The notes beneath the pieces were generated by a model, which saw nothing but the letters and a program-made list of their open reading frames with translations, was not told where the DNA came from and did not search any database. DNA of 64,000 bases. Origin: an uncultured Lachnospiraceae bacterium (GTDB lineage Bacteria > Bacillota > Clostridia > Lachnospirales > Lachnospiraceae). The position numbers and the translations under genes were made by a program. Where the stretch lies: positions 1 to 64,000 of the forward strand of contig CANOCU010000002.1 in assembly GCA_947564645.1 (NCBI GenBank), read 5' to 3'. Shown here one piece after another: positions 1 to 64,000 of this stretch; the stretch's first letter is position 1; the number at the start of each line of letters is the position of its first letter.

Positions 1-1
1 C

Positions 2-244
2 TATATCGTACAGAACCTGACTTTTCAGAATCAGATGGGCAAAGGAGAACGGCTGCCTTTCTTATTGGACGGGACGCCTTACCGGCAGATGTCGCTGTTT
101 GATGAGGGGCAGATGTTGGACGAGAGCAGACATTTTACCGAGGTATATGGCAACAGTAATAGTACGATGATGGCGAGCGGTAAGAGTGGCAAAGATAAGG
201 TGACCGGCAGCAAGAATGTAACCGGGGCGATGCATACGGCTTGA
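2..244 (+). CDS. C-terminal end of a protein, probably the TIGR03916-type radical SAM partner
   Basis: Only the last 80 codons are in the window; the reading frame is open from base 2 and ends with TGA at 242-244. The piece is polar, with a short QMSLFDEG segment and a low-complexity Ser/Lys/Thr tail, and has no recognisable catalytic motif. The identity is inferred from the next gene: TIGR03915 proteins are almost always encoded directly downstream of the TIGR03916 putative DNA modification/repair radical SAM protein, whose C-terminus often carries a similar SLFD stretch. The cysteine motif that would prove it lies outside the window. Confidence 0.5.
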   Translation, partial: YIVQNLTFQNQMGKGERLPFLLDGTPYRQMSLFDEGQMLDESRHFTEVYGNSNSTMMASGKSGKDKVTGSKNVTGAMHTA

Positions 245-329
245 AGGAAGTGTTTGCTTACCGTTCTGTGAGAATAGGATTCGGATTCTGAGATTCGTGG
301 GAAGGGAAGAAAGAGAACAGTGAGATATT

Positions 330-1121
330 ATGGAAGAGAAATATATTATCTGTGAGGATTCCCTGGAAGGGATCTTCACGGCGATCTATGATGCCTACGC
401 TCTGAGGGAGGGGCATGATCATCTGCATGTGCAGGTGGGGGAGACGGATAATTACAGACTGTTTGCAACGTATCTGTATAGCCAGCCGGATTCTGGCAAG
501 ACTGAGAAGGTGGTTCGTACATTACAGGAACGGCTGGGGGAACATGTCTATGGTTCGATCTGTCGTGCGGCGGCTTCCGACGGTGCAGATAAGGGAGATG
601 CGGTCTATCATACCGTGGTGGACGGCATTACAGGCAGACACGGCGGACGTACCATGGAGAATCTGCGTAACCCCTATGTGGCCAGGACTTTTGCTCTGGC
701 CAGACGTACCGCCAATGAAGTGCATCATGAACTGGAGTTTATCAGGTTCGAGGAGTTGAAGCAGGGAATTCTGTATGCCAGGATCGGCCCGGAGAACAAT
801 GTGATGCCCTTCGTGATGCCGCATTTTGCAGACCGTCTTGCGCCGGAAGATTTCATGATCCATGACGAGAACAGAGGCCTGTTCGGTGTGCACCCCGCGC
901 ATGAGGAATGGTATCTGGTATCCGGCGTGGAGCAGGAGTCGGAAGAGATGCAGGAAGTCATTCAATATTCTGACAAGGAGAAGCAATACCAGGAACTGTT
1001 TACCCTTTTCCATAAGACGATCGCGATCAAAGAGAGAAGTAATAAGCGCCTGCAGCAGCAAATGCTGCCATTGCGTTTCCAGGAGTATATGACGGAATTT
1101 CAGCGGCGCGAAGATTCCTAA
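330..1121 (+). CDS. TIGR03915 / DUF4130 putative DNA repair protein
   Basis: This 263-residue soluble protein matches the DUF4130 family (TIGR03915), the partner of a radical SAM protein thought to act in DNA modification or repair; the reaction is not established. Characteristic features are the N-terminal YIICEDSLEGIFTAIYDAY segment, a central RTANEVHHELEFIRFEEL block and the C-terminal FADRL and GVHPAHEEWYLV motifs, which resemble the uracil-DNA glycosylase-like region of the family. It starts 85 bp after the preceding gene and is probably cotranscribed with it. Length is normal. Family assignment is confident; function is inferred from family annotation only. Confidence 0.85.
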   Translation: MEEKYIICEDSLEGIFTAIYDAYALREGHDHLHVQVGETDNYRLFATYLYSQPDSGKTEKVVRTLQERLGEHVYGSICRAAASDGADKGDAVYHTVVDGITGRHGGRTMENLRNPYVARTFALARRTANEVHHELEFIRFEELKQGILYARIGPENNVMPFVMPHFADRLAPEDFMIHDENRGLFGVHPAHEEWYLVSGVEQESEEMQEVIQYSDKEKQYQELFTLFHKTIAIKERSNKRLQQQMLPLRFQEYMTEFQRREDS

Positions 1122-1560
1122 GTCTGGTGTAACGGAATTTCCAATGCGGGAAGAAGGTGAATTGCCTGTGACAGAATACTGTGGCATAAAGGTTTCTGAA
1201 CTTATTGTGGCGGATTTTCTGTAAAATGAATATTTTGCGGTCGCCAAAAATCGTCAGATTCGGACGTAATAGACAGAATAGACAAAATTTGTTATGAGCA
1301 TACAATAAATTTGTAAAGATGTTAGAAAACCTTGTGAAGACGCCGGAAAGAAGCGTTTTTCAGAGAGGAAACGACCTCTTTACAAACAATGGAAAAAGTG
1401 TATAATCATCTCAAACGAGGAGAAAGTTAACAGTTTTCTATATGTGCTTCCTGCATATATGATCAGAAAGGAAAGGTGAGTACTGTGAAAAATAAATTTT
1501 TCACAGGCAAATTTGTGCTTGCACCCAAATTTGCAGGCTAAGCAAGAATGGAGGAGTATT
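1122..1560 (+). promoter_or_regulatory. 439-bp intergenic leader: promoter plus two tandem hairpins
   Basis: No gene is seen here. A SigA-type promoter TTTACA-16-TATAAT lies at 1379-1406. Downstream, at 1483-1506, is a perfect 11-bp inverted repeat (CTGTGAAAAAT, 2-nt centre, ATTTTTCACAG). It is followed at 1507-1534 by a second hairpin (GCAAATTTG ... CAAATTTGC). Both lie in the predicted 5' UTR of the HPr-like gene, ending about 26 bp before its start codon, so they could act as RNA structures or as operators. Confidence 0.65.
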
Positions 1561-1785
1561 ATGCAACACAGAATTAAACTGAGACCGGAAGAAGTGAAAG
1601 ACTTTGTGTCTGCGGCTACAAAATGCATCTTTGACGTAGACATCTCCTACAACAGGTTTATCGTAGACGCGAAGTCGATTCTTGGCGTGCTGGGGCTGAA
1701 CTTCAATCAGGTCCTGACGGTGTCCGTCAACGGATACGATGAGGACTTTGAGAACTACCTGAAGAAATTTGCGGTGGCATGCTGA
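1561..1785 (+). CDS. HPr-like protein lacking the catalytic histidine
   Basis: The 74-residue protein has the size of HPr and a matching C-terminal half: the VDAKSILGVLGL segment corresponds to the conserved Ser46 helix region (NAKSIMGIM), followed by a TVSVNGYDE strand. HPr of the phosphotransferase system carries phosphate on His15 inside an HARPA motif; here the equivalent region reads EEVKDFVSAATK and has no His. The Ser that HPr kinase would modify appears retained (AKS). It therefore cannot serve as a normal PTS phosphocarrier and is more likely a regulatory Crh-like or diverged protein. The ATG at 1561 is chosen because GGAGG sits just before it. It is monocistronic behind its own promoter. 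Confidence 0.7.
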   Translation: MQHRIKLRPEEVKDFVSAATKCIFDVDISYNRFIVDAKSILGVLGLNFNQVLTVSVNGYDEDFENYLKKFAVAC

Positions 1786-1902
1786 ATATAGAATATGGAT
1801 CAGTAAATGGTAACATGGATGATTCTTTGCCGGCCAGGCGGCTATATGTGACAGGGAGGGGCAGCGGAAAGGCCTTTCGGTTGAAGTGCATATAATTTAA
1901 AT

Positions 1903-1936
1903 AGGAAATCCCGTCTTTTATAAGACGGGATTTCCT
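1903..1936 (+). terminator. Stem-loop after the HPr-like gene
   Basis: A perfect 15-bp stem (AGGAAATCCCGTCTT / AAGACGGGATTTCCT) with a 4-nt loop. There is no run of T on either side, so it may be a processing or stability hairpin, or a weak terminator. Confidence 0.5.
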
Positions 1937-2157
1937 GGTATAATGATACAGATGAAACAGTAAACAGTTAAAAAACTTATATTTAGAAAATATAATGGAG
2001 AACGACGACATCTTTCTCCGGTCCGCCAACTGCTTTTGCAGGCATCCGTGTTATAGAAGCAGCTTGATAATAGGGGTGTGTCAAGATCCTTAAGCCTGGA
2101 AATGTATTTCTTACAGCCGCGCAGTTTGCGGCATAGTGTAACTAAAGCGGCAGAATG

Positions 2158-2166
2158 TGGTATAAT
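2158..2166 (+). promoter_or_regulatory. Extended -10 promoter for the AlbA_2 gene
   Basis: TGG-TATAAT is an extended -10 element; no good -35 hexamer is seen 17 bp upstream. It lies about 130 bp before the start of the next gene. Confidence 0.45.
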
Positions 2167-2295
2167 GGAGTTATCGAACTATCACATGTTCTAGGAAGAT
2201 TATGAGTGTACTGATCCAGAAATTCTTGAGATAATATTGAATTATAGAATTACAAGAGATATTGCGGAAGGAAATAACCAGGAGGGACTTCGTTT

Positions 2296-3627
2296 ATGGC
2301 AGAAAGCCAAAATATTGAATGGAAAGAATCGTGGCGTGACGATTATTTGAAATGGATATGCGGATTTGCTAATGCTCAGGGTGGGAAAATTTATATTGGT
2401 GTAGATGATACAGGTAAGGTTGTTGGTGTACGGAACGGAAAGAGGCTCTTAGAAGATATACCAAATAAGATTCAAACAAATCTGGGATTTCTTGCAGATG
2501 TGAATTTGCTTTCAATAAACGGATTGGACTATATTGAAATTATAGTAAGTCCCAGCAGCTATCCAGTAAGTTATAAGGGAGAGTATCATTTTCGGAGCGG
2601 CAGCACTAAGCAAATACTGCGAGGTGTAGCATTAACGGAATTTATATCCTCAAAAACTGGTATACGGTGGGAAGATTCTGTGATTGAAGGAGTGACGGTA
2701 GAGGACTTGGATAAGGAAAGCTTTGATATTTTCCGTCGGGAAGCAATCCGTAGCAAACGTATGACAAAAGATGATTTGAACATGAGCAATGCAGAGCTTT
2801 TGGACAGTCTGGATTTGTTAAAGGATGGAAAACTTACTAGAGCCGCAGTGCTTCTCTTCCATCGGACTCCGCAAAAATGGATGTTTGGAACTTATACGAA
2901 AATTGGAAAATTTGGGAAAGGTTCTGATTTACAGTATCAGGATGAAGTGATAGGATCATTATTTATACAGGCCGAACGAGTAATTGAATTGATTTATTTA
3001 AAATATTTAAAGGCGCCTGTTACTTATGACAATTTAACTAGAGTAGAAACATATCCTTTTCCAAAAGACGCAGTGAGGGAAGCACTTTATAATGCACTTG
3101 TGCATTCCCGTTGGAGTGCTGGAATACCGATACAAGTCCGTATTGAAGACGATGCAATGTATATTAGTAATGAATGCGTATTCCCCTCTGATTGGACGAT
3201 GGAGTCTTTGTTACAAAGGCATCAATCCCGACCATATAATCCCAAAATTGCGAGAGCGTTTTTTAGGGCAGGCTACATTGAAAGCTGGGGACGAGGGATT
3301 CAAAAAATCTTTGAAGTGTGTAACGAATACGGAACTTTGCAGCCGGAGTATGTGGTACATTCAGAAGATATTATGATAAAGTTAGCAGCTGTTTCAATAT
3401 CTAAAAAACAATTTTCAAAGCTGGATTCCAAAGACGAAGATACAGCTTTAAAAGTTAAAATAGTGGAATATTTACAAAATCAACCGGCAGCAACGCAAAT
3501 GGAGTTGCAGGAAGCTTTCAACGAAACAAGGACACACATACAAAAAAATGTGAAAGAATTGGTGAATGAGGGGAAAATAGAACGTAAAGGCGGAAAAAGA
3601 TTTGGATATTGGGAAATCAAAAAGTAG
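2296..3627 (+). CDS. AlbA_2 (Schlafen-type) / RecG-like ATP-binding transcriptional regulator
   Basis: The 443-residue protein begins with an AlbA_2 (Schlafen AlbA_2) domain, seen as the N-terminal QNIEWKESW segment followed by FANAQGGKIYIGVDDTGKVVGV. A central HATPase_c_4 (RecG C-terminal-like) region includes FPKDAVREALYNALVHS and a glycine-rich SWGRGIQKI motif. The C-terminus (about 390-443) is a winged helix suited to DNA binding. Family members are regulators or accessory proteins often found near mobile or defence genes; the ligand is unknown. The gene is clearly more AT-rich than its neighbours, with its own promoter and a strong terminator at 3725-3768, which suggests horizontal acquisition. 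It is annotated as helicase RecG in some genomes but lacks helicase motifs. Confidence 0.8.
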   Translation: MAESQNIEWKESWRDDYLKWICGFANAQGGKIYIGVDDTGKVVGVRNGKRLLEDIPNKIQTNLGFLADVNLLSINGLDYIEIIVSPSSYPVSYKGEYHFRSGSTKQILRGVALTEFISSKTGIRWEDSVIEGVTVEDLDKESFDIFRREAIRSKRMTKDDLNMSNAELLDSLDLLKDGKLTRAAVLLFHRTPQKWMFGTYTKIGKFGKGSDLQYQDEVIGSLFIQAERVIELIYLKYLKAPVTYDNLTRVETYPFPKDAVREALYNALVHSRWSAGIPIQVRIEDDAMYISNECVFPSDWTMESLLQRHQSRPYNPKIARAFFRAGYIESWGRGIQKIFEVCNEYGTLQPEYVVHSEDIMIKLAAVSISKKQFSKLDSKDEDTALKVKIVEYLQNQPAATQMELQEAFNETRTHIQKNVKELVNEGKIERKGGKRFGYWEIKK

Positions 3628-3634
3628 CATTTCT

Positions 3635-3668
3635 CCAAAGCTGTTCTAATGCTCTATTTCAGCTTTGG
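3635..3668 (+). repeat. Stem-loop after the AlbA_2 gene
   Basis: A 9-bp stem CCAAAGCTG / CAGCTTTGG with a 16-nt loop; CAGCTTTGG is repeated directly two bases later. It precedes the true terminator. Confidence 0.4.
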
Positions 3669-3724
3669 AACAGCTTTGGCAATGCTTTGTCGCACGGGCC
3701 GTGATTGCCGGGAACGGTACATTG

Positions 3725-3768
3725 ACTCCCTATTTAAGATAGCGTAATATCTTAATAGGGAGTTTTTT
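3725..3768 (+). terminator. Rho-independent terminator
   Basis: Stem ACTCCCTATTtAAGAT / ATCTTAATAGGGAGT with one bulge, followed by six T (3763-3768). It ends transcription of the AlbA_2 gene before the helicase gene. Confidence 0.85.
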
Positions 3769-3828
3769 ACTTTTCATAGGAAGGTGCACCCTGGGATATA
3801 AGACCGGATGTTAAGACGGAGGGGTATT

Positions 3829-6282
3829 TTGGAAATACGGATTTCAGTCAGGAGCCTGGTGGAGTTTATACTGCGTTCCGGCAACATAGATAATCGAAGG
3901 GCGGCGTCCCCGGAAAATGCGATGCAGGAAGGCAGCCGCATCCACCGTATGATCCAGCGGAAGATGGGACCGGAGTATCAGGCGGAAGTCGGACTGCACT
4001 ATGGATACGATGCGGGGGCGTATGAGATCGTGGTGGAGGGCCGTGCAGACGGCATTATTACGGAAACGGCGGCAGCGCCTGTCCAGTCTGGAGACATGAC
4101 GCTTTTGCCTGGGGAGGGAGCGAAAACGCAGGCTGTGACCATCGATGAGATCAAAGGCACGTTCCAGGACTTGAAGAAGATGAAGGGACCGGTGCCGGTG
4201 CACCTGGCGCAGGCCCGCTGCTATGCGTATATCTACGCAGAACAGAAGAAGTTGCGTGAGATCCGGGTGCGGATGACGTACTGTCATATGGAGACGGAAG
4301 AAATACGGTATTTTCACTATGACTATACCTTTGCGGAGCTGCAGGAATGGTTTTCGGATGTGATGGAGCAGTATCGGAAATGGGCGGACTATAGTTTTAG
4401 GTGGCAGAAGATCAGGCAGGATTCGATCAGGGCGCTGCAATTTCCCTATGCTTACAGGGAGGGACAGAAGGAACTGGCGACCTATGTCTATCAGACGATC
4501 TATCATAAGCGCAAGCTCTTTATCGAGGCGCCCACCGGAGTGGGCAAGACGATCTCCACGGTGTTTCCGGCGGTGAAGGCGATGGGAGAGGGCATGTGTG
4601 AGAAAATCTTCTATCTGACCGCCAAGACGATCACCAGGACGGTGGCGGACAACACCTTCGCCCTGCTGCGGGAGCATGGGCTGCGCTATAAGAGCGTGGT
4701 CCTGACGGCGAAGGACAAGATCTGTTTTATGGAAGAGACAGAGTGTAATCCGGAGTACTGCCCTTATGCGAAAGGACATTATGACAGGATCAACGAGGCC
4801 ATGTATGACCTGCTCACCCACGAGGATGTCTACAGCAGAGAGAACCTGGAAGCCTATGCGAAGATGCACAGGGTATGTCCTTTTGAGATGTGCCTGGATA
4901 TGAGCCTGTTTGCCGATGCGGTGATCTGTGATTATAACTATGTGTTCGATCCGCATGTCTATCTGCGCAGATTCTTTGCCGAGGGGGTGCGGGGCGCGTA
5001 TATCTTCCTGATCGACGAGGCGCATAATCTGGTGGAACGGGGACGGAATATGTACAGTGCGACGCTGTGCAAGGAAGACTTCCTGGCCCTGAAGCGGACG
5101 GTCAAGGCTTACGATGCGCGGATTGCCGGTAATCTGGACAGGTGTAATAAGGAACTACTGCTCTTAAAGCGGGAATGTGAAAACTATCGCGTGGAGGAGT
5201 TTATCGATCCCTTCGTGCGGGCGCTCACCAGGCTTAGCGCGGCGATCGAGGATTTCCTGGAAGATCATGAGGACAGTCCGGTGCGGAAGGAAGTGTTGGA
5301 ATTTTATTTCGAGGTGTCGCACTTCCTGGAGATGTACGAGCTTCTGGATGAGAATTATGTGACCTATACGGAACTGGAATCGGACGGCAGCTTTATTCTG
5401 AAACTGTTCTGTGTGAATCCGGCCAAAAATCTGCGGGAATGTATGATGCGGGGCAGGAGCACGATCCTCTTTTCGGCGACGCTTCTGCCGATTCAGTATT
5501 ATAAGAGGCTGCTGGGTGCGGAAGAAGGAGATTATGAGGTCTATGCCAGGTCCGTTTTCCGGCCAGAAAAGCTGGGGCTTTATATAGGAAGAGACGTGAC
5601 CAGCAAGTATACCCGCAGGGGGGACGAAGAGTTTTACCGGATCGCTTCCTATATTAATGCGGTGATCGATAAGCGGCATGGAAACTATATGCTGTTCTTT
5701 CCGTCCCATGCTTTCCTGCGGCAGATCTATGATATCTTCATGCGCTATTTTAATGCGGACGGGAAGGTGGAATGCATCGTGCAGGAAGACTATATGAACG
5801 AGCAGGCCAGGGAAGCGTTCCTGAACCGGTTTACGGGCAATGAGGATTGTGATCTGAACGCTCTGATCGATATGGAGATCGAGATGGAAGAGGAGAAGAG
5901 CCTGGTGGGGTTCTGCGTGCTGGGCGGCATTTTCAGTGAGGGCATCGATCTGAAAAATGACAGCCTGATCGGTGCGGTCATTATCGGAACAGGGCTGCCG
6001 CAGGTCTGCAATGAGCGGGAGATCTTAAAACAATATTTTGACGGCTGGGGAGAAAACGGGTTCGATTATGCTTACCGGTATCCGGGTATGAATAAGGTGC
6101 TGCAGGCGGCGGGGAGGGTAATCCGGACCGTGGAGGATTTCGGGATCGTGTCGCTGCTTGACGAGCGTTTCCTGACGCCTGCGTACCAGAGGCTGTTTCC
6201 GAGAGAATGGAGCAGCTTTGAGATCGTTACAGTTGACCAGATAGGTCATAAGGTGGAGCGGTTCTGGGATGAGTGGCTCTAG
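3829..6282 (+). CDS. DinG/XPD-family ATP-dependent DNA helicase with N-terminal nuclease-like domain
   Basis: This is a superfamily 2 5'-3' DNA helicase of the Rad3/XPD type, likely in repair or replication. The first ~180 residues hold a PD-(D/E)XK-like (Cas4/AddB-like) module (VEGRADG, then IDEIKGT and QARCYAYIYA). Walker A EAPTGVGKT is near residue 233. Four cysteines fit the XPD iron-sulfur cluster (CFMEETEC, EYC, VCPFEMC, about 302-352). The DEAH box (LIDEAHNL) is near 395 and motifs V-VI (FSEGIDL, AAGRVIRT) near 701 and 760. TTG at 3829 is preferred because GGAGGGG lies 4 bp before it; ATG at 3808 is in frame but has no ribosome site. At 817 residues it is typical of this Lachnospiraceae fusion family. 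Confidence 0.9.
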   Translation: MEIRISVRSLVEFILRSGNIDNRRAASPENAMQEGSRIHRMIQRKMGPEYQAEVGLHYGYDAGAYEIVVEGRADGIITETAAAPVQSGDMTLLPGEGAKTQAVTIDEIKGTFQDLKKMKGPVPVHLAQARCYAYIYAEQKKLREIRVRMTYCHMETEEIRYFHYDYTFAELQEWFSDVMEQYRKWADYSFRWQKIRQDSIRALQFPYAYREGQKELATYVYQTIYHKRKLFIEAPTGVGKTISTVFPAVKAMGEGMCEKIFYLTAKTITRTVADNTFALLREHGLRYKSVVLTAKDKICFMEETECNPEYCPYAKGHYDRINEAMYDLLTHEDVYSRENLEAYAKMHRVCPFEMCLDMSLFADAVICDYNYVFDPHVYLRRFFAEGVRGAYIFLIDEAHNLVERGRNMYSATLCKEDFLALKRTVKAYDARIAGNLDRCNKELLLLKRECENYRVEEFIDPFVRALTRLSAAIEDFLEDHEDSPVRKEVLEFYFEVSHFLEMYELLDENYVTYTELESDGSFILKLFCVNPAKNLRECMMRGRSTILFSATLLPIQYYKRLLGAEEGDYEVYARSVFRPEKLGLYIGRDVTSKYTRRGDEEFYRIASYINAVIDKRHGNYMLFFPSHAFLRQIYDIFMRYFNADGKVECIVQEDYMNEQAREAFLNRFTGNEDCDLNALIDMEIEMEEEKSLVGFCVLGGIFSEGIDLKNDSLIGAVIIGTGLPQVCNEREILKQYFDGWGENGFDYAYRYPGMNKVLQAAGRVIRTVEDFGIVSLLDERFLTPAYQRLFPREWSSFEIVTVDQIGHKVERFWDEWL

Positions 6283-6294
6283 GCTGCTCATCCC
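6266..6294. terminator. Stem-loop between convergent helicase and nfo genes
   Basis: GGGATGAG (6266-6273) pairs with CTCATCCC (6287-6294), spanning the helicase stop codon. It sits between two convergent genes and may act in both directions, though no long T-run follows. Confidence 0.5.
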
Positions 6295-6309
6295 CGCTTG
6301 TATTTCCTC

Positions 6310-7176
6310 TCATGCCCGCTCCCGCAGCAATGCGATCTCTTCCTTGTAGGGGGCCACTTTCTTGTCCGGATCGGTCAATGAAGGGATATAGGGCGTCTCC
6401 AGGATCTTGGGCAGGTGCAGGAAGTCCGGATGGTGGACGATGCGGCGCAGCGCCTCTGTCCCGATAAAGCCGTCTCCGATATTGGCGTGGCGGTCTTTGC
6501 CGGCGCCCCGTTCGTTCTTGCTGTCGTTGATATGAAACAGGGCAATCTTTTCTTTCCCAATCAGTTGATCAAATCGGTCAATTACTCCGTCGAAATCGTT
6601 TACGATATCGTAACCGGCATCATGCAGATGGCAGGTGTCCATGCAGACGCGCAGCTTATCGCTGTGCGTCACCTTATCGAAGAGGGCGGCCAGTTCCTCG
6701 AAGCTGCGTCCGATCTCCGAGCCTTTGCCGGCCATGGTCTCCAGTGCGATACAGCAGTCCTGGCCGGCAGTAAGCACTTCATTGAGTCCTTGAGCGATCC
6801 GGTCAATGCCTGCTTCCACGCCTGCGCCTACATGGGATCCGGGGTGCAGGATCAGGATCCGGGAGCCCATGGCGGCGGTGCGTTCGATCTCCAAGGCGAG
6901 AAATTCCACCGCGATCTCGTAGGTGGCCGGATTGACGGTGTTGGCCAGGTTGATAATATAGGGGGCATGGACCACAAAGCTGTCGATGTTGTTTGCCCGC
7001 ATACACTCCCAGGCAGGCTGGATGTTCAGCTGTCCGATCTCTTTTCTCCTGGTATTCTGCGGTGCGCCTGTGTAGAGCATGAATGTGTCGGCGTGGTAGG
7101 ACAGGGCTTCTTTGACGGAACCGAGCATCATATCTTTGCCGCTCATTCCGACGTGGGATCCTAATATTGGATTCAT
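6310..7176 (-). CDS. nfo: Deoxyribonuclease IV (endonuclease IV, AP endonuclease)
   Basis: The enzyme cleaves DNA 5' to abasic sites in base excision repair, using a trinuclear zinc centre. The 288-residue TIM-barrel protein shows the family blocks in order: GSHVGMSG at the N-terminus, [12 protein letters not shown] (about 68-79), [10 protein letters not shown] (about 109-118), [51 protein letters not shown] and a C-terminal KILETPY. The expected zinc-binding His, Glu and Asp positions are all present. Length matches the bacterial family. It is convergent with the helicase gene and appears to be transcribed alone from the region near 7200. Confidence 0.96.
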
Positions 7177-7199
7177 GGTGATCTCCTTTGCTTTGAAGA

Positions 7200-7224
7200 T
7201 GTCTTGACTTAGAGCGTCAAGACA
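7200..7224. promoter_or_regulatory. Inverted repeat upstream of nfo
   Basis: TGTCTTGAC (7200-7208), a 7-nt spacer and GTCAAGACA (7216-7224) form a perfect 9-bp inverted repeat, 24 bp upstream of the nfo start codon. It could be an operator or a 5' UTR hairpin; no regulator is recognised. Confidence 0.45.
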
Positions 7225-7395
7225 GAAAATGGATTGACTGCATGTGTGTCATTATACAATATTTTTTGACATTTTTCATCCTTTATCGACCTAAGGAGGA
7301 GACAAAGAGACATAAAGTGATAGAAAAAAACGAAAACGACATACTGTTTTCGACAAAAAGGAATATGGGTCACCAACAACTGACATAGATGTCAA

Positions 7396-7509
7396 TGTGG
7401 ATAACTTTGTGGAAATTGGGGATTTCTTTGCCGATTTGCGGTGGATTTCATAAAATAATAGGTAAAATCATGTGGAAAAGTCGATATACGGATTTTAGTT
7501 TGTGGAAAA
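7396..7509 (+). promoter_or_regulatory. Cluster of DnaA-box-like nonamers
   Basis: In the 529-bp gene-free region 7177-7705, four same-orientation nonamers resemble the DnaA box (TTATCCACA, complement TGTGGATAA): an exact TGTGGATAA at 7396-7404, TGTGGAAAT at 7408-7416, and TGTGGAAAA at 7471-7479 and 7501-7509. Short open frames across it look spurious. Confidence 0.5.
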
Positions 7510-7556
7510 ATAGACTGCTTGGGTCAAAAAGACAATTCTGCCGGGAGCAAGAATTT

Positions 7557-7585
7557 TTGCAATCAGAAGGAAGATATGGTAGAAT
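7557..7585 (+). promoter_or_regulatory. SigA promoter for the GH13 gene
   Basis: TTGCAA-17-TAGAAT with an extended TGG element before the -10, about 120 bp before the start codon. Confidence 0.65.
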
Positions 7586-7705
7586 AGCAAAGGGCACGGC
7601 GATCAGAACCAAAGCGTGCATGTAAATGCAAAGGCAGTGGGGCTGTGCTTTCCGGAAAGGAAAACAAAAAGGGGAACCTAACGAAGAAAGGAACAGGGAA
7701 AAGCT

Positions 7706-9016
7706 ATGTGGGCTTATGAAAGTGTTTTTTATCAGATCTATCCGCTGGGATTCTGCGGGGCGCCGTTTGAGAACGACGGGAAGCTGGAGCATCGCATCTT
7801 AAAGGTGAACGATTGGATCCCGCATATGGTAAAGCTGGGGATCAATGCGGTATACTTCTCACCGGTATTTGAGTCGGATACCCATGGGTATAATACGAGA
7901 GATTATCATACCATCGACTGCAGGCTCGGAACCAATGAGGATTTCAGGGAAGTATGCGATAACCTGCACGAGAACGGGATCAAGGTGGTGCTGGACGGGG
8001 TGTTCAATCATGTGGGCAGAGGCTTCTGGGCGTTTCAGGATGTGCTGAAGAACCGCGAGAACTCTCCGTATCTTAGCTGGTTCAATATCAATCTGGGAGG
8101 CAACTCCAATTATAATGACGGCTTGTGGTATGAAGGATGGGAAGGAAACTATGATCTGGTCAAGATCAATCTGCGCCACGAGGATGTGATCCGCCATATT
8201 CTGGACAGCGTTAAGGGCTGGGTGGAAGAGTTCGATATCGACGGTCTGCGTCTGGACGTGGCGTACTGCCTGGATCATGACTTTGTAAGAAGGCTGAGAA
8301 CTTTTACGGAAGACCTGAAACCGGATTTCTATCTGTTAGGCGAGATGCTGCACGGGGATTATAACCAGATGGTCAACGACCAGATGCTGCATTCAGCCAC
8401 CAACTATGAATGTTATAAGGGACTTTTCTCCAGCTTTAACAGCATGAACATGTTCGAGATCAATCATTCGCTGCTGCGGCAGTTCGGGCCGGAGAACTGG
8501 ACACTGTATAAGGGAAAGCATATGCTGTCCTTTGTGGATAACCATGATGTGACGAGGATCGCCAGCAATCTGACCAACGAGAAGCATCTGCCGTTGATCT
8601 ATGCGCTCTGCTTCGGCATGCCGGGAATCCCCTGTGTCTATTACGGCAGCGAGTGGGGCGCAAAGGCCCATAAGAGCGAGGGTGATCCGGCGCTGCGCGC
8701 CTGCTTTGAAGAGCCTAAGTGGAATGAGTTGTGTGACTGGATCGCACTTCTGAGCGAAGCGAAGAAGGAATCGGAGGCGCTTAACTACGGTGATTTCCGT
8801 TCTGTTGTGCTGACCAACAAACAGTGCATCTTCGAGCGCAAGGCGGCCGGCGAGAGGGTACTGGTGGCCATCAATGCGGACAGCGAGCCGTATACGGCGC
8901 ATTTCGATGCGGGCTGCGGCATGGCGGTGGATCTGATCAGCGGGAAAGAGCATGACTTCGGCGGCGGCAGCGAACTTCCTCCGTACAGCGCGTATTTCTG
9001 GAAGATGGAGAAATAG
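7706..9016 (+). CDS. GH13 alpha-amylase family glycoside hydrolase (cytoplasmic)
   Basis: An alpha-glucan-active GH13 enzyme of 436 residues without signal peptide, so it acts inside the cell on imported maltodextrins. Visible motifs follow the GH13 order: region I LDGVFNHVG, region II GLRLDVA with the nucleophile Asp near 183, region III LLGEM with the acid/base Glu near 213, and region IV FVDNHDV near 275-281. A short beta-sandwich C-terminal domain follows. It resembles small neopullulanase or maltodextrin-glucosidase types but lacks their N-terminal domain, so the exact specificity is open. It has its own promoter and is followed by a promoter-terminator unit. Confidence 0.88.
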   Translation: MWAYESVFYQIYPLGFCGAPFENDGKLEHRILKVNDWIPHMVKLGINAVYFSPVFESDTHGYNTRDYHTIDCRLGTNEDFREVCDNLHENGIKVVLDGVFNHVGRGFWAFQDVLKNRENSPYLSWFNINLGGNSNYNDGLWYEGWEGNYDLVKINLRHEDVIRHILDSVKGWVEEFDIDGLRLDVAYCLDHDFVRRLRTFTEDLKPDFYLLGEMLHGDYNQMVNDQMLHSATNYECYKGLFSSFNSMNMFEINHSLLRQFGPENWTLYKGKHMLSFVDNHDVTRIASNLTNEKHLPLIYALCFGMPGIPCVYYGSEWGAKAHKSEGDPALRACFEEPKWNELCDWIALLSEAKKESEALNYGDFRSVVLTNKQCIFERKAAGERVLVAINADSEPYTAHFDAGCGMAVDLISGKEHDFGGGSELPPYSAYFWKMEK

Positions 9017-9042
9017 TAAATCGCAAAAAAACTAAAAAACTA

Positions 9043-9071
9043 TTGACAAAATTGTAGAATTTAACTATTAT
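9043..9071 (+). promoter_or_regulatory. Strong SigA-type promoter before a terminator
   Basis: TTGACA-17-TATTAT. Transcripts from here would meet the terminator at 9091-9126 after about 48 nt, which suggests either attenuation of livJ or a tiny RNA. Confidence 0.6.
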
Positions 9072-9090
9072 TTTTCTAAGTTTCAGACGT

Positions 9091-9126
9091 GGGACTTCTT
9101 ATTATTATGTAGAAGTCCCTTTTTTT
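9091..9126 (+). terminator. Rho-independent terminator between GH13 and livJ
   Basis: GGGACTTCT / AGAAGTCCC stem (9091-9099 / 9111-9119) followed by seven T. It ends the GH13 transcript and also lies just downstream of the 9043 promoter. Confidence 0.85.
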
Positions 9127-9282
9127 CGCAGAACGGTGTCAGCGTGGGATTCCCGCGATTCGGACTGCTCTGGGGAAAGCGCCTGGGACGAATCCGGGAA
9201 GTGGAGTTCGGTCATTTTGGTCATACGGAGCGGAAGAAGCGGATCCGGAAAAACGAGGAGAAAGAAACAGGAGGAGAAGATT

Positions 9283-10581
9283 ATGAAGAAAAGAATGTTG
9301 AGTCTTGTACTGGCAGGCGTTATGACAGCGGCGCTGCTGACAGGCTGCGGTGGTTCCGCGGGAACGGATGCCGGCAGCGCTGACGGTGCGGCACAGGAGT
9401 CTGCCGAAACAGAGGAGACGACAGACGCGGCGGAGGAGACCGAAGCGGCAGATGAGGCTGCGGGCGATGAAGCGGCTGCAGAGGATGGTGCGGCGCAGGC
9501 AGACGGAGACAGTGCGGGCGGCACGTTCAAGATCGGCGGGATCGGACCGCTGACCGGCAGTAATGCAGTGTACGGCATCGCGGCTATGAACGGTTCTCAG
9601 ATCGCAGTGGATGAGATCAACGCGGCAGGCGGTATCAACGGTATGACGGTTGAACTGAATTTCCAGGATGACGAGACGGATTCCGAGAAATCAGTCAATG
9701 CTTACAACGCGTTGAAAGACTGGGGCGTACAGGTGATCGACGGTTGTGTGACAAGCGCATGTTCGATCGCAGTATCCGCGAAGACGGCAGAGGATCAGAT
9801 CTTCCAGCTGACCCCTTCAGGATCCGCCGTAGATTGTGTGGCTACCCCGAATGCGTTCCGGGTATGCTTTTCCGATCCGAACCAGGGTGCGGCATCCGCG
9901 CAGTACATCGGTGACCACAGTCTGGCAACGAAGGTTGCCGTGATCTACGACAGTTCCGATGTATATTCTTCCGGCATCTATGAGAAATTTGCGGCGGAAG
10001 CAGAGAGCCAGCCTTTCGAAGTTGTGACGGCAGGCGCTTTCACGGCTGACAATAAGACGGATTTCTCCGTGCAGCTGCAGCAGGCTAAGGATGCAGGCGC
10101 TGATCTGGTGTTCCTGCCGATCTACTACAATGAGGCGGCTCTGATCTTAAAGCAGGCTTCCGACATGGGCTTTAGCGTGAAATTCTTCGGCTGTGACGGT
10201 CTGGACGGAATCCTGGGTGTGAAGAACTTCGACGCTTCCCTGACAGAGGGCGTTATGCTGTTAACTCCTTTCGCGGCGGATGCGACAGACGATCTGACAG
10301 TGAAATTCGTGACAACCTATAAAGAGAAATTCAACGAGACACCGAACCAGTTCGCGGCAGACGGCTACGATGCGATCTATACCATCAAGGCAGCGGCTGA
10401 GAAGGCAGGTATCACGGCGGATATGTCCAACGAGGAGATCTGTGCGGCGATGCAGACTGCCATGACAGAGATTACGGTAGACGGCCTGACAGGCGAGGGT
10501 ATCACATGGGATGCTTCCGGCGAGCCGACGAAGGAGCCGAAGGCGGTTGTGATCAAGGATGGCGTCTATACGGCAATGTAG
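9283..10581 (+). CDS. livJ: Branched-chain amino-acid ABC transporter substrate-binding lipoprotein
   Basis: This periplasmic-binding-protein type I receptor delivers branched-chain or related amino acids to the LivHMGF complex. A signal peptide ends in the lipobox LLTGC with Cys22 as lipid anchor. An unusually acidic, Ala/Glu/Asp-rich linker (about residues 24-78) precedes the mature domain, which starts at FKIGGIGPLTG and shows AMNGSQIAVDEINAAGG, AKTAEDQIFQLTPSGSA and DGYDAIYTIK blocks. ATG at 9283 is chosen since GGAGG lies 8-9 bp before it; the frame extends further upstream without a ribosome site. It is the first gene of livJHMGF and is separated from livH by a hairpin. Confidence 0.93.
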   Translation: MKKRMLSLVLAGVMTAALLTGCGGSAGTDAGSADGAAQESAETEETTDAAEETEAADEAAGDEAAAEDGAAQADGDSAGGTFKIGGIGPLTGSNAVYGIAAMNGSQIAVDEINAAGGINGMTVELNFQDDETDSEKSVNAYNALKDWGVQVIDGCVTSACSIAVSAKTAEDQIFQLTPSGSAVDCVATPNAFRVCFSDPNQGAASAQYIGDHSLATKVAVIYDSSDVYSSGIYEKFAAEAESQPFEVVTAGAFTADNKTDFSVQLQQAKDAGADLVFLPIYYNEAALILKQASDMGFSVKFFGCDGLDGILGVKNFDASLTEGVMLLTPFAADATDDLTVKFVTTYKEKFNETPNQFAADGYDAIYTIKAAAEKAGITADMSNEEICAAMQTAMTEITVDGLTGEGITWDASGEPTKEPKAVVIKDGVYTAM

Positions 10582-10620
10582 GTGGACATGATCATAAAAA
10601 ATAAGTGAGAGTTTTGGGCT

Positions 10621-10652
10621 GCACTAAGATGACCGGCAGGGTATCTTAGTGC
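10621..10652 (+). terminator. Intercistronic hairpin between livJ and livH
   Basis: Perfect 10-bp stem GCACTAAGAT / ATCTTAGTGC with a 12-nt loop and no T-run. It probably protects the livJ message and lowers readthrough, as expected where the binding protein must outnumber the permease. Confidence 0.6.
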
Positions 10653-10666
10653 ATTTCCATAACAAA

Positions 10667-10737
10667 TTAAAGCTTCCATTATGCATTCAGGGATATTGCA
10701 GGCAAAGCCAGCAATATCCACGAGGAGGAAAATATGA
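10667..10737 (+). repeat. Dispersed repeat copy A (hairpin plus ribosome site) before livH
   Basis: About 70 bp that recurs at 25252-25322 with roughly 85% identity; both copies include a stem (here GGATATTGC 10691-10699 / GCAATATCC 10711-10719). Copy A runs into the livH ribosome site and start codon. Confidence 0.6.
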
Positions 10738-11615
10738 GTTTTGTGGCCCATTTGATCAACGGAATAAGTTTGGGAAGCGTATATGCGCTGATCGCGCTCG
10801 GCTATACGATGGTGTATGGAATTGCCAAGATGCTGAATTTTGCCCACGGCGATGTGATCATGATCGGTGGATATGTGGTGTTCGTGACGGCGAGCGGTCT
10901 GGGGATTAACCCGCTGGCAGCGATCATCGTTTCCATGGCGGCCTGTACCGTACTCGGAGTGACGATAGAGCGGGTGGCATACAGACCTTTGCGGGGTGCG
11001 TCTCCACTGGCCGTGCTGATCACGGCGATCGGTGTGAGCTATCTGCTGCAGAATGTGGCGCTTCTGGTATTCGGTTCCGATACGAAAGCTTTCAGCAATG
11101 TGGTGACGCTGCCGAATCTGGAATTGTTTGGCGGGCAGCTGATCATTAAGAGTGTGACGATCGTGACGGTCATCGTCAGCATTATCATTATGGTCGGTCT
11201 TACCTTTTTCGTCAGGAAGACGAAGATCGGGCGGGCCATGACGGCAGTCTCGGAGGATCAGGGAGCCGCACAGCTTATGGGTATCAATGTAAACGGTACG
11301 ATCGCGGTGACGTTTGCGATCGGCTCTTCTCTGGCGGCGGTGGCCGGCGTGCTTCTGTGCTCCGCGTACCCGTCCTTAACGCCTTATACCGGTTCCATGC
11401 CGGGTATCAAGGCATTCGTGGCAGCGGTGTTCGGCGGGATCGGTTCGATCCCCGGCGCATTTATCGGCGGGATCTTACTGGGGGTCATCGAGAATCTGAG
11501 CAAAGCCTATATCTCTTCCCAGCTTGCGGATGCGATTGTGTTCAGTATTCTGATCATCGTGCTGCTGGTAAAGCCCACGGGACTTCTTGGCAGGAAGGTC
11601 CTGGAAAAAGTCTAA
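10734..11615 (+). CDS. livH: Branched-chain amino-acid ABC transporter permease
   Basis: This 293-residue integral membrane protein is one of the two permeases of the Liv importer. The start FVAHLINGISLGSVYALIALG and the MLNFAHGDVIMIGGY segment are hallmarks of LivH. About eight hydrophobic segments are seen, and a GIKAFVAAVFGGIGSIPGA loop near 225-243 is the likely contact with the ATPases. Length is normal. It is followed 79 bp later by livM. The AGGAGG site before the ATG lies inside dispersed repeat A. Confidence 0.95.
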   Translation: MSFVAHLINGISLGSVYALIALGYTMVYGIAKMLNFAHGDVIMIGGYVVFVTASGLGINPLAAIIVSMAACTVLGVTIERVAYRPLRGASPLAVLITAIGVSYLLQNVALLVFGSDTKAFSNVVTLPNLELFGGQLIIKSVTIVTVIVSIIIMVGLTFFVRKTKIGRAMTAVSEDQGAAQLMGINVNGTIAVTFAIGSSLAAVAGVLLCSAYPSLTPYTGSMPGIKAFVAAVFGGIGSIPGAFIGGILLGVIENLSKAYISSQLADAIVFSILIIVLLVKPTGLLGRKVLEKV

Positions 11616-11694
11616 GATACGGAGTATTACGGCATTACTATGAGCGGCCGGAAGGTGCAGGCAGTACCTGCCTGAAGCGGGGCAAAGGAAGGGC

Positions 11695-12783
11695 ATGGAT
11701 ATGGAAATAAAAGGTAACAAGGCAAAGTTAAGTAAAACGACGATGAATGATCTGGTCACCTATGAGATGGTGATCCTCACATATATTGTGGTACAGATCC
11801 TGGTATCGACAGGGCATGTATCCAGTCTGATCCAGGGACTTCTGGTTCCCTTTTGTACTTATGTAATCGTGGCGGTGGCGCTGAATCTTACGGTGGGTAT
11901 CCTGGGTGAACTGAGCCTGGGACATGCGGGATTTATGTGCGTGGGCGCTTTTGCCAGCGCGGTCTTTTCGCTGGCCTTTAAGGATGCGCTGCCGGGCGGA
12001 TTGCGGTTTTTCCTGGCGTTGCTGATCGGGGCGGCTGCGGCGGCACTGGTGGGATTTCTGGTGGGTATACCGGTCCTGCGGCTGCGGGGCGACTATCTGG
12101 CCATCGTGACGCTGGCGTTCGGGGAGATCATCAAGAATATCATCAATGTGTTATATCTGGGCGTGGATAGTAAGGGCGTTCATTTTTCCATGAAAGACGC
12201 GCTGTCCCTTCATCTGGAAGAGGACGGGGTGATGCTGATCAAGGGCGCGCAGGGCGTTACGGGAACGCCCAATGACTCCAACTTTACGGTGGGGGTGATC
12301 CTGATCCTGGTCACTTTATTTATCGTACTGAATTTTATCCATTCCAGGACGGGGCGTGCGGTCATGTCGATCCGTGACAACCGGATCGCCGCAGAGTCGG
12401 TGGGCATCAATGTGACCAAATACAAGCTGATCGCTTTTACGGTATCCGCGTCGTTGGCAGGAGTGGCAGGCGTACTGTATGCGCATAACCTGTCCACGCT
12501 GAATGCGCTGCCGAAGAATTTCGGATACAATATGTCGATTATGATCCTGGTGTTTGTGGTACTGGGCGGGATTGGCAATATCCGTGGTTCCATCATCGCG
12601 GCGGTGCTCCTTACGCTGCTGCCGGAAGTGCTGCGGGGATTAAGCGATTACCGTATGCTGATCTACTCGATCGTGCTGATCGTGATGATGATCTTCAACT
12701 GGAGCCCGAATGCGATATTTTTCAGGAAACGATTGAAACAGAAGTTCCTGCCGGGCAGGAAAGCGGCAAAGGAGGAGGCATAG
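11695..12783 (+). CDS. livM: Branched-chain amino-acid ABC transporter permease
   Basis: The second permease of the importer, 362 residues with about nine to ten membrane segments. LivM features include LNLTVGILGELSLGHAGF near the N-terminus, the LRGDYLAIVTLAFGEIIKNI segment near 128-147 and FGYNMSIMILVFVVLGGIGNIRG near the C-terminus. A loop of about 30 residues around 165-195 (KDALSLHLEEDG...) is typical of Clostridia. Two in-frame ATGs (11695, 11701) lie close together after AAAGGAAGG; the first is used. The stop is 2 bp before the livG start, so the two are translationally coupled. Confidence 0.93.
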   Translation: MDMEIKGNKAKLSKTTMNDLVTYEMVILTYIVVQILVSTGHVSSLIQGLLVPFCTYVIVAVALNLTVGILGELSLGHAGFMCVGAFASAVFSLAFKDALPGGLRFFLALLIGAAAAALVGFLVGIPVLRLRGDYLAIVTLAFGEIIKNIINVLYLGVDSKGVHFSMKDALSLHLEEDGVMLIKGAQGVTGTPNDSNFTVGVILILVTLFIVLNFIHSRTGRAVMSIRDNRIAAESVGINVTKYKLIAFTVSASLAGVAGVLYAHNLSTLNALPKNFGYNMSIMILVFVVLGGIGNIRGSIIAAVLLTLLPEVLRGLSDYRMLIYSIVLIVMMIFNWSPNAIFFRKRLKQKFLPGRKAAKEEA

Positions 12784-12785
12784 AG

Positions 12786-13544
12786 ATGGCACTGTTAGAG
12801 ACGAAGAATCTGGGAATCTCCTTTGGCGGCCTGCGGGCGGTGAACGCATTCGATATTTCTGTGGAAAAAGGACAACTGTACGGTCTGATCGGGCCAAACG
12901 GCGCCGGGAAGACGACGATCTTTAACCTGCTGACGGGCGTGTATACGCCGGATGAGGGCGCGATCCTGTTAGACGGCGTAAACCTGACGGGGAAAAAGAC
13001 GATCGATATCTGTAAGGCGGGTATCGCGAGAACCTTTCAGAATATCCGTCTGTTTGGCGATATGCCGGTGCTCGACAACGTAAAGGTCGGGCTGCACAAC
13101 CACTATCCGTATTCTACCTTCGAGGGAATCCTGCGCCTGCCGCGCTATCATAAGGTGGAAAAGGAGATGAACGCCAGGGCGATGGAACTTCTGGAAGTGT
13201 TCGGTCTGGAGGAGTACGCGGATTATCAGGCGGAGAACCTGCCTTACGGACAGCAGAGAAAGCTGGAGATCGCCAGAGCCATGGCGACGAATCCCAAGCT
13301 TCTGCTTCTGGATGAACCGGCGGCGGGTATGAACCCCAATGAGACAAGAGAGCTGATGGAGACGATCCGCTTCGTGAGAGACCGTTTTGAGATGACGATC
13401 CTGCTGATCGAGCATGACATGAAACTGGTGGCCGGCATCTGTGAGAAGCTGACGGTGTTGAATTTCGGGGAAGTGCTGGCGCAGGGCGAGACCCAGGAAG
13501 TGCTGAACAATCCGGACGTAATCACGGCTTATCTGGGTTCTTGA
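12786..13544 (+). CDS. livG: Branched-chain amino-acid ABC transporter ATP-binding protein
   Basis: One of the two ATPases that power the Liv importer. At 252 residues it shows Walker A GPNGAGKTT (about 37-45), a Q-loop FQNIRLF, a diverged signature LPYGQQRKLEIARA, Walker B LLLLDEPAAGMNP and a switch His in LIEHDM. The YGQQ signature in place of LSGGQ is normal for LivG. Its ribosome site GGAGG lies within the end of livM. Confidence 0.95.
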   Translation: MALLETKNLGISFGGLRAVNAFDISVEKGQLYGLIGPNGAGKTTIFNLLTGVYTPDEGAILLDGVNLTGKKTIDICKAGIARTFQNIRLFGDMPVLDNVKVGLHNHYPYSTFEGILRLPRYHKVEKEMNARAMELLEVFGLEEYADYQAENLPYGQQRKLEIARAMATNPKLLLLDEPAAGMNPNETRELMETIRFVRDRFEMTILLIEHDMKLVAGICEKLTVLNFGEVLAQGETQEVLNNPDVITAYLGS

Positions 13545-13580
13545 GGAATAGGGCTAAGGAAGATAGAAAGAGCACACAGC

Positions 13581-13613
13581 GTTACTATGTGCGGCCAGGC
13601 CACAAACAGTAAC
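13581..13613 (+). repeat. Palindromic element between livG and livF
   Basis: GTTACT ... AGTAAC stem with inner TGTG/CACA and GGCC/GGCC pairing, flanked by direct repeats CACACAGCG. The motif TTACTATGnGCGGCCnG also occurs near 11636 between livH and livM, so this is a small repeat family used between liv genes. Confidence 0.45.
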
Positions 13614-13635
13614 CACACAGCGGGAGGAATTTGAA

Positions 13636-14346
13636 ATGGCGATGTTGGAAGTGAAGGATCTCCATGTGCATTATGGTGTGATAGAGGCGATCAAGGGAAT
13701 CAGTTTTGAGGTGGAGCAGGGAGAGGTCATCGCCCTGATCGGCGCCAACGGAGCGGGAAAGACGACGACGCTGCACACGATCACGGGACTGATCAAGCCA
13801 ACAAACGGCAGCATTATTTTTGAGGGAAAAGACATCACGAAGACGCCGGGTTACAAGATCGTGCCGATGGGGATGGCTCATGTGCCGGAGGGGCGGCGCG
13901 TGTTTGCACAGCTGTCGGTGTATGATAATCTGATGATGGGCGCTTACACCAGGAAGGATAAGAACGAGATCAAGGAGAACCTGCATATGGTGTATGAGCG
14001 GTTTCCACGTCTGGAAGAGCGTAAGACGCAGATGGCGGGGACGCTCAGCGGCGGTGAGCAGCAGATGCTGGCCATGGGGCGCGCGCTGATGAGTCAGCCC
14101 AGTATTATTCTGATGGATGAGCCGTCCATGGGTCTGTCGCCGATCTTCGTCAATGAGATCTTCGATATCATCAAGCGGGTCAGCCAGTCGGGTACGACGG
14201 TGCTCCTGGTGGAGCAGAATGCCAAGAAAGCGCTGGCCATCGCGGACAGAGCGTACGTGTTGGAGACCGGCACGATCTCCCTGGAGGGAGACGCAGGCGA
14301 ACTGATGCATAACGACGCGGTGAAGAAGGCGTATCTGGGTGAGTAA
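13636..14346 (+). CDS. livF: Branched-chain amino-acid ABC transporter ATP-binding protein
   Basis: The second ATPase of the importer, 236 residues. It carries Walker A GANGAGKTT, the LivF-type segment MGMAHVPEGRRVFAQLSVYDNL, the signature TLSGGEQQMLAMGRAL, Walker B ILMDEPSMGLSP and LLVEQNAKKAL with the switch residues. The family end-signature LxxxxVKKAYLGE is present. GGAGG lies 8 bp before the ATG. It completes livJHMGF. Confidence 0.95.
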   Translation: MAMLEVKDLHVHYGVIEAIKGISFEVEQGEVIALIGANGAGKTTTLHTITGLIKPTNGSIIFEGKDITKTPGYKIVPMGMAHVPEGRRVFAQLSVYDNLMMGAYTRKDKNEIKENLHMVYERFPRLEERKTQMAGTLSGGEQQMLAMGRALMSQPSIILMDEPSMGLSPIFVNEIFDIIKRVSQSGTTVLLVEQNAKKALAIADRAYVLETGTISLEGDAGELMHNDAVKKAYLGE

Positions 14347-14378
14347 GGATTCTGCATATTCCGATCGGAATTGCTGCC

Positions 14379-14400
14379 AAAACTTCCATTACGTATGCAG
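14379..14400 (+). repeat. Partial copy C of the dispersed repeat
   Basis: A 22-bp segment (AAAACTTCCATTACG followed by TATGCAG) matches the 5' part of repeats A and B. It lies just upstream of the LacI-family gene and lacks the hairpin. Confidence 0.4.
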
Positions 14401-14429
14401 GAGTAACTTGAGTTTCGGAGGAATATGGA

Positions 14430-15452
14430 ATGGCTAAGAAAGTAAAGCTGGCGGATATTGCAATGCGGACGGGCGTCAGCACCGTGACGGTGTCCAAGGC
14501 ATTGACGGGGCAGAAGGGCGTCAGCGAGGAGATGCGGGAGCGGATAAAGAAGCTGGCGGATGAGATGGGCTATGTGCAGCCGTCCAAAGAGAGAAGAACC
14601 GGGCCGGAGAGAAGTTATAATATCGGTCTTCTGGTCGAGGAAAGCTATATTGATAAATATGATTCCTTCTATCTGCAGATGTATCAGAAGGTCGCCACCA
14701 AAGCGATGGATGCGGGATGCTTTACGCTGATGGAAGTGATCGACAGGCAGAAGGAAGGGGCATATGTGCTGCCCAGACTTTTGCGGGAACAGAAGGTGGA
14801 CGGAGTTGTCATCCTGGGCAAGATGCCGGATGCCTTTCTGGCTTTTTTGCAGCAGCAGTCCCCGCTGCCCACGGTATATATGGATTTTACGGATGAGGGA
14901 CAAGAGGTGGATGCGGTCGTCTCGGACAGTTTCTATGGGGCGTATCAGCTGACCAACTATCTGTTCCGGATGGGGCATGAACGGATCGCGTATGTGGGGA
15001 CGCTGCTTGCCACCAGCTCCATTACGGACCGCTTTCTCGGCTATGTCAAATCCATGTTGGAGCATGGAAAGAAGATCCGCGAAGACTGGGTGATCGATGA
15101 CAGGGATGTGACAAGCGGCTATATTGATGAGGTAAATCTTCTCAAGCTGCCGGAGGATATGCCGACGGCCTTTGTGTGTAACTGTGATCTGACCGCGGGC
15201 CGGATGGTCAATAAGCTGAAAGAGAACGGATTTCGTGTGCCGGAGGATGTGTCGGTGGTAGGGTATGACAATTTCATCTATCCCGGTATCTGCGACGTGG
15301 AGATCACGACATACGAAGTGGATCTGGGCCGGATGGCGCAGTGCGCGGTGGACGTGATGCTGGAGAAGCTGCAGATGGGGGAAGAACATGTGCCGAGCAT
15401 TCATACGGTGGAAGGACATATGGTGATGAAGGACAGCGTGCAGGCGCGGTGA
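14430..15452 (+). CDS. LacI-family transcriptional regulator
   Basis: A 340-residue repressor-type protein. The N-terminal helix-turn-helix reads VKLADIAMRTGVSTVTVSKAL (residues 5-25), followed by a hinge helix and a periplasmic-binding-protein-like sensor domain (about 63-340) with conserved FRMGHERIAYVG and VSVVGYDNF motifs. The family usually senses sugars. It follows livF by 83 bp, but a sugar sensor controlling Liv would be unusual; it may instead control the GH13 gene or distant loci. The ligand is not evident. A strong terminator follows. Confidence 0.9.
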   Translation: MAKKVKLADIAMRTGVSTVTVSKALTGQKGVSEEMRERIKKLADEMGYVQPSKERRTGPERSYNIGLLVEESYIDKYDSFYLQMYQKVATKAMDAGCFTLMEVIDRQKEGAYVLPRLLREQKVDGVVILGKMPDAFLAFLQQQSPLPTVYMDFTDEGQEVDAVVSDSFYGAYQLTNYLFRMGHERIAYVGTLLATSSITDRFLGYVKSMLEHGKKIREDWVIDDRDVTSGYIDEVNLLKLPEDMPTAFVCNCDLTAGRMVNKLKENGFRVPEDVSVVGYDNFIYPGICDVEITTYEVDLGRMAQCAVDVMLEKLQMGEEHVPSIHTVEGHMVMKDSVQAR

Positions 15453-15474
15453 GCCGGAAACCGTTATAAAGAAG

Positions 15475-15513
15475 ACGCCCTGCAGACATACACAAGTGTC
15501 TGCAGGGCGTTTG
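15475..15513. terminator. Bidirectional terminator
   Basis: Perfect 14-bp stem ACGCCCTGCAGACA / TGTCTGCAGGGCGT (15475-15488 / 15497-15510), followed by TTT on the plus strand, between the convergent LacI-type gene and the anti-sigma-like gene. Confidence 0.75.
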
Positions 15514-15527
15514 GCATCGGCAGGTTT

Positions 15528-16523
15528 TCAGCCGTTGCGGCGACGCTGCTTCCGGATCCCGCATACGATCAGGACGATGCCTGTGGGTATGGTGGCGGCG
15601 GTGACAGACAGGGCGGTGATGATGTTGAAGGTTTCTGCGTTCCAGGGCAGGATCGCAAGGCTGGTATAGGCATGAAACCGCTCCCAGTCCTGCAGGATCA
15701 ACGCGAGGACTGGATTTATGACTGCGCCAAACAGGCCGCAAAGGATGGTGCAGAATCCGGCCTTGACCTGCGCCTGGAGCTTCGTGTAACGGATAATCAG
15801 AAGGAACGCCCAGGGCAGCAGGATACAGAAGCCTGTGATCTGCAGAGCGATACGCCAGTAATCCGTGACGGCAGTGTGAAAACCGCATACGATGATCACG
15901 CCATAGAGCCAGAGGGTATCCCATGCCATGACTAAGAGCGCCCTGTTCCGGGATAAAAAGCCGGGAAGCGGGATCTTTCTTACGATATAGGGCATAAAAA
16001 GCACCGATAACCCGAAAAGGACGGGGACGGATGCGAGGAAGAACCAGTCCCCGCCGGTATAAAGGCAGATGGTAAAAAGCAGCAAGAGCAGTGAGCCGGT
16101 AAAGCTGCCTAACGTCCAGAGTATGGTATGTTCCGGAACCATTAACGGAACGACGCTGACGGAAGCCGTCACGAGCAGAGCCGTCAGGACAATAAAGAAC
16201 CAGTCAAGTCCATGGCCGATCGCCAGATTACAGATCAGGCATACGATCACGGGAATTGTCAGAATGCCGGCGACAGAGGCGCCGATGAGAAAGGTTTCCT
16301 TCCGCTCTTTCCTGGCGTGGGCTTCCAGAACGTTGTTTTTTTCCTGTACCAACTGTGCGTCATAGCAATTGTTTCGCAGCTTCGCCAGGATCTTCCGGCA
16401 GTCCGGACATTCCTGCAGGTGCGTTTCGACGACTGTGCGGCTGTAAGCATTGCAGATCTGGTCCTGATAGAGCGGAAGCAGGTCCTGTATCAGTTCACAG
16501 TTATACTTTTGTTCCATCTTCAT
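15528..16523 (-). CDS. Zinc-finger (zf-HC2) membrane protein, likely anti-sigma factor
   Basis: A 331-residue protein with an N-terminal anti-sigma zinc finger: Cys near 9, then VETHLQECPDCRK with the HxxxCxxC pattern near 33-43. The rest holds about eight hydrophobic segments. Such proteins bind and hold an ECF sigma factor at the membrane until a signal arrives. Its start overlaps the end of the ECF sigma gene by 23 bp, which supports that pairing. Two ATGs (16523 and 16517) are possible. The long multi-pass domain is larger than in typical single-pass anti-sigmas; its signal is unknown. Confidence 0.8.
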   Translation of the reverse strand: MKMEQKYNCELIQDLLPLYQDQICNAYSRTVVETHLQECPDCRKILAKLRNNCYDAQLVQEKNNVLEAHARKERKETFLIGASVAGILTIPVIVCLICNLAIGHGLDWFFIVLTALLVTASVSVVPLMVPEHTILWTLGSFTGSLLLLLFTICLYTGGDWFFLASVPVLFGLSVLFMPYIVRKIPLPGFLSRNRALLVMAWDTLWLYGVIIVCGFHTAVTDYWRIALQITGFCILLPWAFLLIIRYTKLQAQVKAGFCTILCGLFGAVINPVLALILQDWERFHAYTSLAILPWNAETFNIITALSVTAATIPTGIVLIVCGIRKQRRRNG

Positions 16524-16992
16524 TTTCTTCCATCCTTTCCTGAATTTTCAGTCTGGCGCGATGATAGGTCACACGGGCCCAGACTTCGCTCTTCTCAAAT
16601 ATCTGTCCTATTTTCTGAAAAGAAAGCTCCCCGAATATCCGCAGCTGGAATACTTCTTTATAGGGCTCCTCCATGCGGTGCAGAATCTGGTGGATCTGCA
16701 GGGTGACGCTTTCTTTTGCAAACATTTCTTCCAGATTAAGGTCGGCAGGAAGTTCTTCATCGGTTTCCTGAAACCGCGCCCGTTTTCTGCATTCGTCGAG
16801 GAAGGTGTTTTTGGCGATGGCGCACAGCCATGTCAGTTCGCCGGATGCACCCGTGTAAGGATGTCTGGTCTTCATGGCCTTGTAAAACACTTCCTGCGTG
16901 ATCTCTTCCGCCAAATGTGCATTTCTGGCAAGCGTCATCATATAAGAATAAACTTCCATATAATAAGTATGATAGAGCTTTTCGAAGTCCAT
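16501..16992 (-). CDS. ECF-type RNA polymerase sigma factor
   Basis: A 163-residue group 4 sigma factor. Region 2 is seen as FEKLYHTYYMEVYSYMMTLARN with AEEITQEVFYKAM (core and -10 binding), and region 4 as LHRMEEPYKEVFQLRIFGELSFQKIGQIF with a C-terminal recognition helix. ATG at 16992 is chosen because AAGGAGGTG lies 9 bp before it; GTG at 17004 overlaps that ribosome site. It is the first gene of a two-gene operon with the zinc-finger membrane protein. A TTACAA-AATA-TTGTAA dyad at 17048-17063 lies just upstream and may belong to its promoter. Confidence 0.9.
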   Translation of the reverse strand: MDFEKLYHTYYMEVYSYMMTLARNAHLAEEITQEVFYKAMKTRHPYTGASGELTWLCAIAKNTFLDECRKRARFQETDEELPADLNLEEMFAKESVTLQIHQILHRMEEPYKEVFQLRIFGELSFQKIGQIFEKSEVWARVTYHRARLKIQERMEENEDGTKV

Positions 16993-17004
16993 GGCTTCCG
17001 GCAC

Positions 17005-17386
17005 CTCCTTTCCCTTTCAACGATTAGACGATTCAGATCAGGATTCGTTACAAAATATTGTAATCTTTTTTTGTGTCTGTGAAAAGGCCGGCGCAGGTAA
17101 AATGTTTCCATAAAGTAAAATTAGCTTTTTGTTAAGTGCGTTAATGGGTAAAATACACAAAAATCACCTCTGAAAATCATGGAATAATACCAAAAATACA
17201 TTTATTTAAGCTAAAATATTGAAAAATTAGACTAAAAGGAATATAATTTTAATTAGTTAAAGAGAATAATTTAGCCTTTAAAAGACTAGATTTAATTCGG
17301 AGCCGGGAAGAAAGCTGTAAAAACGAACAAAGCCTAGTCATAACTCCCGGCAGGGAGCATGACAGATCAGACAGGGGAATGGATGG
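17005..17386. other. AT-rich divergent intergenic region
   Basis: 382 bp without genes between the ECF sigma operon (minus) and the frameshifted exported protein (plus). It holds the dyad at 17048-17063 and a plus-strand promoter TTGAAA-17-TATAAT at 17219-17247, giving a 5' UTR of about 130 nt. Confidence 0.6.
17219..17247 (+). promoter_or_regulatory. SigA promoter
   Basis: TTGAAA (17219-17224), a 17-bp spacer and TATAAT (17242-17247) upstream of the gene at 17387. Confidence 0.6.
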
Positions 17387-18695
17387 ATGAAAAAGTTAAA
17401 AGGACTGGCCGGTTGTGTGGAAAAGGGTAAAAGCCTGCTGCCCCTGTTTCTGCTGGCAGGGCTGGTCCTGAAAATAGGTTATTCAATGGAAATGCCGTCG
17501 TTTGCACAGAGTGGTTCTGCACAGAACAATTCTGTACAGGGCAGTTCCGGAGTGGAGGCTTATGATGCCTTCCCGGAAAGCATCGGTATGGCGGATCCTG
17601 TGCCGGGGTATCGGGAGTATGCAGCGGCTTTTTGCAGCGGTTTATCCGAAGCAGGAGATCAGAGTCGGCGTGGAAGACTGCGTGGAAGACTGCGTGGGGA
17701 ATGAGAGGAATGCCGACGCAGCAGTCGGATACAGTCGCTGCGCTGACGGCATTTACACGAAAGAAGGGTCCCTGGTGGAATTCTGCGTGCCTGTGGCGGA
17801 AGAGGAATTTTATGATCTTGCGTTGGAATATCTTCCGCTTGCGGGGAGTGGCGCCGCCATTGAATGCAGCATTTTAATTGACGGTGAAGTCCCCTGTCGG
17901 GAATTGGAGCGGGTCTGCTATGACCGTATCCGGACGTTGGAAGGCGGCTGCGGCCTGACGGAGCAGGACGGATGGATCACCGGCGTTACTTATGACAGAG
18001 AGCGGCGGATCGCAGAGCCGTTGTCGGTGTATCTGACAGAAGGGACGCATACGGTGGCCGTTCTTTCCAGAAAGGAGCCGATGCTTCTGCACCAGATCAT
18101 TTTCAGCCCCGGGAAGCAGGTTCGGGAGTACAGACAGGTTAAAGGATTCTGGGATGCGGTGGGAATCAGGGATGCCGGAGGCAAGACGATCACGATCGAG
18201 GCCAGACAGGCGGTCAGAGCTTCCGGGCAGATGGAAGACCCGGTGCAGGAAGAAGCGGCCATGTCCGTTATGCCGGTCAGGCTGCCGGCACGTGCGAAAG
18301 AAGCAAAGTGCAGCGCCGTCGGCGGCAGCTCCTGGAACCGGGCCGGTGACTGGTTTGAGTGGGAATTTGATGTGGAGGAGGCCGGCTATTATCATATCTC
18401 GCTGTATGACCGCCAGAATTATGCGCGGGGTATAAGCGCATATAGGAAGATCATGCTGGATGATGCAGTGCCTTTCCAGGAGATGGAGCGTTACGGCTTT
18501 GCCTATAGATGGGGCTGGAGGGAAGAGATGCTGTCGGACGATGCCGGGACGCCATATGTCTTCTATCTGAAAGAAGGGCGGCATACGCTTCGCGTGGAAG
18601 CGGTACCGGGAGAGACGGATCCTGGAGCCTGCAGGGCGGAGACGGTGCAGCCGCTGGCAATCGACCGGATACGGATCGTTCCTGCAGGACGGTGA
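17387..18695 (+). pseudogene. Frameshifted exported carbohydrate-module protein (YtcQ-type binding-protein N-terminus)
   Basis: Reading starts at 17387 with a Lys-rich start and one hydrophobic export segment, then changes frame. Removing one T from TTTTT at 17629-17633 joins both frames, giving AAAFAAVYPKQEIRVGV and a continuous protein of about 435 residues. It contains two beta-sandwich modules: one ends around SVYLTEGTHTVAVLSRKEPM, the second has GGSSWNRAGDWFEWEFDVEEAGYY and YVFYLKEGRHTLRVEA. This matches the N-terminal region of large YtcQ-like extracellular binding proteins, but the solute-binding domain is absent. A 12-bp tandem duplication lies at 17669-17692. It may be a pseudogene, a slippage-controlled gene or a read error. 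Confidence 0.7.
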
Positions 18696-18834
18696 AGCGC
18701 TTATATAATTTATGGTACTTGGCTCATTGCTCGCGGGAATAAAGCAGGTGGTGAAAACATAGCTGAAAAAGTTGAAATATAACTGTGAAAAAAAGCTGCG
18801 AAAAAATAGCCATGAAAAAAATAATAAAAATACA

Positions 18835-18863
18835 TTGACAAGATCTGGATGCTATATTAAGAT
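18835..18863 (+). promoter_or_regulatory. Strong SigA promoter for the short ORF / ABC exporter leader
   Basis: TTGACA-17-TAAGAT. A dyad ACAACA-TG-TGTTGT at 18872-18885 lies at or just after the expected start site and may be an operator. Confidence 0.75.
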
Positions 18864-18944
18864 AAAAGATAACAACATGTGTTGTGAGACAGACATAAGA
18901 ATACGGTACGACACAACAAAATTGTAAGGAAGGAGGTAACCGTT

Positions 18945-19058
18945 ATGTTGAAGACCAATAAGTTCAGAAGTGCAGCAGGCGCTGGCGTTAAATTGAATCA
19001 TGCAGTACGGAAATTACCTCCGCAGACAGAGAAGAGAGAATCTTTACGTAGATTGTGA
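18945..19058 (+). CDS. 37-residue peptide, possible leader peptide of an attenuator
   Basis: A short ORF with a near-perfect ribosome site (GGAAGGAGGT, 8-9 bp before the ATG), driven by the promoter at 18835-18863. The peptide is strongly basic with few acidic residues, no Cys and no hydrophobic segment, so it is neither a membrane toxin nor a lanthipeptide-like precursor. It contains VRKLPPQ; the RNA coding for that stretch (19010-19018, GAAATTACC) is perfectly complementary to 19180-19188 in the downstream terminator. It precedes a heterodimeric ABC exporter, like BmrB upstream of BmrCD in Bacillus. I infer a leader peptide whose translation governs termination; an independent small protein remains possible. 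Confidence 0.65.
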   Translation: MLKTNKFRSAAGAGVKLNHAVRKLPPQTEKRESLRRL

Positions 19059-19173
19059 CGATGGAACGGCGAATGGCAGGTGTGTGACAGAGGCGTGGGA
19101 GCAGACACATCGGGCCGGACGAAGATGATCCGATGAGTGACCTATCGGATCAGGACACATATATGTAAATGCA
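19059..19173 (+). promoter_or_regulatory. Structured leader between short ORF and terminator
   Basis: An untranslated stretch with a stem GATCCGAT / ATCGGATC around 19127-19152 and a short palindrome ACATATATGT just before the terminator. It is the space where alternative RNA folds could form. Confidence 0.5.
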
Positions 19174-19202
19174 GGCTGTGGTAATTTCACCACAGCCTTT
19201 TT
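19174..19202 (+). terminator. Terminator in front of the ABC exporter (putative attenuator)
   Basis: GGCTGTGGT / ACCACAGCC stem with a 6-nt loop (AATTTC) and five T. It lies 80 bp before the exporter start and 115 bp after the short ORF. The 3' part of its left arm and its loop can pair with the short ORF instead. Confidence 0.85.
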
Positions 19203-19282
19203 GCGCGATTAAGCAGAGTCAGAAAGGCTTAAGACCGGGCGCCGTGCAGAATATAACTTACAAAGGGGAGGGGATATAAGTC

Positions 19283-21184
19283 ATGAAGAAGATATCAAGT
19301 TACATATGGGACTACAAATTCTCTTATCTGGGTGCGATCGCGTCGCTTCTGATCGCGGTCACGCTGGATATGATGGGACCGCGGCTGATGGCATTGGTGG
19401 TAGATGATGTCATCGTGGGCGGCAATATCGCGGAACTGAAATACCTGCTGCTTGGATTTCTGGGAGTAGGTATCGGGCGGTGTGTGTTCCAGTATGCGAA
19501 GGAATACACCTTCGATAAGAATGGCATACGGATCTCGGCCGATATGCGCAGAGATCTGTTCCGGCATGTGCAGGGCCTAAGCGCGGACTTCTTTGACAGG
19601 ACGAACACGGGAGAGCTGATGGCCCGGGTAAAGGAGGATATTGACCGCATCTGGGATGCCATAGGTTATGTGGGAATGCTGCTGATCGAGGTGATCTATC
19701 ACACATCGATCATACTGATCTCCATGTACCTGCTCAACTGGAAGCTCGCGCTGCTGCCGACGGCGGCGATGCTTATGTGTGGGACGATCGCGTTGCTGAT
19801 GGAGCGGAAGCTGGGGCAGGTGTATGAGGAGATCAGTGAGGAGAATGCCAAGTTAAATACGGTGGCGGAGGAGAATCTGGCCGGTGTGCGTACCGTAAAG
19901 GCTTTTGCGCGGGAGAAGCACGAGATCGGGAAATTCCTTTCCCACAATAAGCGTTACTATGAACTGAACATGCAGCAGTCTAAGGTTTTTGTACGGTATT
20001 ATCCGTTTTTCAGCGTTGTCAGCAAGGTGCTTCCGATCCTGACCATATTGATCGGAGGAGGCTTCGTGATCAGAGGTCAGATGACGCTGGGGCAGATGAC
20101 CGCTTTCGTGGAATATTCCACGAATATCGTCTGGCCGATGGAAATGCTCGGCTGGCTGACCAACAGCTTCTCGGCAGCCGTGGCGTCCAATAAGAAGGTG
20201 CGCAAAATCTATGAAGAGAAGCCGACGATCACGGAGACTGCGGAGCCGGTCAGGATAGAGCAGGTGGCAGGCAAGGTCCGCTTCGATCACGTTTCCTTCC
20301 ACAAGGCAGATCAGTATGAGATCCTGCATGATATTTCCTTTACGGTGGAAGCAGGAAAGACGCTGGGTATTATGGGCGCCACGGGAGCAGGCAAGACTTC
20401 GATCGTGCAGCTTCTGCAGCGTATGTATGATGCGACGCAGGGTGCCATCTATCTGGACGATGTGAATATTAAGGAGCTGTCGCTTGCGCAGCTGCGCACC
20501 AGTATCAGTTTCGTGATGCAGGATGTGTTCCTGTTCTCCGATACGATCAACGATAACATCAAGCTGGGGAAGAAAGATTTCCTGGATTTCAGGACGGTGC
20601 GCAGGGCATCCGCCCAGGCACAGGCCAGCGACTTTATCGAGCGTATGGAGGATACCTATGACACGGTGATCGGTGAGCGCGGCGTGGGACTGTCCGGCGG
20701 TCAGAAGCAGCGCATCAGCATTGCCAGAGCCCTGGCCAAGAGGGATCCGATCCTGGTGATGGACGATTCCACTTCGGCGCTTGACATGGAGACGGAGCAG
20801 ATGATCCAGCAGACCCTGCGGGAACTGGAGAACACGACGAAGATCATTATCGCCCATAGGATCAGTGCGGTGCGGCACGCAGACGAGATCATCGTGCTGG
20901 AGAACGGTGCCATCGCGGAGCGGGGAACCCATGAGGAACTGCTGGCGAAGCGGGGACTCTATTATGAGACTTATGAATCGCAGTACGGTGAGATCGATAC
21001 GGCTGCTGAATTGCGACAACAGAGAAATCCGGAACAGCGCGACGATATGCAGGCAGAAGCGGCAGCACAGGAAAGCGCCGCAAAGGGCAGGGCGATCGTA
21101 CGGGGAACAGAAGATAACGGTATAGCAATAGCAGATGAAGAGAAACAGAAAGGTGGTGAGACGGATGGCAGTCAACTCGTATAA
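19283..21184 (+). CDS. Heterodimeric ABC exporter, subunit with degenerate ATP site (BmrC-like)
   Basis: A 633-residue type IV ABC exporter half: six membrane segments (1-300) fused to an ATPase domain. Walker A is GATGAGKT (near 365-372), the signature LSGGQKQR, and Walker B reads VMDDSTSALD, where the catalytic Glu is replaced by Asp. That substitution marks the noncanonical site of heterodimeric exporters such as BmrCD, LmrCD and TM287/288. A polar tail of about 60 residues (Ala/Glu/Gln-rich) follows the ATPase domain. Its end overlaps the next gene, its partner. The likely role is drug or peptide efflux, probably controlled by the leader at 18835-19202. Confidence 0.9.
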   Translation: MKKISSYIWDYKFSYLGAIASLLIAVTLDMMGPRLMALVVDDVIVGGNIAELKYLLLGFLGVGIGRCVFQYAKEYTFDKNGIRISADMRRDLFRHVQGLSADFFDRTNTGELMARVKEDIDRIWDAIGYVGMLLIEVIYHTSIILISMYLLNWKLALLPTAAMLMCGTIALLMERKLGQVYEEISEENAKLNTVAEENLAGVRTVKAFAREKHEIGKFLSHNKRYYELNMQQSKVFVRYYPFFSVVSKVLPILTILIGGGFVIRGQMTLGQMTAFVEYSTNIVWPMEMLGWLTNSFSAAVASNKKVRKIYEEKPTITETAEPVRIEQVAGKVRFDHVSFHKADQYEILHDISFTVEAGKTLGIMGATGAGKTSIVQLLQRMYDATQGAIYLDDVNIKELSLAQLRTSISFVMQDVFLFSDTINDNIKLGKKDFLDFRTVRRASAQAQASDFIERMEDTYDTVIGERGVGLSGGQKQRISIARALAKRDPILVMDDSTSALDMETEQMIQQTLRELENTTKIIIAHRISAVRHADEIIVLENGAIAERGTHEELLAKRGLYYETYESQYGEIDTAAELRQQRNPEQRDDMQAEAAAQESAAKGRAIVRGTEDNGIAIADEEKQKGGETDGSQLV

Positions 21185-22943
21185 GGACGATGAGCAGAGC
21201 ATAGAGCGCAGTAAGGTACAGACACTGCTGCGGCTGTTTCGCTATCTGCTCGATTATAAATGGCAGATCATACTGGTGCTTTTGATCATGGGATATGGCG
21301 TGGCAGTCAGCCTGATCAATCCGCTGATCATGGAATCTGCCATCGACGATCATATTTCGGTGAAGGATGTGAGCGGCCTCTACCGGCTGCTTCTGGTAGC
21401 GCTTGTTATCAACCTGCTTCTGGTGGTGACGGTGAAGCTGCGGATGTATATTATGGCGAAGGTCTGCAACGAGATTCTGCTGACGATCAGACAGGAGCTC
21501 TATACGCATATCCAGAAGTTGGATTTCGCCTTCTTTGACAGCAGACCGACGGGAAAGATCTTGTCACGTATCATCGGCGATATCAATTCCCTGAAGGACG
21601 TGTTGTCCAACTGTGTGACCACCCTGATCCCGGATGGCCTGACGGTCATTGCGGTGGTGGTGATCATGGTATGGAAGAATCCGAAGCTAGCCTTCGCCTC
21701 CATGCTGGCCATTCCGTTTATGACGGCGGGAATGGTATATATTCAGGTCAAAGCACATCCGCGCTGGCAGGTTTTCCGCAAGAAGTCAGCCAACTTAAAT
21801 GCCTTTATTCATGAAGACATGGCGGGGATGCGGATCATCCAGAGCTTTCATGCGCAGGGGGAGACGGAACGGACTTTTGACGGGCTTCTGGAGGAGCACA
21901 GGCTGGCTTTCGTCCATGCGATGCGGATGAGCGACGCCTTCGGCTCGGTGATCGATTTTTCCTGGGCCATCGGGTGTATCCTGTTATATTTTACCGGTAT
22001 CGTGGTGTTAGGGGTGGAAGAGGTGTCGTTGGGAACGTTTATCGCTTTCGGCAGCTATCTGACCATGTTCTGGCAGCCGATCCATAATATCAGCAATTTC
22101 TATAACCAGCTGGTGACGAACATAGCGGGTGCGGAACGTATCTTCGAGATCCTGGATACGCCGCCGGCTATCGCGGATGAGGCGGGCGTGATCGAGATGC
22201 CGCCGATCGAAGGGGAAGTGACTTTTGCCCATGTGACCTTTTCTTACGATGACAAGGTCAAAGTGCTGGATGACGTGAATTTCCGCATCCGTCCGGGGGA
22301 GACCATCGCTCTGGTGGGGCCTACCGGTGCCGGAAAATCGACGATCGTGAATCTGATCAGCAGATTCTATGATGTGCAGGAGGGGATCGTGTCGGTGGAC
22401 GGTCATGACGTGAAGAAGGTTTCCATCGAAAGTCTGCGCAGGCAGATGGGTATCATGACGCAGGATAATTTCCTCTTTTCGGGGACGATCAGGGACAATA
22501 TCCGCTACGGGAAACTGGATGCCACCGATGAGGAGATCATTGCGGCGGCTAAGGCGGTCAATGCCCATGACTTTATCATGCGGCTGGATGACGGCTACGA
22601 TACGGAACTGTCGGAGCGGGGCGGCGGCCTTTCCATCGGGCAGAGACAGCTTCTGGCCTTTGCCCGGACGATGGTATCGGATCCGAAGATTCTGATCCTG
22701 GATGAAGCGACTTCCAGTATTGACACGAAGACCGAGATCCTGGTACAGCAGGGCATCGAGCATCTGCTGGCGGGCCGGACATCCTTCGTGATCGCGCACA
22801 GGCTGTCAACGATCCAGAAGGCCGACCGGATTTTCGTGGTGGATGACGGCAGAATCATTGAGGAGGGCAATGCCAGACAGCTGATGGAGAAGAAGGGGGC
22901 TTATTACAGGTTATATATGGCTCAGTTTGCGTCGCAGGAGTAA
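21165..22943 (+). CDS. Heterodimeric ABC exporter, catalytic subunit (BmrD-like)
   Basis: The partner half-transporter, 592 residues. It has six membrane segments, Walker A GPTGAGKST (near 384), the signature LSIGQRQLLAFAR (near 489) and a complete Walker B ILDEATSSID with catalytic Glu. Its LSIGQ signature deviates from LSGGQ; in a heterodimer this signature faces the degenerate Walker B of the first subunit, so the two departures fit one degenerate and one active site. ATG at 21165 is chosen because AAAGGTGGTGA lies before it; an in-frame ATG at 21135 has no such site. It overlaps the first subunit by 20 bp. Confidence 0.92.
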   Translation: MAVNSYKDDEQSIERSKVQTLLRLFRYLLDYKWQIILVLLIMGYGVAVSLINPLIMESAIDDHISVKDVSGLYRLLLVALVINLLLVVTVKLRMYIMAKVCNEILLTIRQELYTHIQKLDFAFFDSRPTGKILSRIIGDINSLKDVLSNCVTTLIPDGLTVIAVVVIMVWKNPKLAFASMLAIPFMTAGMVYIQVKAHPRWQVFRKKSANLNAFIHEDMAGMRIIQSFHAQGETERTFDGLLEEHRLAFVHAMRMSDAFGSVIDFSWAIGCILLYFTGIVVLGVEEVSLGTFIAFGSYLTMFWQPIHNISNFYNQLVTNIAGAERIFEILDTPPAIADEAGVIEMPPIEGEVTFAHVTFSYDDKVKVLDDVNFRIRPGETIALVGPTGAGKSTIVNLISRFYDVQEGIVSVDGHDVKKVSIESLRRQMGIMTQDNFLFSGTIRDNIRYGKLDATDEEIIAAAKAVNAHDFIMRLDDGYDTELSERGGGLSIGQRQLLAFARTMVSDPKILILDEATSSIDTKTEILVQQGIEHLLAGRTSFVIAHRLSTIQKADRIFVVDDGRIIEEGNARQLMEKKGAYYRLYMAQFASQE

Positions 22944-22962
22944 TCCTGCGGCGTAATGTTTT
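22933..22962 (+). terminator. Terminator overlapping the exporter stop codon
   Basis: CGCAGGA / TCCTGCG stem across the TAA stop, then GGCGTAATGTTTT. Moderate strength. Confidence 0.5.
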
Positions 22963-23011
22963 CTGCATCAAAGAAAAATGGTATGGTTCAGGTTCTGGAT
23001 TTTATAATAGA

Positions 23012-23077
23012 TTTACAAGATCAAGTTGTAAAAATGTTTTTTTTATAGTAAACTTATCTTGCGGTATGTTGCATACC
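23012..23077 (+). promoter_or_regulatory. Promoter and two dyads in front of the Septu genes
   Basis: TTTACAA-N7-TTGTAAA (23012-23032) overlaps a possible -35 (TTGTAA 23026-23031), with a weak -10 TAAACT 17 bp later. A second dyad GGTATG-TTG-CATACC lies at 23063-23077. The layout suggests repressor control. Confidence 0.45.
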
Positions 23078-23120
23078 ACAGGAATAACGAGGATGAATGA
23101 TATAGGAGAGCAGGAACAGG

Positions 23121-24428
23121 ATGGTAATTGAGAAACTTCTTTTAGAGGATTTCAGGGGAATTCATAGACTGGAGTTGCTTCTGCAAGGGAAAAGCACGGT
23201 TCTCTTCGGCATAAACGGAGTGGGTAAGTCATCGGTGCTGGCAGCAGTCAATTTATTATATGCGAATATCATCAACAGACTGGTTAAGCTGCGCTTTAAG
23301 CAGGCGATCAAGATGGAGGAATCTGACATTAAGTTCGGTAAGGCGTCGGCAAGAATTGAGGCGGCATTCAGATTTGGTGAGGAAGAGCAGACTTACAGTT
23401 ATTCCAGGACAGCATATAGAAAAGGGAATCCGGTCAGTCTGTCAAAGGAACTGGACAGTCTGGTTGCGCATTATAAAGAGAAGTATCGTTTAGAAGATCA
23501 GGTAGATGTTGATAATAATCTGATCGAGACCAGTGAAACGAGCAATATTCCTGTATTTGTAAATTATGGTGTGAACAGACTTGTGATCAAAACGCCGTTG
23601 AGGATTCGCAAGACGGAGGACTACGGACAGTTTGCCGCTTTTGAAAAGGCGATTGAGAATCAGATTGCGTTTTCGAAATTATTTGAATGGTTCCTGGAGC
23701 AGGAGCTATATGAAACACAGCGGCAGAAACTGGAAGCTGCATATCAGGATATTCCATTGAAGGCCGTAAAACGCGCGATGTTGGCAATGTTAGATGGATA
23801 TAAGGATATACACATCACGGCAAGACCATATTCGATGAAGGTATATAAGGGGGAAGAAATACTGGATATCCTGCAGCTGTCAGATGGTGAAAAGTGCACG
23901 CTTGCACTATTCGGCGATCTGGCAAGACGTCTGGCAATTGCGAATCCGACATTGGAAAATCCTCTGGAAGGGGTAGGAGTTGTCCTGATAGATGAAATTG
24001 AACTGCATATGCATACGTCGTGGCAGAGAAAGGTGATAGGAGTATTAAAAGAAACATTTCCTAATGTGCAATTTATCATTACGACACATTCGCCGCAGGT
24101 ACTGGGAGAAATTGCTTCAGATTTCAATGTTTTCTCACTGGACAGGATCGCAGGAGAGATCAGCTGTAACGGGATGCAGCATTATTTTGGACTGGATGCC
24201 AATTCTGTATTGGAAGAAGCGCTTAAGACAGATTCGGTGAACCGTGTGATCAAAGAGAAGGTCAGTCAGATGTATCATTGCCTGGAAGAGAAAGAATTTG
24301 AACAGGCGGAAGCCTGCATGGAAGAGATTGACGATCTGACAAACAGCAGGAATGCTGATACAATACGAGGAAGGATGTTACTTATAAAAGGAAAGAGAGT
24401 GAATGCGTCAGATAAAGAAAAATCCTGA
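23121..24428 (+). CDS. ptuA: Septu defence ATPase PtuA-like
   Basis: A 435-residue AAA/SMC-like ATPase. Walker A is GINGVGKSS (residues 30-38), with an ABC-type signature LSDGEK near 253, Walker B VVLIDEIELHMH near 287 and a switch motif TTHSPQ near 321. With the HNH protein encoded next, it forms the Septu anti-phage pair PtuAB, in which the ATPase senses infection and the nuclease degrades nucleic acid. The C-terminal ~80 residues are helical. The gene is more AT-rich than neighbours and its stop overlaps ptuB by 26 bp. The same pair also occurs in some retrons, but no reverse transcriptase is nearby. Confidence 0.85.
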   Translation: MVIEKLLLEDFRGIHRLELLLQGKSTVLFGINGVGKSSVLAAVNLLYANIINRLVKLRFKQAIKMEESDIKFGKASARIEAAFRFGEEEQTYSYSRTAYRKGNPVSLSKELDSLVAHYKEKYRLEDQVDVDNNLIETSETSNIPVFVNYGVNRLVIKTPLRIRKTEDYGQFAAFEKAIENQIAFSKLFEWFLEQELYETQRQKLEAAYQDIPLKAVKRAMLAMLDGYKDIHITARPYSMKVYKGEEILDILQLSDGEKCTLALFGDLARRLAIANPTLENPLEGVGVVLIDEIELHMHTSWQRKVIGVLKETFPNVQFIITTHSPQVLGEIASDFNVFSLDRIAGEISCNGMQHYFGLDANSVLEEALKTDSVNRVIKEKVSQMYHCLEEKEFEQAEACMEEIDDLTNSRNADTIRGRMLLIKGKRVNASDKEKS

Positions 24429-25101
24429 ACCGGATTATTTTATAAAATGGAAAAGTGATTTTAGTGCAGAAAGTGGACGTAAAGCAACTTATGAGGATCT
24501 GACAGGAACGGAAGCGTATCTGCGGCTGAAAGAGAGTTTGCTTAAGGAACAGGGATATATTTGCTGTTATTGTGAAAAGCACATTGGGCGACATAGGTAT
24601 TTGACAGACTGTGAGATTGAACATTTTATGCCGAGACATCCGGACAGCAGAACTTTGTCCGCCAGAGAATGTGAAATATGCAGAGATGCGCAGTTGACAT
24701 ACTCGAATCTGTTTGTGTCCTGTAAGGGAGAAAATGCATACAGTGCAGATCACTGTAATCATAAGAAGGATAATTGGTTTAGCTTTCATAGCTGTATTTT
24801 TCCGACAGATTCCAGGATCAATACAATCTTTGGATTCAGGCTGGACGGAAGGATTTTTGTGATCGATCCGATCGGTCAGGAGATGGCCAGACATTTGAAT
24901 CTGAACTCCTATGTGTTAGAGGAGCAGAGAAAGGCGGCACTTGATACTGTTTTAGAGTTTGAATTTCAAGATGAGGATCTGCTGACGGACAGAGAATATG
25001 TAGAAATGGTAATTGAGGAATACAATAGTATGCAGGAAGGGAAATATGCAGAATTTTGTTCCATGATCACGTATTGTCTGCATGAATACTATTTGCCATA
25101 G
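24403..25101 (+). CDS. ptuB: Septu HNH endonuclease PtuB-like (TIGR02646)
   Basis: A 232-residue nuclease of the TIGR02646/PtuB family. The N-terminus MRQIKKNPEP and a KESLLKEQGYICCYCEKHI block (Cys 54, 55, 57) are typical; the HNH core shows CEIEHFMPRHPD (His74) and DHCNHKKDN near 116-124. It is the effector of the Septu pair. The start lies within the end of ptuA, so translation is coupled. A strong terminator follows at 25132-25182, making the pair a self-contained cassette. Confidence 0.85.
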   Translation: MRQIKKNPEPDYFIKWKSDFSAESGRKATYEDLTGTEAYLRLKESLLKEQGYICCYCEKHIGRHRYLTDCEIEHFMPRHPDSRTLSARECEICRDAQLTYSNLFVSCKGENAYSADHCNHKKDNWFSFHSCIFPTDSRINTIFGFRLDGRIFVIDPIGQEMARHLNLNSYVLEEQRKAALDTVLEFEFQDEDLLTDREYVEMVIEEYNSMQEGKYAEFCSMITYCLHEYYLP

Positions 25102-25131
25102 GATAACAAAGATGTTGTGCAGCAGAATATG

Positions 25132-25182
25132 ATAAGACCGAAGAGCCAGAGAAAACGAAAATGGTTTTTGGGTCTTATTTTT
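25132..25182 (+). terminator. Terminator after ptuB
   Basis: ATAAGACC (25132-25139) pairs with GGTCTTAT (25171-25178), with further internal pairing, then a T-rich end (TATTTTT). Confidence 0.75.
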
Positions 25183-25251
25183 GTGCATTTATTGTAGAGA
25201 TAAATGATTGGATAGGGGATGCGGGATTATTCTGCTTATGAAGTTTGGAAG

Positions 25252-25322
25252 TTAAAACTTCCATTACGCATTTAGCGATATTGCAGGCATGGCCAGCAAT
25301 ATCCACGTAGAGGTAAAAATGA
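25252..25322 (+). repeat. Dispersed repeat copy B
   Basis: A second copy of the 10667-10737 element, including the stem GATATTGC (25277-25284) / GCAATATC (25296-25303). Here it ends at an ATG that opens only a 17-codon frame, so it looks like a stranded leader copy in the 476-bp gene-free region 25102-25577. Confidence 0.55.
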
Positions 25323-25426
25323 TAGTTCTTATAGTCAATATCCACAAATCAGGGTTTCAAAAATTGTATAAATAGCAGAAAATGCGTAGAATGCGTGAAA
25401 TAACCATATTTATTGTTAATTTGGTA

Positions 25427-25454
25427 TTGATTAAAATTTAAAGTAATGTATACT
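25427..25454 (+). promoter_or_regulatory. SigA promoter for the mannoside operon
   Basis: TTGATT-16-TATACT about 125 bp before the epimerase start, in a very AT-rich stretch. Confidence 0.6.
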
Positions 25455-25577
25455 TAAATTAAAGTTAAAATAAAGCTAATCAGAGCGGGTAATATTCCCA
25501 ATACAGCCATGGTAAATGACAGAAGGGCAGGAATCGGGAACGGAAAGAACAGGAATCGAAGAAAAGGGGAGGGCACA

Positions 25578-26747
25578 ATGATGACGGAAGAGATCAGGAA
25601 CCACTTGACGGACTGCATCATCCCATTTTGGAAAGGGCTGAGGGATGAGGAGCACGGCGGCTACTATGGCTATATGGATCACGACCTTAAGGTGGACCGG
25701 CAGGCCGTGAAGGGGTGTATCTTAAACAGCCGGATTACATGGTTCTTTGCGAATGCGTATCTGACGCTGGAGGAGGAATCGCTGCTTGCAGAGGCCAGAC
25801 ATGGTTATGAGTTTCTGCGGCGATATTGCCTGGATCGGGAGAAGGGCGGTGTGTACTGGTCGGTGGCTTATGACGGAACACCGGAGGATACCACGAAGCA
25901 TACATACAACCAGGCCTTTTCCATCTATGCTTTGTCTTCCTATTATAATGCATCCGGTGACAAGGAGGCGCTTGAGACGGCCTTCGATCTGTTCCGGATC
26001 ATAGAAGAGCGATGCAGGGATGAGATCGGATACAAAGAGGCTTTCGACAGGTCGTTCCGGGAGATCGGGAATGACAAGCTGTCCGAGAACGGGGTCATAG
26101 CCCAGAAGACGATGAACACGCTGCTGCATGTGTTCGAGGCGTATACGGAGTTGTACCGGGTGAGCGGTGACACACGGGTGAAAGAGCGGCTGCAGTGGAT
26201 CCTGGATACGATCGCTAAGAAGGTCTACAATCCGAAACTGCACAGGCAGGAAGTGTTCTTCGACAGGGAAATGCATTCGATTCTCGACCTGCATTCCTAC
26301 GGGCACGATATCGAGACGGCCTGGCTGATCCGCAGGGGGACGGATGTGTTGGGAGAGAGGGCATATGCGGAGAAGATGCTTCCGATCGTGCTTGACCTGA
26401 CCAGTCAAGTATACGAAAAGGCTTTTGACGGACATTCCCTTGCCAATGAATGTGAGAAGGGGGTTGTCGATGAGACAAGAGTCTGGTGGGTGCAGGCGGA
26501 AGCTGTCGTCGGATTTCTGAATGCCTATGCACTGGCGCCGGAGCACGGGGAATATCTGGAGGCGGCCAGGGCAGAGTGGACCTATATCAAAGAACATCTG
26601 ATAGATAAGCGGGAAGGATCCGAGTGGTTCTGGGATGTGAACGCCAAGGGGGAAGCGGTAAGCGGCAAGCCCATTGTGGAACCATGGAAGTGTCCGTACC
26701 ACAACGGGCGGATGTGTTTTGAGGTAATCAGACGCGGATTAATGTGA
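25578..26747 (+). CDS. Cellobiose 2-epimerase (AGE family)
   Basis: A 389-residue (alpha/alpha)6-barrel epimerase of the N-acylglucosamine 2-epimerase superfamily. Family features include HGGYYGYMDHDL near 27-38, KGCILNSRITWFFANAY, KHTYNQAFSIYALS with a catalytic-type His, and SYGHDIETAWL and WWVQAEAVVGF in the C-terminal half. The fit to cellobiose 2-epimerase rather than GlcNAc epimerase is supported by the next genes: in mannan catabolism it converts mannobiose to mannosyl-glucose, the substrate of the adjacent GH130 enzyme. ATG at 25578 follows GGGGAGGG. No signal peptide, so it is cytoplasmic. Confidence 0.85.
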   Translation: MMTEEIRNHLTDCIIPFWKGLRDEEHGGYYGYMDHDLKVDRQAVKGCILNSRITWFFANAYLTLEEESLLAEARHGYEFLRRYCLDREKGGVYWSVAYDGTPEDTTKHTYNQAFSIYALSSYYNASGDKEALETAFDLFRIIEERCRDEIGYKEAFDRSFREIGNDKLSENGVIAQKTMNTLLHVFEAYTELYRVSGDTRVKERLQWILDTIAKKVYNPKLHRQEVFFDREMHSILDLHSYGHDIETAWLIRRGTDVLGERAYAEKMLPIVLDLTSQVYEKAFDGHSLANECEKGVVDETRVWWVQAEAVVGFLNAYALAPEHGEYLEAARAEWTYIKEHLIDKREGSEWFWDVNAKGEAVSGKPIVEPWKCPYHNGRMCFEVIRRGLM

Positions 26748-26819
26748 GAAGTTCAGCAACAAAGTCATCGCATCAGCATAAGGAAGCGGCCCTGAGGCTG
26801 CTTCGGAAAAGGAGGAAAC

Positions 26820-27992
26820 ATGCTGCACAGCAACTATTACGTGGAACTGGAAAAGTATAACAGACTGATCAACAGAAAGAACGAGAAGGACGACAGCTAT
26901 AACGGGATCTATGACAGATATGTGTATCCGGTGCTTACCAGGGAGCATATTCCGCTGACCTGGAAATATGACCTGAATCCGGAGACCAATCCCTTTTTTA
27001 TGGAGCGGTTGGGCGTGAATGCGGTGATGAATTCCGGCGCGATCGAGCTTGACGGTAAGTTTTATCTGGTGGCGCGGATCGAGGGGAACGACCGGAAGTC
27101 CTTTTTCGGGGTGGCGGAAAGCGATAACGGGATCGACGGCTTCCGGTTCTGGGACTATCCGATCCTGCTGCCGGATACCTGCCCGGAGGAGACGAACGTA
27201 TACGATATGCGTCTGACGAAACATGAGGACGGCTATATCTACGGCGTGTTCTGCTCCGAGAGCAAGGATAAGACGGTGAGCGATCTGTCTGCGGCGGTGG
27301 CGGCGGCAGGCATCGTGCGGACGAAGGACTTGAAAGAGTGGGAGCGGCTTCCGAATCTGACCACGCTGCGTTCCCCGCAGCAGCGGAATGTAGTGCTGCA
27401 TCCGGAGTTTGTTGACGGCAAGTATGCCTTTTACACCAGACCGATGGATGACTTCATCGACACGGGATCCGGCGGCGGTATCGGGTTTGGTCTCTGCGAT
27501 GACATTACCCATGCGGTGATCGATGAGGAGAAGATGACTTCCCTGCGGAAATATCACACCATTACCGAGGCGAAGAACGGGGCGGGAGCGGTGCCCATTA
27601 AGACGGAGCGCGGCTGGATCCATATCGCCCACGGTGTCAGGAATACGGCGGCGGGTCTGCGCTATGTGATCTATGCGTTCGCCACGGACTTAGACGACCC
27701 GTCCAAAGTGATCGCCGAGCCTTCCGGCATGTTGATCGGGCCAAGAGATGGAGAGCGTGTGGGAGACGTGTCCAATGTGGTATTTACCAACGGCGCCATC
27801 GCCAGGGAGAACGGAGACGTGTATCTTTATTATGCATCCAGCGATACGAGAATGCACGTGGCTACTACCACGGTGGAGCGGCTGATCGATTATGTGTTCC
27901 ATACGCCCGCAGATCCGCTGCGTTCCGTGGAGTGCGTGGCGCAAAGATGCGATCTGATCCGGAAGAATCTGAAATTTCTGGCGAAACAATAG
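26820..27992 (+). CDS. 4-O-beta-D-mannosyl-D-glucose phosphorylase (GH130_1)
   Basis: A 390-residue five-bladed propeller enzyme that phosphorolyses mannosyl-glucose to mannose-1-phosphate and glucose. GH130_1 signatures include the long N-terminus with [32 protein letters not shown], and NVYDMRLTK with the catalytic Asp at residue 129. [25 protein letters not shown] and [20 protein letters not shown] supply phosphate-binding Arg, Lys and His. It lies 72 bp after the epimerase, reproducing the known epimerase-phosphorylase pair. The protein is cytoplasmic. Confidence 0.9.
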
Positions 27993-27997
27993 AAAAC

Positions 27998-28140
27998 GTG
28001 ATCGGATAAGAAAAAAGAAGAAGAAAAGAAAAAAGGAAAACGAAAAAAGGAAAACAAAAAAAGAGAACATAAGAAAGAAAAGAAATGAAAAGCAAACAGA
28101 AATAAGGAAGAAAAAGAAGAGGCAGGAGAAGAGACCGATT
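27998..28140 (+). other. Polypurine spacer between the two GH130 genes
   Basis: Nearly all bases of the coding strand from about 28008 to 28132 are A or G, including a direct repeat of GAAAAAAGGAAAAC. No ORF or hairpin is apparent. A normal ribosome site (GGAGG) stands at its end. Confidence 0.6.
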
Positions 28141-28157
28141 CAGAATGGAGGAAAGAA

Positions 28158-29180
28158 ATGAGCGAAGTAAAAATGATCAGCCCGGCGGTGAAGAACGTGC
28201 CGTGGCAGGAGAAACCGGAAGGATTGAAGGGCGCACCGATCTGGCGGTACGATGAGAACCCGATCATCGGCAGGAATCCCGTGGAAGGGGTGGCAAGAAT
28301 CTTCAACAGTGCCGTGATGCCTTATGGGGATGAATTTATCGGTGTGTTTCGAGGCGAGCAGGTAAACGGGATTCCCTATATCTATCTGGGGCACAGCAAG
28401 GATGCGATCCACTGGGAGTTCGAGAAAGAGAAGATCCCGTTTAAAGACGAGGCGGGCAATGATTTCATGCCGGTCTACGCCTATGATCCCCGGCTTGTGA
28501 AGGTGGAGGATACCTACTATATCATATGGTGCCAGGATTTCTACGGCGCTTCCATCGGCATGGCGAAGACCACGGATTTTGAGACTTTCACGAGAATAGA
28601 GAATCCCTTTATTCCTTTTAACAGAAACGCGGTGCTGTTCCCGCGTAAGATCAACGGGAATTTCGTGCTTTTAAGCAGGCCGTCCGATTCCGGTCATACG
28701 CCCTTCGGGGATATCTTCTTAAGCGAGAGCCCGGACATGGTATACTGGGGTAAACACAGACATGTGATGGGCAAGGGCTCCGAATGGTGGGAGTCCGTTA
28801 AGATCGGCGGCGGCGCCGCGCCCATCGAGACGAGCGAGGGATGGCTTCTGTTCTATCATGGCGTCAGCGGCACCTGCAACGGTTTCGTCTATTCCATCGG
28901 CGGTGCGATCCTGGACATCGACAATCCGTCCAGGGTATTGTATCGGTGCGAGAATTTCCTGCTGACACCGGAAGAGTGGTATGAGGAGAGAGGGTTCGTA
29001 CCGAATGTATGCTTCCCCTGCGCGACGATTCATGATTCCGAGAGCGGTAAGATCGCGCTGTATTACGGATGTGCGGACAGCTATGTGGGGCTGGCATTCA
29101 CGAAACTGGATGAGATCGTGGCGTATATTAAGGCACACAGTCATGTGACGGAGGCGGATACGGAACTGGGGATCCGATAG
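28158..29180 (+). CDS. Beta-1,4-mannooligosaccharide phosphorylase (GH130_2)
   Basis: A 340-residue GH130 enzyme of the shorter subgroup that shortens beta-1,4-mannooligosaccharides from the non-reducing end, releasing mannose-1-phosphate. Characteristic blocks are ARIFNSAVMPYGDEFIGVFRGEQ, PVYAYDPRLVKVED with catalytic Asp110, RNAVLFPRKINGNFVLLSRPSD and GGGAAPIETSEGWLLFYHGV with phosphate-contacting residues. Together with the upstream epimerase and mannosylglucose phosphorylase it makes a complete intracellular phosphorolytic route for mannan fragments. No exporter signal. A strong terminator follows. Confidence 0.9.
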   Translation: MSEVKMISPAVKNVPWQEKPEGLKGAPIWRYDENPIIGRNPVEGVARIFNSAVMPYGDEFIGVFRGEQVNGIPYIYLGHSKDAIHWEFEKEKIPFKDEAGNDFMPVYAYDPRLVKVEDTYYIIWCQDFYGASIGMAKTTDFETFTRIENPFIPFNRNAVLFPRKINGNFVLLSRPSDSGHTPFGDIFLSESPDMVYWGKHRHVMGKGSEWWESVKIGGGAAPIETSEGWLLFYHGVSGTCNGFVYSIGGAILDIDNPSRVLYRCENFLLTPEEWYEERGFVPNVCFPCATIHDSESGKIALYYGCADSYVGLAFTKLDEIVAYIKAHSHVTEADTELGIR

Positions 29181-29222
29181 CTATAGTAAGGGACTTTTAT
29201 CATAAGGGGTTTCTATAATAGG

Positions 29223-29260
29223 AAAAGCAGGACAGAAGACAGGAGCTGCCCTGCTTTTTT
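29223..29260 (+). terminator. Terminator after the GH130 operon
   Basis: AAAAGCAGG / CCTGCTTTT stem (29223-29231 / 29250-29258) ending in six T. Confidence 0.85.
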
Positions 29261-29329
29261 ATATCATTTGACAGCATAGGTAAGTATATGACATATTGTT
29301 ATAGCAAAGTACGATTTTGTTAAAGAATT

Positions 29330-29357
29330 TTGAACACGGACGTGATATTGTTATAAA
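29330..29357 (+). promoter_or_regulatory. SigA promoter for the acetyltransferase gene
   Basis: TTGAAC-16-TATAAA, about 50 bp before the start codon. Confidence 0.55.
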
Positions 29358-29405
29358 AAACGATGCAATGGCAGCGGATAAATTTCTTGAAGGAGGAAAA
29401 GCAAA

Positions 29406-30017
29406 ATGACGGTACAGGAAAGAAGCGTTAAGATCGCAAACGGATATTTATGGGAGGATACCGACGAGTATCTTGCAAAGCAGGCGAGAGTTAAGGATCT
29501 GATGTACGAATTTAACACGTCCAGACCCAGTGAGGTTGAGAAGAGAAACGGGCTTGTCAGGGAAATGTTCGGAAGCGTCGGCGAGAATGTGTGGGTGAAT
29601 CAGCCATTGACTTTAGCGGTCGGTTCTACGGTTTCGATCGGCGAGGGAACTTACATTAATTCCGGACTGGTTTTGATCGATGACTATAAGATTACCATCG
29701 GTAAGGGTGTTCTTTTCGGGACAGGGGTCACGCTGTGTACGACGGGACATCCGATCGATCCGGAGAAGCGCGCGGAAGGCGGTATGTATTCTTTTCCCAT
29801 CACAATCGGGGACGGGGCCTGGATCGGCGCCGGCGCGATCGTGCTTCCGGGCGTGACGATCGGGAAGTATGCGGTAGTCGGCGCGGGCAGTGTTGTGACG
29901 AAGGATATACCCGACTATATGGTGGCGGTCGGCAATCCCTGTAAGCCGCTTCGCCGGATCGACGAGCACGACAAGGAATATTACTGGAAGGACAGGAGAT
30001 TTGACGAGCAGGAGTGA
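29406..30017 (+). CDS. Sugar O-acetyltransferase (LacA/Maa/NodL type)
   Basis: A 203-residue left-handed beta-helix acetyltransferase that moves acetyl from acetyl-CoA to a sugar hydroxyl. The N-terminal maltose-acetyltransferase-type helix region (DLMYEFNTSRPSEVEKRN) is followed by hexapeptide repeats (about 60-185), a catalytic His115 in TTGHPID, and the GDGAWIGAGAIVLPGVTIG and VVGAGSVVTKDIPDYMVAVGNP segments. Sugar specificity cannot be told. It sits between the mannoside phosphorylases and an esterase but has its own promoter, so functional linkage is only suggestive. Confidence 0.9.
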   Translation: MTVQERSVKIANGYLWEDTDEYLAKQARVKDLMYEFNTSRPSEVEKRNGLVREMFGSVGENVWVNQPLTLAVGSTVSIGEGTYINSGLVLIDDYKITIGKGVLFGTGVTLCTTGHPIDPEKRAEGGMYSFPITIGDGAWIGAGAIVLPGVTIGKYAVVGAGSVVTKDIPDYMVAVGNPCKPLRRIDEHDKEYYWKDRRFDEQE

Positions 30018-30025
30018 GGTTTGCT

Positions 30026-30089
30026 GTAACAGTTCAGCCCAGGACTTTGCACTTGCTGCAAAGTCCGTGAGAACGCATAAAGGTTGAGA
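30026..30089 (+). repeat. 64-bp repeat, copy 1
   Basis: Identical base for base to 34017-34080. It contains a 10-bp stem GGACTTTGCA (30042-30051) / TGCAAAGTCC (30057-30066). Confidence 0.85.
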
Positions 30090-30090
30090 A

Positions 30091-30168
30091 GAATCCGGCC
30101 TCTTTGCCGAAGGCAAACCTGGAATAGGCCGGATTCAGTAACTATGAAGCCGAAGGCTGAATAGTTAC
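30091..30168. repeat. Two further hairpins after repeat copy 1
   Basis: GAATCCGGCCT (30091-30101) / AGGCCGGATTC (30126-30136) with an inner TTTGCC-GAA-GGCAAA stem, then GTAACTAT (30138-30145) / ATAGTTAC (30161-30168) with an inner AGCC-GAA-GGCT stem. Three palindromes in a row resemble a REP/BIME-like block. It fills most of the 331-bp gap 30018-30348. Confidence 0.65.
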
Positions 30169-30197
30169 GGTTTGCAGGGACTCTATACGGAAACTGT

Positions 30198-30226
30198 TTG
30201 AACTAAGACGTCTGAAAGAGTATACT
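30198..30226 (+). promoter_or_regulatory. SigA promoter for the esterase gene
   Basis: TTGAAC-17-TATACT, downstream of the repeat block. Confidence 0.6.
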
Positions 30227-30348
30227 CTATTTAACAGGATCTGCAGGATACTGTCAGATACAGGAAACTATACCGGCATACCGCATATGCGGTGCACATT
30301 TGGTACGGCGGCGGGAATGCGGCAGCGGCACAGGAGGATTTCAGACGT

Positions 30349-31359
30349 ATGAGAGAAGCAGTTTATTTATGGGAAAAAGAAGAGTATCAACACCCTTTTG
30401 CAGGGGAATTTCGGCCGAACATCAGGACATATCTGCATGAGGATGAGGTCAGGCGGCCGGCCATGCTGGTGGTGCCCGGCGGCGGCTACGCGATTGTCAG
30501 CCCGACGGAAGGCGAGATCGTGGCGAAACGTTTCTATGAGGCAGGGTATCAGGCTTTTGTTTTGACGTATACTACGAATATGTTCCGGAATGTGCCGGTG
30601 CGCAGGCAGGCGCTTATGGATATCTCCAGAGCGGTGTGCTGTATCCGAAAGCATGCGCAGGACTGGCATGTGATCAGCGATCAGGTTGCCTGCTGTGGTT
30701 TCTCGGCAGGCGGTCATCTGGTGGCAAGCCTGGCGGTGCATTATCAAGAGCAGAAGGACGAAAAGGGAGCATGGGCCAAGATCTCCAACCGGCCGGATGC
30801 GGTGGTATTATGCTATCCGGTGATTACCAGCGGCGAGAAGGCGCACAGGGACAGCTTTACCCTGCTGCTGGGAGAGGACGCCGGGGAGGATGCGCTTGCC
30901 TGGGCGAGTCTGGAGAAGCATGTTACGGCGGATACGCCGCCGGCTTTCCTATGGCACACGATCACCGACGACCTGGTGCCGGTGGAGAACAGCATCTATT
31001 TCGCGAAAGCCTGTCATAAGGCGGGGGTACCCTGCGAACTGCACTTATTTATGGAAGGGCCGCATGGCATGAGCCTGGCGACGCCGCAGTGGGCGGCCGG
31101 AGATTTTGGGGAGGACAGCATCTACACGATGGAACAGCAGTGGAGGACGCTGCAGGTGTTTGCCGTACAGCACCCGGAGCGTGTGCCGGAGGAATTTGGG
31201 GCCGCGGCGCAGGCCAAGAGTCTTCCTGAATTTGCCGAAGCATGGAATAAGGCCGTGGGTGAAGCGGAGGTTCAGAATGGACGGAAGGCTGACGCGTCGG
31301 CTGCCCAGTGGCCGGATCTGGCGACGGCATGGCTGGAGAAAGTCTGGAATGCTCTTTAA
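30349..31359 (+). CDS. Alpha/beta-hydrolase, acetyl-esterase-like
   Basis: A 336-residue alpha/beta hydrolase. The oxyanion region is VVPGGGYAIVS (42-51), the nucleophile Ser119 is in GFSAGGH, the acid is Asp 207/208 in TDDLVPVEN and the His239 is in GPHGMS. This matches the Aes/BD-FAE-type carbohydrate esterases found in hemicellulose loci; no signal peptide is seen. After the mannoside phosphorylases it may deacetylate imported acetylated mannooligosaccharides. The start at 30349 has AGGAGG 11 bp upstream; a GTG at 30292 would add 19 residues without a clear ribosome site. The ~70 C-terminal residues are an extra Ala-rich tail. Confidence 0.8.
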   Translation: MREAVYLWEKEEYQHPFAGEFRPNIRTYLHEDEVRRPAMLVVPGGGYAIVSPTEGEIVAKRFYEAGYQAFVLTYTTNMFRNVPVRRQALMDISRAVCCIRKHAQDWHVISDQVACCGFSAGGHLVASLAVHYQEQKDEKGAWAKISNRPDAVVLCYPVITSGEKAHRDSFTLLLGEDAGEDALAWASLEKHVTADTPPAFLWHTITDDLVPVENSIYFAKACHKAGVPCELHLFMEGPHGMSLATPQWAAGDFGEDSIYTMEQQWRTLQVFAVQHPERVPEEFGAAAQAKSLPEFAEAWNKAVGEAEVQNGRKADASAAQWPDLATAWLEKVWNAL

Positions 31360-31409
31360 ATGCGTGAAAGTTATGTTTGCGCCCTGCGCGATGAAACAGG
31401 AGGAGATCT

Positions 31410-32081
31410 ATGTCATTTATCAGTGTGTTTGATGTGATCGGCCCGAATATGGTGGGGCCGTCCAGTTCCCATACGGCGGGTGCCTGCGCCATCGCGCATC
31501 TGGCCCAGAAAATGTTGAGCGGCGTCCTGAAAGAAGTGGAATTTACTCTGTACGGATCCTTTGCCAAGACCTACGGTGGACACGGTACGGACCGGGCGCT
31601 TCTGGGCGGGATCATGGGGTTTGCTACGGACGATGTGCGGATCCGGGATTCTTTTGAGATCGCGGAGGAGCGGGGGATCGCGTACCGTTTTCTCACGGAT
31701 GAGAAGGAAACGGATGTGCACCCCAACACGGTGGACATCCGGATGGTCAATGACAGCGGCACGCAGATGAGCGTGCGCGGGGAATCCCTGGGCGGCGGCA
31801 AGGTGCGGATCGTGCGGATTAATCAGGTGCAGGTGGAGTTTACCGGGGAATACAACGCCGTCATCATCATACAGAAGGACAGGCCCGGCGTGGCGGCCCA
31901 TATCACGAGAGCCTTAAGCGACCGGGGTGTCAACATAGCCTTTATGCGCCTGTTCCGGGAGTCCAAGGGGGAGAAAGCTTATACCATCGTGGAGTCCGAC
32001 GACAGGCTGCCGGAAGATATGACCGGACAGTTGCTGGAAAATCCCAATATACGGGAAGTGATGCTGGTGCAGAAACAGTAA
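31410..32081 (+). CDS. sdaAB: L-serine ammonia-lyase, iron-sulfur type, beta subunit
   Basis: With the alpha subunit it deaminates L-serine to pyruvate and ammonia in the cytoplasm. The 223-residue protein starts with FISVFDVIGPNMVGPSSSHTAGA, the conserved beta-domain signature, and has KTYGGHGTDRALLGG. An ACT domain occupies about 150-223 (NAVIIIQKDRPGVAAHITRAL), for allosteric control. It lies 50 bp after the esterase stop and could be cotranscribed with it. It is followed by sdaAA after an unusual repeat-filled spacer. Confidence 0.95.
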   Translation: MSFISVFDVIGPNMVGPSSSHTAGACAIAHLAQKMLSGVLKEVEFTLYGSFAKTYGGHGTDRALLGGIMGFATDDVRIRDSFEIAEERGIAYRFLTDEKETDVHPNTVDIRMVNDSGTQMSVRGESLGGGKVRIVRINQVQVEFTGEYNAVIIIQKDRPGVAAHITRALSDRGVNIAFMRLFRESKGEKAYTIVESDDRLPEDMTGQLLENPNIREVMLVQKQ

Positions 32082-32097
32082 ATACGGGAAAGAAAAC

Positions 32098-32185
32098 CGC
32101 ACAGAGACTGTGCAGAATCCGCACAGAATCTGTGCAAAATCTGTACAGAATCCGTACAAAGGCTGTGCGAAGACTGGGCAGACAG
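32098..32185 (+). repeat. Eight degenerate 11-bp tandem repeats between sdaAB and sdaAA
   Basis: Successive 11-mers starting at 32098, 32109, 32120, 32131, 32142, 32153, 32164 and 32175 follow the pattern (T/C)GTRCAGAATC. The best-conserved are TGTGCAGAATC, CGCACAGAATC, TGTGCAAAATC and TGTACAGAATC. The period is not a multiple of three, so it is not a coding repeat. Confidence 0.75.
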
Positions 32186-32227
32186 CGTGACGGCAGGAGA
32201 AGCAGCGAAACAGGAGGACGACCGTGC

Positions 32228-33136
32228 ATGGTAGATTTTAAGAATGCAAAAGAGTTATTGGAGATCTGCGCTAAGAGCGGCCAGAAGATTTCGGCGGTGA
32301 TGAAGAGACGGGAATGCGACCTGGGTGAGATCACTATGGAACAGGCATACGGACGGATGCAGACGGCACTTGCCATCATGCGTGAGGCTGCCATGACACC
32401 TTTGCAGAGATCCGTGAGATCCGTAGGAGGCCTGATCGGCGGGGAGGCCGGGAAGCTGGAACTGCACCGGAGCAAGGGAGAGAGTATCTGCGGCGCAGTG
32501 CTGGGGCGCGGGATCGCCTATGCCATGGCAGTGCTGGAGGTGAATGCGTCCATGGGCGTGATCGTGGCGGCTCCCACGGCGGGCTCTGCCGGTATCGTGC
32601 CGGGGCTTCTGTTGTCGCTGCAGCAGGAATATTGCTTTTCGGACGAACAGCTGGTGGATGCCTTGTTCCATGCCGGGGCGATCGGTTATCTGGCCATGCG
32701 CAACGCCACCGTGGCGGGAGCGGTGGGCGGCTGTCAGGCGGAAGTGGGTGTGGCGGCCGCCATGGCTGCCGGGGCTGCGGTGGAGCTGATGGGCGGAGAG
32801 CCAGAACAGAGTCTGGATGCTGCCGCTACGGTATTGATGAACATGCTGGGACTGGTGTGCGATCCGGTAGGCGGCCTGGTGGAGTATCCCTGCCAGAACC
32901 GGAATGCGGCGGGGGTGGCCAATGCGCTGATCGCTGCGGAACTGGCGCTTTCCGGCGTCCGACAGCTGATCCCTTTTGACGAAATGCTGGACACCATGTA
33001 TCAGGTCGGTAAAAGGATTCCGTATGAGCTGCGGGAGACCGCGCTTGGCGGGTGCGCCGCCTCGCCGTCGGGGTGCGGGTTTTGTAACAGAACCGGCAAA
33101 GCGGCTTGTCGCAAAGACGAAACAATGGTACAATAG
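32228..33136 (+). CDS. sdaAA: L-serine ammonia-lyase, iron-sulfur type, alpha subunit
   Basis: The catalytic subunit, 302 residues, with the 4Fe-4S cluster that activates serine. Conserved elements are GGLIGGEAGKL, VNASMGVIVAAPTAGSAGIVPG (substrate loop), GAIGYLAMRNATVAGAVGGCQAEVG, CDPVGGLVEYPCQNRNA and the C-terminal GGCAASPSGCGFC; the cysteines in the last three blocks supply cluster ligands. ATG at 32228 follows AGGAGG; the frame continues upstream through the 11-bp repeats without a better start. A promoter for the next gene lies at its 3' end. Confidence 0.95.
   Translation: MVDFKNAKELLEICAKSGQKISAVMKRRECDLGEITMEQAYGRMQTALAIMREAAMTPLQRSVRSVGGLIGGEAGKLELHRSKGESICGAVLGRGIAYAMAVLEVNASMGVIVAAPTAGSAGIVPGLLLSLQQEYCFSDEQLVDALFHAGAIGYLAMRNATVAGAVGGCQAEVGVAAAMAAGAAVELMGGEPEQSLDAAATVLMNMLGLVCDPVGGLVEYPCQNRNAAGVANALIAAELALSGVRQLIPFDEMLDTMYQVGKRIPYELRETALGGCAASPSGCGFCNRTGKAACRKDETMVQ
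33106..33134 (+). promoter_or_regulatory. Promoter at the end of sdaAA
   Basis: TTGTCG-17-TACAAT with extended TGG, inside the last codons of sdaAA, reading towards the DUF6465 gene. Confidence 0.55.
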
Positions 33137-33240
33137 GGGTAACGAATTACAGGCTTCGTGGAGGGACTGTCGGCCAGGAAGCAATGCTGCGCTATAACCA
33201 TTTTACAACAGGCCGTAAGGCGGATAAAGGGGAGAGTACT

Positions 33241-33606
33241 ATGAATAAAAAGGATCAGAAAGTAATGACGGCGGGGAAGGAAGTTGTTTCTGAGAAGGAA
33301 GAGACGGCGGTGAAGCCGGAGACGACCGTGCAGGCAGGAACGGCGGTACAGGCAGAAGAGACCGTGCAGGCAGACAAGACCGTACAGGAAGAGCCGAAGC
33401 AGGAGCCGGCGCCGGAGATCATTTTCCAGTATCGGGAATATGAGGCCAGCATGGATGCAGTGACCGATCGGGTCAAGGCACATTATTATGCCAAGGGCCA
33501 TGCACAGGGTTCCATTGAGAGTCTTCAGATCTATGTGAAGCCGGAGGATTTTACCGCTTATTATGTGATCAACGACGGCATCGTCGGTAAGGTGAATCTG
33601 TTCTGA
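33241..33606 (+). CDS. DUF6465 family protein
   Basis: A 121-residue protein of unknown function common in Lachnospiraceae. The first ~60 residues are a charged, low-complexity linker with near-repeats (TVQAGTAVQAEETVQADKTV), reflected in the DNA as imperfect repeats. The C-terminal domain (EIIFQYREYEASMDAVTDRV, SLQIYVKPEDFTAYYVIND and a final VNLF) is the conserved DUF6465 part. No signal or membrane segment. The start is set by AAAGGGGAG before 33241. It stands alone with promoter and terminator. Confidence 0.8.
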   Translation: MNKKDQKVMTAGKEVVSEKEETAVKPETTVQAGTAVQAEETVQADKTVQEEPKQEPAPEIIFQYREYEASMDAVTDRVKAHYYAKGHAQGSIESLQIYVKPEDFTAYYVINDGIVGKVNLF

Positions 33607-33702
33607 CAGGGAGGTCACAGTACCGGTGAGCTGCCTGGCAGAACAGGCGGTTTTGGCAAATGAAACAGATGAAACAGAATAGGATTGGACTTTTGAGAAA
33701 AG

Positions 33703-33733
33703 CAGGCGCTGTGAACCAAGCGTCTGTTTTTTT
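33703..33733 (+). terminator. Terminator after the DUF6465 gene
   Basis: CAGGCGCT / AGCGTCTG stem with one G-U pair, followed by seven T. Confidence 0.75.
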
Positions 33734-33908
33734 GAAGAAATTTCCGGCCGTAGGACGTTATATAGTTATAGAGGATGGAGGATACTGCGGCCGGAATCGT
33801 TAATGGTCATCATGATCCGGAGGAGAGGGGGCTGATTGCCTTGAATGGATTCCGGATAGTGGAGATACCCGTTAAGGATATCTTAAGGTAGAAATAAGGA
33901 AATATATG

Positions 33909-33993
33909 TTGACAAATAATATTATACGACGTATAGTATTAGCAGAAACAATATTATACAGCATATAATATTATAATTTTAAACAATATTATA
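33909..33993 (+). promoter_or_regulatory. Promoter with two AATATTATA-N5-TATAATATT operators
   Basis: Promoter TTGACA-17-TATAGT (33909-33937). Dyad 1, AATATTATA-CGACG-TATAGTATT (33918-33940), covers spacer and -10. Dyad 2, AATATTATA-CAGCA-TATAATATT (33950-33972), is perfect and starts 32 bp after dyad 1. A third half-site AATATTATA is at 33985-33993. The region lies in the 591-bp gene-free stretch 33607-34197 ahead of the PadR gene and fits autoregulation. Confidence 0.7.
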
Positions 33994-34016
33994 GAGTATC
34001 TTATGAATGGAGAAAG

Positions 34017-34080
34017 GTAACAGTTCAGCCCAGGACTTTGCACTTGCTGCAAAGTCCGTGAGAACGCATAAAGGTTGAGA
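34017..34080 (+). repeat. 64-bp repeat, copy 2
   Basis: Perfect copy of 30026-30089 in the same orientation, between the PadR-type operators and the padR gene. Confidence 0.85.
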
Positions 34081-34197
34081 CGGAGAAAGAGAGGGGAAAG
34101 GTCGGCATAAAGACAGGGCAGCGGCAATGATACTTTATCAGAACAGGAATGGATGATCATTATGAGGTATGTAAAAAGCAGGAAAGGAGTTTATCGC

Positions 34198-34524
34198 ATG
34201 GTATTTAACACGGGCGCGGCATTGTTGGATGCGATCGTGCTTGCTGTGGTATCCAGTGAGTTGAAAGGGACGTACGGGTACAAGATCACGCAGGAAGTGC
34301 GGGAGGTCATTGAGATTTCAGAGTCCACTTTATATCCGGTACTCAGGAGACTGCAGAAGGATGAATGTCTGGAAGTGTACGATATGGAGTGTGCGGGCAG
34401 AAACAGGCGGTATTACCAGGTGACAGAGAAAGGAAGAGCGCAGCTCAACCTGTACATCAGTGAATGGCACCGGTATTCTGCCAGACTTAACAGTATCTTT
34501 GAGGGAGGTTTGAAGCATGAATAG
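34198..34524 (+). CDS. PadR-family transcriptional regulator
   Basis: A 108-residue winged-helix repressor. The motif GTYGYKITQEV followed by ISESTLYPVLRRLQKDECLE and RRYYQVTEKGRAQL is classic for PadR. It heads a four-gene module with DUF1700, DUF4097 and PspC proteins, a pattern linked to envelope-stress responses in Bacillota. ATG at 34198 has AAAGGAG 8 bp before it. The stop overlaps the next start by 8 bp. The dyads at 33918-33993 are likely its own operators. Confidence 0.9.
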   Translation: MVFNTGAALLDAIVLAVVSSELKGTYGYKITQEVREVIEISESTLYPVLRRLQKDECLEVYDMECAGRNRRYYQVTEKGRAQLNLYISEWHRYSARLNSIFEGGLKHE

Positions 34525-35491
34525 AGCAGAATTTATGAGACGTCTGGCAGAGCTTCTTGAGGATGTGGCGCCGACGGAGCGGGAGGAAGCCATCCAATAT
34601 TACAATGATTACTTCGACGATGCGGGAGCGGAGAACGAGAGCGGCGTGATCGCAGCGCTGGGCACGCCGGAGGAACTGGCACGGTCGATCAGAGCCGGCC
34701 TGAATGACGGCGGCAGCGGCGGAGAGTTTACGGAATCGGGGTTCAGTGGTTACACGCAGACGCCGAGGGATGAGATCATCCGGCCGGAGGATGCAAGCGG
34801 TGCGGGGCAGGCTGGCGGACAGGGGAATGGAAACCGGTCAGATGGCGGCTATCGCGACGGTGCATCCGGTGAAAGCAGTGACAGCGGATGGTACGGGGAC
34901 GAGAGAGACGGTGATTTCGGACAGCAGGGATCGCAGTCGGGTTCCGGCAGCGGATATTATGACGGCGCTTACTACAGACGGCCGGAAGGGGACGGCGTAT
35001 ACGGCGGCAGACAGGACAGGCGAAAGGATTATAATCCATACGGGCAGTCAGGGTACCAGGAGGGCGGTGACGGGACTTATTCCTACAGCCAGGCGAAGAC
35101 CGCGAAGGAGCCCATGTCGGGCGGCATGATCGCATTGATCGTTATTCTGGCGGTGCTGACTTCACCGATATGGCTGGGACTGTTAGGCGGTCTCATCGGT
35201 GTTGCGGTAGGCCTGGTGGCGACATTGTTTGCCCTGTTTCTGACCTTCCTGATCATAGGTGTGGTGTTTGTGATAGTGGCCATCGCGCTGCTGGTGACGG
35301 GAATCGGGCTGCTGCTTAGCACACCGCTTGGCGGTCTGTGTCTGGTCGGTACGGCGCTTGCGCTCTTCGCACTGGGACTGGTAGCGATATGGGTGATGGT
35401 TGCACTTGCCGGTACGGCGATTCCGGCGCTTGTCAGAGGGATCGTTTCCCTGTGTCAGAGGATGTTTCATAGAGGAGGTGTACGGGCATGA
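34517..35491 (+). CDS. DUF1700 (HAAS) membrane protein
   Basis: A 324-residue protein. Residues 1-62 form the helical HAAS/DUF1700 domain (FMRRLAELLEDVAPTEREEAIQYYNDYFDD, GTPEELARSI). A long disordered Gly/Ser/Asp/Tyr-rich linker (about 65-190) follows, then four closely spaced hydrophobic segments rich in Gly, Val and Leu and a short basic tail. HAAS proteins are usually membrane partners of PadR regulators. The linker is much longer than in most members. It overlaps both neighbours (8 and 4 bp). Confidence 0.85.
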   Translation: MNRAEFMRRLAELLEDVAPTEREEAIQYYNDYFDDAGAENESGVIAALGTPEELARSIRAGLNDGGSGGEFTESGFSGYTQTPRDEIIRPEDASGAGQAGGQGNGNRSDGGYRDGASGESSDSGWYGDERDGDFGQQGSQSGSGSGYYDGAYYRRPEGDGVYGGRQDRRKDYNPYGQSGYQEGGDGTYSYSQAKTAKEPMSGGMIALIVILAVLTSPIWLGLLGGLIGVAVGLVATLFALFLTFLIIGVVFVIVAIALLVTGIGLLLSTPLGGLCLVGTALALFALGLVAIWVMVALAGTAIPALVRGIVSLCQRMFHRGGVRA

Positions 35492-36618
35492 AGAAATTCA
35501 CAAAGATCTGTCTGATCACGGCGATTGTTACGTTTATCGCGGGAATCGTATTGTTTGGCGTGGGTGCGCTGTTTGGCGGCCTGCGGCAGCTGGAACATAT
35601 CAATGTCAGGACGTTGACGGGAATCCCTTTCCGGTTTGTCCGCAATAACGGAGTCTTTTCCTTCGGCTTCTTTGACGAGCACTGGGATGATGACTGGGAA
35701 GCGTACTGGGACTGGGATTCGAAGGAATGGAAGGATGTGGAGGCGCTGGAAGCGTTGGAGATTCCGGAGGATCCGGAAGACAGCGAGGTTATTGAGGATA
35801 TGGGGGATGGCGCGGACGATGTTGTGAGCGGACAGACGACGGGGCTGACGGCCGATACGCTACGGGGACTGGATCTTGAAGTGGGCGCCTGCCGGATGTA
35901 TATCAAAGAGACGGACAGCCAGGATGTGAGCATTGCCATCCGCGGCGAGTGCGAGAACCATTACCGTTACCGGATCAAGGACAAAGATACCCTGCTGCTG
36001 GTGCATAAGGATATGGAACATGGCGGGATCGGCAGGCTTTGGAATGCGGATCATCCGCGGGGAAATACAAGAATCTGGCTGTATCTGCCCAAGGATGCCG
36101 TGCTGGACGATATCAGCATCGATTTCGGGGCAGGCAAGCTGGATGCCGGCTGCTTGAAGGCGAAAGAGATCGAGATCAGCGCAGGCGCCGGAAAATGTAC
36201 GTTCGAAGGCCTGGAAGCATCGGAATCCATCGAACTTTCCATGGGCGCCGGAAAGATCTCCACGGGCACGCTGATCACAAAGGAAGCGAAGCTGGATATC
36301 GCGGCCGGGGATCTGGACGTCAGCGAGGCGAAGGTAAGCCAGCACACCCAGGCCAGTGTGAGCATGGGCAATGCGAAGCTTAAGGGTGTGTTTGCCGGTG
36401 AACTGAATGCGGAGTGCAGTATGGGTAACCTGAACTTCACTCTGGATGGCACGGAGGATGATTATAATTACGATATTGAATGCGGCATGGGCAGTGTGAA
36501 GATCGGCAGCAAGCGCTACAGTGATCTGGGAAGCGATTATGAGATTGACAATGGCAGCAGTACCGATGTGGAGATCGAATGTGCGATGGGAACGGTGGAT
36601 ATAGGGTTTACGGAGTAA
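35488..36618 (+). CDS. DUF4097 beta-helix protein (YvlB-like)
   Basis: A 376-residue protein with an N-terminal membrane anchor (about 7-30), an acidic spacer (70-120) and a C-terminal repeated beta-strand domain of the DUF4097 type. Repeats such as LDDISIDFGAGKLDAG, IEISAGAGKCTFEG, IELSMGAGKIST and ASVSMGNAKLKG show the G-A-G/M-G-x turns. It probably sits on the membrane surface; in Bacillus the relative YvlB belongs to the LiaR-type cell-envelope response. Start and DUF1700 stop overlap as ATGA. Confidence 0.85.
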   Translation: MKKFTKICLITAIVTFIAGIVLFGVGALFGGLRQLEHINVRTLTGIPFRFVRNNGVFSFGFFDEHWDDDWEAYWDWDSKEWKDVEALEALEIPEDPEDSEVIEDMGDGADDVVSGQTTGLTADTLRGLDLEVGACRMYIKETDSQDVSIAIRGECENHYRYRIKDKDTLLLVHKDMEHGGIGRLWNADHPRGNTRIWLYLPKDAVLDDISIDFGAGKLDAGCLKAKEIEISAGAGKCTFEGLEASESIELSMGAGKISTGTLITKEAKLDIAAGDLDVSEAKVSQHTQASVSMGNAKLKGVFAGELNAECSMGNLNFTLDGTEDDYNYDIECGMGSVKIGSKRYSDLGSDYEIDNGSSTDVEIECAMGTVDIGFTE

Positions 36619-36650
36619 AAAACAGGCAGGAAAGAAAGGATGGAAGAGGT

Positions 36651-36860
36651 ATGGGTGACGGATATAAGAAACTGACGCGTTCAAAGACAAACAGGACGAT
36701 ATGCGGTGTGTGCGGAGGAATCGGAGATTATCTGAAGGTGGATCCGACGCTGGTGCGGCTGATCTGGCTGCTGTGCTCGCTGGGAAGCTGCGGAACAGGG
36801 CTGATCATTTACATTGTGGCGGCGCTGATCATTCCGGAGGATAATGATGTCGTTCTGTAA
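36651..36860 (+). CDS. PspC domain membrane protein
   Basis: A 69-residue protein matching the PspC domain: KLTRSKTNRTICGVCGGIGDYLKVDPTLVRL followed by one hydrophobic helix and IIPED. PspC proteins are membrane components of phage-shock/envelope-stress responses. It is the last gene of the PadR module, 32 bp after the DUF4097 gene. ATG at 36651 follows GGAAGAGG. Confidence 0.88.
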   Translation: MGDGYKKLTRSKTNRTICGVCGGIGDYLKVDPTLVRLIWLLCSLGSCGTGLIIYIVAALIIPEDNDVVL

Positions 36861-36926
36861 GTGATCAGAAGATTCCGCCTTTGCGGTTGAGATAGGGATT
36901 GAAGAACTGTAGGAAATCAGAAAAGA

Positions 36927-36973
36927 GAAGTCCTGTAACGGGGGAGCCGAAAGTCTTCCTGTTACAGGACTTC
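36927..36973. terminator. Stem-loop between PspC and the ECF S gene
   Basis: Perfect 13-bp stem GAAGTCCTGTAAC / GTTACAGGACTTC. On the minus strand it is followed by TCTTTTCTG, so it best fits the leftward ECF S gene; it may serve both. Confidence 0.6.
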
Positions 36974-36996
36974 CTGTATCATAGTCCTCTGCCGGA

Positions 36997-37605
36997 TTAG
37001 CGTGTTTCCAGCAGTTTCTTATTTTTGCCGATCGTAAAGAAGAGATCCGATCTCTTCAGGGCCGGGCGAAGCGCCATATAGACCGCCACGGATACGATCG
37101 TGGAAGTCACCGCGTTGATGGAGGTGGAAGCGATGTTCCATGCCAGCGTCACGTCGGCGGCGGGCCTGCCCAGGATCAGACGTTTATAGAAATATCCCAC
37201 CAGCGGATCGAAAATAACATTGAACAGCAGCCCGCCGACTGCTGCGGCGATGGTCCATTTTAACACTTTGGAGGTGTCCTTCTCGGTGGTGATATGCCCC
37301 ATCTTATGGGCGATCAGGCCGGTGATCAGGCCGATGCACAGCTTGAGGATAAAGGTCTTGGGGGCATAGACGATATAATAGGGATCGAGCAGATCGCCAA
37401 TGGTCATGCCAAGGGCGCCGCCAACGCCGCCATAGAGGCCGCCTAACAGCAGTGCGCCCAGTACGCAGACCGCATTACCCAGATGAATGGATGTGGCATC
37501 CCCGCCGGGCAGCGTGATCTTGATCTGCAGGAAGGTGAATACCACATAGGAGAGAGCGGCGAAGACGCCGGTCATGACAAGTTTCAGTAATTTTTCGTTT
37601 TTCAT
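36997..37605 (-). CDS. ECF transporter S component
   Basis: A 202-residue membrane protein that binds a vitamin or similar micronutrient and docks to the shared ECF energising module encoded elsewhere. About six hydrophobic segments are seen, with LVMTGVFAALSYVVFTF at the start (Ala-rich helix for EcfT docking) and the loop IHLGNAVCVLGALLLGGLYGGVGGALGMTIGDLLDPYY typical of this S-component group. The substrate cannot be assigned and no riboswitch is recognisable upstream. The nearby dyad at 37711-37732 may regulate it. Confidence 0.82.
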   Translation of the reverse strand: MKNEKLLKLVMTGVFAALSYVVFTFLQIKITLPGGDATSIHLGNAVCVLGALLLGGLYGGVGGALGMTIGDLLDPYYIVYAPKTFILKLCIGLITGLIAHKMGHITTEKDTSKVLKWTIAAAVGGLLFNVIFDPLVGYFYKRLILGRPAADVTLAWNIASTSINAVTSTIVSVAVYMALRPALKRSDLFFTIGKNKKLLETR

Positions 37606-37710
37606 AATAAGCCCTCATTTCTTTTTGTTATTTATTCCATTAACTATCATGTTATTATGAATTATATGCCAAAATGGTATGATGAAAAGTGCCAATTCAT
37701 TATTTTTTGA

Positions 37711-37732
37711 CCATACCAGAATGATGGTATGG
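37711..37732. promoter_or_regulatory. Perfect dyad CCATACCA-N6-TGGTATGG in a divergent promoter region
   Basis: 8-bp arms with a 6-bp spacer, ending 5 bp before the -35 of the rightward promoter; TGGTATGATG recurs at 37675-37684. It may regulate the ECF S gene, the small gene, or both. Confidence 0.5.
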
Positions 37733-37736
37733 AGGC

Positions 37737-37765
37737 TTTACACATAGCGGTTCATCTATTATAAT
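37737..37765 (+). promoter_or_regulatory. Strong SigA promoter for the 60-residue protein
   Basis: TTTACA-17-TATAAT. Confidence 0.7.
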
Positions 37766-37775
37766 AGAGTTATAG

Positions 37776-37806
37776 TAAACGAAATTTCTAATGTCGTTGA
37801 CTATAG
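37776..37806 (+). repeat. ATGTCGTTrACTATA element, copy 1
   Basis: AACGAAATTTCTA then ATGTCGTTGACTATAG. The core 15-mer ATGkCGTTwACTATA recurs at 38258-38272 (+), 38087-38101 (-), 50298-50313 (-) and 63043-63057 (-); the longer CGAAATTTCTA part is shared with the 50298-50324 copy. Confidence 0.65.
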
Positions 37807-37844
37807 GAACTTCTATTTGGAGCCATAAGAAAGCAGGTGAGAGA

Positions 37845-38027
37845 ATGCCAGGTGAAAAAGAGATTAACGTGAATCTTTTTGAGCGGTTAGATTTGTTAGA
37901 CCGACTGGAAAGAGTGGCGAGGAAAGCAAACTGTGAGCCGGTATTGCAGGAGATTGAATTTGAACGTAAGCTGATCGAACGTAAGTTATATCAAAAACCG
38001 CCACTGACAGAAAATTCAGAAATATAA
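37845..38027 (+). CDS. Small helical protein of unknown function
   Basis: A 60-residue protein with its own strong promoter and terminator. It is charged and probably all-helical (NLFERLDLLDRLERVARKA, then LQEIEFERKLIERKLY), lacking signal or membrane segments. I do not recognise a family. ATG at 37845 is preferred because AGGTGA precedes it; a frame extending to 37791 would begin inside the dispersed repeat, and its first residues would be repeat-encoded. It is bounded by inverted copies of the ATGkCGTTwACTATA element (37791 and 38101). Confidence 0.5.
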   Translation: MPGEKEINVNLFERLDLLDRLERVARKANCEPVLQEIEFERKLIERKLYQKPPLTENSEI

Positions 38028-38036
38028 TTAAGAAGA

Positions 38037-38085
38037 AAAGGTGTAAAGTCTGCGAAATCGATTCGGACTTTACACCTTTCATTAT
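38037..38085 (+). terminator. Terminator after the small gene
   Basis: Perfect 14-bp stem AAAGGTGTAAAGTC / GACTTTACACCTTT with inner CGAA/TTCG pairing, followed by an AT-rich tail. Confidence 0.7.
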
Positions 38086-38086
38086 T

Positions 38087-38101
38087 TATAGTTAACGCCA
38101 T
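38087..38101 (-). repeat. ATGGCGTTAACTATA element, inverted copy
   Basis: Inverted relative to the copies at 37791 and 38258; 13 of 15 bases match the 37791 copy. Confidence 0.6.
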
Positions 38102-38257
38102 CCGATTGGCAAAACCGCTTTCCCGGTCTGTATTGTGCAGATGTGTCGTATCGGCTGGACAGGATCTGTCAATACTATACTGAGCGCCGGATCAATTTTA
38201 TATCCGGTATCGCAGGGTGTACAGTCACATGAGGAATAATAGCAAACGGCATAACAA

Positions 38258-38273
38258 ATGTCGTTAACTATAG
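38258..38273 (+). repeat. ATGTCGTTAACTATAG element, copy 2
   Basis: Identical to the 37791 copy except one base; lies 24 bp upstream of the CmpB-like gene start. Confidence 0.65.
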
Positions 38274-38296
38274 GACAACGAAAAAGAGGTGAGACA

Positions 38297-38875
38297 ATGA
38301 AACGGCAGATTTGGGCTCTTCACAACAGATTTATCACGGGCAAAGGCCGGATTGATTTCTTCTTCTATGTCTGGCTGTTCTTTCTGTTGGCGGGCTTCGG
38401 ATGGCTGTGGGAGGGATTTCTGTATCTTTTCAAGGACGATCTGTATGTCAACCGTGGCTTCCTGACAGGGCCCTGGCTTCCAATCTACGGAGTGGGCGGC
38501 GTTTTATTAGAAGTGTTGTTTCATAGATGGCGGGACAGGCCGGTACTGACATTCGTGTCGTCCATGGTCTTGTGTACCGTCCTGGAATATCTGGCCGGAT
38601 GGTATCTGGAATTGACCTGGGGAGTCAAGTGGTGGGACTACAGCGCCATGCCCTGGAATCTGCAGGGCAGGATCTGTCTGTACAGCGCGCTTCTCTTCGG
38701 TGTCGGAGGGCTCTTATTGGTCTGGCTGGTCAGCCCGCTTCTCTATTCTCTGTATGACAGGATCCCCCGCAGGGTGCAGACCGGCGTGGGGCTGCTTTTG
38801 CTGATGCTCTTTGCGGCAGATGCGGCATACAGCGCCATGCGGCCGCATGTGGGAGCCGGGATCACATACCGTTGA
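38297..38875 (+). CDS. Putative ABC transporter permease (ABC_trans_CmpB, PF06541)
   Basis: A 192-residue membrane protein of the PF06541 family, common in Clostridia and of unproven function despite the transporter name. Five to six hydrophobic segments; the motifs GWLWEGFLY, NRGFLTGPWLPIYG and LEYLAGWYLELTWGVKWWDYSAMPWNLQGRICL are characteristic. ATG at 38297 follows AGAGGTGA; an upstream in-frame ATG at 38258 lies in the dispersed repeat. It is convergent with the MATE gene, 21 bp away. Confidence 0.85.
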   Translation: MKRQIWALHNRFITGKGRIDFFFYVWLFFLLAGFGWLWEGFLYLFKDDLYVNRGFLTGPWLPIYGVGGVLLEVLFHRWRDRPVLTFVSSMVLCTVLEYLAGWYLELTWGVKWWDYSAMPWNLQGRICLYSALLFGVGGLLLVWLVSPLLYSLYDRIPRRVQTGVGLLLLMLFAADAAYSAMRPHVGAGITYR

Positions 38876-38896
38876 CCGGTACAGACAACCACGGAA

Positions 38897-40243
38897 TCAG
38901 GCGTCGCCGACCTGCAGTCCTGCCATCTGCCGCCACTTCCCGCGTAGATATCTTGTCACGAAGCAGGTGATGCGGCAGAGCCAGTCCAACACCATGGCGA
39001 TCCACACACCGATGGCCCCGTACCCCATCTGTACGCCGATCAGGTAGCTGGAGCCGATGCGGAAGATGAACATGGAGGCGATGGACACGATCATGGTGTA
39101 TCGCACATCGTTGCAGGCTCTGAGCATATTGGGCAAGGTGAAAGACAGAGGCCACAGAAGGCAGGCGCAGCCGTTGTGGATGCAGACCAGGATTCGTGCC
39201 AGTCTCGTGGTCTCCGCGCTTAGTCCATACAATCCGAGGACCGGATTCAAACTCAGGAAGAGAATGATATTCAGTACGATCGTGGGTATGTATGCCATGA
39301 CGAGCAGCTTCTTAGTGTAGAGGCGCACCTGCTTCTCGTCGCCTGCCCCCACACACTGGCCGATCACGGTGATCATGGCGAGATTGACGGCCTGGCCCAC
39401 GAGGATACCCACGCTGTCCAGGTTGTTGGCCACGCCGTTGGCGGCAATCTGCACGGTGCCGAAGCCGGAAATGATGCTCACCACGAGTACACGCCCCAGC
39501 TGGAAGATACCGTTCTCCACACCGCTGGGGATGCCGATGAAGAGGATCTTCCTGATCATGCCAAAGTCCAGACGGAACGGTTCTTTCACGAAGCAGATCT
39601 CCAGCGCCGGATTGCGCAGCAGGATATAGAGGACGACACTGCCCACTGCCCTGGAGATCAGGGAGGGGATGGCCACACCGGCGGCTCCCATATGGAGGCC
39701 GAAGATACAGATCGCGTTACCGGTCACGTTGATCAGATTGATCAGGATGGAAACCTTCAGCGTGATCTGGGAATTGCCCATAGAGCGGAACAGCGCCGCG
39801 CAGGCGTTATATACCGCAAGGAACGGGAAGGAGAAGGCCGAGATCGTCAGGTAGACCAGTGCATTCTCCATAACGTCCGCCTCGATGCTGCCGAAAAACA
39901 GATGCAGCATGGGCCTTCTGGCCAGGATTACGATCAGGCCGATCAGCACACCGGCTAAGATGACGGTATACAGCAGCTGTTTGGCGGATCGTCTGGCATC
40001 CTCCTTATGTCTGGCGCCCAGGCATTGGGAAGTCACCACGGCGCCGCCTGTAGCCAGCGCCGCCATGATATTGAACATCAGAATATTGATCATATCCACT
40101 AAGGAGACGCCAGATACGGCGGCCTCTCCCACGGAGGAGATCATCATCGTATCTGCCATGCCCACCGTGATGGCAAGCGCCTGTTCGAAGATCAGCGGTA
40201 TGATCAGTTTTCGTAAGTCTTTGCCGGAAAAAAGAGGTTCCAT
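38897..40243 (-). CDS. MATE family efflux transporter
   Basis: A 448-residue multidrug and toxin extrusion transporter with about twelve hydrophobic segments in two six-helix halves. The N-terminal FEQALAITVGMADTMMIS and GEAAVSGVSLVDMINILMF blocks and VTSQCLGARHKEDARRSAKQ loop are typical; the second half repeats the pattern (VNLAMITVIGQCVGAGDEKQVRLYTKKL). It would export cationic compounds using Na+ or H+ gradients. It lies 9 bp after the DUF4143 ATPase gene on the same strand and is probably cotranscribed. Confidence 0.93.
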   Translation of the reverse strand: MEPLFSGKDLRKLIIPLIFEQALAITVGMADTMMISSVGEAAVSGVSLVDMINILMFNIMAALATGGAVVTSQCLGARHKEDARRSAKQLLYTVILAGVLIGLIVILARRPMLHLFFGSIEADVMENALVYLTISAFSFPFLAVYNACAALFRSMGNSQITLKVSILINLINVTGNAICIFGLHMGAAGVAIPSLISRAVGSVVLYILLRNPALEICFVKEPFRLDFGMIRKILFIGIPSGVENGIFQLGRVLVVSIISGFGTVQIAANGVANNLDSVGILVGQAVNLAMITVIGQCVGAGDEKQVRLYTKKLLVMAYIPTIVLNIILFLSLNPVLGLYGLSAETTRLARILVCIHNGCACLLWPLSFTLPNMLRACNDVRYTMIVSIASMFIFRIGSSYLIGVQMGYGAIGVWIAMVLDWLCRITCFVTRYLRGKWRQMAGLQVGDA

Positions 40244-40252
40244 TGTCTTTTG

Positions 40253-41473
40253 TTATACTCCTGTCTGTTCTAATAAATAGTCTACAATATTTTTCTGCCG
40301 AATGCCACCCCGATTGACGGAAAGAAGCGTATCGGTGGATAACACGATCTTCTCATAATTGTCGGGAATGGCTTCTAAGGGGGCAAATTCCCGTTCTGTG
40401 TTCTCGGGGGTGAGGACATAACAGATCTGCAGGTACAGTCTTTCTTCCCTCCGGTTGGCGACAAAATCTATTTCGGCCGTATCGCGTTTGCCGATCGTGA
40501 CGGTGTATCCTCTGCGCAGAAGTTCCAGATATACGATGTTTTCCAACAGTCCGGAGATATCATTGTCACGATAGCCAAGAACAGCGTTGCGAAGACCGAG
40601 GTCGGACAGGTAGTACTTCTCCTGTGTTTCTAACATTCGTTTGCCCTTGAGATCGAATCTCGTGACCTTATGGATCAAAAAGGCGTTTTCGAGGGCTTTG
40701 AGATAATTGTACACGGTCTCGGTGCTGAGTTTGCGTCCCTGATTTTTCAGAAAATCGGAGATCGTCTTGGCGGAAAAGGTATTTCCGATATTGTCCATGA
40801 GATAAAGGATAACAGATTCCAGGAGAGCGGTATCACGGATCCGGTTCCGTTCGATGACGTCTTTGAGCAGTACGGAGTTGTATATATCATGGAGATATTG
40901 TGTGATACGGGCTTCCTCCCATTTCATCTGATGGATGCCGGGAAGTCCGCCGAATCGGAGAAAGTTGGCGAACTGTTCCGGCGCAGACAGGCCGCTTTCC
41001 GCTTCGTTGGCGGCGGCAAAGTCCAGATATTCCTTAAAGTCCAGCGGATATACGCGGATCTCTACATAGCGGCCGGCAAGCAGCGTTGCGAGCTCGCCGG
41101 CAAGCAGTCTGGCATTGGAACCGGTTATATAAAGATCGCAGTCGAAATCGACTCGAAGGGAATTGACAACCTGTTCCCATGCTGCGACTTCTTGTATTTC
41201 ATCGAGCAGAATATAGAGTCTGCCGGCTGCTTTTCTGGCTTTGGCAGAAATGGCGGCATACAGTGCCCGATCCTCTTTCAGTGCCTCATAGCGCAGGGAC
41301 TCAAAATTGATGGTGATTATATTGTCAGGAGGGACGCCGCGGGAGGCAAGCTCAAGCCGGGTCAGCTCCAATAAGGTGCTTTTGCCGCAGCGGCGCATTC
41401 CCGTTATCACTTTGATCACGGGCTTATCCATAAAATCACGGATCTGCCGCATATATTTTTCACGCATGATCAT
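40253..41473 (-). CDS. AAA_14/DUF4143 ATPase
   Basis: A 406-residue protein with an N-terminal P-loop (GMRRCGKST, about 25-33), Walker B LYILLDEIQEV (about 87-97) and a sensor-like DLYITGSNARLL, followed by a winged-helix and the C-terminal DUF4143 restriction-like domain (TVTIGKRDTAEIDFVANR near 333-350). Members are frequent, mobile and of unknown role, with Asp-Phe-Val residues suggestive of a nuclease-like fold. It is probably the first gene of an operon with the MATE transporter. GGAG lies 7 bp before the ATG. Confidence 0.88.
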   Translation of the reverse strand: MIMREKYMRQIRDFMDKPVIKVITGMRRCGKSTLLELTRLELASRGVPPDNIITINFESLRYEALKEDRALYAAISAKARKAAGRLYILLDEIQEVAAWEQVVNSLRVDFDCDLYITGSNARLLAGELATLLAGRYVEIRVYPLDFKEYLDFAAANEAESGLSAPEQFANFLRFGGLPGIHQMKWEEARITQYLHDIYNSVLLKDVIERNRIRDTALLESVILYLMDNIGNTFSAKTISDFLKNQGRKLSTETVYNYLKALENAFLIHKVTRFDLKGKRMLETQEKYYLSDLGLRNAVLGYRDNDISGLLENIVYLELLRRGYTVTIGKRDTAEIDFVANRREERLYLQICYVLTPENTEREFAPLEAIPDNYEKIVLSTDTLLSVNRGGIRQKNIVDYLLEQTGV

Positions 41474-41607
41474 AAATAAACTCCGTTCTGCGGCCGGTCG
41501 CAGGCAGGCCGCGCGTAGCAGAATGATACTGTTCGGACCGCGTTACGCCTTTGCTGCATAAGGCCGGATCAAGGTTAGTATAGGTTTTTGTGATAGGTTG
41601 TCTTGAT

Positions 41608-41757
41608 TTGACAGCTTCTATTCTGTTATTATAGAATAAACTTTTATAAATTGCAAATGTTTCTTGTATAAAAGAAATAGAATAAATAAAATTATAAAGT
41701 TTCTTTTATATAAGAAACTTTTCAGATGATGGACAAAAGTTATTCTTATAAAAGAAA
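41608..41757 (+). promoter_or_regulatory. Promoter followed by three TTTCTT-N4-6-AAGAAA dyads
   Basis: TTGACA-16-TATAGA at 41608-41635. Downstream are TTTCTT-N6-AAGAAA at 41660-41677 and 41700-41717 (arms extend to 9 bp in the second), and a diverged copy at 41743-41757. Spacing is about 40 bp. TATAAAAGAAATAGAA is repeated exactly at 41667 and 41747. All lie in the 348-bp gene-free region before the PLP enzyme. Confidence 0.6.
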
Positions 41758-41821
41758 TAGAAGACATAGTGAAAGATCATAGTTGTATGATTGTATGATA
41801 AGGAAAAGGAGCAGAAAGAAA

Positions 41822-43021
41822 ATGATGAATCAAAATGGCTATGCAAAGGACCCAAAACTGATCGGAACCCACTACGGCGAGGAGTATGAGCATTACTACA
41901 ATGCCATCGTGCCGCCGGTTTTCCTCAATTCCCTGAATGTATTCCCATCCATCGACGACTATTATGACAGCGATAAGACGGATAAGCATGTATACTGCTA
42001 TGGCCGCGTCCAGAATCCGACCGTCCGTATCCTGGAGGATAAGATCGCGGCGCTGGAGCATGGGGAGGGAGCCTTTGTCTTCGCCTCGGGGATGGCGGCG
42101 GCCACGACGGCGGTAATGGCGGTGTGCCGCACCGGTTCGCATATCGTCTGTGTGCGCAATGTGTACGGGCCGCTTAAGACTTTTATGACGCAGTACTGCA
42201 CGGAACATTTCCAGATGCGGATCACCTTTGTCAAAGGGGACAGTCTGGAAGAATTCGAGCAGGCCGTTACGGACGACACGGATCTGGTGGTGTTGGAGAG
42301 CCCTTCTTCCGTTATGCTGACGCTGCAGGATATCCAGTGGGTGTCCGCCATAGCGGGCAGGCACCGGGCAAGAGTCTATATCGACAATAGTTACTGCACG
42401 CCGCTCTTCCAGAATCCCTTGGATCTGGGGGCGGATATGGTCATGCACACCATGTCCAAGTATATCGGCGGCCATAGCGATATCATCGGCGGGGTGCTGG
42501 TGGCAAAAGACCGGGAGCTGCTTCAGAAACTGTCGCTGATGCGGGAATTGTACGGCGGTATCCTGGGTCCGATGGAAGCCTGGCTGGGGATCCGGGGAAT
42601 CCGCACGCTGGAGGTCCGCCTGCGGCAGCATGAGAAGACGGCCATGACTGTGGCGTCGTATCTGGAGAAGCATCCCCGTGTGAAAAGGGTGCATTATCCG
42701 GGGCTTTCTTCCTTCCCGCAGCATGAGCTGATGCAGAAGCAGCAGCGGGGAAACTGCGGCCTGATGAGCTTCGAGATGGACGGTTCGGTGGAGGAGGCGA
42801 AAGCATTCTGCCAGGCACTTTCTGTTTTCAAGATCGGGGTGAGCTGGGGCGGCTTCGAGAGCCTGGTGACCATGCCCTTTGCGAGAGCGTCCGAAGAGGA
42901 GACGGCATGGCTTGGAGGCGCACGGAATCTGATCAGGATCCACTGCGGCCTGGAAGGGGAGGAGAATCTGATCGCGGACTTAGAACAGGCCTTCGCCCGG
43001 ATTGCTCCGGCAGGGGTGTAA
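41822..43021 (+). CDS. Cys/Met-metabolism PLP-dependent enzyme (cystathionine gamma-synthase/lyase type)
   Basis: A 399-residue fold-type I PLP enzyme of the trans-sulfuration family. The phosphate-binding VFASGMAAATTAVMAV motif (about 80-95), YGRVQNPTVRILEDKIAALE, VVLESPSS and VYIDNSYCTPLFQNPLDLGADMVMHT lead to the Schiff-base Lys near 213 in SKYIGGHSD. Substrate (cystathionine, homocysteine or methionine) cannot be fixed from these motifs. ATG at 41822 follows AAAGGAG. The next gene, a response regulator, starts 3 bp after its stop, so it may be cotranscribed with the two-component system. Confidence 0.88.
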   Translation: MMNQNGYAKDPKLIGTHYGEEYEHYYNAIVPPVFLNSLNVFPSIDDYYDSDKTDKHVYCYGRVQNPTVRILEDKIAALEHGEGAFVFASGMAAATTAVMAVCRTGSHIVCVRNVYGPLKTFMTQYCTEHFQMRITFVKGDSLEEFEQAVTDDTDLVVLESPSSVMLTLQDIQWVSAIAGRHRARVYIDNSYCTPLFQNPLDLGADMVMHTMSKYIGGHSDIIGGVLVAKDRELLQKLSLMRELYGGILGPMEAWLGIRGIRTLEVRLRQHEKTAMTVASYLEKHPRVKRVHYPGLSSFPQHELMQKQQRGNCGLMSFEMDGSVEEAKAFCQALSVFKIGVSWGGFESLVTMPFARASEEETAWLGGARNLIRIHCGLEGEENLIADLEQAFARIAPAGV

Positions 43022-43024
43022 AGT

Positions 43025-43705
43025 ATGAAACTGCTGATCATAGAAGATGACATGGGATTGAACCGCGGTATTTCCTTTGCGCTGGAACAGGAGGGATATG
43101 TGGTGGTAAGCGCGCGCACCCTGCGGGAAGGTGAGACGCTTTTTGAGAGGGAGAAGCCGGAGGCTGTTATACTGGACTTAAACCTGCCTGACGGCGACGG
43201 CCTTGACTTCTGTAAGTGGGTGCGCAAACGGTCCGGTAAGGAGAGCGGGACGGCGATCCTGATGCTGACGGCCAGAGATCTGGAGACGGATGAGATCATG
43301 GGGCTGACGAACGGGGCGGACGACTATATCACGAAGCCTTTCTCGGTTTCTGTTCTAAAGATCCGGCTGCAGAATATCCTGCGCCGGAAAACGGACAGGC
43401 CAGAGGAAGCGCACAAGATCACATCGGGGGATGTGACGCTTGATCTGCGGACCTTTCGCGCTTTCTGTCAGGGGGAAGAGCTGGATCTTAGCATGACGGA
43501 ATTCCGGCTGCTGCAGTTTTTTATGGAAAATAAGAACCGTGCCCTCCTAAAGGAACAGATCCTGCAGCGGGTATGGGATGTGGACGGCAATTACGTGGAG
43601 GAGAATACGCTGTCCGTCAATATCAGCCGCCTGCGTCGGAAGCTGGGCGGCGACCATATCCGCACGATCCAGGGGATCGGGTATCTGTGGGAGGAGAAGA
43701 CATGA
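43025..43705 (+). CDS. OmpR-family response regulator
   Basis: A 226-residue regulator with a receiver domain (1-118; acidic pocket EDD at 7-9, phospho-acceptor Asp51 in LDLNLPDG, Lys in TKPFSV) and a winged-helix C-terminal domain (about 130-226) ending in RTIQGIGYLWEE. It overlaps its kinase by 4 bp. Together they lie upstream of an FtsX-type ABC transporter, an arrangement used for antimicrobial-peptide sensing and resistance, so that transporter is the likely target. Confidence 0.94.
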   Translation: MKLLIIEDDMGLNRGISFALEQEGYVVVSARTLREGETLFEREKPEAVILDLNLPDGDGLDFCKWVRKRSGKESGTAILMLTARDLETDEIMGLTNGADDYITKPFSVSVLKIRLQNILRRKTDRPEEAHKITSGDVTLDLRTFRAFCQGEELDLSMTEFRLLQFFMENKNRALLKEQILQRVWDVDGNYVEENTLSVNISRLRRKLGGDHIRTIQGIGYLWEEKT

Positions 43706-44673
43706 CGGGACAGGCTTTGATCTGGATCCTGCTCCTTTGTCTTGTGTTGTGCCTGGCAGCGCTTGCCGTGAGCACAACCTATTTCTTCCTGCAGTGGCGG
43801 AAGATGGACCGGATCCTGGACAGCTTTCAACAGGGAGGAGCCGACGGCGAAAGCCCTGGCCTGCGGGATGATCTGGATATTCGGGAGACCAGGGAGTCTA
43901 GGATCGTCAGTCAGCTGCGGCGTATCCTGTCAACCGCCCGGTTTCGGGAAGAGCGGGCGGTGGGGGAGAAGGACCAGGTCATGGAACTGCTCTCGGACTT
44001 ATCCCACCAACTGAAAACGCCGCTTGCCAATATCGTGATGGATACGGAGCTTCTGCAGGAAGCGTCGATCAGCGGTGACGAGGAAAGGCGCAGGGAATTT
44101 CTGGAGCACGCAAGGAGCCAGGCGGATAAGATGCAGTGGCTGATGGCCAGCCTTCTGAAGGCTTCCAGGCTGGAGAACGGCATGATCCGGTTCCCGGTGG
44201 AATCTGCCGGAATCAAGGAGACCATCGCCAGGGCGGTGAGCGCTGTCTACGGGCAGGCGGCCGCGAAGAAGATCGAGCTTGTGGTGGAAGAGTTCCAGGA
44301 TTTCTGTCTGCTGCATAATCCGAAGTGGACTGCGGAAGCGCTATCCAATCTTCTGGAAAATGCCGTCAAATATTCGCCGGAATACAGCTGTGTCCGGGTG
44401 AGGATTGCCAGACTGGATCTCTACACGAAGATTACTGTGGAAGACGAGGGGATCGGTATCGAAGAGAAGGAATATCCACTGCTCTTTAAGCGTTTCTACC
44501 GCGGCAGGGCGGTGGAGCAGCAGGAAGGCAGCGGGCTTGGGCTGTATCTGGCGCAGCTGATCGCGCAGCAGGAGAAAGGGTATATCACGGTGACGTCGAA
44601 GGTTGGGCAGGGGAGCTGCTTTTCTTTGTTTTTGCCAAATGAGGACAGGGGATATGCAGGATCGAAGTTATAA
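43702..44673 (+). CDS. Sensor histidine kinase
   Basis: A 323-residue membrane kinase with an N-terminal hydrophobic segment (about 6-30) and almost no extracellular part. The phosphorylation site is His102 in SDLSHQLKTPLAN, followed by N-box NLLENAVKYSP, G1 EDEGIGI, F-box and G2 GSGLGLYLAQ. Lack of a sensor domain fits kinases that take their signal from a partner ABC transporter. Start ATG overlaps the regulator stop. Confidence 0.93.
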   Translation: MTGQALIWILLLCLVLCLAALAVSTTYFFLQWRKMDRILDSFQQGGADGESPGLRDDLDIRETRESRIVSQLRRILSTARFREERAVGEKDQVMELLSDLSHQLKTPLANIVMDTELLQEASISGDEERRREFLEHARSQADKMQWLMASLLKASRLENGMIRFPVESAGIKETIARAVSAVYGQAAAKKIELVVEEFQDFCLLHNPKWTAEALSNLLENAVKYSPEYSCVRVRIARLDLYTKITVEDEGIGIEEKEYPLLFKRFYRGRAVEQQEGSGLGLYLAQLIAQQEKGYITVTSKVGQGSCFSLFLPNEDRGYAGSKL

Positions 44674-44710
44674 GACCTCAATCCTGCACTGATGTTCTTT
44701 CGTTCTTTTG

Positions 44711-45868
44711 TCATAATTGATACCTGTCAGCAGGATTTACGACGGCTTCGAAATCGTCGTCCTTCAATGCTTTCTGAAATTCCAGCATCAGTTCCTTGTT
44801 TGGTATGGAGAGTTCGCCATCGTGGTAAGAAAGAAATCCGTATATGATCATGGCGGCATAGATGTCTTCCCTGTTGGAGGGTGCTTCCTGACCAGCGGTA
44901 TACTCGTTCCATATTTCAATTCTGACAGGCATGTGGTTGACCATTTTCACAATGTCGTCTCTGACTTCTCCAATGTTATATTTCAGGAAAAATAAGACCT
45001 CATCCATTTTGCCGGTTTTTGTCCAGTAACTCCGGCATTTTCCATTGATCAGCGCCAGAATGACAGAACGTGGATTGTATAATTTCCGGCCATCGTCGGC
45101 AAGATAACCATTATACCACTCTGCGATCTCATCTAATGTTAGTTTTGACTGCCGGGCACATAGAGAGGCAGTTTCTTCTTCGGTGAATCCGAAATACTCA
45201 TCGAAAAAAGAATCATTGAGCATAGTATATTCGTCAAACATGTTAAGTGCGGATCCTGTACTGTACTTCTTGATGGGCAGGACGCCTGTCATATAAGCCA
45301 ATGCCACATAGGAACGGTCTTTTAACAGATATCTTAAAAATTCCAGAAAGTCACTGTGGTTTTCCCGGTACAGATCATGACTGAAAATATAATCCCACTC
45401 ATCGATAAAGAAAATAAATTCATCTTTTGTAGCAGTCAGAAGATCGGGCAGGCTGCGGAATTCTTCACCTTTCAGTTCAGGATAGAGCTCTTCAATATCG
45501 TCTGTGATTGTGCCTTTGATCAGAGCGATATAGTCATTGTACGAATTACCGCTGTCGGGCAGACAGTTTAAGCTCAGATGAATGATATTATATTGATTGA
45601 GGTGTGCGGCATAACTGCTGCATTTTCCGATACGAAGACTGTCGAAGATGGAAGCGGAGGGACAGGTCTTTCCATAGTAAGCCCCAAGCATATTCAACAC
45701 CGATGTCTTACCGAAGCGGCGGGGCTTTGTAATACAAAGATACCGATTCTTCGTGTGGATCCGATCATTTACCTTCTCGATGATCAGGGATTTGTCAACA
45801 AAGTATTTATCGTTGCAAAGCATTTGAAAATCTTTGTATGCGGAATCTGTGTTGATATAGAGTGCCAT
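44711..45868 (-). CDS. AAA-ATPase_like protein, C-terminally truncated
   Basis: A 385-residue protein with the AAA-ATPase_like domain: YFVDKSLIIEKV, P-loop ITKPRRFGKTS, Walker B FIFFIDEWDYIF, MTGVLPIKKY and WYNGYLADDGRKLYNPRSV. Family members normally continue for another ~150 residues with a PD-(D/E)XK nuclease domain (DUF1703); here the protein stops after VVNPADRYQL, so that domain is missing. Start at 45868 is preferred over upstream in-frame ATGs because AAAGGATGAT lies before it. It sits on the opposite strand inside a two-component/ABC transporter locus. Probably a decayed mobile-type gene. Confidence 0.75.
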   Translation of the reverse strand: MALYINTDSAYKDFQMLCNDKYFVDKSLIIEKVNDRIHTKNRYLCITKPRRFGKTSVLNMLGAYYGKTCPSASIFDSLRIGKCSSYAAHLNQYNIIHLSLNCLPDSGNSYNDYIALIKGTITDDIEELYPELKGEEFRSLPDLLTATKDEFIFFIDEWDYIFSHDLYRENHSDFLEFLRYLLKDRSYVALAYMTGVLPIKKYSTGSALNMFDEYTMLNDSFFDEYFGFTEEETASLCARQSKLTLDEIAEWYNGYLADDGRKLYNPRSVILALINGKCRSYWTKTGKMDEVLFFLKYNIGEVRDDIVKMVNHMPVRIEIWNEYTAGQEAPSNREDIYAAMIIYGFLSYHDGELSIPNKELMLEFQKALKDDDFEAVVNPADRYQL

Positions 45869-45989
45869 ATACTGGATCATCCTTTCTGATGCGCTGTGAC
45901 AGGCTGCATGTTTGGAATTGTTTTCGGTTATCGTCACTTTGATTCTAACATATTGTATGTGTGTTTGCCATCCTGAAGGCGGAAACTTC

Positions 45990-46053
45990 TGACAAAATTG
46001 TCACATCTTTTCCTTCCCTCTGTCAGCATGTTGTAAGAAGTATCTGATAGAAT
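45990..46053 (+). promoter_or_regulatory. Dyad and weak extended -10 before the ABC transporter
   Basis: TGACAA-AA-TTGTCA at 45990-46003 and TGA-TAGAAT (extended -10) at 46045-46053 with no good -35, which would fit activator (response-regulator) dependence. Confidence 0.4.
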
Positions 46054-46104
46054 AAGAGCGTAAGATACGACCGGCAGCAGGCCAGGCAAGAATGGAGGAG
46101 TTCT

Positions 46105-46980
46105 ATGAAAATACTGGAAACCAGGGATCTGAGAAAATATTACGGACACGGCGACACGCAGGTGAAGGCGTTAGACGGCGTCAACCTGTCTATCGGGGAA
46201 GGGGAATTTGCGGCGGTGGTGGGTACCTCCGGATCCGGGAAGTCCACGCTTCTGCATATGCTGGGCGGGCTCGATTACGCCACGGGCGGTTCGGTCATGG
46301 TGGCGGGGAAGAAGATCTTCGAGCTGAACGAGAATGAGCTCACCATATTCCGCAGGCGGCAGATCGGCTTTATCTTCCAGAGTTATAATCTGGTGCCGAT
46401 CTTAAGCGTCTATGAGAATATCGTCCTGCCCATGGAGCTGGACGGGCGCAGTGTGGATGAGACTTTCTTAAAGGAGATCGTGCGCATATTGGGACTGGAG
46501 AATAAGCTTGACAACTTGCCGGGACAGCTTTCCGGCGGACAGCAGCAGCGGGTGGCCATCGCCAGGGCATTGGTGACGAAGCCGGCTATCATCCTGGCCG
46601 ATGAACCGACCGGAAATCTGGACAGCAGGACGACCCAGGAGGTATTGGGGCTTTTGAAGCTGACGGGAGAACAGTTCCATCAGACTATCGTGATGATCAC
46701 GCACAATGAGGCGCTGGCCCAGCTGTGCGACCGGGTGATCCATATCGAGGACGGCCGGATCGTGGACGACCATATGCCGGGAAGCAGGCCGGAGAGTCCT
46801 ATGCCGGGAAGCAGGCCGGAGAGTCCTATGCCGGGAAGCAGGCCGGAGGATGCTATGCCGGGAAGTCGGCAGGATGCTGCTGCGGGGCAAAGAGACGCCG
46901 CAGGCCAGGGCGCTATGAAGCAGAACGGTATGGGGGAGAAAACGGGATCCACGGCAGCGGCGAAGGAGGTGCGCGCATGA
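46105..46980 (+). CDS. MacB/LolD-type ABC transporter ATP-binding protein with repeat tail
   Basis: A 291-residue ATPase. Walker [11 protein letters not shown]-loop [11 protein letters not shown], signature [15 protein letters not shown] and Walker [14 protein letters not shown] are intact, and the domain ends near 220. The remaining ~70 residues are unusual: three copies of a 9-residue unit MPGSRPESP and a diverged fourth, from a 27-bp tandem repeat (46774-46854), then a Gln/Ala/Gly-rich stretch. The stop overlaps the permease start as ATGA. It likely energises efflux or resistance to envelope-active compounds. Confidence 0.92.
46774..46878 (+). repeat. 27-bp in-frame tandem repeat
   Basis: Units at 46774-46800 and 46801-46827 are identical; 46828-46854 differs at its end; a shorter fourth copy follows from 46855. 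All three frames stay open through it, so unit loss or gain keeps the protein in frame. Confidence 0.85.
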
Positions 46981-49811
46981 GAAACAACAACGGGACATCC
47001 ATCCGCAAACTGTCAAACCGCAGCCTGCGAAGCAACCGTATGAGGAATCTCTTTGCGGTACTGGCGATTATTCTGACGGGCATCCTGTTTACGGCGGTTT
47101 TTTCCCTGACAGGCGGCGCCATGCAGGTGTCTCAGGAGGAGACCATGCGGGAGATCGGGACCAGATCCCATGTGGGACTGAAGGCAGCCACAAGGCAGCA
47201 GTATGAGAAGGTCATTGCGGATCCGCTGGTGAAGGAAAGCAATTACAACATTTTTATCGGTGTGGCGGAAAACTTCGTGAAGCGACAGGCGGAAGTCCGC
47301 TATCAGCCGGAGGAGAGCGCACTTGCGGATATGTTCATCACACTGGAGGAGGGGCATATGCCGGAGGCGGACGAGGATATCATCGTAGATACGTTTATCC
47401 TGGATGAATTGAGACTGCCTTATGAACCGGGGCAGAAGATCCCGCTGCGGTTTACCTTCATGGGAGAGACGATCGAAGACGAGTTTACGGTCTGCGGCTG
47501 GTATCAGGGAGATACGGTCGCTCATGCCAGCGAGCTGTTCCTGTCGGAGAGTTACTGGATGAAACTGCGGGGCGCTTATACGGATGAGGATTTCAGGCGT
47601 TGGGGAGAGAAACACCCCGAGGACAAGGGCGTGGGACTACTGGCGGTTAATCTGAATCTTGACAAGGCGCGTAATCTGGAAGAGAAGATACAGACCATCA
47701 TCCGCAATGCCGGTTATGAACCGGAGACGGAGCTTGGTTACGGTGTCAACTGGGCTTATATGGGCAGCCGTTTGGAGGCATTGGATCCGTTCACGATCCT
47801 GATCCTGCTTGGCGCGGTGGCGGTGATTCTGTTCACCGGCTATCTGATCATTTACAATATCTTTCAGATATCCGTGATCAGCGACATCCGGTTCTATGGG
47901 CTGCTTAAGACGATCGGCACCACGAAGAAGCAGATCCGCAGGCTGGTGAGACGGCAGGCGCTTATGCTGTCCGCGGTGGGGATTCCTGTCGGGCTGCTTG
48001 TTGGCTATGGGATCGGGGCAGTCGCCCTGCCCTTTATGCTCAGCTTCATGGATTATTCGGGTATGGAAATCTCCCTGAAGTTCCAGCCCTGGATCCTGCT
48101 GTGCAGCGCAGGATTTTCCGCGTTCACGGTTTTCATAAGCAGCCGTAAGCCGGGTAAGATCGCAGGAAGCGTATCGCCCATCGAGGCGGTCAAGTATACC
48201 CGGGAGAGCAGCCTTACGGCTTCCCGCAGGCATCGGAGAAAGTCTGTCGGGGAAGAAAAATACAGGCAGGAGGAGGACAGCCGTACAGAGCCTCATAGCC
48301 GCCGGAGAAAGCCTGTCGGGGGAGGGAAATACAGACAGGAAGAGAGCAGAAACAGAGAAAGCCTGGCAAAGAAGAGACGTAAGAGACATAGCAGGAAGAA
48401 GAGCGGCAGATTCAGCGCCGTTTCCATGGCTCTTTCCAATCTGGGACGCAGCAGACGTACGACGGCCGTGGTCATTACGGCGATCTCTTTAAGCATCATT
48501 CTGTTGGTGATCGTGATGACGGCGGTGGGAAGCTTCCGCATCGACCGGTTTATCGAAGAGCGGATCGCCGGGGATTTCCTGCTTGGCAATATCAGTCTGA
48601 CCGGCAGCTACAGGAGCAGCGACTTGTCGATCGAACCGGATTTCCTGGAACTGGCGGATGCGCAGGAAGGCATCGAAGGACGCCGGGAAATGTGGCAGCG
48701 GTATGTGACCTGGATGCAGCTTGACGAACAGGCCAGGGAGAGGCTGCGGAACCTGCAGACGGAGGATAAGCTCAGACGTGATACACATTCGGCAGCAGGG
48801 CTGCAGAAGCTGCTGGCGGGCGAAGAGTCAATGGAAGGTAATTGTTTCGGTTACAGCGAGGCGCTTTTTGACAATGTGAAGGTTCTGGAAGGGACTCTGG
48901 ATCCGGAAAAGTTTAAGACCGGGGAGTATGTGCTGCTGACGCAGATTCTTGGCAATGATTTCCTGCCGCCGGAAGAACATGTCTACAAACCGGGGGATAT
49001 CGTGACGATAGAGTGGGCGACCAAAGATTCGGTTATCCATGAGATCACGGATGCCGGGGGTGAGACCATCGATGTGGTATACGAGAACCTTGCTAAGAAG
49101 CAATATCAGGTCATGGCCATCGTTGACATTCCCTCCAGTATGGGAATCAGCCGCTACACGGCCAACGGCTGCGACATGATCCTGCCGCTGTCGGAGTTCG
49201 GCATCGAAGAGACGGACGGGACAGGTATCGAGTCGTATGACAGATATCAAGGGGAGAATTTCATGAATTGTTTCGCCGTCTCCTATCAGGTCAGAGAGGA
49301 GGACCGGGCGGCTTTCGAGTCGGCGCTTAAGGCATATACGGATCAGAATCCGCAGATGGGCTATCTGACGAAGGAAACGCTGCAGAAAGAATTCGAAGGC
49401 ATGGTGACGGTGATCACCACGATCGGGATCGCTCTTGCCGGGGTGATCGCCCTGATCGGCGTTCTGAACTTTATCAATGCCATCGTGACGGAAATCATTT
49501 CCAGAAGACGGGAATTTGCCATGCTGCAGAGCATCGGCATGACAGGCGCTCAGCTGCTTGCGACCTTAATCTGGGAGGGCGTCAGCTATATCGCGATCTC
49601 CGGGGCGATCAGTTTCGTGCTGGGAAGCATTCTGGCCTGGCTGGTGCTGCGGGCCTTAAACGGGGTGATCCTGTTCTTCGAATACCGGTTCCAGATCCTG
49701 CCCTTTGTGATTGTGCTGCCGGTCCTGTTATTGGTGGCAGCGCTTGCGCCGGCAGTCTGCTACAGGCAGATGCGAAAGAAGAGCGTTGTGGAGCGGCTGC
49801 GGGAAGAATAA
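46977..49811 (+). CDS. FtsX/MacB-type ABC transporter permease
   Basis: A 944-residue permease with two FtsX-like halves. The first has a membrane helix near 25-45, an extracellular domain to about 265, then three helices; the second repeats this with a helix near 500 and three C-terminal helices (ITTIGIALAGVIALIGVLNFINAI and following). MLQSIGMTGAQL and LLKTIGTTKKQI are the coupling motifs. Between the halves (about 400-480) is a Lys/Arg-rich cytoplasmic insert containing a duplicated RRKxVGxxKYRQEE block. It pairs with the preceding ATPase. It is not the ten-helix BceB type. Confidence 0.9.
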   Translation: MRNNNGTSIRKLSNRSLRSNRMRNLFAVLAIILTGILFTAVFSLTGGAMQVSQEETMREIGTRSHVGLKAATRQQYEKVIADPLVKESNYNIFIGVAENFVKRQAEVRYQPEESALADMFITLEEGHMPEADEDIIVDTFILDELRLPYEPGQKIPLRFTFMGETIEDEFTVCGWYQGDTVAHASELFLSESYWMKLRGAYTDEDFRRWGEKHPEDKGVGLLAVNLNLDKARNLEEKIQTIIRNAGYEPETELGYGVNWAYMGSRLEALDPFTILILLGAVAVILFTGYLIIYNIFQISVISDIRFYGLLKTIGTTKKQIRRLVRRQALMLSAVGIPVGLLVGYGIGAVALPFMLSFMDYSGMEISLKFQPWILLCSAGFSAFTVFISSRKPGKIAGSVSPIEAVKYTRESSLTASRRHRRKSVGEEKYRQEEDSRTEPHSRRRKPVGGGKYRQEESRNRESLAKKRRKRHSRKKSGRFSAVSMALSNLGRSRRTTAVVITAISLSIILLVIVMTAVGSFRIDRFIEERIAGDFLLGNISLTGSYRSSDLSIEPDFLELADAQEGIEGRREMWQRYVTWMQLDEQARERLRNLQTEDKLRRDTHSAAGLQKLLAGEESMEGNCFGYSEALFDNVKVLEGTLDPEKFKTGEYVLLTQILGNDFLPPEEHVYKPGDIVTIEWATKDSVIHEITDAGGETIDVVYENLAKKQYQVMAIVDIPSSMGISRYTANGCDMILPLSEFGIEETDGTGIESYDRYQGENFMNCFAVSYQVREEDRAAFESALKAYTDQNPQMGYLTKETLQKEFEGMVTVITTIGIALAGVIALIGVLNFINAIVTEIISRRREFAMLQSIGMTGAQLLATLIWEGVSYIAISGAISFVLGSILAWLVLRALNGVILFFEYRFQILPFVIVLPVLLLVAALAPAVCYRQMRKKSVVERLREE
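48212..48358 (+). repeat. Duplicated basic block in the permease linker
   Basis: Two near-copies encode RRHRRKSVGEEKYRQEE and SRRRKPVGGGKYRQEE, about 70 bp apart. Confidence 0.6.
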
Positions 49812-49823
49812 AGAAAAGCAGAC

Positions 49824-50279
49824 TCATTCAATTTCACCGGTAAGAAAAGCGTTAAGGATATTCTGCGGCGCATCATAATAGAAGCTGCTGTTGTAATCGT
49901 CAATCTTGTCGCTGACAAAGGAATTGTAGGCTTCGAACAGCGCGTCAACCACGGCTATATTCTTCTCGTGGGCGATACCGAGAATCAGCCGCTTGTATAC
50001 TTTACCGATATCCCAGTGGCTGGGGACGGCGTATCTGGCGGCGGCAATATTATCAAATGTCCCTTCGGTAATATGGGCATCAGCGATGAAATCATGGCTG
50101 GCGGCATCGATATTGTCGCTGTGATAGACATCGGCCAGATCATATATTTTGGCAACAGAGGGTCTGCCGAGTGCATTTACTACGGCAGACCTTTTGTTTT
50201 TGGTCTTTCTTGCGATATAGTCGATCAGGCTGCAGGTAAAAAACAGATCGTTTGCTTTTTGCTCTTCTCGTCCGGACAT
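49824..50279 (-). CDS. DUF3791-like protein of a DUF3990 locus
   Basis: A 151-residue soluble protein. The N-terminal half (LFFTCSLIDYIARKTKNKRSAVVNAL, KIYDLADVYHSDNIDAASHDFI) resembles the DUF3791 type of partner that accompanies DUF3990 proteins; the C-terminal half holds VPSHWDIGKVYKRLI and SDKIDDYNSSFYY. These gene pairs look like toxin-antitoxin systems, but function is unproven. It lies downstream of a broken DUF3990 gene on the same strand, with a dispersed repeat element inserted in between (50298-50324). Convergent with the permease gene. Confidence 0.55.
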   Translation of the reverse strand: MSGREEQKANDLFFTCSLIDYIARKTKNKRSAVVNALGRPSVAKIYDLADVYHSDNIDAASHDFIADAHITEGTFDNIAAARYAVPSHWDIGKVYKRLILGIAHEKNIAVVDALFEAYNSFVSDKIDDYNSSFYYDAPQNILNAFLTGEIE

Positions 50280-50297
50280 GTTTTCTTTTTCCTTCTA

Positions 50298-50324
50298 CTA
50301 TAGTTAACGACATTAGAAATTTCG
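50298..50324 (-). repeat. ATGTCGTTAACTATAG element with CGAAATTTCTA extension
   Basis: On the minus strand CGAAATTTCTA precedes ATGTCGTTAACTATAG, matching 37780-37806 almost exactly; it lies 18 bp upstream of the 151-residue protein. Confidence 0.65.
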
Positions 50325-50347
50325 TTTTCGGATGTTGTTCTTGTTTA

Positions 50348-50590
50348 CTAATATGGCTTAGGTCTTAATGATTCACTGGATACATATTCCAGGCATTTCA
50401 AGGCGGCGGGCATACAGAAATTGATCTGGTGTGTCGGGTATTTAAACTTTGCCATGGCCCAGCGTACTGCCTGCTCACGGATCACGGTACAGTAAAAGCC
50501 TGGGCCGAAGTCTTTCGTATTTCTTTTTATGATAATTTCCGGGCGTTCTACGGCGGTATAGCTGCCGTGATAGACTGTCATTTTACCCAT
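50348..50590 (-). pseudogene. DUF3990 (ADP-ribosyltransferase-like) gene with internal deletion
   Basis: The first ~48 residues match the start of DUF3990 (TVYHGSYTAVERPEI, KDFGPGFYCTVIREQAVRWA). The final residues (THQINFCMPAALKCLEYVSSE) correspond to the family's C-terminal end (Q-F-T-x-x-AL-x-CL-x-F). About 80-90 middle residues expected in a full ~150-residue protein are missing without frame loss, so the toxin-like enzyme is unlikely to work. A TTAGCGT-N15-ACGCTAA dyad at 50612-50640 lies upstream and may be the old operator. Confidence 0.6.
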
Positions 50591-50611
50591 ATGGCGGGGT
50601 GATCCTTCCTT

Positions 50612-50640
50612 TTAGCGTGTTCGCAGAACCAAAACGCTAA
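50612..50640 (-). promoter_or_regulatory. Inverted repeat upstream of the DUF3990 gene
   Basis: TTAGCGT (50612-50618) and ACGCTAA (50634-50640), 22 bp before the start; possible operator. Confidence 0.4.
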
Positions 50641-50789
50641 GGGACAAGTACGTCCATTCAGTGGATTATGGTATAGGTCATGGTGAACCATGCAGTTAAG
50701 TATACAATCTAAGTGATAAAGATAGAGAAAAAAGAAGTATTTTTATTGATTTTTGTGCCATGCAAAATATTCAATGCTACGGATATTTT

Positions 50790-51200
50790 TCATGCCCAGT
50801 CATTTCCCGCTTCTTTGAGTTTTTCACGGAGTATCTTTTCTAACGCAACAAAGGCGGCCGTGAAACTGTCACGGATCAGCAGAAGCATTTCATCAACCTC
50901 ATCCTCGTTGTAGATATGCACTGAAGTATTACGCTTTTTCAGCATAGTGAGCCACACGGCGGAATCTTCCACAAACCCAAGCCTGTAGCCAAGCTGTAAT
51001 ATTTCTCTGGGTGATCCTGTGTCTGCACCCTCCGCTCCATGTACCCTTAACACTGCCTGTAGTGCTTTCCAGGCAAGTTCAAATGTCAGGTTGAACTGTC
51101 CGATCACGCCTGTTCTATAAATGTCGTTCTCATTTGCAAGTTTATAATCCGCGCCTTTCAGTACGTTAAGGCAGTTTGAAAAATTATCAAGTTTTTTCAT
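50790..51200 (-). CDS. HepT-like HEPN toxin (HI0074 family)
   Basis: A 136-residue all-helical protein of the nucleotidyltransferase substrate-binding/HEPN family. It carries R90-N-T-S-V-H95-I-Y97, the RX4HXY motif of HepT ribonuclease toxins, in which the Tyr is the residue AMPylated by the partner MntA. FNLTFELAWKALQAVL and SPREILQLGYRLGFVED are typical. It overlaps the MntA-like gene by 14 bp and is AT-rich compared with surrounding genes. Confidence 0.88.
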   Translation of the reverse strand: MKKLDNFSNCLNVLKGADYKLANENDIYRTGVIGQFNLTFELAWKALQAVLRVHGAEGADTGSPREILQLGYRLGFVEDSAVWLTMLKKRNTSVHIYNEDEVDEMLLLIRDSFTAAFVALEKILREKLKEAGNDWA

Positions 51201-51477
51201 AGATTGTTATTCCGTCCCTTTCGATTTCTCTTTTTAACTCATCAGAAACACCGTCGTCAAGTTCCGCTATATCAAATGATAGAAGAGAGTGAACTTTTTC
51301 CTTTATATCCCAATAAAATCCGTCGAAATCACCACCGCGCACAGCAATATCAATGTCGCTTCTTTCCGTATGCGTACCTTTTGCACGAGAACCGAAAAGT
51401 ATGACACTTTCAATATCATGCTTATAGGCAAATAGTGTGATGTCGCTCAAAACTCTGTCCGGAATATTATATTTCAT
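51187..51477 (-). CDS. MntA-like minimal nucleotidyltransferase antitoxin
   Basis: A 96-residue minimal nucleotidyltransferase. The motif GS (29-30), ten residues, then D41-I-D43 (GSX10DXD) is complete. In type VII MNT-HEPN systems the enzyme transfers AMP to the toxin's tyrosine to block it. It is the upstream gene of the pair, with coupled translation. Confidence 0.9.
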   Translation of the reverse strand: MKYNIPDRVLSDITLFAYKHDIESVILFGSRAKGTHTERSDIDIAVRGGDFDGFYWDIKEKVHSLLSFDIAELDDGVSDELKREIERDGITIYEKT

Positions 51478-51777
51478 ATCCGATCGCTCCTGATTTTCCT
51501 CTGATTTAGACTTCCGGTTCTTCGTCAGTCCTTCGTTCTTTCATACCGTCACAGCATTTCATTTTGAAATTTCATGATTTGCGCAAGCTGTATTCTATAT
51601 TGATATTATGTCACACATCCGAGGAAAAATATATGGGTTTTACAAAATAAATGAACAGGTCTGAAATAAAAGTCAAATCAGTGATACCGTAAAGTCGGAT
51701 GAGTTATAGAATTCATCCGGCTTTACTGCTATGATAGCGATGTTTACAACAAGAATCACAAAACAGGAGGATGGACT
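51478..51777. other. Gene-free region between MNT-HEPN and the sugar ABC operon
   Basis: Contains a stem GTAAAGtCGGATGA / TCATCCGgCTTTAC (51689-51726, one G-U pair). No clear promoter is identified in either direction. Confidence 0.4.
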
Positions 51778-53304
51778 ATGAAAAGAAAACTGATCGCAGT
51801 ACTACTTGCTGCAGCCATGACAGTGTCGCTGGCAGCCTGCGGCGGCGGGGAGTCTGGCGGCGCAGGCGGTTCCGGCGGCGCGGGGACAGAGTCCGGCGCG
51901 GCAGGGGAAGAAGGCGGGGAGCCTTATACGGTGACTATGGTGTTAAACGGCACCTAGCAGCCGGACGAAGAGCGGATCGAGGCAAAAGTGAACGAGATCC
52001 TGGAAAAAGAACTGAATGCAAGACTGGACCTGGTGGTGCTGCCCTGGGCAAGCGCTTCCCAACAGTTACAGCTGATGCTGGCCGGGGATGAGAAGATCGA
52101 TATCTTCTATACGGGCGGCGCAAGCGCGGTACAATATATGCATTCCGGACAGATCATGGATATGGCCGGGCTGATAGACCAGTACGGTACTAATCTGAAG
52201 GAAATCTTCGGGGAAGATACGTTGAAGGGCAACAGTGTGGCCGGGTTTGTGTACGGTGTGCCGACCCAGATCGAGCGGGGCAGCATCCCGGCGATCTTCA
52301 TGCGTAAGGACTTGGTGGAGAAGTATGATATCGACACTTCCGCCATCAAGGAGCCGAAGGACTTAGAGCCGGTGTTTGAGAAGGTGCAGGCGGGCGAGCC
52401 GGATATGACGATGCTGTTCTCGATCAATGAGGGTGATACACCGCTGGGGCGTATGTCCGGCGTAGAAGGGCTGGGGGACTCCCTTGGTGTTATAATGGAT
52501 CCGGAGAACGGTACGACCATCGAGAATCTTTACGCCAGCGACTGGTACAAGGAAGCTACCACCATGTTGTATGACTGGTACAAAAAGGGCTATATCAGTC
52601 AGGATGCGGGAACGAATACCGAGAACTGGAGAACCGTGTTTAAGGCGGGCAACATGTTCTCCCTGTTCTTCTCCTATCATCCGGGAACACCGGTGGAGTT
52701 TGAAAGTTCCACAGGGTATGAATTCGAGATCGTGCCTTTCAGGGAATATCCGATCAAGATGGCGCAGAGCTATAACGGCGTGATTTTCTCCATCGCGCAG
52801 AATTCCGAGAATCCTGAGAAGGCGATGGAAGTACTGGATTATATCTACGGAAGCGCGGAAGTGATGAATCTGCTCAACTGGGGTGAGGAAGGCGTGGACT
52901 ATGTGCTGGAAGATGCGGAAAACGGCATCATCAATTACCCGGAGGGCGTTACCGTGGACAACGTCGGCTACAGCCTGAACCTGGGCTAGGAGCTTCCCAA
53001 CCAGTTTATCGGATATAAGTGGAGCGGCTCCGATCCGCAGCTCTGGGAGAAGATGGAAGAATTCAACAATTCTGCGAAAGAGTCAAAGGCGCTTGGCTTC
53101 TACTTTGACAATTCCCAGTATGAGAACCAGATCGCAGCCCTTTCCAATGTGGTGAAGCAGTACTCCGGTTCCTTAGACAGCGGTTCCGCGGATCCGGAAG
53201 TTTATATCCCGGAATTCTTAAGTGCGCTGGAAGATGCGGGCATCGATGAGGTGATCGCCGCCAAGCAGGAGCAGTTCGACAAGTGGTTAAGCGAGAAACA
53301 ATGA
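51778..53304 (+). pseudogene. Sugar ABC transporter substrate-binding lipoprotein with two in-frame TAG codons
   Basis: From ATG 51778 (AGGAGG upstream) the frame encodes a signal peptide with lipobox SLAAC, a Gly-rich linker and a family-1 solute-binding protein. It is interrupted by TAG at codon 60 (51955-51957) and codon 404 (52987-52989), yet remains in frame to TGA at 53302-53304, 508 codons in all. Flanks are conserved: VLNGT*QPDEERIEAKV fits Q at the first stop, NLG*ELPNQFIGYKW fits W or Q at the second. Both are one transition from CAG or TGG. The permease, kinase, regulator and GH3 genes downstream are intact. Either a fresh pseudogene, amber suppression or a sequence error. Confidence 0.8.
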
Positions 53305-53440
53305 CGGGGAAGGTATGGTGAAAAGCCAGAGTAAGGGAATGTAGTTTTAAGGAAGGATCGCCTGCGGGCGGTTCTTCCCGATTCAGCGGGATCTCGTACA
53401 GACTTGAGATTTCCGCCAAGCGGAATGATGGAGGATTACT

Positions 53441-54364
53441 ATGGAAAAAAAATCACGCCTGAGGGCGTACAAAGAGCATTGGCCGCTGTATCTGATGCTG
53501 CTGCCGGGGCTTCTGTATCTGCTCATCAACAATTATATCCCCATGGCGGGTATCGTGATCGCCTTTAAAAAATTGAATTTTGCGAAAGGGATCTTTGCCA
53601 GTCCGTGGGCCGGATTTGAGAATTTTAAGTTCCTCTTTGCGACAAAGGACGCGTGGATCATCACGAGAAATACCCTGCTTTACAATGTGGCGTTTATCCT
53701 GGTCAATATGGTGGTGGGCATTGCCATTGCGATCCTGATCTGCGAGATCAGAAGCACGAGGATGAAGAAACTCTACCAGAGTGCGATCCTGCTGCCGTTT
53801 CTGATGTCGATGGTTATCCTGAGCTATATCGTGTATGCGCTTTTGAGCTCGGAAAACGGTCTGATCAACAATTCGATTTTAAGCGCGCTGCACTTAGAGC
53901 CGGTCCAGTGGTACCAGGAGCCGAAGTACTGGCCGTTTATCCTGATTTTTGCGAATTGCTGGAAAGGGGTGGGCTATGGCTGTCTGATCTATATCGCTTC
54001 CCTGGTGGGCATCGATCCTTCTTACTATGAGGCGGCGAGGCTGGACGGCGCAAGCAAATGGCAGGAGATCCGCAATATCACGCTGCCCTGTCTGGTGCCC
54101 ACGATCATTACGCTGCTGCTGCTCAGCATAGGCAGGATCTTCTATTCGGATTTCGGCCTGTTCTATCAGGTACCCATGAATTCGGGCGTATTGTTCCCGA
54201 CGACCAATGTGATCGATACCTATGTGTACCGGGCGCTGATCGAGCGGGGGAATATCAGTATGTCATCGGCAGCAGGCGTATACCAGTCTGTGGTCGGGTT
54301 TGTGATCGTTATTTTGAGTAACTGGATCGTACGGAGAGTCGATAAAGACCAGGCGCTGTTCTAG
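53441..54364 (+). CDS. Sugar ABC transporter permease (LplB/YteP type)
   Basis: A 307-residue inner-membrane permease with six hydrophobic segments, starting KEHWPLYLMLLPGLLYLLINNYIPM. The EAA loop reads YYEAARLDGASKWQEIRNITLP (about 197-218), the contact for an MsmX-type shared ATPase, which is not encoded here. It forms a heterodimer with the next permease and serves the binding protein encoded upstream. Confidence 0.93.
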   Translation: MEKKSRLRAYKEHWPLYLMLLPGLLYLLINNYIPMAGIVIAFKKLNFAKGIFASPWAGFENFKFLFATKDAWIITRNTLLYNVAFILVNMVVGIAIAILICEIRSTRMKKLYQSAILLPFLMSMVILSYIVYALLSSENGLINNSILSALHLEPVQWYQEPKYWPFILIFANCWKGVGYGCLIYIASLVGIDPSYYEAARLDGASKWQEIRNITLPCLVPTIITLLLLSIGRIFYSDFGLFYQVPMNSGVLFPTTNVIDTYVYRALIERGNISMSSAAGVYQSVVGFVIVILSNWIVRRVDKDQALF

Positions 54365-54378
54365 AGGAGGGGAAAAAG

Positions 54379-55281
54379 ATGGAAAATTCAATGAAAAGCA
54401 AACGGTATCAGTTCATAATCAATATGGTTCTGATCCTGATTACTTTGATGATCGTCCTGCCCTTTGTGTTGGTGTTTCTCTCATCTCTCACGGATGAAAA
54501 TGTGCTGATCAGAAACGGTTACTCCTTTTTCCCGGAGAAATTCAGTTTCTATGCTTATCAGTATATTATCCGTCAGGGCGATAAGATCCTGCGGGCTTAT
54601 GGGGTGACTATTTTGGTTACGATCATAGGAACAGTGTTAAATATCGCGATGTCGGCATTGATGGCGTATCCGCTGTCGGTAAAGACGCTGCCGCACCGCC
54701 GGGCGCTGACCTTCTTTATCTTTTTTACCATGCTGTTCACCGGCGGTCTGGTGCCTACTTATTTGATGTATGTCAACTATTTTCATATCAAGAATACGCT
54801 GTGGGCGCTGATCATTCCGAATCTTCTGCTGAGCGCCAACAATGTGCTGATGATACGCAGCTACTTTATGACCAGCATTCCGGATGCGCTGTTTGAGGCG
54901 GCAAAGATCGACGGCGCGGGGCATCTGCGGATCTTTTCAGTGCTGATCATACCGCTTGGCAAGCCGATCCTTGTCACGATGGGATTATTTTCCGGACTGG
55001 GGTATTGGAATGACTGGACAAACGGCTTATACTATCTGTCAGGGAACCAGGGGCAGAAGCTGTTCAGCATTCAGAACCTGTTGAACCAGATGATCACGGA
55101 TATCCAGTATCTTGCCAGCGGCAAGGTAGTGGGAAATATCGGCGCGGAGGTGGCGAAACTCCCGGCTACGTCCATCCGTATGGCGATCGCTTTTATTGCC
55201 ATGCTGCCGCTGTTTATCATCTATCCTTTCCTGCAGAAATATTTCGCGGAAGGTATCACGCTGGGAGCAGTCAAGGGATAG
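54379..55281 (+). CDS. Carbohydrate ABC transporter permease (LplC/YtcP type)
   Basis: A 300-residue permease with six membrane segments. Hallmarks are LPFVLVFLSSLTDENVL, SALMAYPLSVKTLPHRRALTFF, the EAA loop LFEAAKIDGAGHLRIFSVLIIPL and the terminal QKYFAEGITLGAVKG. It follows the first permease by 14 bp, with a GAGG ribosome site. Confidence 0.94.
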   Translation: MENSMKSKRYQFIINMVLILITLMIVLPFVLVFLSSLTDENVLIRNGYSFFPEKFSFYAYQYIIRQGDKILRAYGVTILVTIIGTVLNIAMSALMAYPLSVKTLPHRRALTFFIFFTMLFTGGLVPTYLMYVNYFHIKNTLWALIIPNLLLSANNVLMIRSYFMTSIPDALFEAAKIDGAGHLRIFSVLIIPLGKPILVTMGLFSGLGYWNDWTNGLYYLSGNQGQKLFSIQNLLNQMITDIQYLASGKVVGNIGAEVAKLPATSIRMAIAFIAMLPLFIIYPFLQKYFAEGITLGAVKG

Positions 55282-55308
55282 AGGCGTTGGAGGCGTCATA
55301 GAAGCAGC

Positions 55309-57084
55309 ATGAGAACGATGCGGATCTCGAAACACAAAATGCAAAGAACGATGGCGCAGCAGGTAAAGAGGGTTCTGGCGGTGCTGCCGCCTGTTCTGCT
55401 GGTCTATATTGTGGGAAGCGTACTGTTGCTTGGCAGGGAGAGGACTCTGGCGATCCAGGAGCTGGATCAGATGTCTGAACTTTATACCAACGAGCTGGAC
55501 AGTCGTTTCCTGCGGATCAGCCGTCATCTCTTCTCCGTTATGATGGAGAAGGACCAGCCGACTTCCGTGTTTTGGAATTATGTTGATATGATGGATGGGG
55601 AATACGATCTGGATTATCCGCTCGTTAAGCTGCGGGAGACGTTTTTTTCCAGCGCCTGGGAGTATGGGCAGGAGTACTGCTTCTTCCTCTATCTGGAGGA
55701 CAAGGAGCGGTACTTCAGGCTGAGTATCGATTCCGAGGGAAGTTATACCGGGGAGGAGCATATGGAGCAGGCGGTGCTCTCGCAGATCGGACATCTGAAT
55801 GATTCCGGTATGCCCTATTCGGTGAAGAAGAAATGGAACATCATTACAAGCGGCGGCGAGACCTATATGTGCAAGATCGCGCAGAATCAGGGCGTTTATC
55901 TGGGATGCTATGTCAATGTGAAAAGCATCCTGGAACCTTTTTCCAATATTATCATGGGTAAAAACGGGTATGTGTGCCTGGTGAACGAGCAGGGGGAGAG
56001 CGTGGGTATGCTCACCAGCCAGGGCATCCTGGACAGGGAACAGGAGATGGAGGGAGCCGACCGGTATTCGATCGAGAAGCAGCTGTCCCGGGCGCCCTTT
56101 TCCATTCGGATGAAGATCTCCGGAGAGAGGATCTGGGAAGTGATGATGGGAAGCGTAGTGGTACTGACCATACTGGCGGCCCTGCTGATCGCGGCCGGTG
56201 TGGTGATCCTGATCTATCTGAAAAGAAATATCCTGGAGCCGGTACAGCGATTCACCCGTAAACTGGAACGGTATGACAGCGGGGACGAGGCCTTGCTTCT
56301 GACAGAGGAGAGTCTTCTGGAACTGGAGCGGATCGACGATAAGTTCCGGAATATGATCTACCAGATCCGCAGGCTGAAGATCACTCTGTATGAGCAGGAG
56401 CTGGAGAAGCAGAAGGTGGAGATGGATTTCCTGAAATTGCAGATCCGTCCGCATTTCTATCTGAACTGCCTGAATTTTATCTACAGTATGATCGATTTCA
56501 GGCAGTATGACAGTGCGCGCAGGATGAGTAAGATCACGGCGGACTATCTGACTTATATCTTCCGCAATACCAGCGAGAGGGTGCCGGTAACGGCGGAGAC
56601 GGCGCACTGCCGGAATTATCTGGATATTCTGCTGCTGCGCTATCCGGAAAGCTTCGAAGGGTATGTGGAGGTGCACGAGGAAGTGCGGGACGCGGAGATC
56701 TTCCCTTTTCTGATTCAGGTGTTTGTGGAAAATGCGACCAAACATGCCTTGACACTGGAGGAAAAGATCCTGATCTCGGTCACGGTCTATCCGGAGGACC
56801 GGGAAGAGGGGACTTACGTGAATATCTATATTTCAGATACGGGGGACGGATTTGCACCGGATGTTCTTGAGCGGCTGCAGCGGGGAGAAGGACTTTATGC
56901 CGGCGGGCATCATGTGGGGATCGCTAATTGTTTGAGGCGTTTTCACCTTTATTATAATGGTTTGGGAGAGATCAATTTCAGTAACAGTCCTTTAGGAGGC
57001 GCTATCGTGGATATCCATATTCCATATCGGCGCTATACGGAAGATGCGGGGAGAGCGGAGCATGAAGCTGTTAATGGTGGATGA
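55309..57084 (+). CDS. YesM-type sensor histidine kinase
   Basis: A 591-residue kinase with two membrane segments (about 17-40 and 285-308) around an extracellular sensor, a HAMP domain, then the His_kinase domain (RPHFYLNCLNFIYSMIDF with the phospho-His in the first part) and an HATPase domain (VFVENATKHAL, DTGDGF, GVGIAN-type GIANCLRRF). Such kinases detect oligosaccharides and control sugar ABC operons through a YesN regulator, encoded next with a 23-bp overlap. An ATG at 55318 is an alternative start. Confidence 0.9.
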   Translation: MRTMRISKHKMQRTMAQQVKRVLAVLPPVLLVYIVGSVLLLGRERTLAIQELDQMSELYTNELDSRFLRISRHLFSVMMEKDQPTSVFWNYVDMMDGEYDLDYPLVKLRETFFSSAWEYGQEYCFFLYLEDKERYFRLSIDSEGSYTGEEHMEQAVLSQIGHLNDSGMPYSVKKKWNIITSGGETYMCKIAQNQGVYLGCYVNVKSILEPFSNIIMGKNGYVCLVNEQGESVGMLTSQGILDREQEMEGADRYSIEKQLSRAPFSIRMKISGERIWEVMMGSVVVLTILAALLIAAGVVILIYLKRNILEPVQRFTRKLERYDSGDEALLLTEESLLELERIDDKFRNMIYQIRRLKITLYEQELEKQKVEMDFLKLQIRPHFYLNCLNFIYSMIDFRQYDSARRMSKITADYLTYIFRNTSERVPVTAETAHCRNYLDILLLRYPESFEGYVEVHEEVRDAEIFPFLIQVFVENATKHALTLEEKILISVTVYPEDREEGTYVNIYISDTGDGFAPDVLERLQRGEGLYAGGHHVGIANCLRRFHLYYNGLGEINFSNSPLGGAIVDIHIPYRRYTEDAGRAEHEAVNGG

Positions 57085-58636
57085 TGAAGAGTACGTGATA
57101 GAGAGTATCCGGAAGAATATAGACTGGGAGCAGCAGGGGATCGATGAGATCTATTCCGCTTCTTCCATGAAACAGGCGCAGCGCATTATGGAGATGGTCG
57201 CGATCGATATCATCATCAGCGATATCGTTATGCCGCGTCAGAGTGGATTTGACTTTATCCATTGGGTAAGAGATAATAAGTATACGGTACAGGTCATCTT
57301 TCTGACAAGCTATGCGGAATTTGATTATGCCCGTCATGCGATCGCCATGAACAGCGTCGATTACCTCTTAAAGCCGATCGACTATGATAAACTGTCGGAG
57401 GCCGTGGGCAAAGCGGCAAAGAAAGTGGCGGAGGCAAGGAAGAACGCGGATGACAGGACCGAGAGCAGATTGTGGAGACAGAACCAGTCGCTATTGCGCA
57501 GGGATTTCTGGATGGAGCTGCTGCGGGGGAAGCTTGCGGGCGGCTCATTGCTGTCCTATGCGGAGGACACGGAGTATGTGCTTCTCTACCTTACGTTCTA
57601 TGACGGGGTGAAGAGCCAGAGTACCTGGGATGAAAAGACGCTGTATTTTATCATGGAAAATGTGCTTTCCGAGATGCTCGAAGGCGTGGGATATCTGGTG
57701 GAAGCGGTGGTTCCCGGCGACAGGGGTAACAGCGTGACGGTATGCAGGAAGGCGCAGGGGAATGTACAGACCGTTGATCAGCTCAAGGAAAAGCGTGTAT
57801 TCGAGGAATTCATCCGTTGGATGGGGGAACGGCTGCAGATGAATATCTGGTGCGGTGTGGGAAGTCCGGGGCGTGTGGATACCCTTCCGAATTCTTTTGC
57901 GCTCCTGCAGGATATGCGGGACAACAGCCTGTCCATCTGGAACCGGGTGCTGTATCAGTCAGATTTTGAATTTCCGGATACTTCTGTACAGAATCCGAAT
58001 CTGGGCGTGTGGAAGGCGCTGTTGGAGCAGGAGAAAGCGGAAGAGCTCATCTCGTCCATAACGGGTTATCTGGAAGAGATGGAGGAGAAGGAACTGATCA
58101 CCAGAGAGATCCTGCGGGTTTTTCAGATGGACATCGTGCAGCTGGTATATTCCTGGCTGGAAAGGAAGGAGATCAAGGCGCATCTTCTTTTCTCGGGAAG
58201 GGAGAGCGAGGAGGCGCAGCAGAACGCGCTGAAGGGAATGCGCAGCGCCGTGGAATTTGCCTGCAACCTGATCCTGCGTGCGATCCAGTATGAGAAGTAC
58301 ATACATAAGACGGAGTCGGTGGCGGAACAGGTCCGGCAGTATATCGATGTGCATTATAAAGAGGAGATCAGAAGGGACAGTCTCGGTGAGCTGGTCTATC
58401 TGAATACGGATTATTTATCCAGGATCTTCAAGAAGGAGATGGGCATTTCGATCAGTTCCTATATTCTGAAAAAGCGGGTGGAGGAGGCGAAGAAACTGCT
58501 TGCCCAGAGCAATCTGCTGATCAATACGGTGTCGATCTACGTGGGGTACAGTAATTTCTCTTATTTTACGAAGATGTTTAAGGAAAATACCGGCTATTCC
58601 CCGTTAGATTACCGGCGTAAGTTCAGACAGGGATAG
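57062..58636 (+). CDS. YesN-type response regulator with AraC DNA-binding domain
   Basis: A 524-residue regulator. The receiver domain (1-120) has VDDEEYV, phospho-acceptor Asp in IIISDIVMPRQSG and Lys in LLKPIDY. A central linker of unknown fold spans 130-410. Two AraC helix-turn-helix motifs lie at the end (YLSRIFKKEMGISISSYILKKRVEEAKKLL and YVGYSNFSYFTKMFKENTGYSPLDYR). ATG at 57062 is chosen from the conserved KLLMVDDEE start. It probably activates the upstream transporter and GH3 genes. Confidence 0.93.
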   Translation: MKLLMVDDEEYVIESIRKNIDWEQQGIDEIYSASSMKQAQRIMEMVAIDIIISDIVMPRQSGFDFIHWVRDNKYTVQVIFLTSYAEFDYARHAIAMNSVDYLLKPIDYDKLSEAVGKAAKKVAEARKNADDRTESRLWRQNQSLLRRDFWMELLRGKLAGGSLLSYAEDTEYVLLYLTFYDGVKSQSTWDEKTLYFIMENVLSEMLEGVGYLVEAVVPGDRGNSVTVCRKAQGNVQTVDQLKEKRVFEEFIRWMGERLQMNIWCGVGSPGRVDTLPNSFALLQDMRDNSLSIWNRVLYQSDFEFPDTSVQNPNLGVWKALLEQEKAEELISSITGYLEEMEEKELITREILRVFQMDIVQLVYSWLERKEIKAHLLFSGRESEEAQQNALKGMRSAVEFACNLILRAIQYEKYIHKTESVAEQVRQYIDVHYKEEIRRDSLGELVYLNTDYLSRIFKKEMGISISSYILKKRVEEAKKLLAQSNLLINTVSIYVGYSNFSYFTKMFKENTGYSPLDYRRKFRQG

Positions 58637-58702
58637 GACAGGAAAGGCATGGCGTCAGGGATGACAGGAAGATGCAGACCAGATAACAGGAGGAAGATGA
58701 GG

Positions 58703-60910
58703 ATGACAGAACAGAAATTGCAGCAGCTGCTGCAGGACATGACACTGGAGGAGAAGGTGAACCAGATGCTGCAGCTTGCCGGTGGATTTTTCACCGGGGA
58801 GATGATGGCCATGGGGCCGATGGCGCAGAAGGGCTTTACGCAGGAGAATGTCGCGCAGGCCGGTTCCGTGCTGGGCGCGTTGGGCGCGGAGAAGTTAAAG
58901 AAGATCCAGAAGGATTTTATGGAGAAGCATCCCCATAAGATCCCGCTGCTCTTTATGCTGGATGTGATCAACGGGCTGAAGACGATCTATCCGATCCCGT
59001 TGGGGCAGGGTGCAACCTTTGAGCCGGAGCTTTCCAGGCGGTGCGCGCAGATGGCGGCGAAGGAGGCGGCGGTCAGCGGCCTGCATGTGACCTTTTCCCC
59101 GATGGTGGATCTGGTGCGGGATGCCCGCTGGGGCCGGGTGATGGAGTCCACGGGAGAAGATCCGTACTTAAACAGTCTGTTTGCGGAGGCCATGGTGAAG
59201 GGCTATCAGGGGGAGGACCTGCAGGAGCCGTACAGGATCGCGGCCTGTGTGAAGCATTTTGCCGGGTACGGCGCGCCCACCGCGGGACGGGATTACAACA
59301 CCGTGGAATTGTCCAGGCATACGCTGAAGGAATTCTATCTGCCGGCCTACAAGGCCGGGATCGATGCGGGTGCGGCCATGGTGATGACTTCTTTTAATAC
59401 CATCGACGGCGTTCCGGCCACAGGGAATAAGTGGCTGATGCGGAAGATCCTGCGGGAAGAGATGGGCTTCGACGGCGTCCTGATCTCCGACTGGGCGGCC
59501 ATCGAGGAGATCATCTACCACGGCTACTGTGCCGACCGGAAGGAGGCGGCCGTGCGGGCGGCGCAGGCCGGGGTGGATATCGATATGATGACCGGCATCT
59601 ACTCGGAACATCTCTGTGCTCTGGTGCGGGAAGGAACGGTTCCGGAGGCGCTGGTGGACGAGGCGGTGTATCGGATCCTGCTTCTGAAAAACAAACTGGG
59701 CCTGTTCGAGAATCCCTGCAAGGACGCGGACGAAGAGAAGGAAAGAGAAGTCATCCTGTGCGGGGAGCACAGGGCGCTTGCCAGAGAGGCGGCCAGGAAA
59801 TCCTTCGTGCTGTTGAAGAATGAAGAGGTGCTGCCGTTACAAAAAGGGAAGAAGACGGCCCTGATCGGGCCTTACGTAGATAACCGGAACATGATCGGTT
59901 CCTGGTCCATCGTGGGAGAGACCAAGGATGTGACCACCTTAAAGGAGGCGGCGCTGGAGCGGCCGGAGGGTGAGCATATGCTGTTTGCGGCGGGCTGTCC
60001 GGTCCTGGGCGGCGACCTGAAACTGGAAGGGTTCTCCGAATCCATGGAGGAGGCGCCTTCCGCCGGGGAGTGTGCGGCCATGCTGGAAGAGGCGGTGAAG
60101 ACGGCCGCAGAGGCGGACATGGTAGTGCTGGCGCTGGGTGAGCATCGGCTGCAGTCCGGCGAGGCTACCAGCAATGCCAACATCCGGATCCCGCAGATAC
60201 AGATGGAACTGTTCCGGAGGGTCTGCGAAGTGAATGACAAGGTGGCAGTGGTCCTTTTCTCCGGGCGGCCTCTGGACATCCGGGAGATTTCCGGCAGGGC
60301 GCAGGCCGTGCTGCAGGTGTGGATGCCGGGAACGGAAGGCGCAAGGGCGATCATGGACGTGTTGTGGGGCGATCATGCGCCCAGCGGAAAACTGCCGATG
60401 AGCTTCCCTTACTGCGTGGGTCAGGTGCCGGTGCACTACAATGAGTACTCCACGGGGCGGCCTCATGTGGAGGGGAAGGATAAGGACCGGTTCCGCTCTA
60501 AATATCTGGATATTCCCAATGAGCCGCTTTATCCCTTCGGCTACGGTTTAAGCTATACCCGATTCGCCATCTCGCCGGCGGAGATCGACAGGGAGACGAT
60601 GACAGGGGAGGAGACGCTGCATGTGTCGGTGAACGTGAAGAATGTGGGTGATGTGGCCGGTACGGAGACGGTGCAGCTGTATCTGCATGATATTGCCGCC
60701 AGCGTGGTAAGGCCGGTGAAGGAACTGAAAGGGTTCCGGAAGGTGACGCTTGCGCCGGGCGGGGAGGAGACGGTGACCTTCGAGATCCGGGAAGAGATGC
60801 TGCGGTTTGTGACGGAGAATGACAGATGGGAGAGTGAAGCCGGGGAATTTGAGGCGTTTGTGGGAGCGGACAGCAGTACGGTGAACTGCGTGAAGTTCCG
60901 GTTGGTATAA
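58703..60910 (+). CDS. GH3 beta-glycosidase (BglX-like)
   Basis: A 735-residue family 3 glycoside hydrolase, probably a beta-glucosidase or related exo-enzyme acting on the oligosaccharide imported by the linked transporter. The N-terminal barrel includes MTLEEKVNQMLQL, GRVMESTGEDPYL, KHFAGYGAPTAGRDYN and the nucleophile Asp in VLISDWAAIEE (about 260). The second domain (370-570) has MVVLALGEHRLQSGEATSNA, and a fibronectin-III-like domain ends the protein (RYG-type GYGLSYTRF, then AGTETVQLYLHD). No signal peptide, so cytoplasmic. ATG 58703 has AGGAGG 9 bp before it; ATG 58697 is only 3 bp away. Confidence 0.93.
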   Translation: MTEQKLQQLLQDMTLEEKVNQMLQLAGGFFTGEMMAMGPMAQKGFTQENVAQAGSVLGALGAEKLKKIQKDFMEKHPHKIPLLFMLDVINGLKTIYPIPLGQGATFEPELSRRCAQMAAKEAAVSGLHVTFSPMVDLVRDARWGRVMESTGEDPYLNSLFAEAMVKGYQGEDLQEPYRIAACVKHFAGYGAPTAGRDYNTVELSRHTLKEFYLPAYKAGIDAGAAMVMTSFNTIDGVPATGNKWLMRKILREEMGFDGVLISDWAAIEEIIYHGYCADRKEAAVRAAQAGVDIDMMTGIYSEHLCALVREGTVPEALVDEAVYRILLLKNKLGLFENPCKDADEEKEREVILCGEHRALAREAARKSFVLLKNEEVLPLQKGKKTALIGPYVDNRNMIGSWSIVGETKDVTTLKEAALERPEGEHMLFAAGCPVLGGDLKLEGFSESMEEAPSAGECAAMLEEAVKTAAEADMVVLALGEHRLQSGEATSNANIRIPQIQMELFRRVCEVNDKVAVVLFSGRPLDIREISGRAQAVLQVWMPGTEGARAIMDVLWGDHAPSGKLPMSFPYCVGQVPVHYNEYSTGRPHVEGKDKDRFRSKYLDIPNEPLYPFGYGLSYTRFAISPAEIDRETMTGEETLHVSVNVKNVGDVAGTETVQLYLHDIAASVVRPVKELKGFRKVTLAPGGEETVTFEIREEMLRFVTENDRWESEAGEFEAFVGADSSTVNCVKFRLV

Positions 60911-60930
60911 GAAAGAACAGTATGAGGCAT

Positions 60931-60964
60931 ACAGCGCTTAAACGGGTTGTGGTTTAAGCGCTGT
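60931..60964 (+). terminator. Stem-loop after the GH3 gene
   Basis: Perfect 13-bp stem ACAGCGCTTAAAC / GTTTAAGCGCTGT with an 8-nt loop; no T-run follows but the stem is very stable. Confidence 0.65.
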
Positions 60965-61056
60965 ATTGCTGTCCTGGAATGAGTTATTACAGAGAAATTC
61001 TGCAGATCTACCTGGTCACAGAACGTAAAATCGTCTATTTATAATGACAATAGTTG

Positions 61057-61085
61057 TTGCATTTGAACCTCCCACATGATATACT
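61057..61085 (+). promoter_or_regulatory. SigA promoter with a long leader before the Rpn-type gene
   Basis: TTGCAT-17-TATACT. The ~310-nt leader holds several short stems, including GTAAC-CT-GTTAC near 61179 and CTGCC ... GGCAG near 61272-61300; no known riboswitch is recognised. Confidence 0.55.
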
Positions 61086-61399
61086 TCTTTTACAAAACAA
61101 ATCTTGATTCTTATAGGTGTATGTTATAGAGTTCGAAGTATCGGCGGGAGTTTTGTTCATCCTGCGGCACACAGTACAGTAACCTGTTACGATTCACGGT
61201 GTCCTGCATCCCGCGGCAGGGCATCCGGCCGATAACTTTACGGTTTCAGTAACTTGCACGGTCAGGCAGTTCTGCCGAAGATTCACATTTGTTTGGCAGG
61301 ACTGTAATGATATTACGTAGAAGGAGCGTTTTTTGTACCGCTTTGCTGTTTTATCTATTGTGACAGTTTCCTGCATGAAATCATTTGGGGAGGTTCACA

Positions 61400-62281
61400 A
61401 TGGAAGAGAAGATGATTCTGGAAACATATGAGCAGAAGCGGGCAAGGATACAGGAATTCAATCTGACCAGCGATCTGTTTGCAGGGAAGGTATTTGAGGA
61501 TTTGGCTGCCTGTCAGGAATTATGCCGGATCTTAACGCAGGACTCCGGGCTTCTGCTTAAGGATGTGAAGACGCAGTATGTGGTCAGAAACCTGGAGACG
61601 CACTCGGTACAGCTTGACGTTCTGGCAGAAGAGATCAGGGGCAGTCTGATCAGTATAGAACTGCAGATGTACAGCGAGAACGAGCCGCTTAGAAGAACGC
61701 GCTTTTATATGTCATGCATTGATGTCAGTATTCTGGAAAAAGGAAAAGATTATTTTGAGCTACCAGCTATGACTCTGGTATATATTACAAAGACGGATAT
61801 CATCGGCGGTGGGAAAGGATCCTATCAGATTGAAAGAAGAGTACGTGGAAACGGGCAGTTAATTAAGGCGAACGTGGGAAATGGTTTAAGTGAGAGATAT
61901 TATAATTTGAAATATCCGACAACAGATGAAAAGATTAATGAACTTCTGGCATATATGGAGAAGTCAGATCCGTTTTATCGGACGGAGAATTTTCCAAGGA
62001 TTGTAGAGAGAGTCAATTATTTTAAGATTCAAAAAGGAGGTTTGGATATTATGTGCGAAATAGCGGACAGAATCAGACAAGAAGGTAAAATGGAGGGCAA
62101 AATAGAAGGCAAAATAGAAGGCAAAATAGAAGATATCCTGGAACTACTGGAGGAACTTGGAAAGATTCCGACAAAGATTGCGCGGCATATCAGGCAGGAG
62201 AGAGATTTAATGGTTCTTGCCAGATGGCACAAATGTGCAGCCGCTGCAGCCAGTATAGCTGAGTTTGAAGCAAAGATGTGA
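61400..62281 (+). CDS. Rpn-family PD-(D/E)XK nuclease / putative transposase
   Basis: A 293-residue protein of the Rpn/PD-(D/E)XK nuclease family transposase group, linked to recombination and, more recently, phage defence. The nuclease core shows SVQLDVLAEEIRGSLISIELQMY (Asp, Glu and Gln in the D-x(n)-E-x-Q pattern) and RTRFYMSCIDVSIL. Near the C-terminus a repeated EGKIEGKIEGKIE segment is encoded by a 12-bp tandem repeat. ATG at 61400 follows GGGGAGG. Copies of such genes are usually scattered, so it may be horizontally acquired. Confidence 0.85.
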   Translation: MEEKMILETYEQKRARIQEFNLTSDLFAGKVFEDLAACQELCRILTQDSGLLLKDVKTQYVVRNLETHSVQLDVLAEEIRGSLISIELQMYSENEPLRRTRFYMSCIDVSILEKGKDYFELPAMTLVYITKTDIIGGGKGSYQIERRVRGNGQLIKANVGNGLSERYYNLKYPTTDEKINELLAYMEKSDPFYRTENFPRIVERVNYFKIQKGGLDIMCEIADRIRQEGKMEGKIEGKIEGKIEDILELLEELGKIPTKIARHIRQERDLMVLARWHKCAAAAASIAEFEAKM

Positions 62282-62301
62282 TCATGACGGGAGTAACAGA
62301 C

Positions 62302-63012
62302 ATGGAACGAATTTTGGTTGTGGAAGACGACCTGGCGCTTAGCACCGGGCTTTGCTTCGAACTGGACGCCGCAGGGTATGTCACGCAGGCGGCCTATAAT
62401 TGCCGGAAGGCGGAATACCTTGTAGAGCAGGAGCGCTTTTCACTGGCGCTTCTGGATGTCAATCTGCCGGACGGCAACGGCTTTGATCTGTGTAAGAAGA
62501 TCAAGGGGATACATCCTGAGCTGCCGGTCCTCTTCCTGACAGCCAATGACCTGGAGGAGGACATGTTGAACGGATACGATCTGGGCGCGGAGGATTATGT
62601 GACGAAGCCCTTCCGGATGTCGATCCTGTTGAAAAAGGTGGAAGTTGCTCTGCGCCGCGCCGCTGTGGCAGGAACGCCGGACGCATCCGCAGGGAAGCAG
62701 ACGGAAGGGACAGGTTACAGAGATGATTTCCTGCAGCTGGATCTTGAAGCCCTGACTGCCGTGCGGGGCGGTGAGAAACTGTCTATCACGCCCAATGAGT
62801 ACAAGATGCTGAAGATCCTGGTGGCCAATGCGGGCAATGTAGTCACAAGACGGATGTTACTGGAGAGATTGTGGGACTACGAGGGAAATTTCATTGATGA
62901 CCATACGCTGACGGTGACGATGAACAGACTGCGGGCGAAGATCGAGGATGAGACGCATACGTATGTCAAGACGGTGCGCGGGATGGGATATATATGGGAG
63001 AAAAGGACATAA
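62302..63012 (+). CDS. OmpR-family response regulator
   Basis: A 236-residue regulator. The receiver domain (about 1-118) has VVEDD, Asp52 in LDVNLPDG and Lys in TKPFRM; the winged helix ends TYVKTVRGMGYIWEK. ATG at 62302 is chosen at the conserved ERILVVEDD start; other in-frame ATGs (62278, 62284) are weaker. It is closely similar in build to the 43025 regulator, and its kinase follows. Confidence 0.93.
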   Translation: MERILVVEDDLALSTGLCFELDAAGYVTQAAYNCRKAEYLVEQERFSLALLDVNLPDGNGFDLCKKIKGIHPELPVLFLTANDLEEDMLNGYDLGAEDYVTKPFRMSILLKKVEVALRRAAVAGTPDASAGKQTEGTGYRDDFLQLDLEALTAVRGGEKLSITPNEYKMLKILVANAGNVVTRRMLLERLWDYEGNFIDDHTLTVTMNRLRAKIEDETHTYVKTVRGMGYIWEKRT

Positions 63013-63042
63013 AGCCATGTCAGGAAGAGCAAGACCGTAAAG

Positions 63043-63057
63043 TATAGTAAACGCCAT
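63043..63057 (-). repeat. ATGGCGTTTACTATA element
   Basis: Another copy of the dispersed 15-mer, here between a response-regulator gene and its kinase, in the minus orientation. Confidence 0.5.
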
Positions 63058-63116
63058 AACAGGAACGGATAAAAAACAAATAACAGGAACATATAACAAG
63101 AACGGGAGACGGAGGA

Positions 63117-64000
63117 ATGGGACAGAGAGCAGACAGCATAATGCGGTGGTGTGTGTTGGCGGCGGGGGCGGCGATGTTCGCCTGTTTTGCTTATGTGGTA
63201 TGGACCTGGGTGCCGCGGACGGATATCCGGGCTGCGCTTGTGGGACTTTGTGCGGGATTGTGCGTGCTCGGTTTTTTGTGGAGTTTATGGCAGAGGCGGC
63301 AGCTTTGCCGGTTTGCGGACGAACTTTGCCGGACACTGGACGATCTGATCGCGGAGCGGAGACCGGAAGCGTATTTTCCTTATGAAGATACCCTGACAGC
63401 GAGAATACAGGGAAAGTTCATGCAGTATTATGACCTGATGAGCGAGGGGCGCAGGCAGAGCAGGCAGGACAAGCAGGTGATCCAGGAACTGGTGTCGGAT
63501 ATCTCCCATCAGGTGAAGACACCCATTGCCAATCTGCAGATGTTCATGGGCATTCTGCAGTCCCATGAACTCAGTGTGGAAAAGCGCGGAGAATTTCTGG
63601 ACACTATGGCGGGGCAGATCAACAAGCTGGACTTCCTGCTGCAGTCTCTGATCAAGATGTCACGGCTAGAGACGGGGACCTTCACACTGCATGTGGAGAA
63701 AGCGAATCTGTATGATACGATCGCGCAGGCATTGAACGGAATCTGGGTCAGAGCGGAGGCCGGAAAGATTACCCTTTCGGTGGAGTGCGATCACAGCATT
63801 ACGGCCAGACATGATGCGAAATGGACGGCGGAGGCGCTTGGCAATCTCCTGGACAATGCGGTCAAGTATACGCCGGTGGGCGGCAGCATCAGTATCCGGG
63901 TGCGCCCATGGCAGTTCTATACCCGGGTGGATATTGAGGATACCGGGATGGGCATTCCGGAGGAGCAGTGTAACGAGGTGTTCAAGCGCTTCTGGCGCAG
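63117..64000 (+). CDS. Sensor histidine kinase, 3' end outside the window
   Basis: The first 294 codons of a membrane kinase with two hydrophobic segments (about 12-32 and 38-57) and a very short extracellular loop. The phosphorylation site is His131 in SDISHQVKTPIAN; N-box NLLDNAVKYTP and G1 EDTGMGI are present, and the glycine-rich G2 is beyond the end. The short loop places it in the group of kinases that work with ABC transporters, so an FtsX/Bce-type transporter may follow outside the window. ATG at 63117 has GGGAGACGGAGGA before it. Confidence 0.92.
   Translation, partial: MGQRADSIMRWCVLAAGAAMFACFAYVVWTWVPRTDIRAALVGLCAGLCVLGFLWSLWQRRQLCRFADELCRTLDDLIAERRPEAYFPYEDTLTARIQGKFMQYYDLMSEGRRQSRQDKQVIQELVSDISHQVKTPIANLQMFMGILQSHELSVEKRGEFLDTMAGQINKLDFLLQSLIKMSRLETGTFTLHVEKANLYDTIAQALNGIWVRAEAGKITLSVECDHSITARHDAKWTAEALGNLLDNAVKYTPVGGSISIRVRPWQFYTRVDIEDTGMGIPEEQCNEVFKRFWR

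What the first reader, a model, noticed from the sequence alone, without database searches (positions are those of the whole stretch)
18835..19283. Short ORF plus terminator ahead of a heterodimeric ABC exporter: candidate ribosome-controlled attenuator
A strong promoter drives a 37-codon ORF with an optimal ribosome site, then a terminator, then the exporter pair. Bases 19010-19018 (GAAATTACC, in the short ORF) are perfectly complementary to 19180-19188 (GGTAATTTC), which is the end of the terminator's left arm plus its loop. A ribosome stalled early in the ORF, or reading to its end, would change which helix forms. The codons there specify K-L-P-P-Q, and Pro-Pro can slow ribosomes. BmrB-BmrCD of Bacillus subtilis is the known precedent for translation-linked attenuation of such an exporter; this peptide does not look like BmrB from what I can see.
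Basis: partly seen in the sequence, partly recalled or inferred. Interest (0 to 1): 0.82.

Follow-up and report, generated by a model that had tools for sequence, protein, structure and literature searches.

The report
Ribosome-sensing RNA switch before exporter
A short stretch of RNA ahead of a drug-type export pump can pair either with a tiny gene's own ribosome-binding site or with a stop signal for transcription, so a ribosome jammed at the tiny gene's start should switch the pump on; the arrangement is conserved in many gut bacteria although the tiny protein is not.

Summary
A 37-codon ORF (18945-19058) with a consensus Shine-Dalgarno (SD) and its own promoter precedes an intrinsic terminator (19173-19198) and a heterodimeric ABC exporter related to BmrCD and TM287/288. 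72 of 81 exporter loci, mostly Lachnospiraceae, have the SD-ORF and the same internal RNA segment (AS, AAATTACCTCC, 19011-19021), 70 of them with a terminator behind. The peptide is not conserved and AS is read in three frames (17, 54 and 1 loci), so Pro-Pro is not the point. AS pairs with the ORF's own SD (97.6% of cells) or with the terminator's left arm and loop (99.3%), with some compensatory changes, in two leaders at one AS base with both partners at once. Folding with ribosome masks gives AS:terminator pairing with a ribosome at the start codon (mean 0.70) but not without one (0.05) or at codon 9. Some exporter leaders in other Clostridia families keep the topology with different letters. 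Best reading: a transcription attenuator sensing ribosomes arrested at initiation, like vmlR/bmrB control, but with the leader SD itself as anti-antiterminator strand. No Rfam match; no paper found. Expression is untested.

The parts
18835..18863 (+). promoter of the leader: TTGACA-17-TAAGAT
   Evidence: 10/12; hexamers with at least 10 of 12 matches upstream of the SD in 52 of 72 loci, 4% of shuffles
18930..18939 (+). Shine-Dalgarno of the leader ORF (AAGGAGGTAA); also the 5' strand of the SD:AS helix (anti-antiterminator)
   Evidence: conserved and covarying with AS
18945..19058 (+). leader ORF, 37 codons, MLKTNKFRSAAGAGVKLNHAVRKLPPQTEKRESLRRL, stop included
   Evidence: an ORF of this kind with AS in 72 of 81 loci; peptide not conserved; no NCBIfam match
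19010..19021 (+). AS, the toggling segment GAAATTACCTCC: 5' part pairs with the terminator left arm and loop, 3' part (TTACCTCC, 19014-19021) pairs with the SD
19126..19152 (+). extra hairpin between AS and terminator; AS-to-terminator distance is 162 nt here, 149-155 in L001-L003 and 49-126 in the other loci with a terminator
19173..19202 (+). intrinsic terminator: stem 19173-19182/19189-19198, loop 19183-19188, T tract 19199-19202
   Evidence: z -4.28; stem covaries across 36 leaders, 82 cells changed on both sides against 29.3 in shuffles
19180..19188 (+). GGTAATTTC, end of terminator left arm plus loop; partner of AS in the antiterminator
19283..21184 (+). ABC exporter subunit A (633 aa), ABC_membrane + ABC_tran; best single-half solved relative YheI (BmrC, name recalled)
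21135..22943 (+). ABC exporter subunit B (602 aa as listed), ABC_membrane + ABC_tran; best single-half solved relative TM_0288, YheH (BmrD, name recalled) also matched
   Evidence: queried from 21174

Best explanation
It is a transcription attenuator read out by the ribosome, built on a three-way RNA switch. One segment inside the leader ORF (AS) can pair with the ORF's own SD, upstream, or with the left arm and loop of the terminator, downstream, but not both. Shown by comparative sequence: the ORF with its SD, the AS segment, the terminator, both alternative helices and the promoter are conserved, and the helices covary; the peptide is not conserved. Inferred: (1) with no ribosome, or with a ribosome that has cleared about codon 5, SD:AS forms first, the terminator folds, and the exporter is off; (2) a ribosome passing over AS also keeps it from the terminator; (3) a ribosome arrested at or just after the start codon occupies the SD and leaves AS exposed, AS captures the terminator's left arm as it emerges, RNA polymerase reads through, and the exporter is made. 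The natural inducers would then be inhibitors that park ribosomes at start codons or within the first few codons, whatever the peptide.
For: Conservation: 72 of 81 loci have SD-ORF and AS, 70 of 72 a terminator hairpin after AS. RNA, not peptide: AS read in frames 0/1/2 in 17/54/1 loci, peptides differ. SD:AS: 97.6% of cells paired in 36 leaders; 95.3% in 48 (UA to CG at one pair in 6 rows; 11 both-side cells against 2.9 in shuffles, 0/500). AS:terminator: 99.3%; 87.9% in 48 (16 both-side cells against 5.1, 0/500). Permuting terminators among 35 distinct combinations of 70 loci gives 92.4% against 94.6% observed, 0/2000. In L074 and L079 one AS base (A to G) changed together with T to C in both the SD and the terminator. 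Topology with different letters: of 29 further Clostridia exporter loci, 13 have a candidate leader, and in 10 of these the joint SD:AS plus AS:T energy is matched by at most 1% of shuffles; 5 of the 10 are from three other families (L172, L174, L175, L177, L178). Switch logic: P(AS:T) mean 0.05 without a ribosome, 0.70 at the start codon (50 of 70 loci above 0.5), 0.04 at codon 9, 0.07 at stop; window codons 1-3, and 0.05 when the terminator arm is shuffled (35 loci). Precedent: vmlR, where initiating ribosomes stalled on a 3-codon uORF prevent an anti-antiterminator (PMC9226507, passages and section 23 read).
Against: I found no expression, termination or translation data for these loci. The loci are related, so counts are not independent; SD:AS alone is only marginally above permutation (39/2000). 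Some covariation measures are not above shuffles: number of pairs changed on both sides (77/500, 84/500, 132/500) and further pair types (500/500), because the first leaders share AS letters. Window signal alone is modest (24 of 200 AS shuffles pair as well; P(AS:T) 0.60 at start). With one ribosome at stop and another at start AS:T is also favoured (mean 0.50, 37 of 70 above 0.5), so heavy normal initiation could leak. Folding was equilibrium with an assumed footprint (-15 to +12); pausing and kinetics were not modelled. In one search L178 passes on SD:AS alone (AS:T -0.3 with the nearest hairpin; -15.5 with another), L176 (15/300), L187 and L188 fail, and shuffles kept the ORF and hairpin picked as best. 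Five loci with upstream sequence lack the element or keep only the terminator (L017, L020, L028, L032, L036); L028 has the same leader as the same-genus genome G060. Sixteen of 29 class loci lack it.
Confidence: 0.75

Rival explanations
1. Nascent-peptide sensor: a specific peptide sequence (for example K-L-P-P) stalls the ribosome, with or without a drug, and the stalled ribosome sets the RNA fold, as in Erm leaders or leaders with an RLR motif.
For: The window ORF does encode Lys-Leu-Pro-Pro-Gln at AS. Leaders with a conserved stalling motif exist (hflXr, PMC6310831, passages read).
Against: AS is read in three frames and as many different tetrapeptides; the peptides are not conserved. In the folding model a ribosome on AS prevents the antiterminator (0.00).
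Confidence: 0.06
2. Initiation-rate or ribosome-availability sensor: the same switch reports how often the leader SD is occupied (free ribosomes, growth rate, (p)ppGpp) rather than drug arrest, so the exporter is on when initiation is frequent.
For: A ribosome at start plus another at stop also favours AS:T (37 of 70 above 0.5). The readout is SD occupancy, not the peptide.
Against: A translating ribosome must cross AS near the time the terminator emerges, which blocks AS:T (0.00). Published relatives respond to inhibitors. Growth dependence was not tested here.
Confidence: 0.12
3. BmrB-type elongation-rate sensor: any slowing of translation anywhere in the leader ORF allows the antiterminator.
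For: BmrCD of B. subtilis is induced by lincomycin, erythromycin and chloramphenicol, and lincomycin induction needs translation of bmrB (PMC4191407, sections 14, 15 and part 1 of 17 read). Subunit A is closest among solved half-transporters to YheI.
Against: Folding predicts the ON state only for codons 1 to about 4; beyond that SD:AS re-forms.
Confidence: 0.12
4. The ORF is an ordinary small-protein gene with its own terminator, and the complementarities are accidental.
For: Own promoter, SD and terminator.
Against: No peptide conservation; joint complementarity and covariation across families.
Confidence: 0.02

Closest known systems
vmlR leader of Bacillus subtilis (PMC9226507; search listing, passages and section 23 read)
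   Same: uORF whose drug-stalled ribosome prevents an anti-antiterminator so that an antiterminator replaces an intrinsic terminator; some uORF peptide variants work as well, one less well.
   Different: There the uORF is three codons, its SD is described as single-stranded ahead of SL-1, and it controls an ABC-F factor. Here the SD itself is a strand of the anti-antiterminator and the ORF has 27-61 codons in the 72 loci (24 in L168/L169) before a transmembrane exporter.
bmrB-bmrCD of Bacillus subtilis (PMC4191407; outline, sections 14, 15 and part 1 of 17 read)
   Same: Translated short ORF plus terminator ahead of a related heterodimeric exporter; antiterminator and predicted anti-antiterminator.
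   Different: The bmrB terminator lies inside the ORF, and the paper calls its anti-antiterminator's function unclear. Here the terminator starts 115 nt after the stop codon and the anti-antiterminator pairs with the SD. I did not have the bmrB DNA to align.
ABC-leaders of Naville and Gautheret 2010 (PMC2965389, passages read)
   Same: Computational survey with 205 attenuator candidates ahead of ABC transporters, one (lactobacilli) ahead of a multidrug export operon.
   Different: The passages I saw describe no SD-pairing strand and no Lachnospiraceae element; the figures were not available, so overlap cannot be excluded.
patAB attenuator of Streptococcus pneumoniae (PMC4319486, passages read)
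   Different: The terms 'leader peptide' and 'ORF' do not occur in its held text; the inducing signal was not resolved there.
hflXr/rli80 of Listeria monocytogenes (PMC6310831, passages read)
   Same: Ribosome-dependent transcription attenuation with a 14-aa ORF and anti-anti-terminator.
   Different: It carries an RLR peptide motif; here no peptide motif is conserved.
toiL uORF of E. coli topAI (PMC12121999, abstract and outline read)
   Same: Multi-drug uORF sensor; a section heading says tetracycline stalls ribosomes at its start codon.
   Different: It acts on translation with Rho-dependent termination, not on an intrinsic terminator.

Membership tests
Ribosome-mediated transcription attenuators (bmrB/vmlR kind) | short ORF with a functional-looking SD in the leader | tested here: met
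   (72 of 81 loci); translation itself not testable
Ribosome-mediated transcription attenuators (bmrB/vmlR kind) | intrinsic terminator between promoter and controlled gene | tested here: met
Ribosome-mediated transcription attenuators (bmrB/vmlR kind) | antiterminator mutually exclusive with the terminator | tested here: met
   AS:terminator covariation
Ribosome-mediated transcription attenuators (bmrB/vmlR kind) | anti-antiterminator that a stalled ribosome removes | tested here: met
   SD:AS pairing and covariation (weaker) and masked folding; in silico only
Ribosome-mediated transcription attenuators (bmrB/vmlR kind) | induction by ribosome-targeting antibiotics, dependent on leader translation | not testable with these tools
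   needs reporter or term-seq data
bmrB element proper | terminator inside the leader ORF | tested here: not met
   ORF ends 19058, terminator starts 19173
bmrB element proper | homologous leader sequence | not tested
   B. subtilis bmrB DNA was not fetched
Nascent-peptide stalling leaders (Erm/RLR type) | conserved stalling peptide motif | tested here: not met
   AS read in three frames, peptides divergent
Amino-acid attenuators (trp/his type) | run of codons for one amino acid | tested here: not met
   read by eye in the ORF translations
Rfam families | match to a curated family | tested here: not met
   0 matches in the window; three hits on 18800-19400, all at E above 5

The most novel reading that the evidence does not exclude
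A widespread, largely letter-independent RNA device of Clostridia in which a leader's own Shine-Dalgarno is the sensor. One strand toggles between that SD and a terminator, so any ribosome parked at initiation, whatever the peptide, switches a gene on. It has moved between genes: besides this exporter it stands ahead of other ABC exporters (L127, L130, L131), ahead of rsgA in one genome (L129) and ahead of small unknown ORFs (L122, L124). That would make it a general initiation-arrest regulon rather than one exporter's attenuator.
Probability: 0.4. Interest if true: 0.82.

Novelty: new variant of a known kind. Interest (0 to 1): 0.7.

Why it matters
If true, many gut Clostridia control an MDR-type exporter with an RNA switch that needs neither a regulator protein nor a particular leader peptide, and that reads the occupancy of one SD directly. 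It predicts which antibiotic classes induce these pumps (start-codon arresters most). It offers a ready element for reporters of initiation arrest and an RNA family that Rfam 15 did not match. It also gives a defined role to an anti-antiterminator, a role that was left open for bmrCD.

Tried and rejected
Rejected: Pro-Pro or peptide-driven stalling; a protein operator as part of the device (the exact palindrome at 18872-18885 was matched in no other of the 72 loci); a known Rfam family; chance complementarity.

Led nowhere or weak: the exact pattern search in 397 family genomes found 8 genomes, too strict. Model R1 found 31 of 397 family genomes at E<=0.01; on reading, L119/L134, L125, L126 and L128 look spurious. 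Model R2 at class level gave 33 of 391 genomes and 38 places. Eight places came without a locus and were not read, and six loci cut at contig ends (L147, L152-L154, L157, L162) were not shown by my script. Of the 23 new loci shown most read as plain terminators; only L137, L141 and L148 looked like the full element, besides the window. A small ORF ahead of rqcH (L124) had a weak relative in 1 other of 200 family genomes. I had no tool that gave me the B. subtilis bmrB DNA.

Rows dropped before counts: of 81 loci, L017, L020, L024, L028, L032, L036, L043, L059 and L067 had no SD-ORF found. L059 and L067 are cut at contig edges (L067 still shows AS and terminator), L043 has 313 nt upstream with none seen, and L024 was anchored on another gene. 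L023 and L026 had no terminator by my finder. In L068, L070 and L080 one search took the nearest, apparently wrong, hairpin. In one search the terminator segment was anchored by best match to GGTAATTT, for observed and permuted alike. A1 used 36 leaders that I chose; A2 used 48 and leaves out the window; its new rows were picked with model R1, which includes SD:AS pairs but not AS:terminator pairs, so only the latter is free of that bias. One search used 35 of the 70 loci. One search found candidates in 13 of 29 class loci and 69 of 72 loci of the first set (55 of 69 at or below 1%).

Literature: no paper on this Lachnospiraceae/Clostridia element was found in seven searches, from their listings and the passages opened; PMC11109978 was also searched (passages) and does not hold the word Lachnospir-. 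The library holds open-licence papers only.
Full report
What is there. The window reads, on the + strand: promoter TTGACA-17-TAAGAT (18835-18863), SD AAGGAGGTAA (18930-18939), a 37-codon ORF (18945-19058), a terminator hairpin (19173-19198, loop 19183-19188, short T tract), then two ABC exporter half-genes (19283-21184 and 21135-22943). Both have ABC_membrane and ABC_tran domains. Among single-half solved structures listed, the first is closest to YheI and the second to TM_0288, with YheH also matched; that YheI and YheH are BmrC and BmrD is recalled. The consensus scan did not list the terminator, whose T tract is short, but it folds at -18.5 kcal/mol, z -4.28.

The missing partner. The same segment is also complementary to the ORF's own SD: GGAGGTAA 18932-18939 with TTACCTCC 19014-19021. 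The minimum-energy fold of the leader pairs this region in a 12-bp helix with a bulge. I call the segment AS (AAATTACCTCC, 19011-19021). Its 5' part belongs to the terminator pairing, its 3' part to the SD pairing, and the middle to both, so the two helices exclude each other.

Comparison with relatives. A scan of GTDB genomes with the first exporter subunit gave 80 loci; 68 of the 80 records are titled Lachnospiraceae or one of its genera. Of 81 loci including the window, 72 have a short ORF with a strong SD and an AS segment, and 70 of these 72 have a terminator hairpin between AS and the gene. Of the nine others, L059 and L067 are cut by contig ends, L043 has only 313 nt upstream, L024 was anchored on another gene; L017, L020 and L028 keep only the terminator; L032 and L036 show nothing. 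The promoter is kept too: 52 of 72 loci have hexamers with at least 10 of 12 matches within 130 nt upstream of the SD, against 4% of shuffles.

RNA, not peptide, is under selection. The ORFs encode very different peptides. AS is read in frame 0 in 17 loci (K-L-P-P 7, E-L-P-P 3, K-L-P-A/D/L/S 7), in frame 1 in 54 (E-I-T-S 29, K-I-T-S 10, K-I-I-S 8, others 7) and in frame 2 once. A Pro-Pro pause therefore cannot be the general mechanism.

Covariation. In an alignment of 36 leaders SD:AS is paired in 97.6% of cells, AS:terminator in 99.3% and the terminator stem in 89.1%, the last with 82 cells changed on both sides against 29.3 in shuffles. Permuting terminators among the 35 distinct SD/AS/terminator combinations of 70 loci lowers pairing from 94.6% to 92.4% (0 of 2000 permutations reach the observed value). 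For SD:AS the same test is weaker (39 of 2000). In L074 and L079 one AS base changed from A to G together with T to C in both the SD and the terminator. A model of the 36 leaders (R1) found elements in 31 of 397 family genomes at E<=0.01; a few weak ones look spurious on reading. In an alignment of 48 leaders including 24 of these, SD:AS has 11 both-side cells against 2.9 in shuffles and AS:terminator 16 against 5.1, neither reached in 500 shuffles. The model contains SD:AS pairs but not AS:terminator pairs, so the second result is not built into the selection. Not every measure stands out: the number of pairs with a change on both sides is reached by 77, 84 and 132 of 500 shuffles, and further pair types by all shuffles.

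Beyond the first set. The exporter has homologs at E<=1e-100 in 128 of 371 Clostridia genomes. I examined the leaders of the 29 best loci besides the window. Thirteen have an ATG ORF with a suitable SD ahead of a terminator, and in 10 of these the joint SD:AS and AS:terminator energy is matched by at most 1% of shuffles. Five of the ten (L172, L174, L175, L177, L178) are from three other families, with different letters; L178 passes there on SD:AS alone with the nearest hairpin, while another hairpin gives AS:T -15.5. In L177, for example, the SD part is AGGCAGG/CCTGCCT and the terminator part GATAACC/GGTTATC; L176, which fails the test with the hairpin used (15/300), has GATAACCC in the ORF and GGGTTATC in an earlier hairpin (by eye). 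A further case, L148, from a fourth family, was read by eye. Sixteen of 29 lack the arrangement, mostly the more distant homologs. A class-wide search with the second model gave 33 of 391 genomes, but most hits I read were ordinary terminators.

How it should work. I folded the leader up to the end of the terminator's left arm and loop, before the right arm is made, and masked a ribosome footprint. The mean probability that AS pairs with the terminator arm is 0.05 without a ribosome, 0.70 with one at the start codon (above 0.5 in 50 of 70 loci), 0.16 at codon 5, 0.04 at codon 9, 0.00 on AS, 0.07 at the stop codon and 0.50 with ribosomes at both stop and start. SD:AS pairing is lost when a ribosome is at the start. 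Scanned codon by codon in 35 of the 70 loci, the ON window is codons 1-3 (0.66, 0.65, 0.59), fading at 4-6 (0.35, 0.17, 0.18); with the terminator arm shuffled the start-codon value falls to 0.05. The inference is that a ribosome arrested at or just after initiation exposes AS, which captures the terminator's left arm and lets RNA polymerase through, while no ribosome or a normally moving ribosome gives termination. Steps shown: sequence, conservation, covariation. Steps inferred: translation of the ORF, termination, read-through, and the nature of the inducer.

Known systems. The closest mechanism is vmlR of B. subtilis, where start-codon-stalled ribosomes on a three-codon uORF prevent an anti-antiterminator (PMC9226507, passages and section 23). 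bmrB-bmrCD is the closest in gene content (PMC4191407, sections 14, 15 and part 1 of 17): translation of bmrB is needed for lincomycin induction, its terminator lies inside the ORF, and the paper says the role of its predicted anti-antiterminator is unclear. A 2010 survey predicted 205 attenuator candidates ahead of ABC transporters, one in lactobacilli ahead of a multidrug exporter (PMC2965389, passages). patAB, hflXr and toiL are further relatives in logic. What seems new here is that the leader SD is itself the anti-antiterminator strand, the reading frame does not matter, and the letters can drift while the three-way topology stays. No Rfam family matches, and seven paper searches found no description.

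Other target genes. Full-looking elements also stand ahead of a 772- or 776-aa ABC exporter (L130, L131), another exporter in a genome that also has the standard copy (L127, L114), rsgA (L129; RsgA_GTPase, and TIGR00157 above its cut-off), a 94-aa unknown ORF (L122) in the genome whose exporter leader is identical to that of L073 (titled Roseburia hominis), and a 54-aa ORF followed by rqcH (L124). These are single cases and could be chance relocations, but they suggest a mobile device.

Limits. I have no experiment on translation, termination or induction. Related sequences are not independent. The equilibrium folds ignore RNA polymerase pausing and kinetics. In the window alone the signal would be modest (24 of 200 shuffles of AS pair as well). 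A same-genus genome (G060, same leader as L028) has lost all but the terminator.

Noticed in passing
L129, G129:C90:6668-6878, - strand: A complete-looking element stands ahead of rsgA (ribosome small-subunit GTPase) instead of an exporter.
   Followed up: partly
L124 (G144:C5), element at 593-757, ORF at 1006: Element ahead of a 54-aa ORF and then rqcH (NFACT, ribosome quality control); the 54-aa ORF has one weak relative in 200 family genomes besides its own.
   Followed up: partly
L122 (G122:C59), element at 493-659, ORF at 714: Second copy in a genome that also has the exporter copy (L095, identical leader to L073), here ahead of a 94-aa ORF with no Pfam match. By eye both small ORFs contain a WA-x-x-E-x-x-YNC-like stretch.
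   Followed up: partly
L130 (G184:C45) and L131 (G318:C15): Elements ahead of 772- and 776-aa ABC exporters with an N-terminal extension; best NCBIfam match of L130 is CphA_assoc_ABC, below its cut-off.
   Followed up: partly
window 18872-18885: Perfect 14-nt palindrome ACAACATGTGTTGT just after the -10 hexamer; the exact sequence is in no other of the 72 loci. Possible repressor site of this lineage.
   Followed up: partly
L017, L020, L028 (L028 = leader of G060: L143, L166): Natural losses: leader ORF and AS gone, terminator kept, exporter close behind an upstream gene.
   Followed up: partly
L174, L175, L176, L177, L178: In these leaders from other families the AS codes for a D-N-P or D-D-P stretch, because the RNA there is GATAACCC- or GATGACCC-like.
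   Followed up: no
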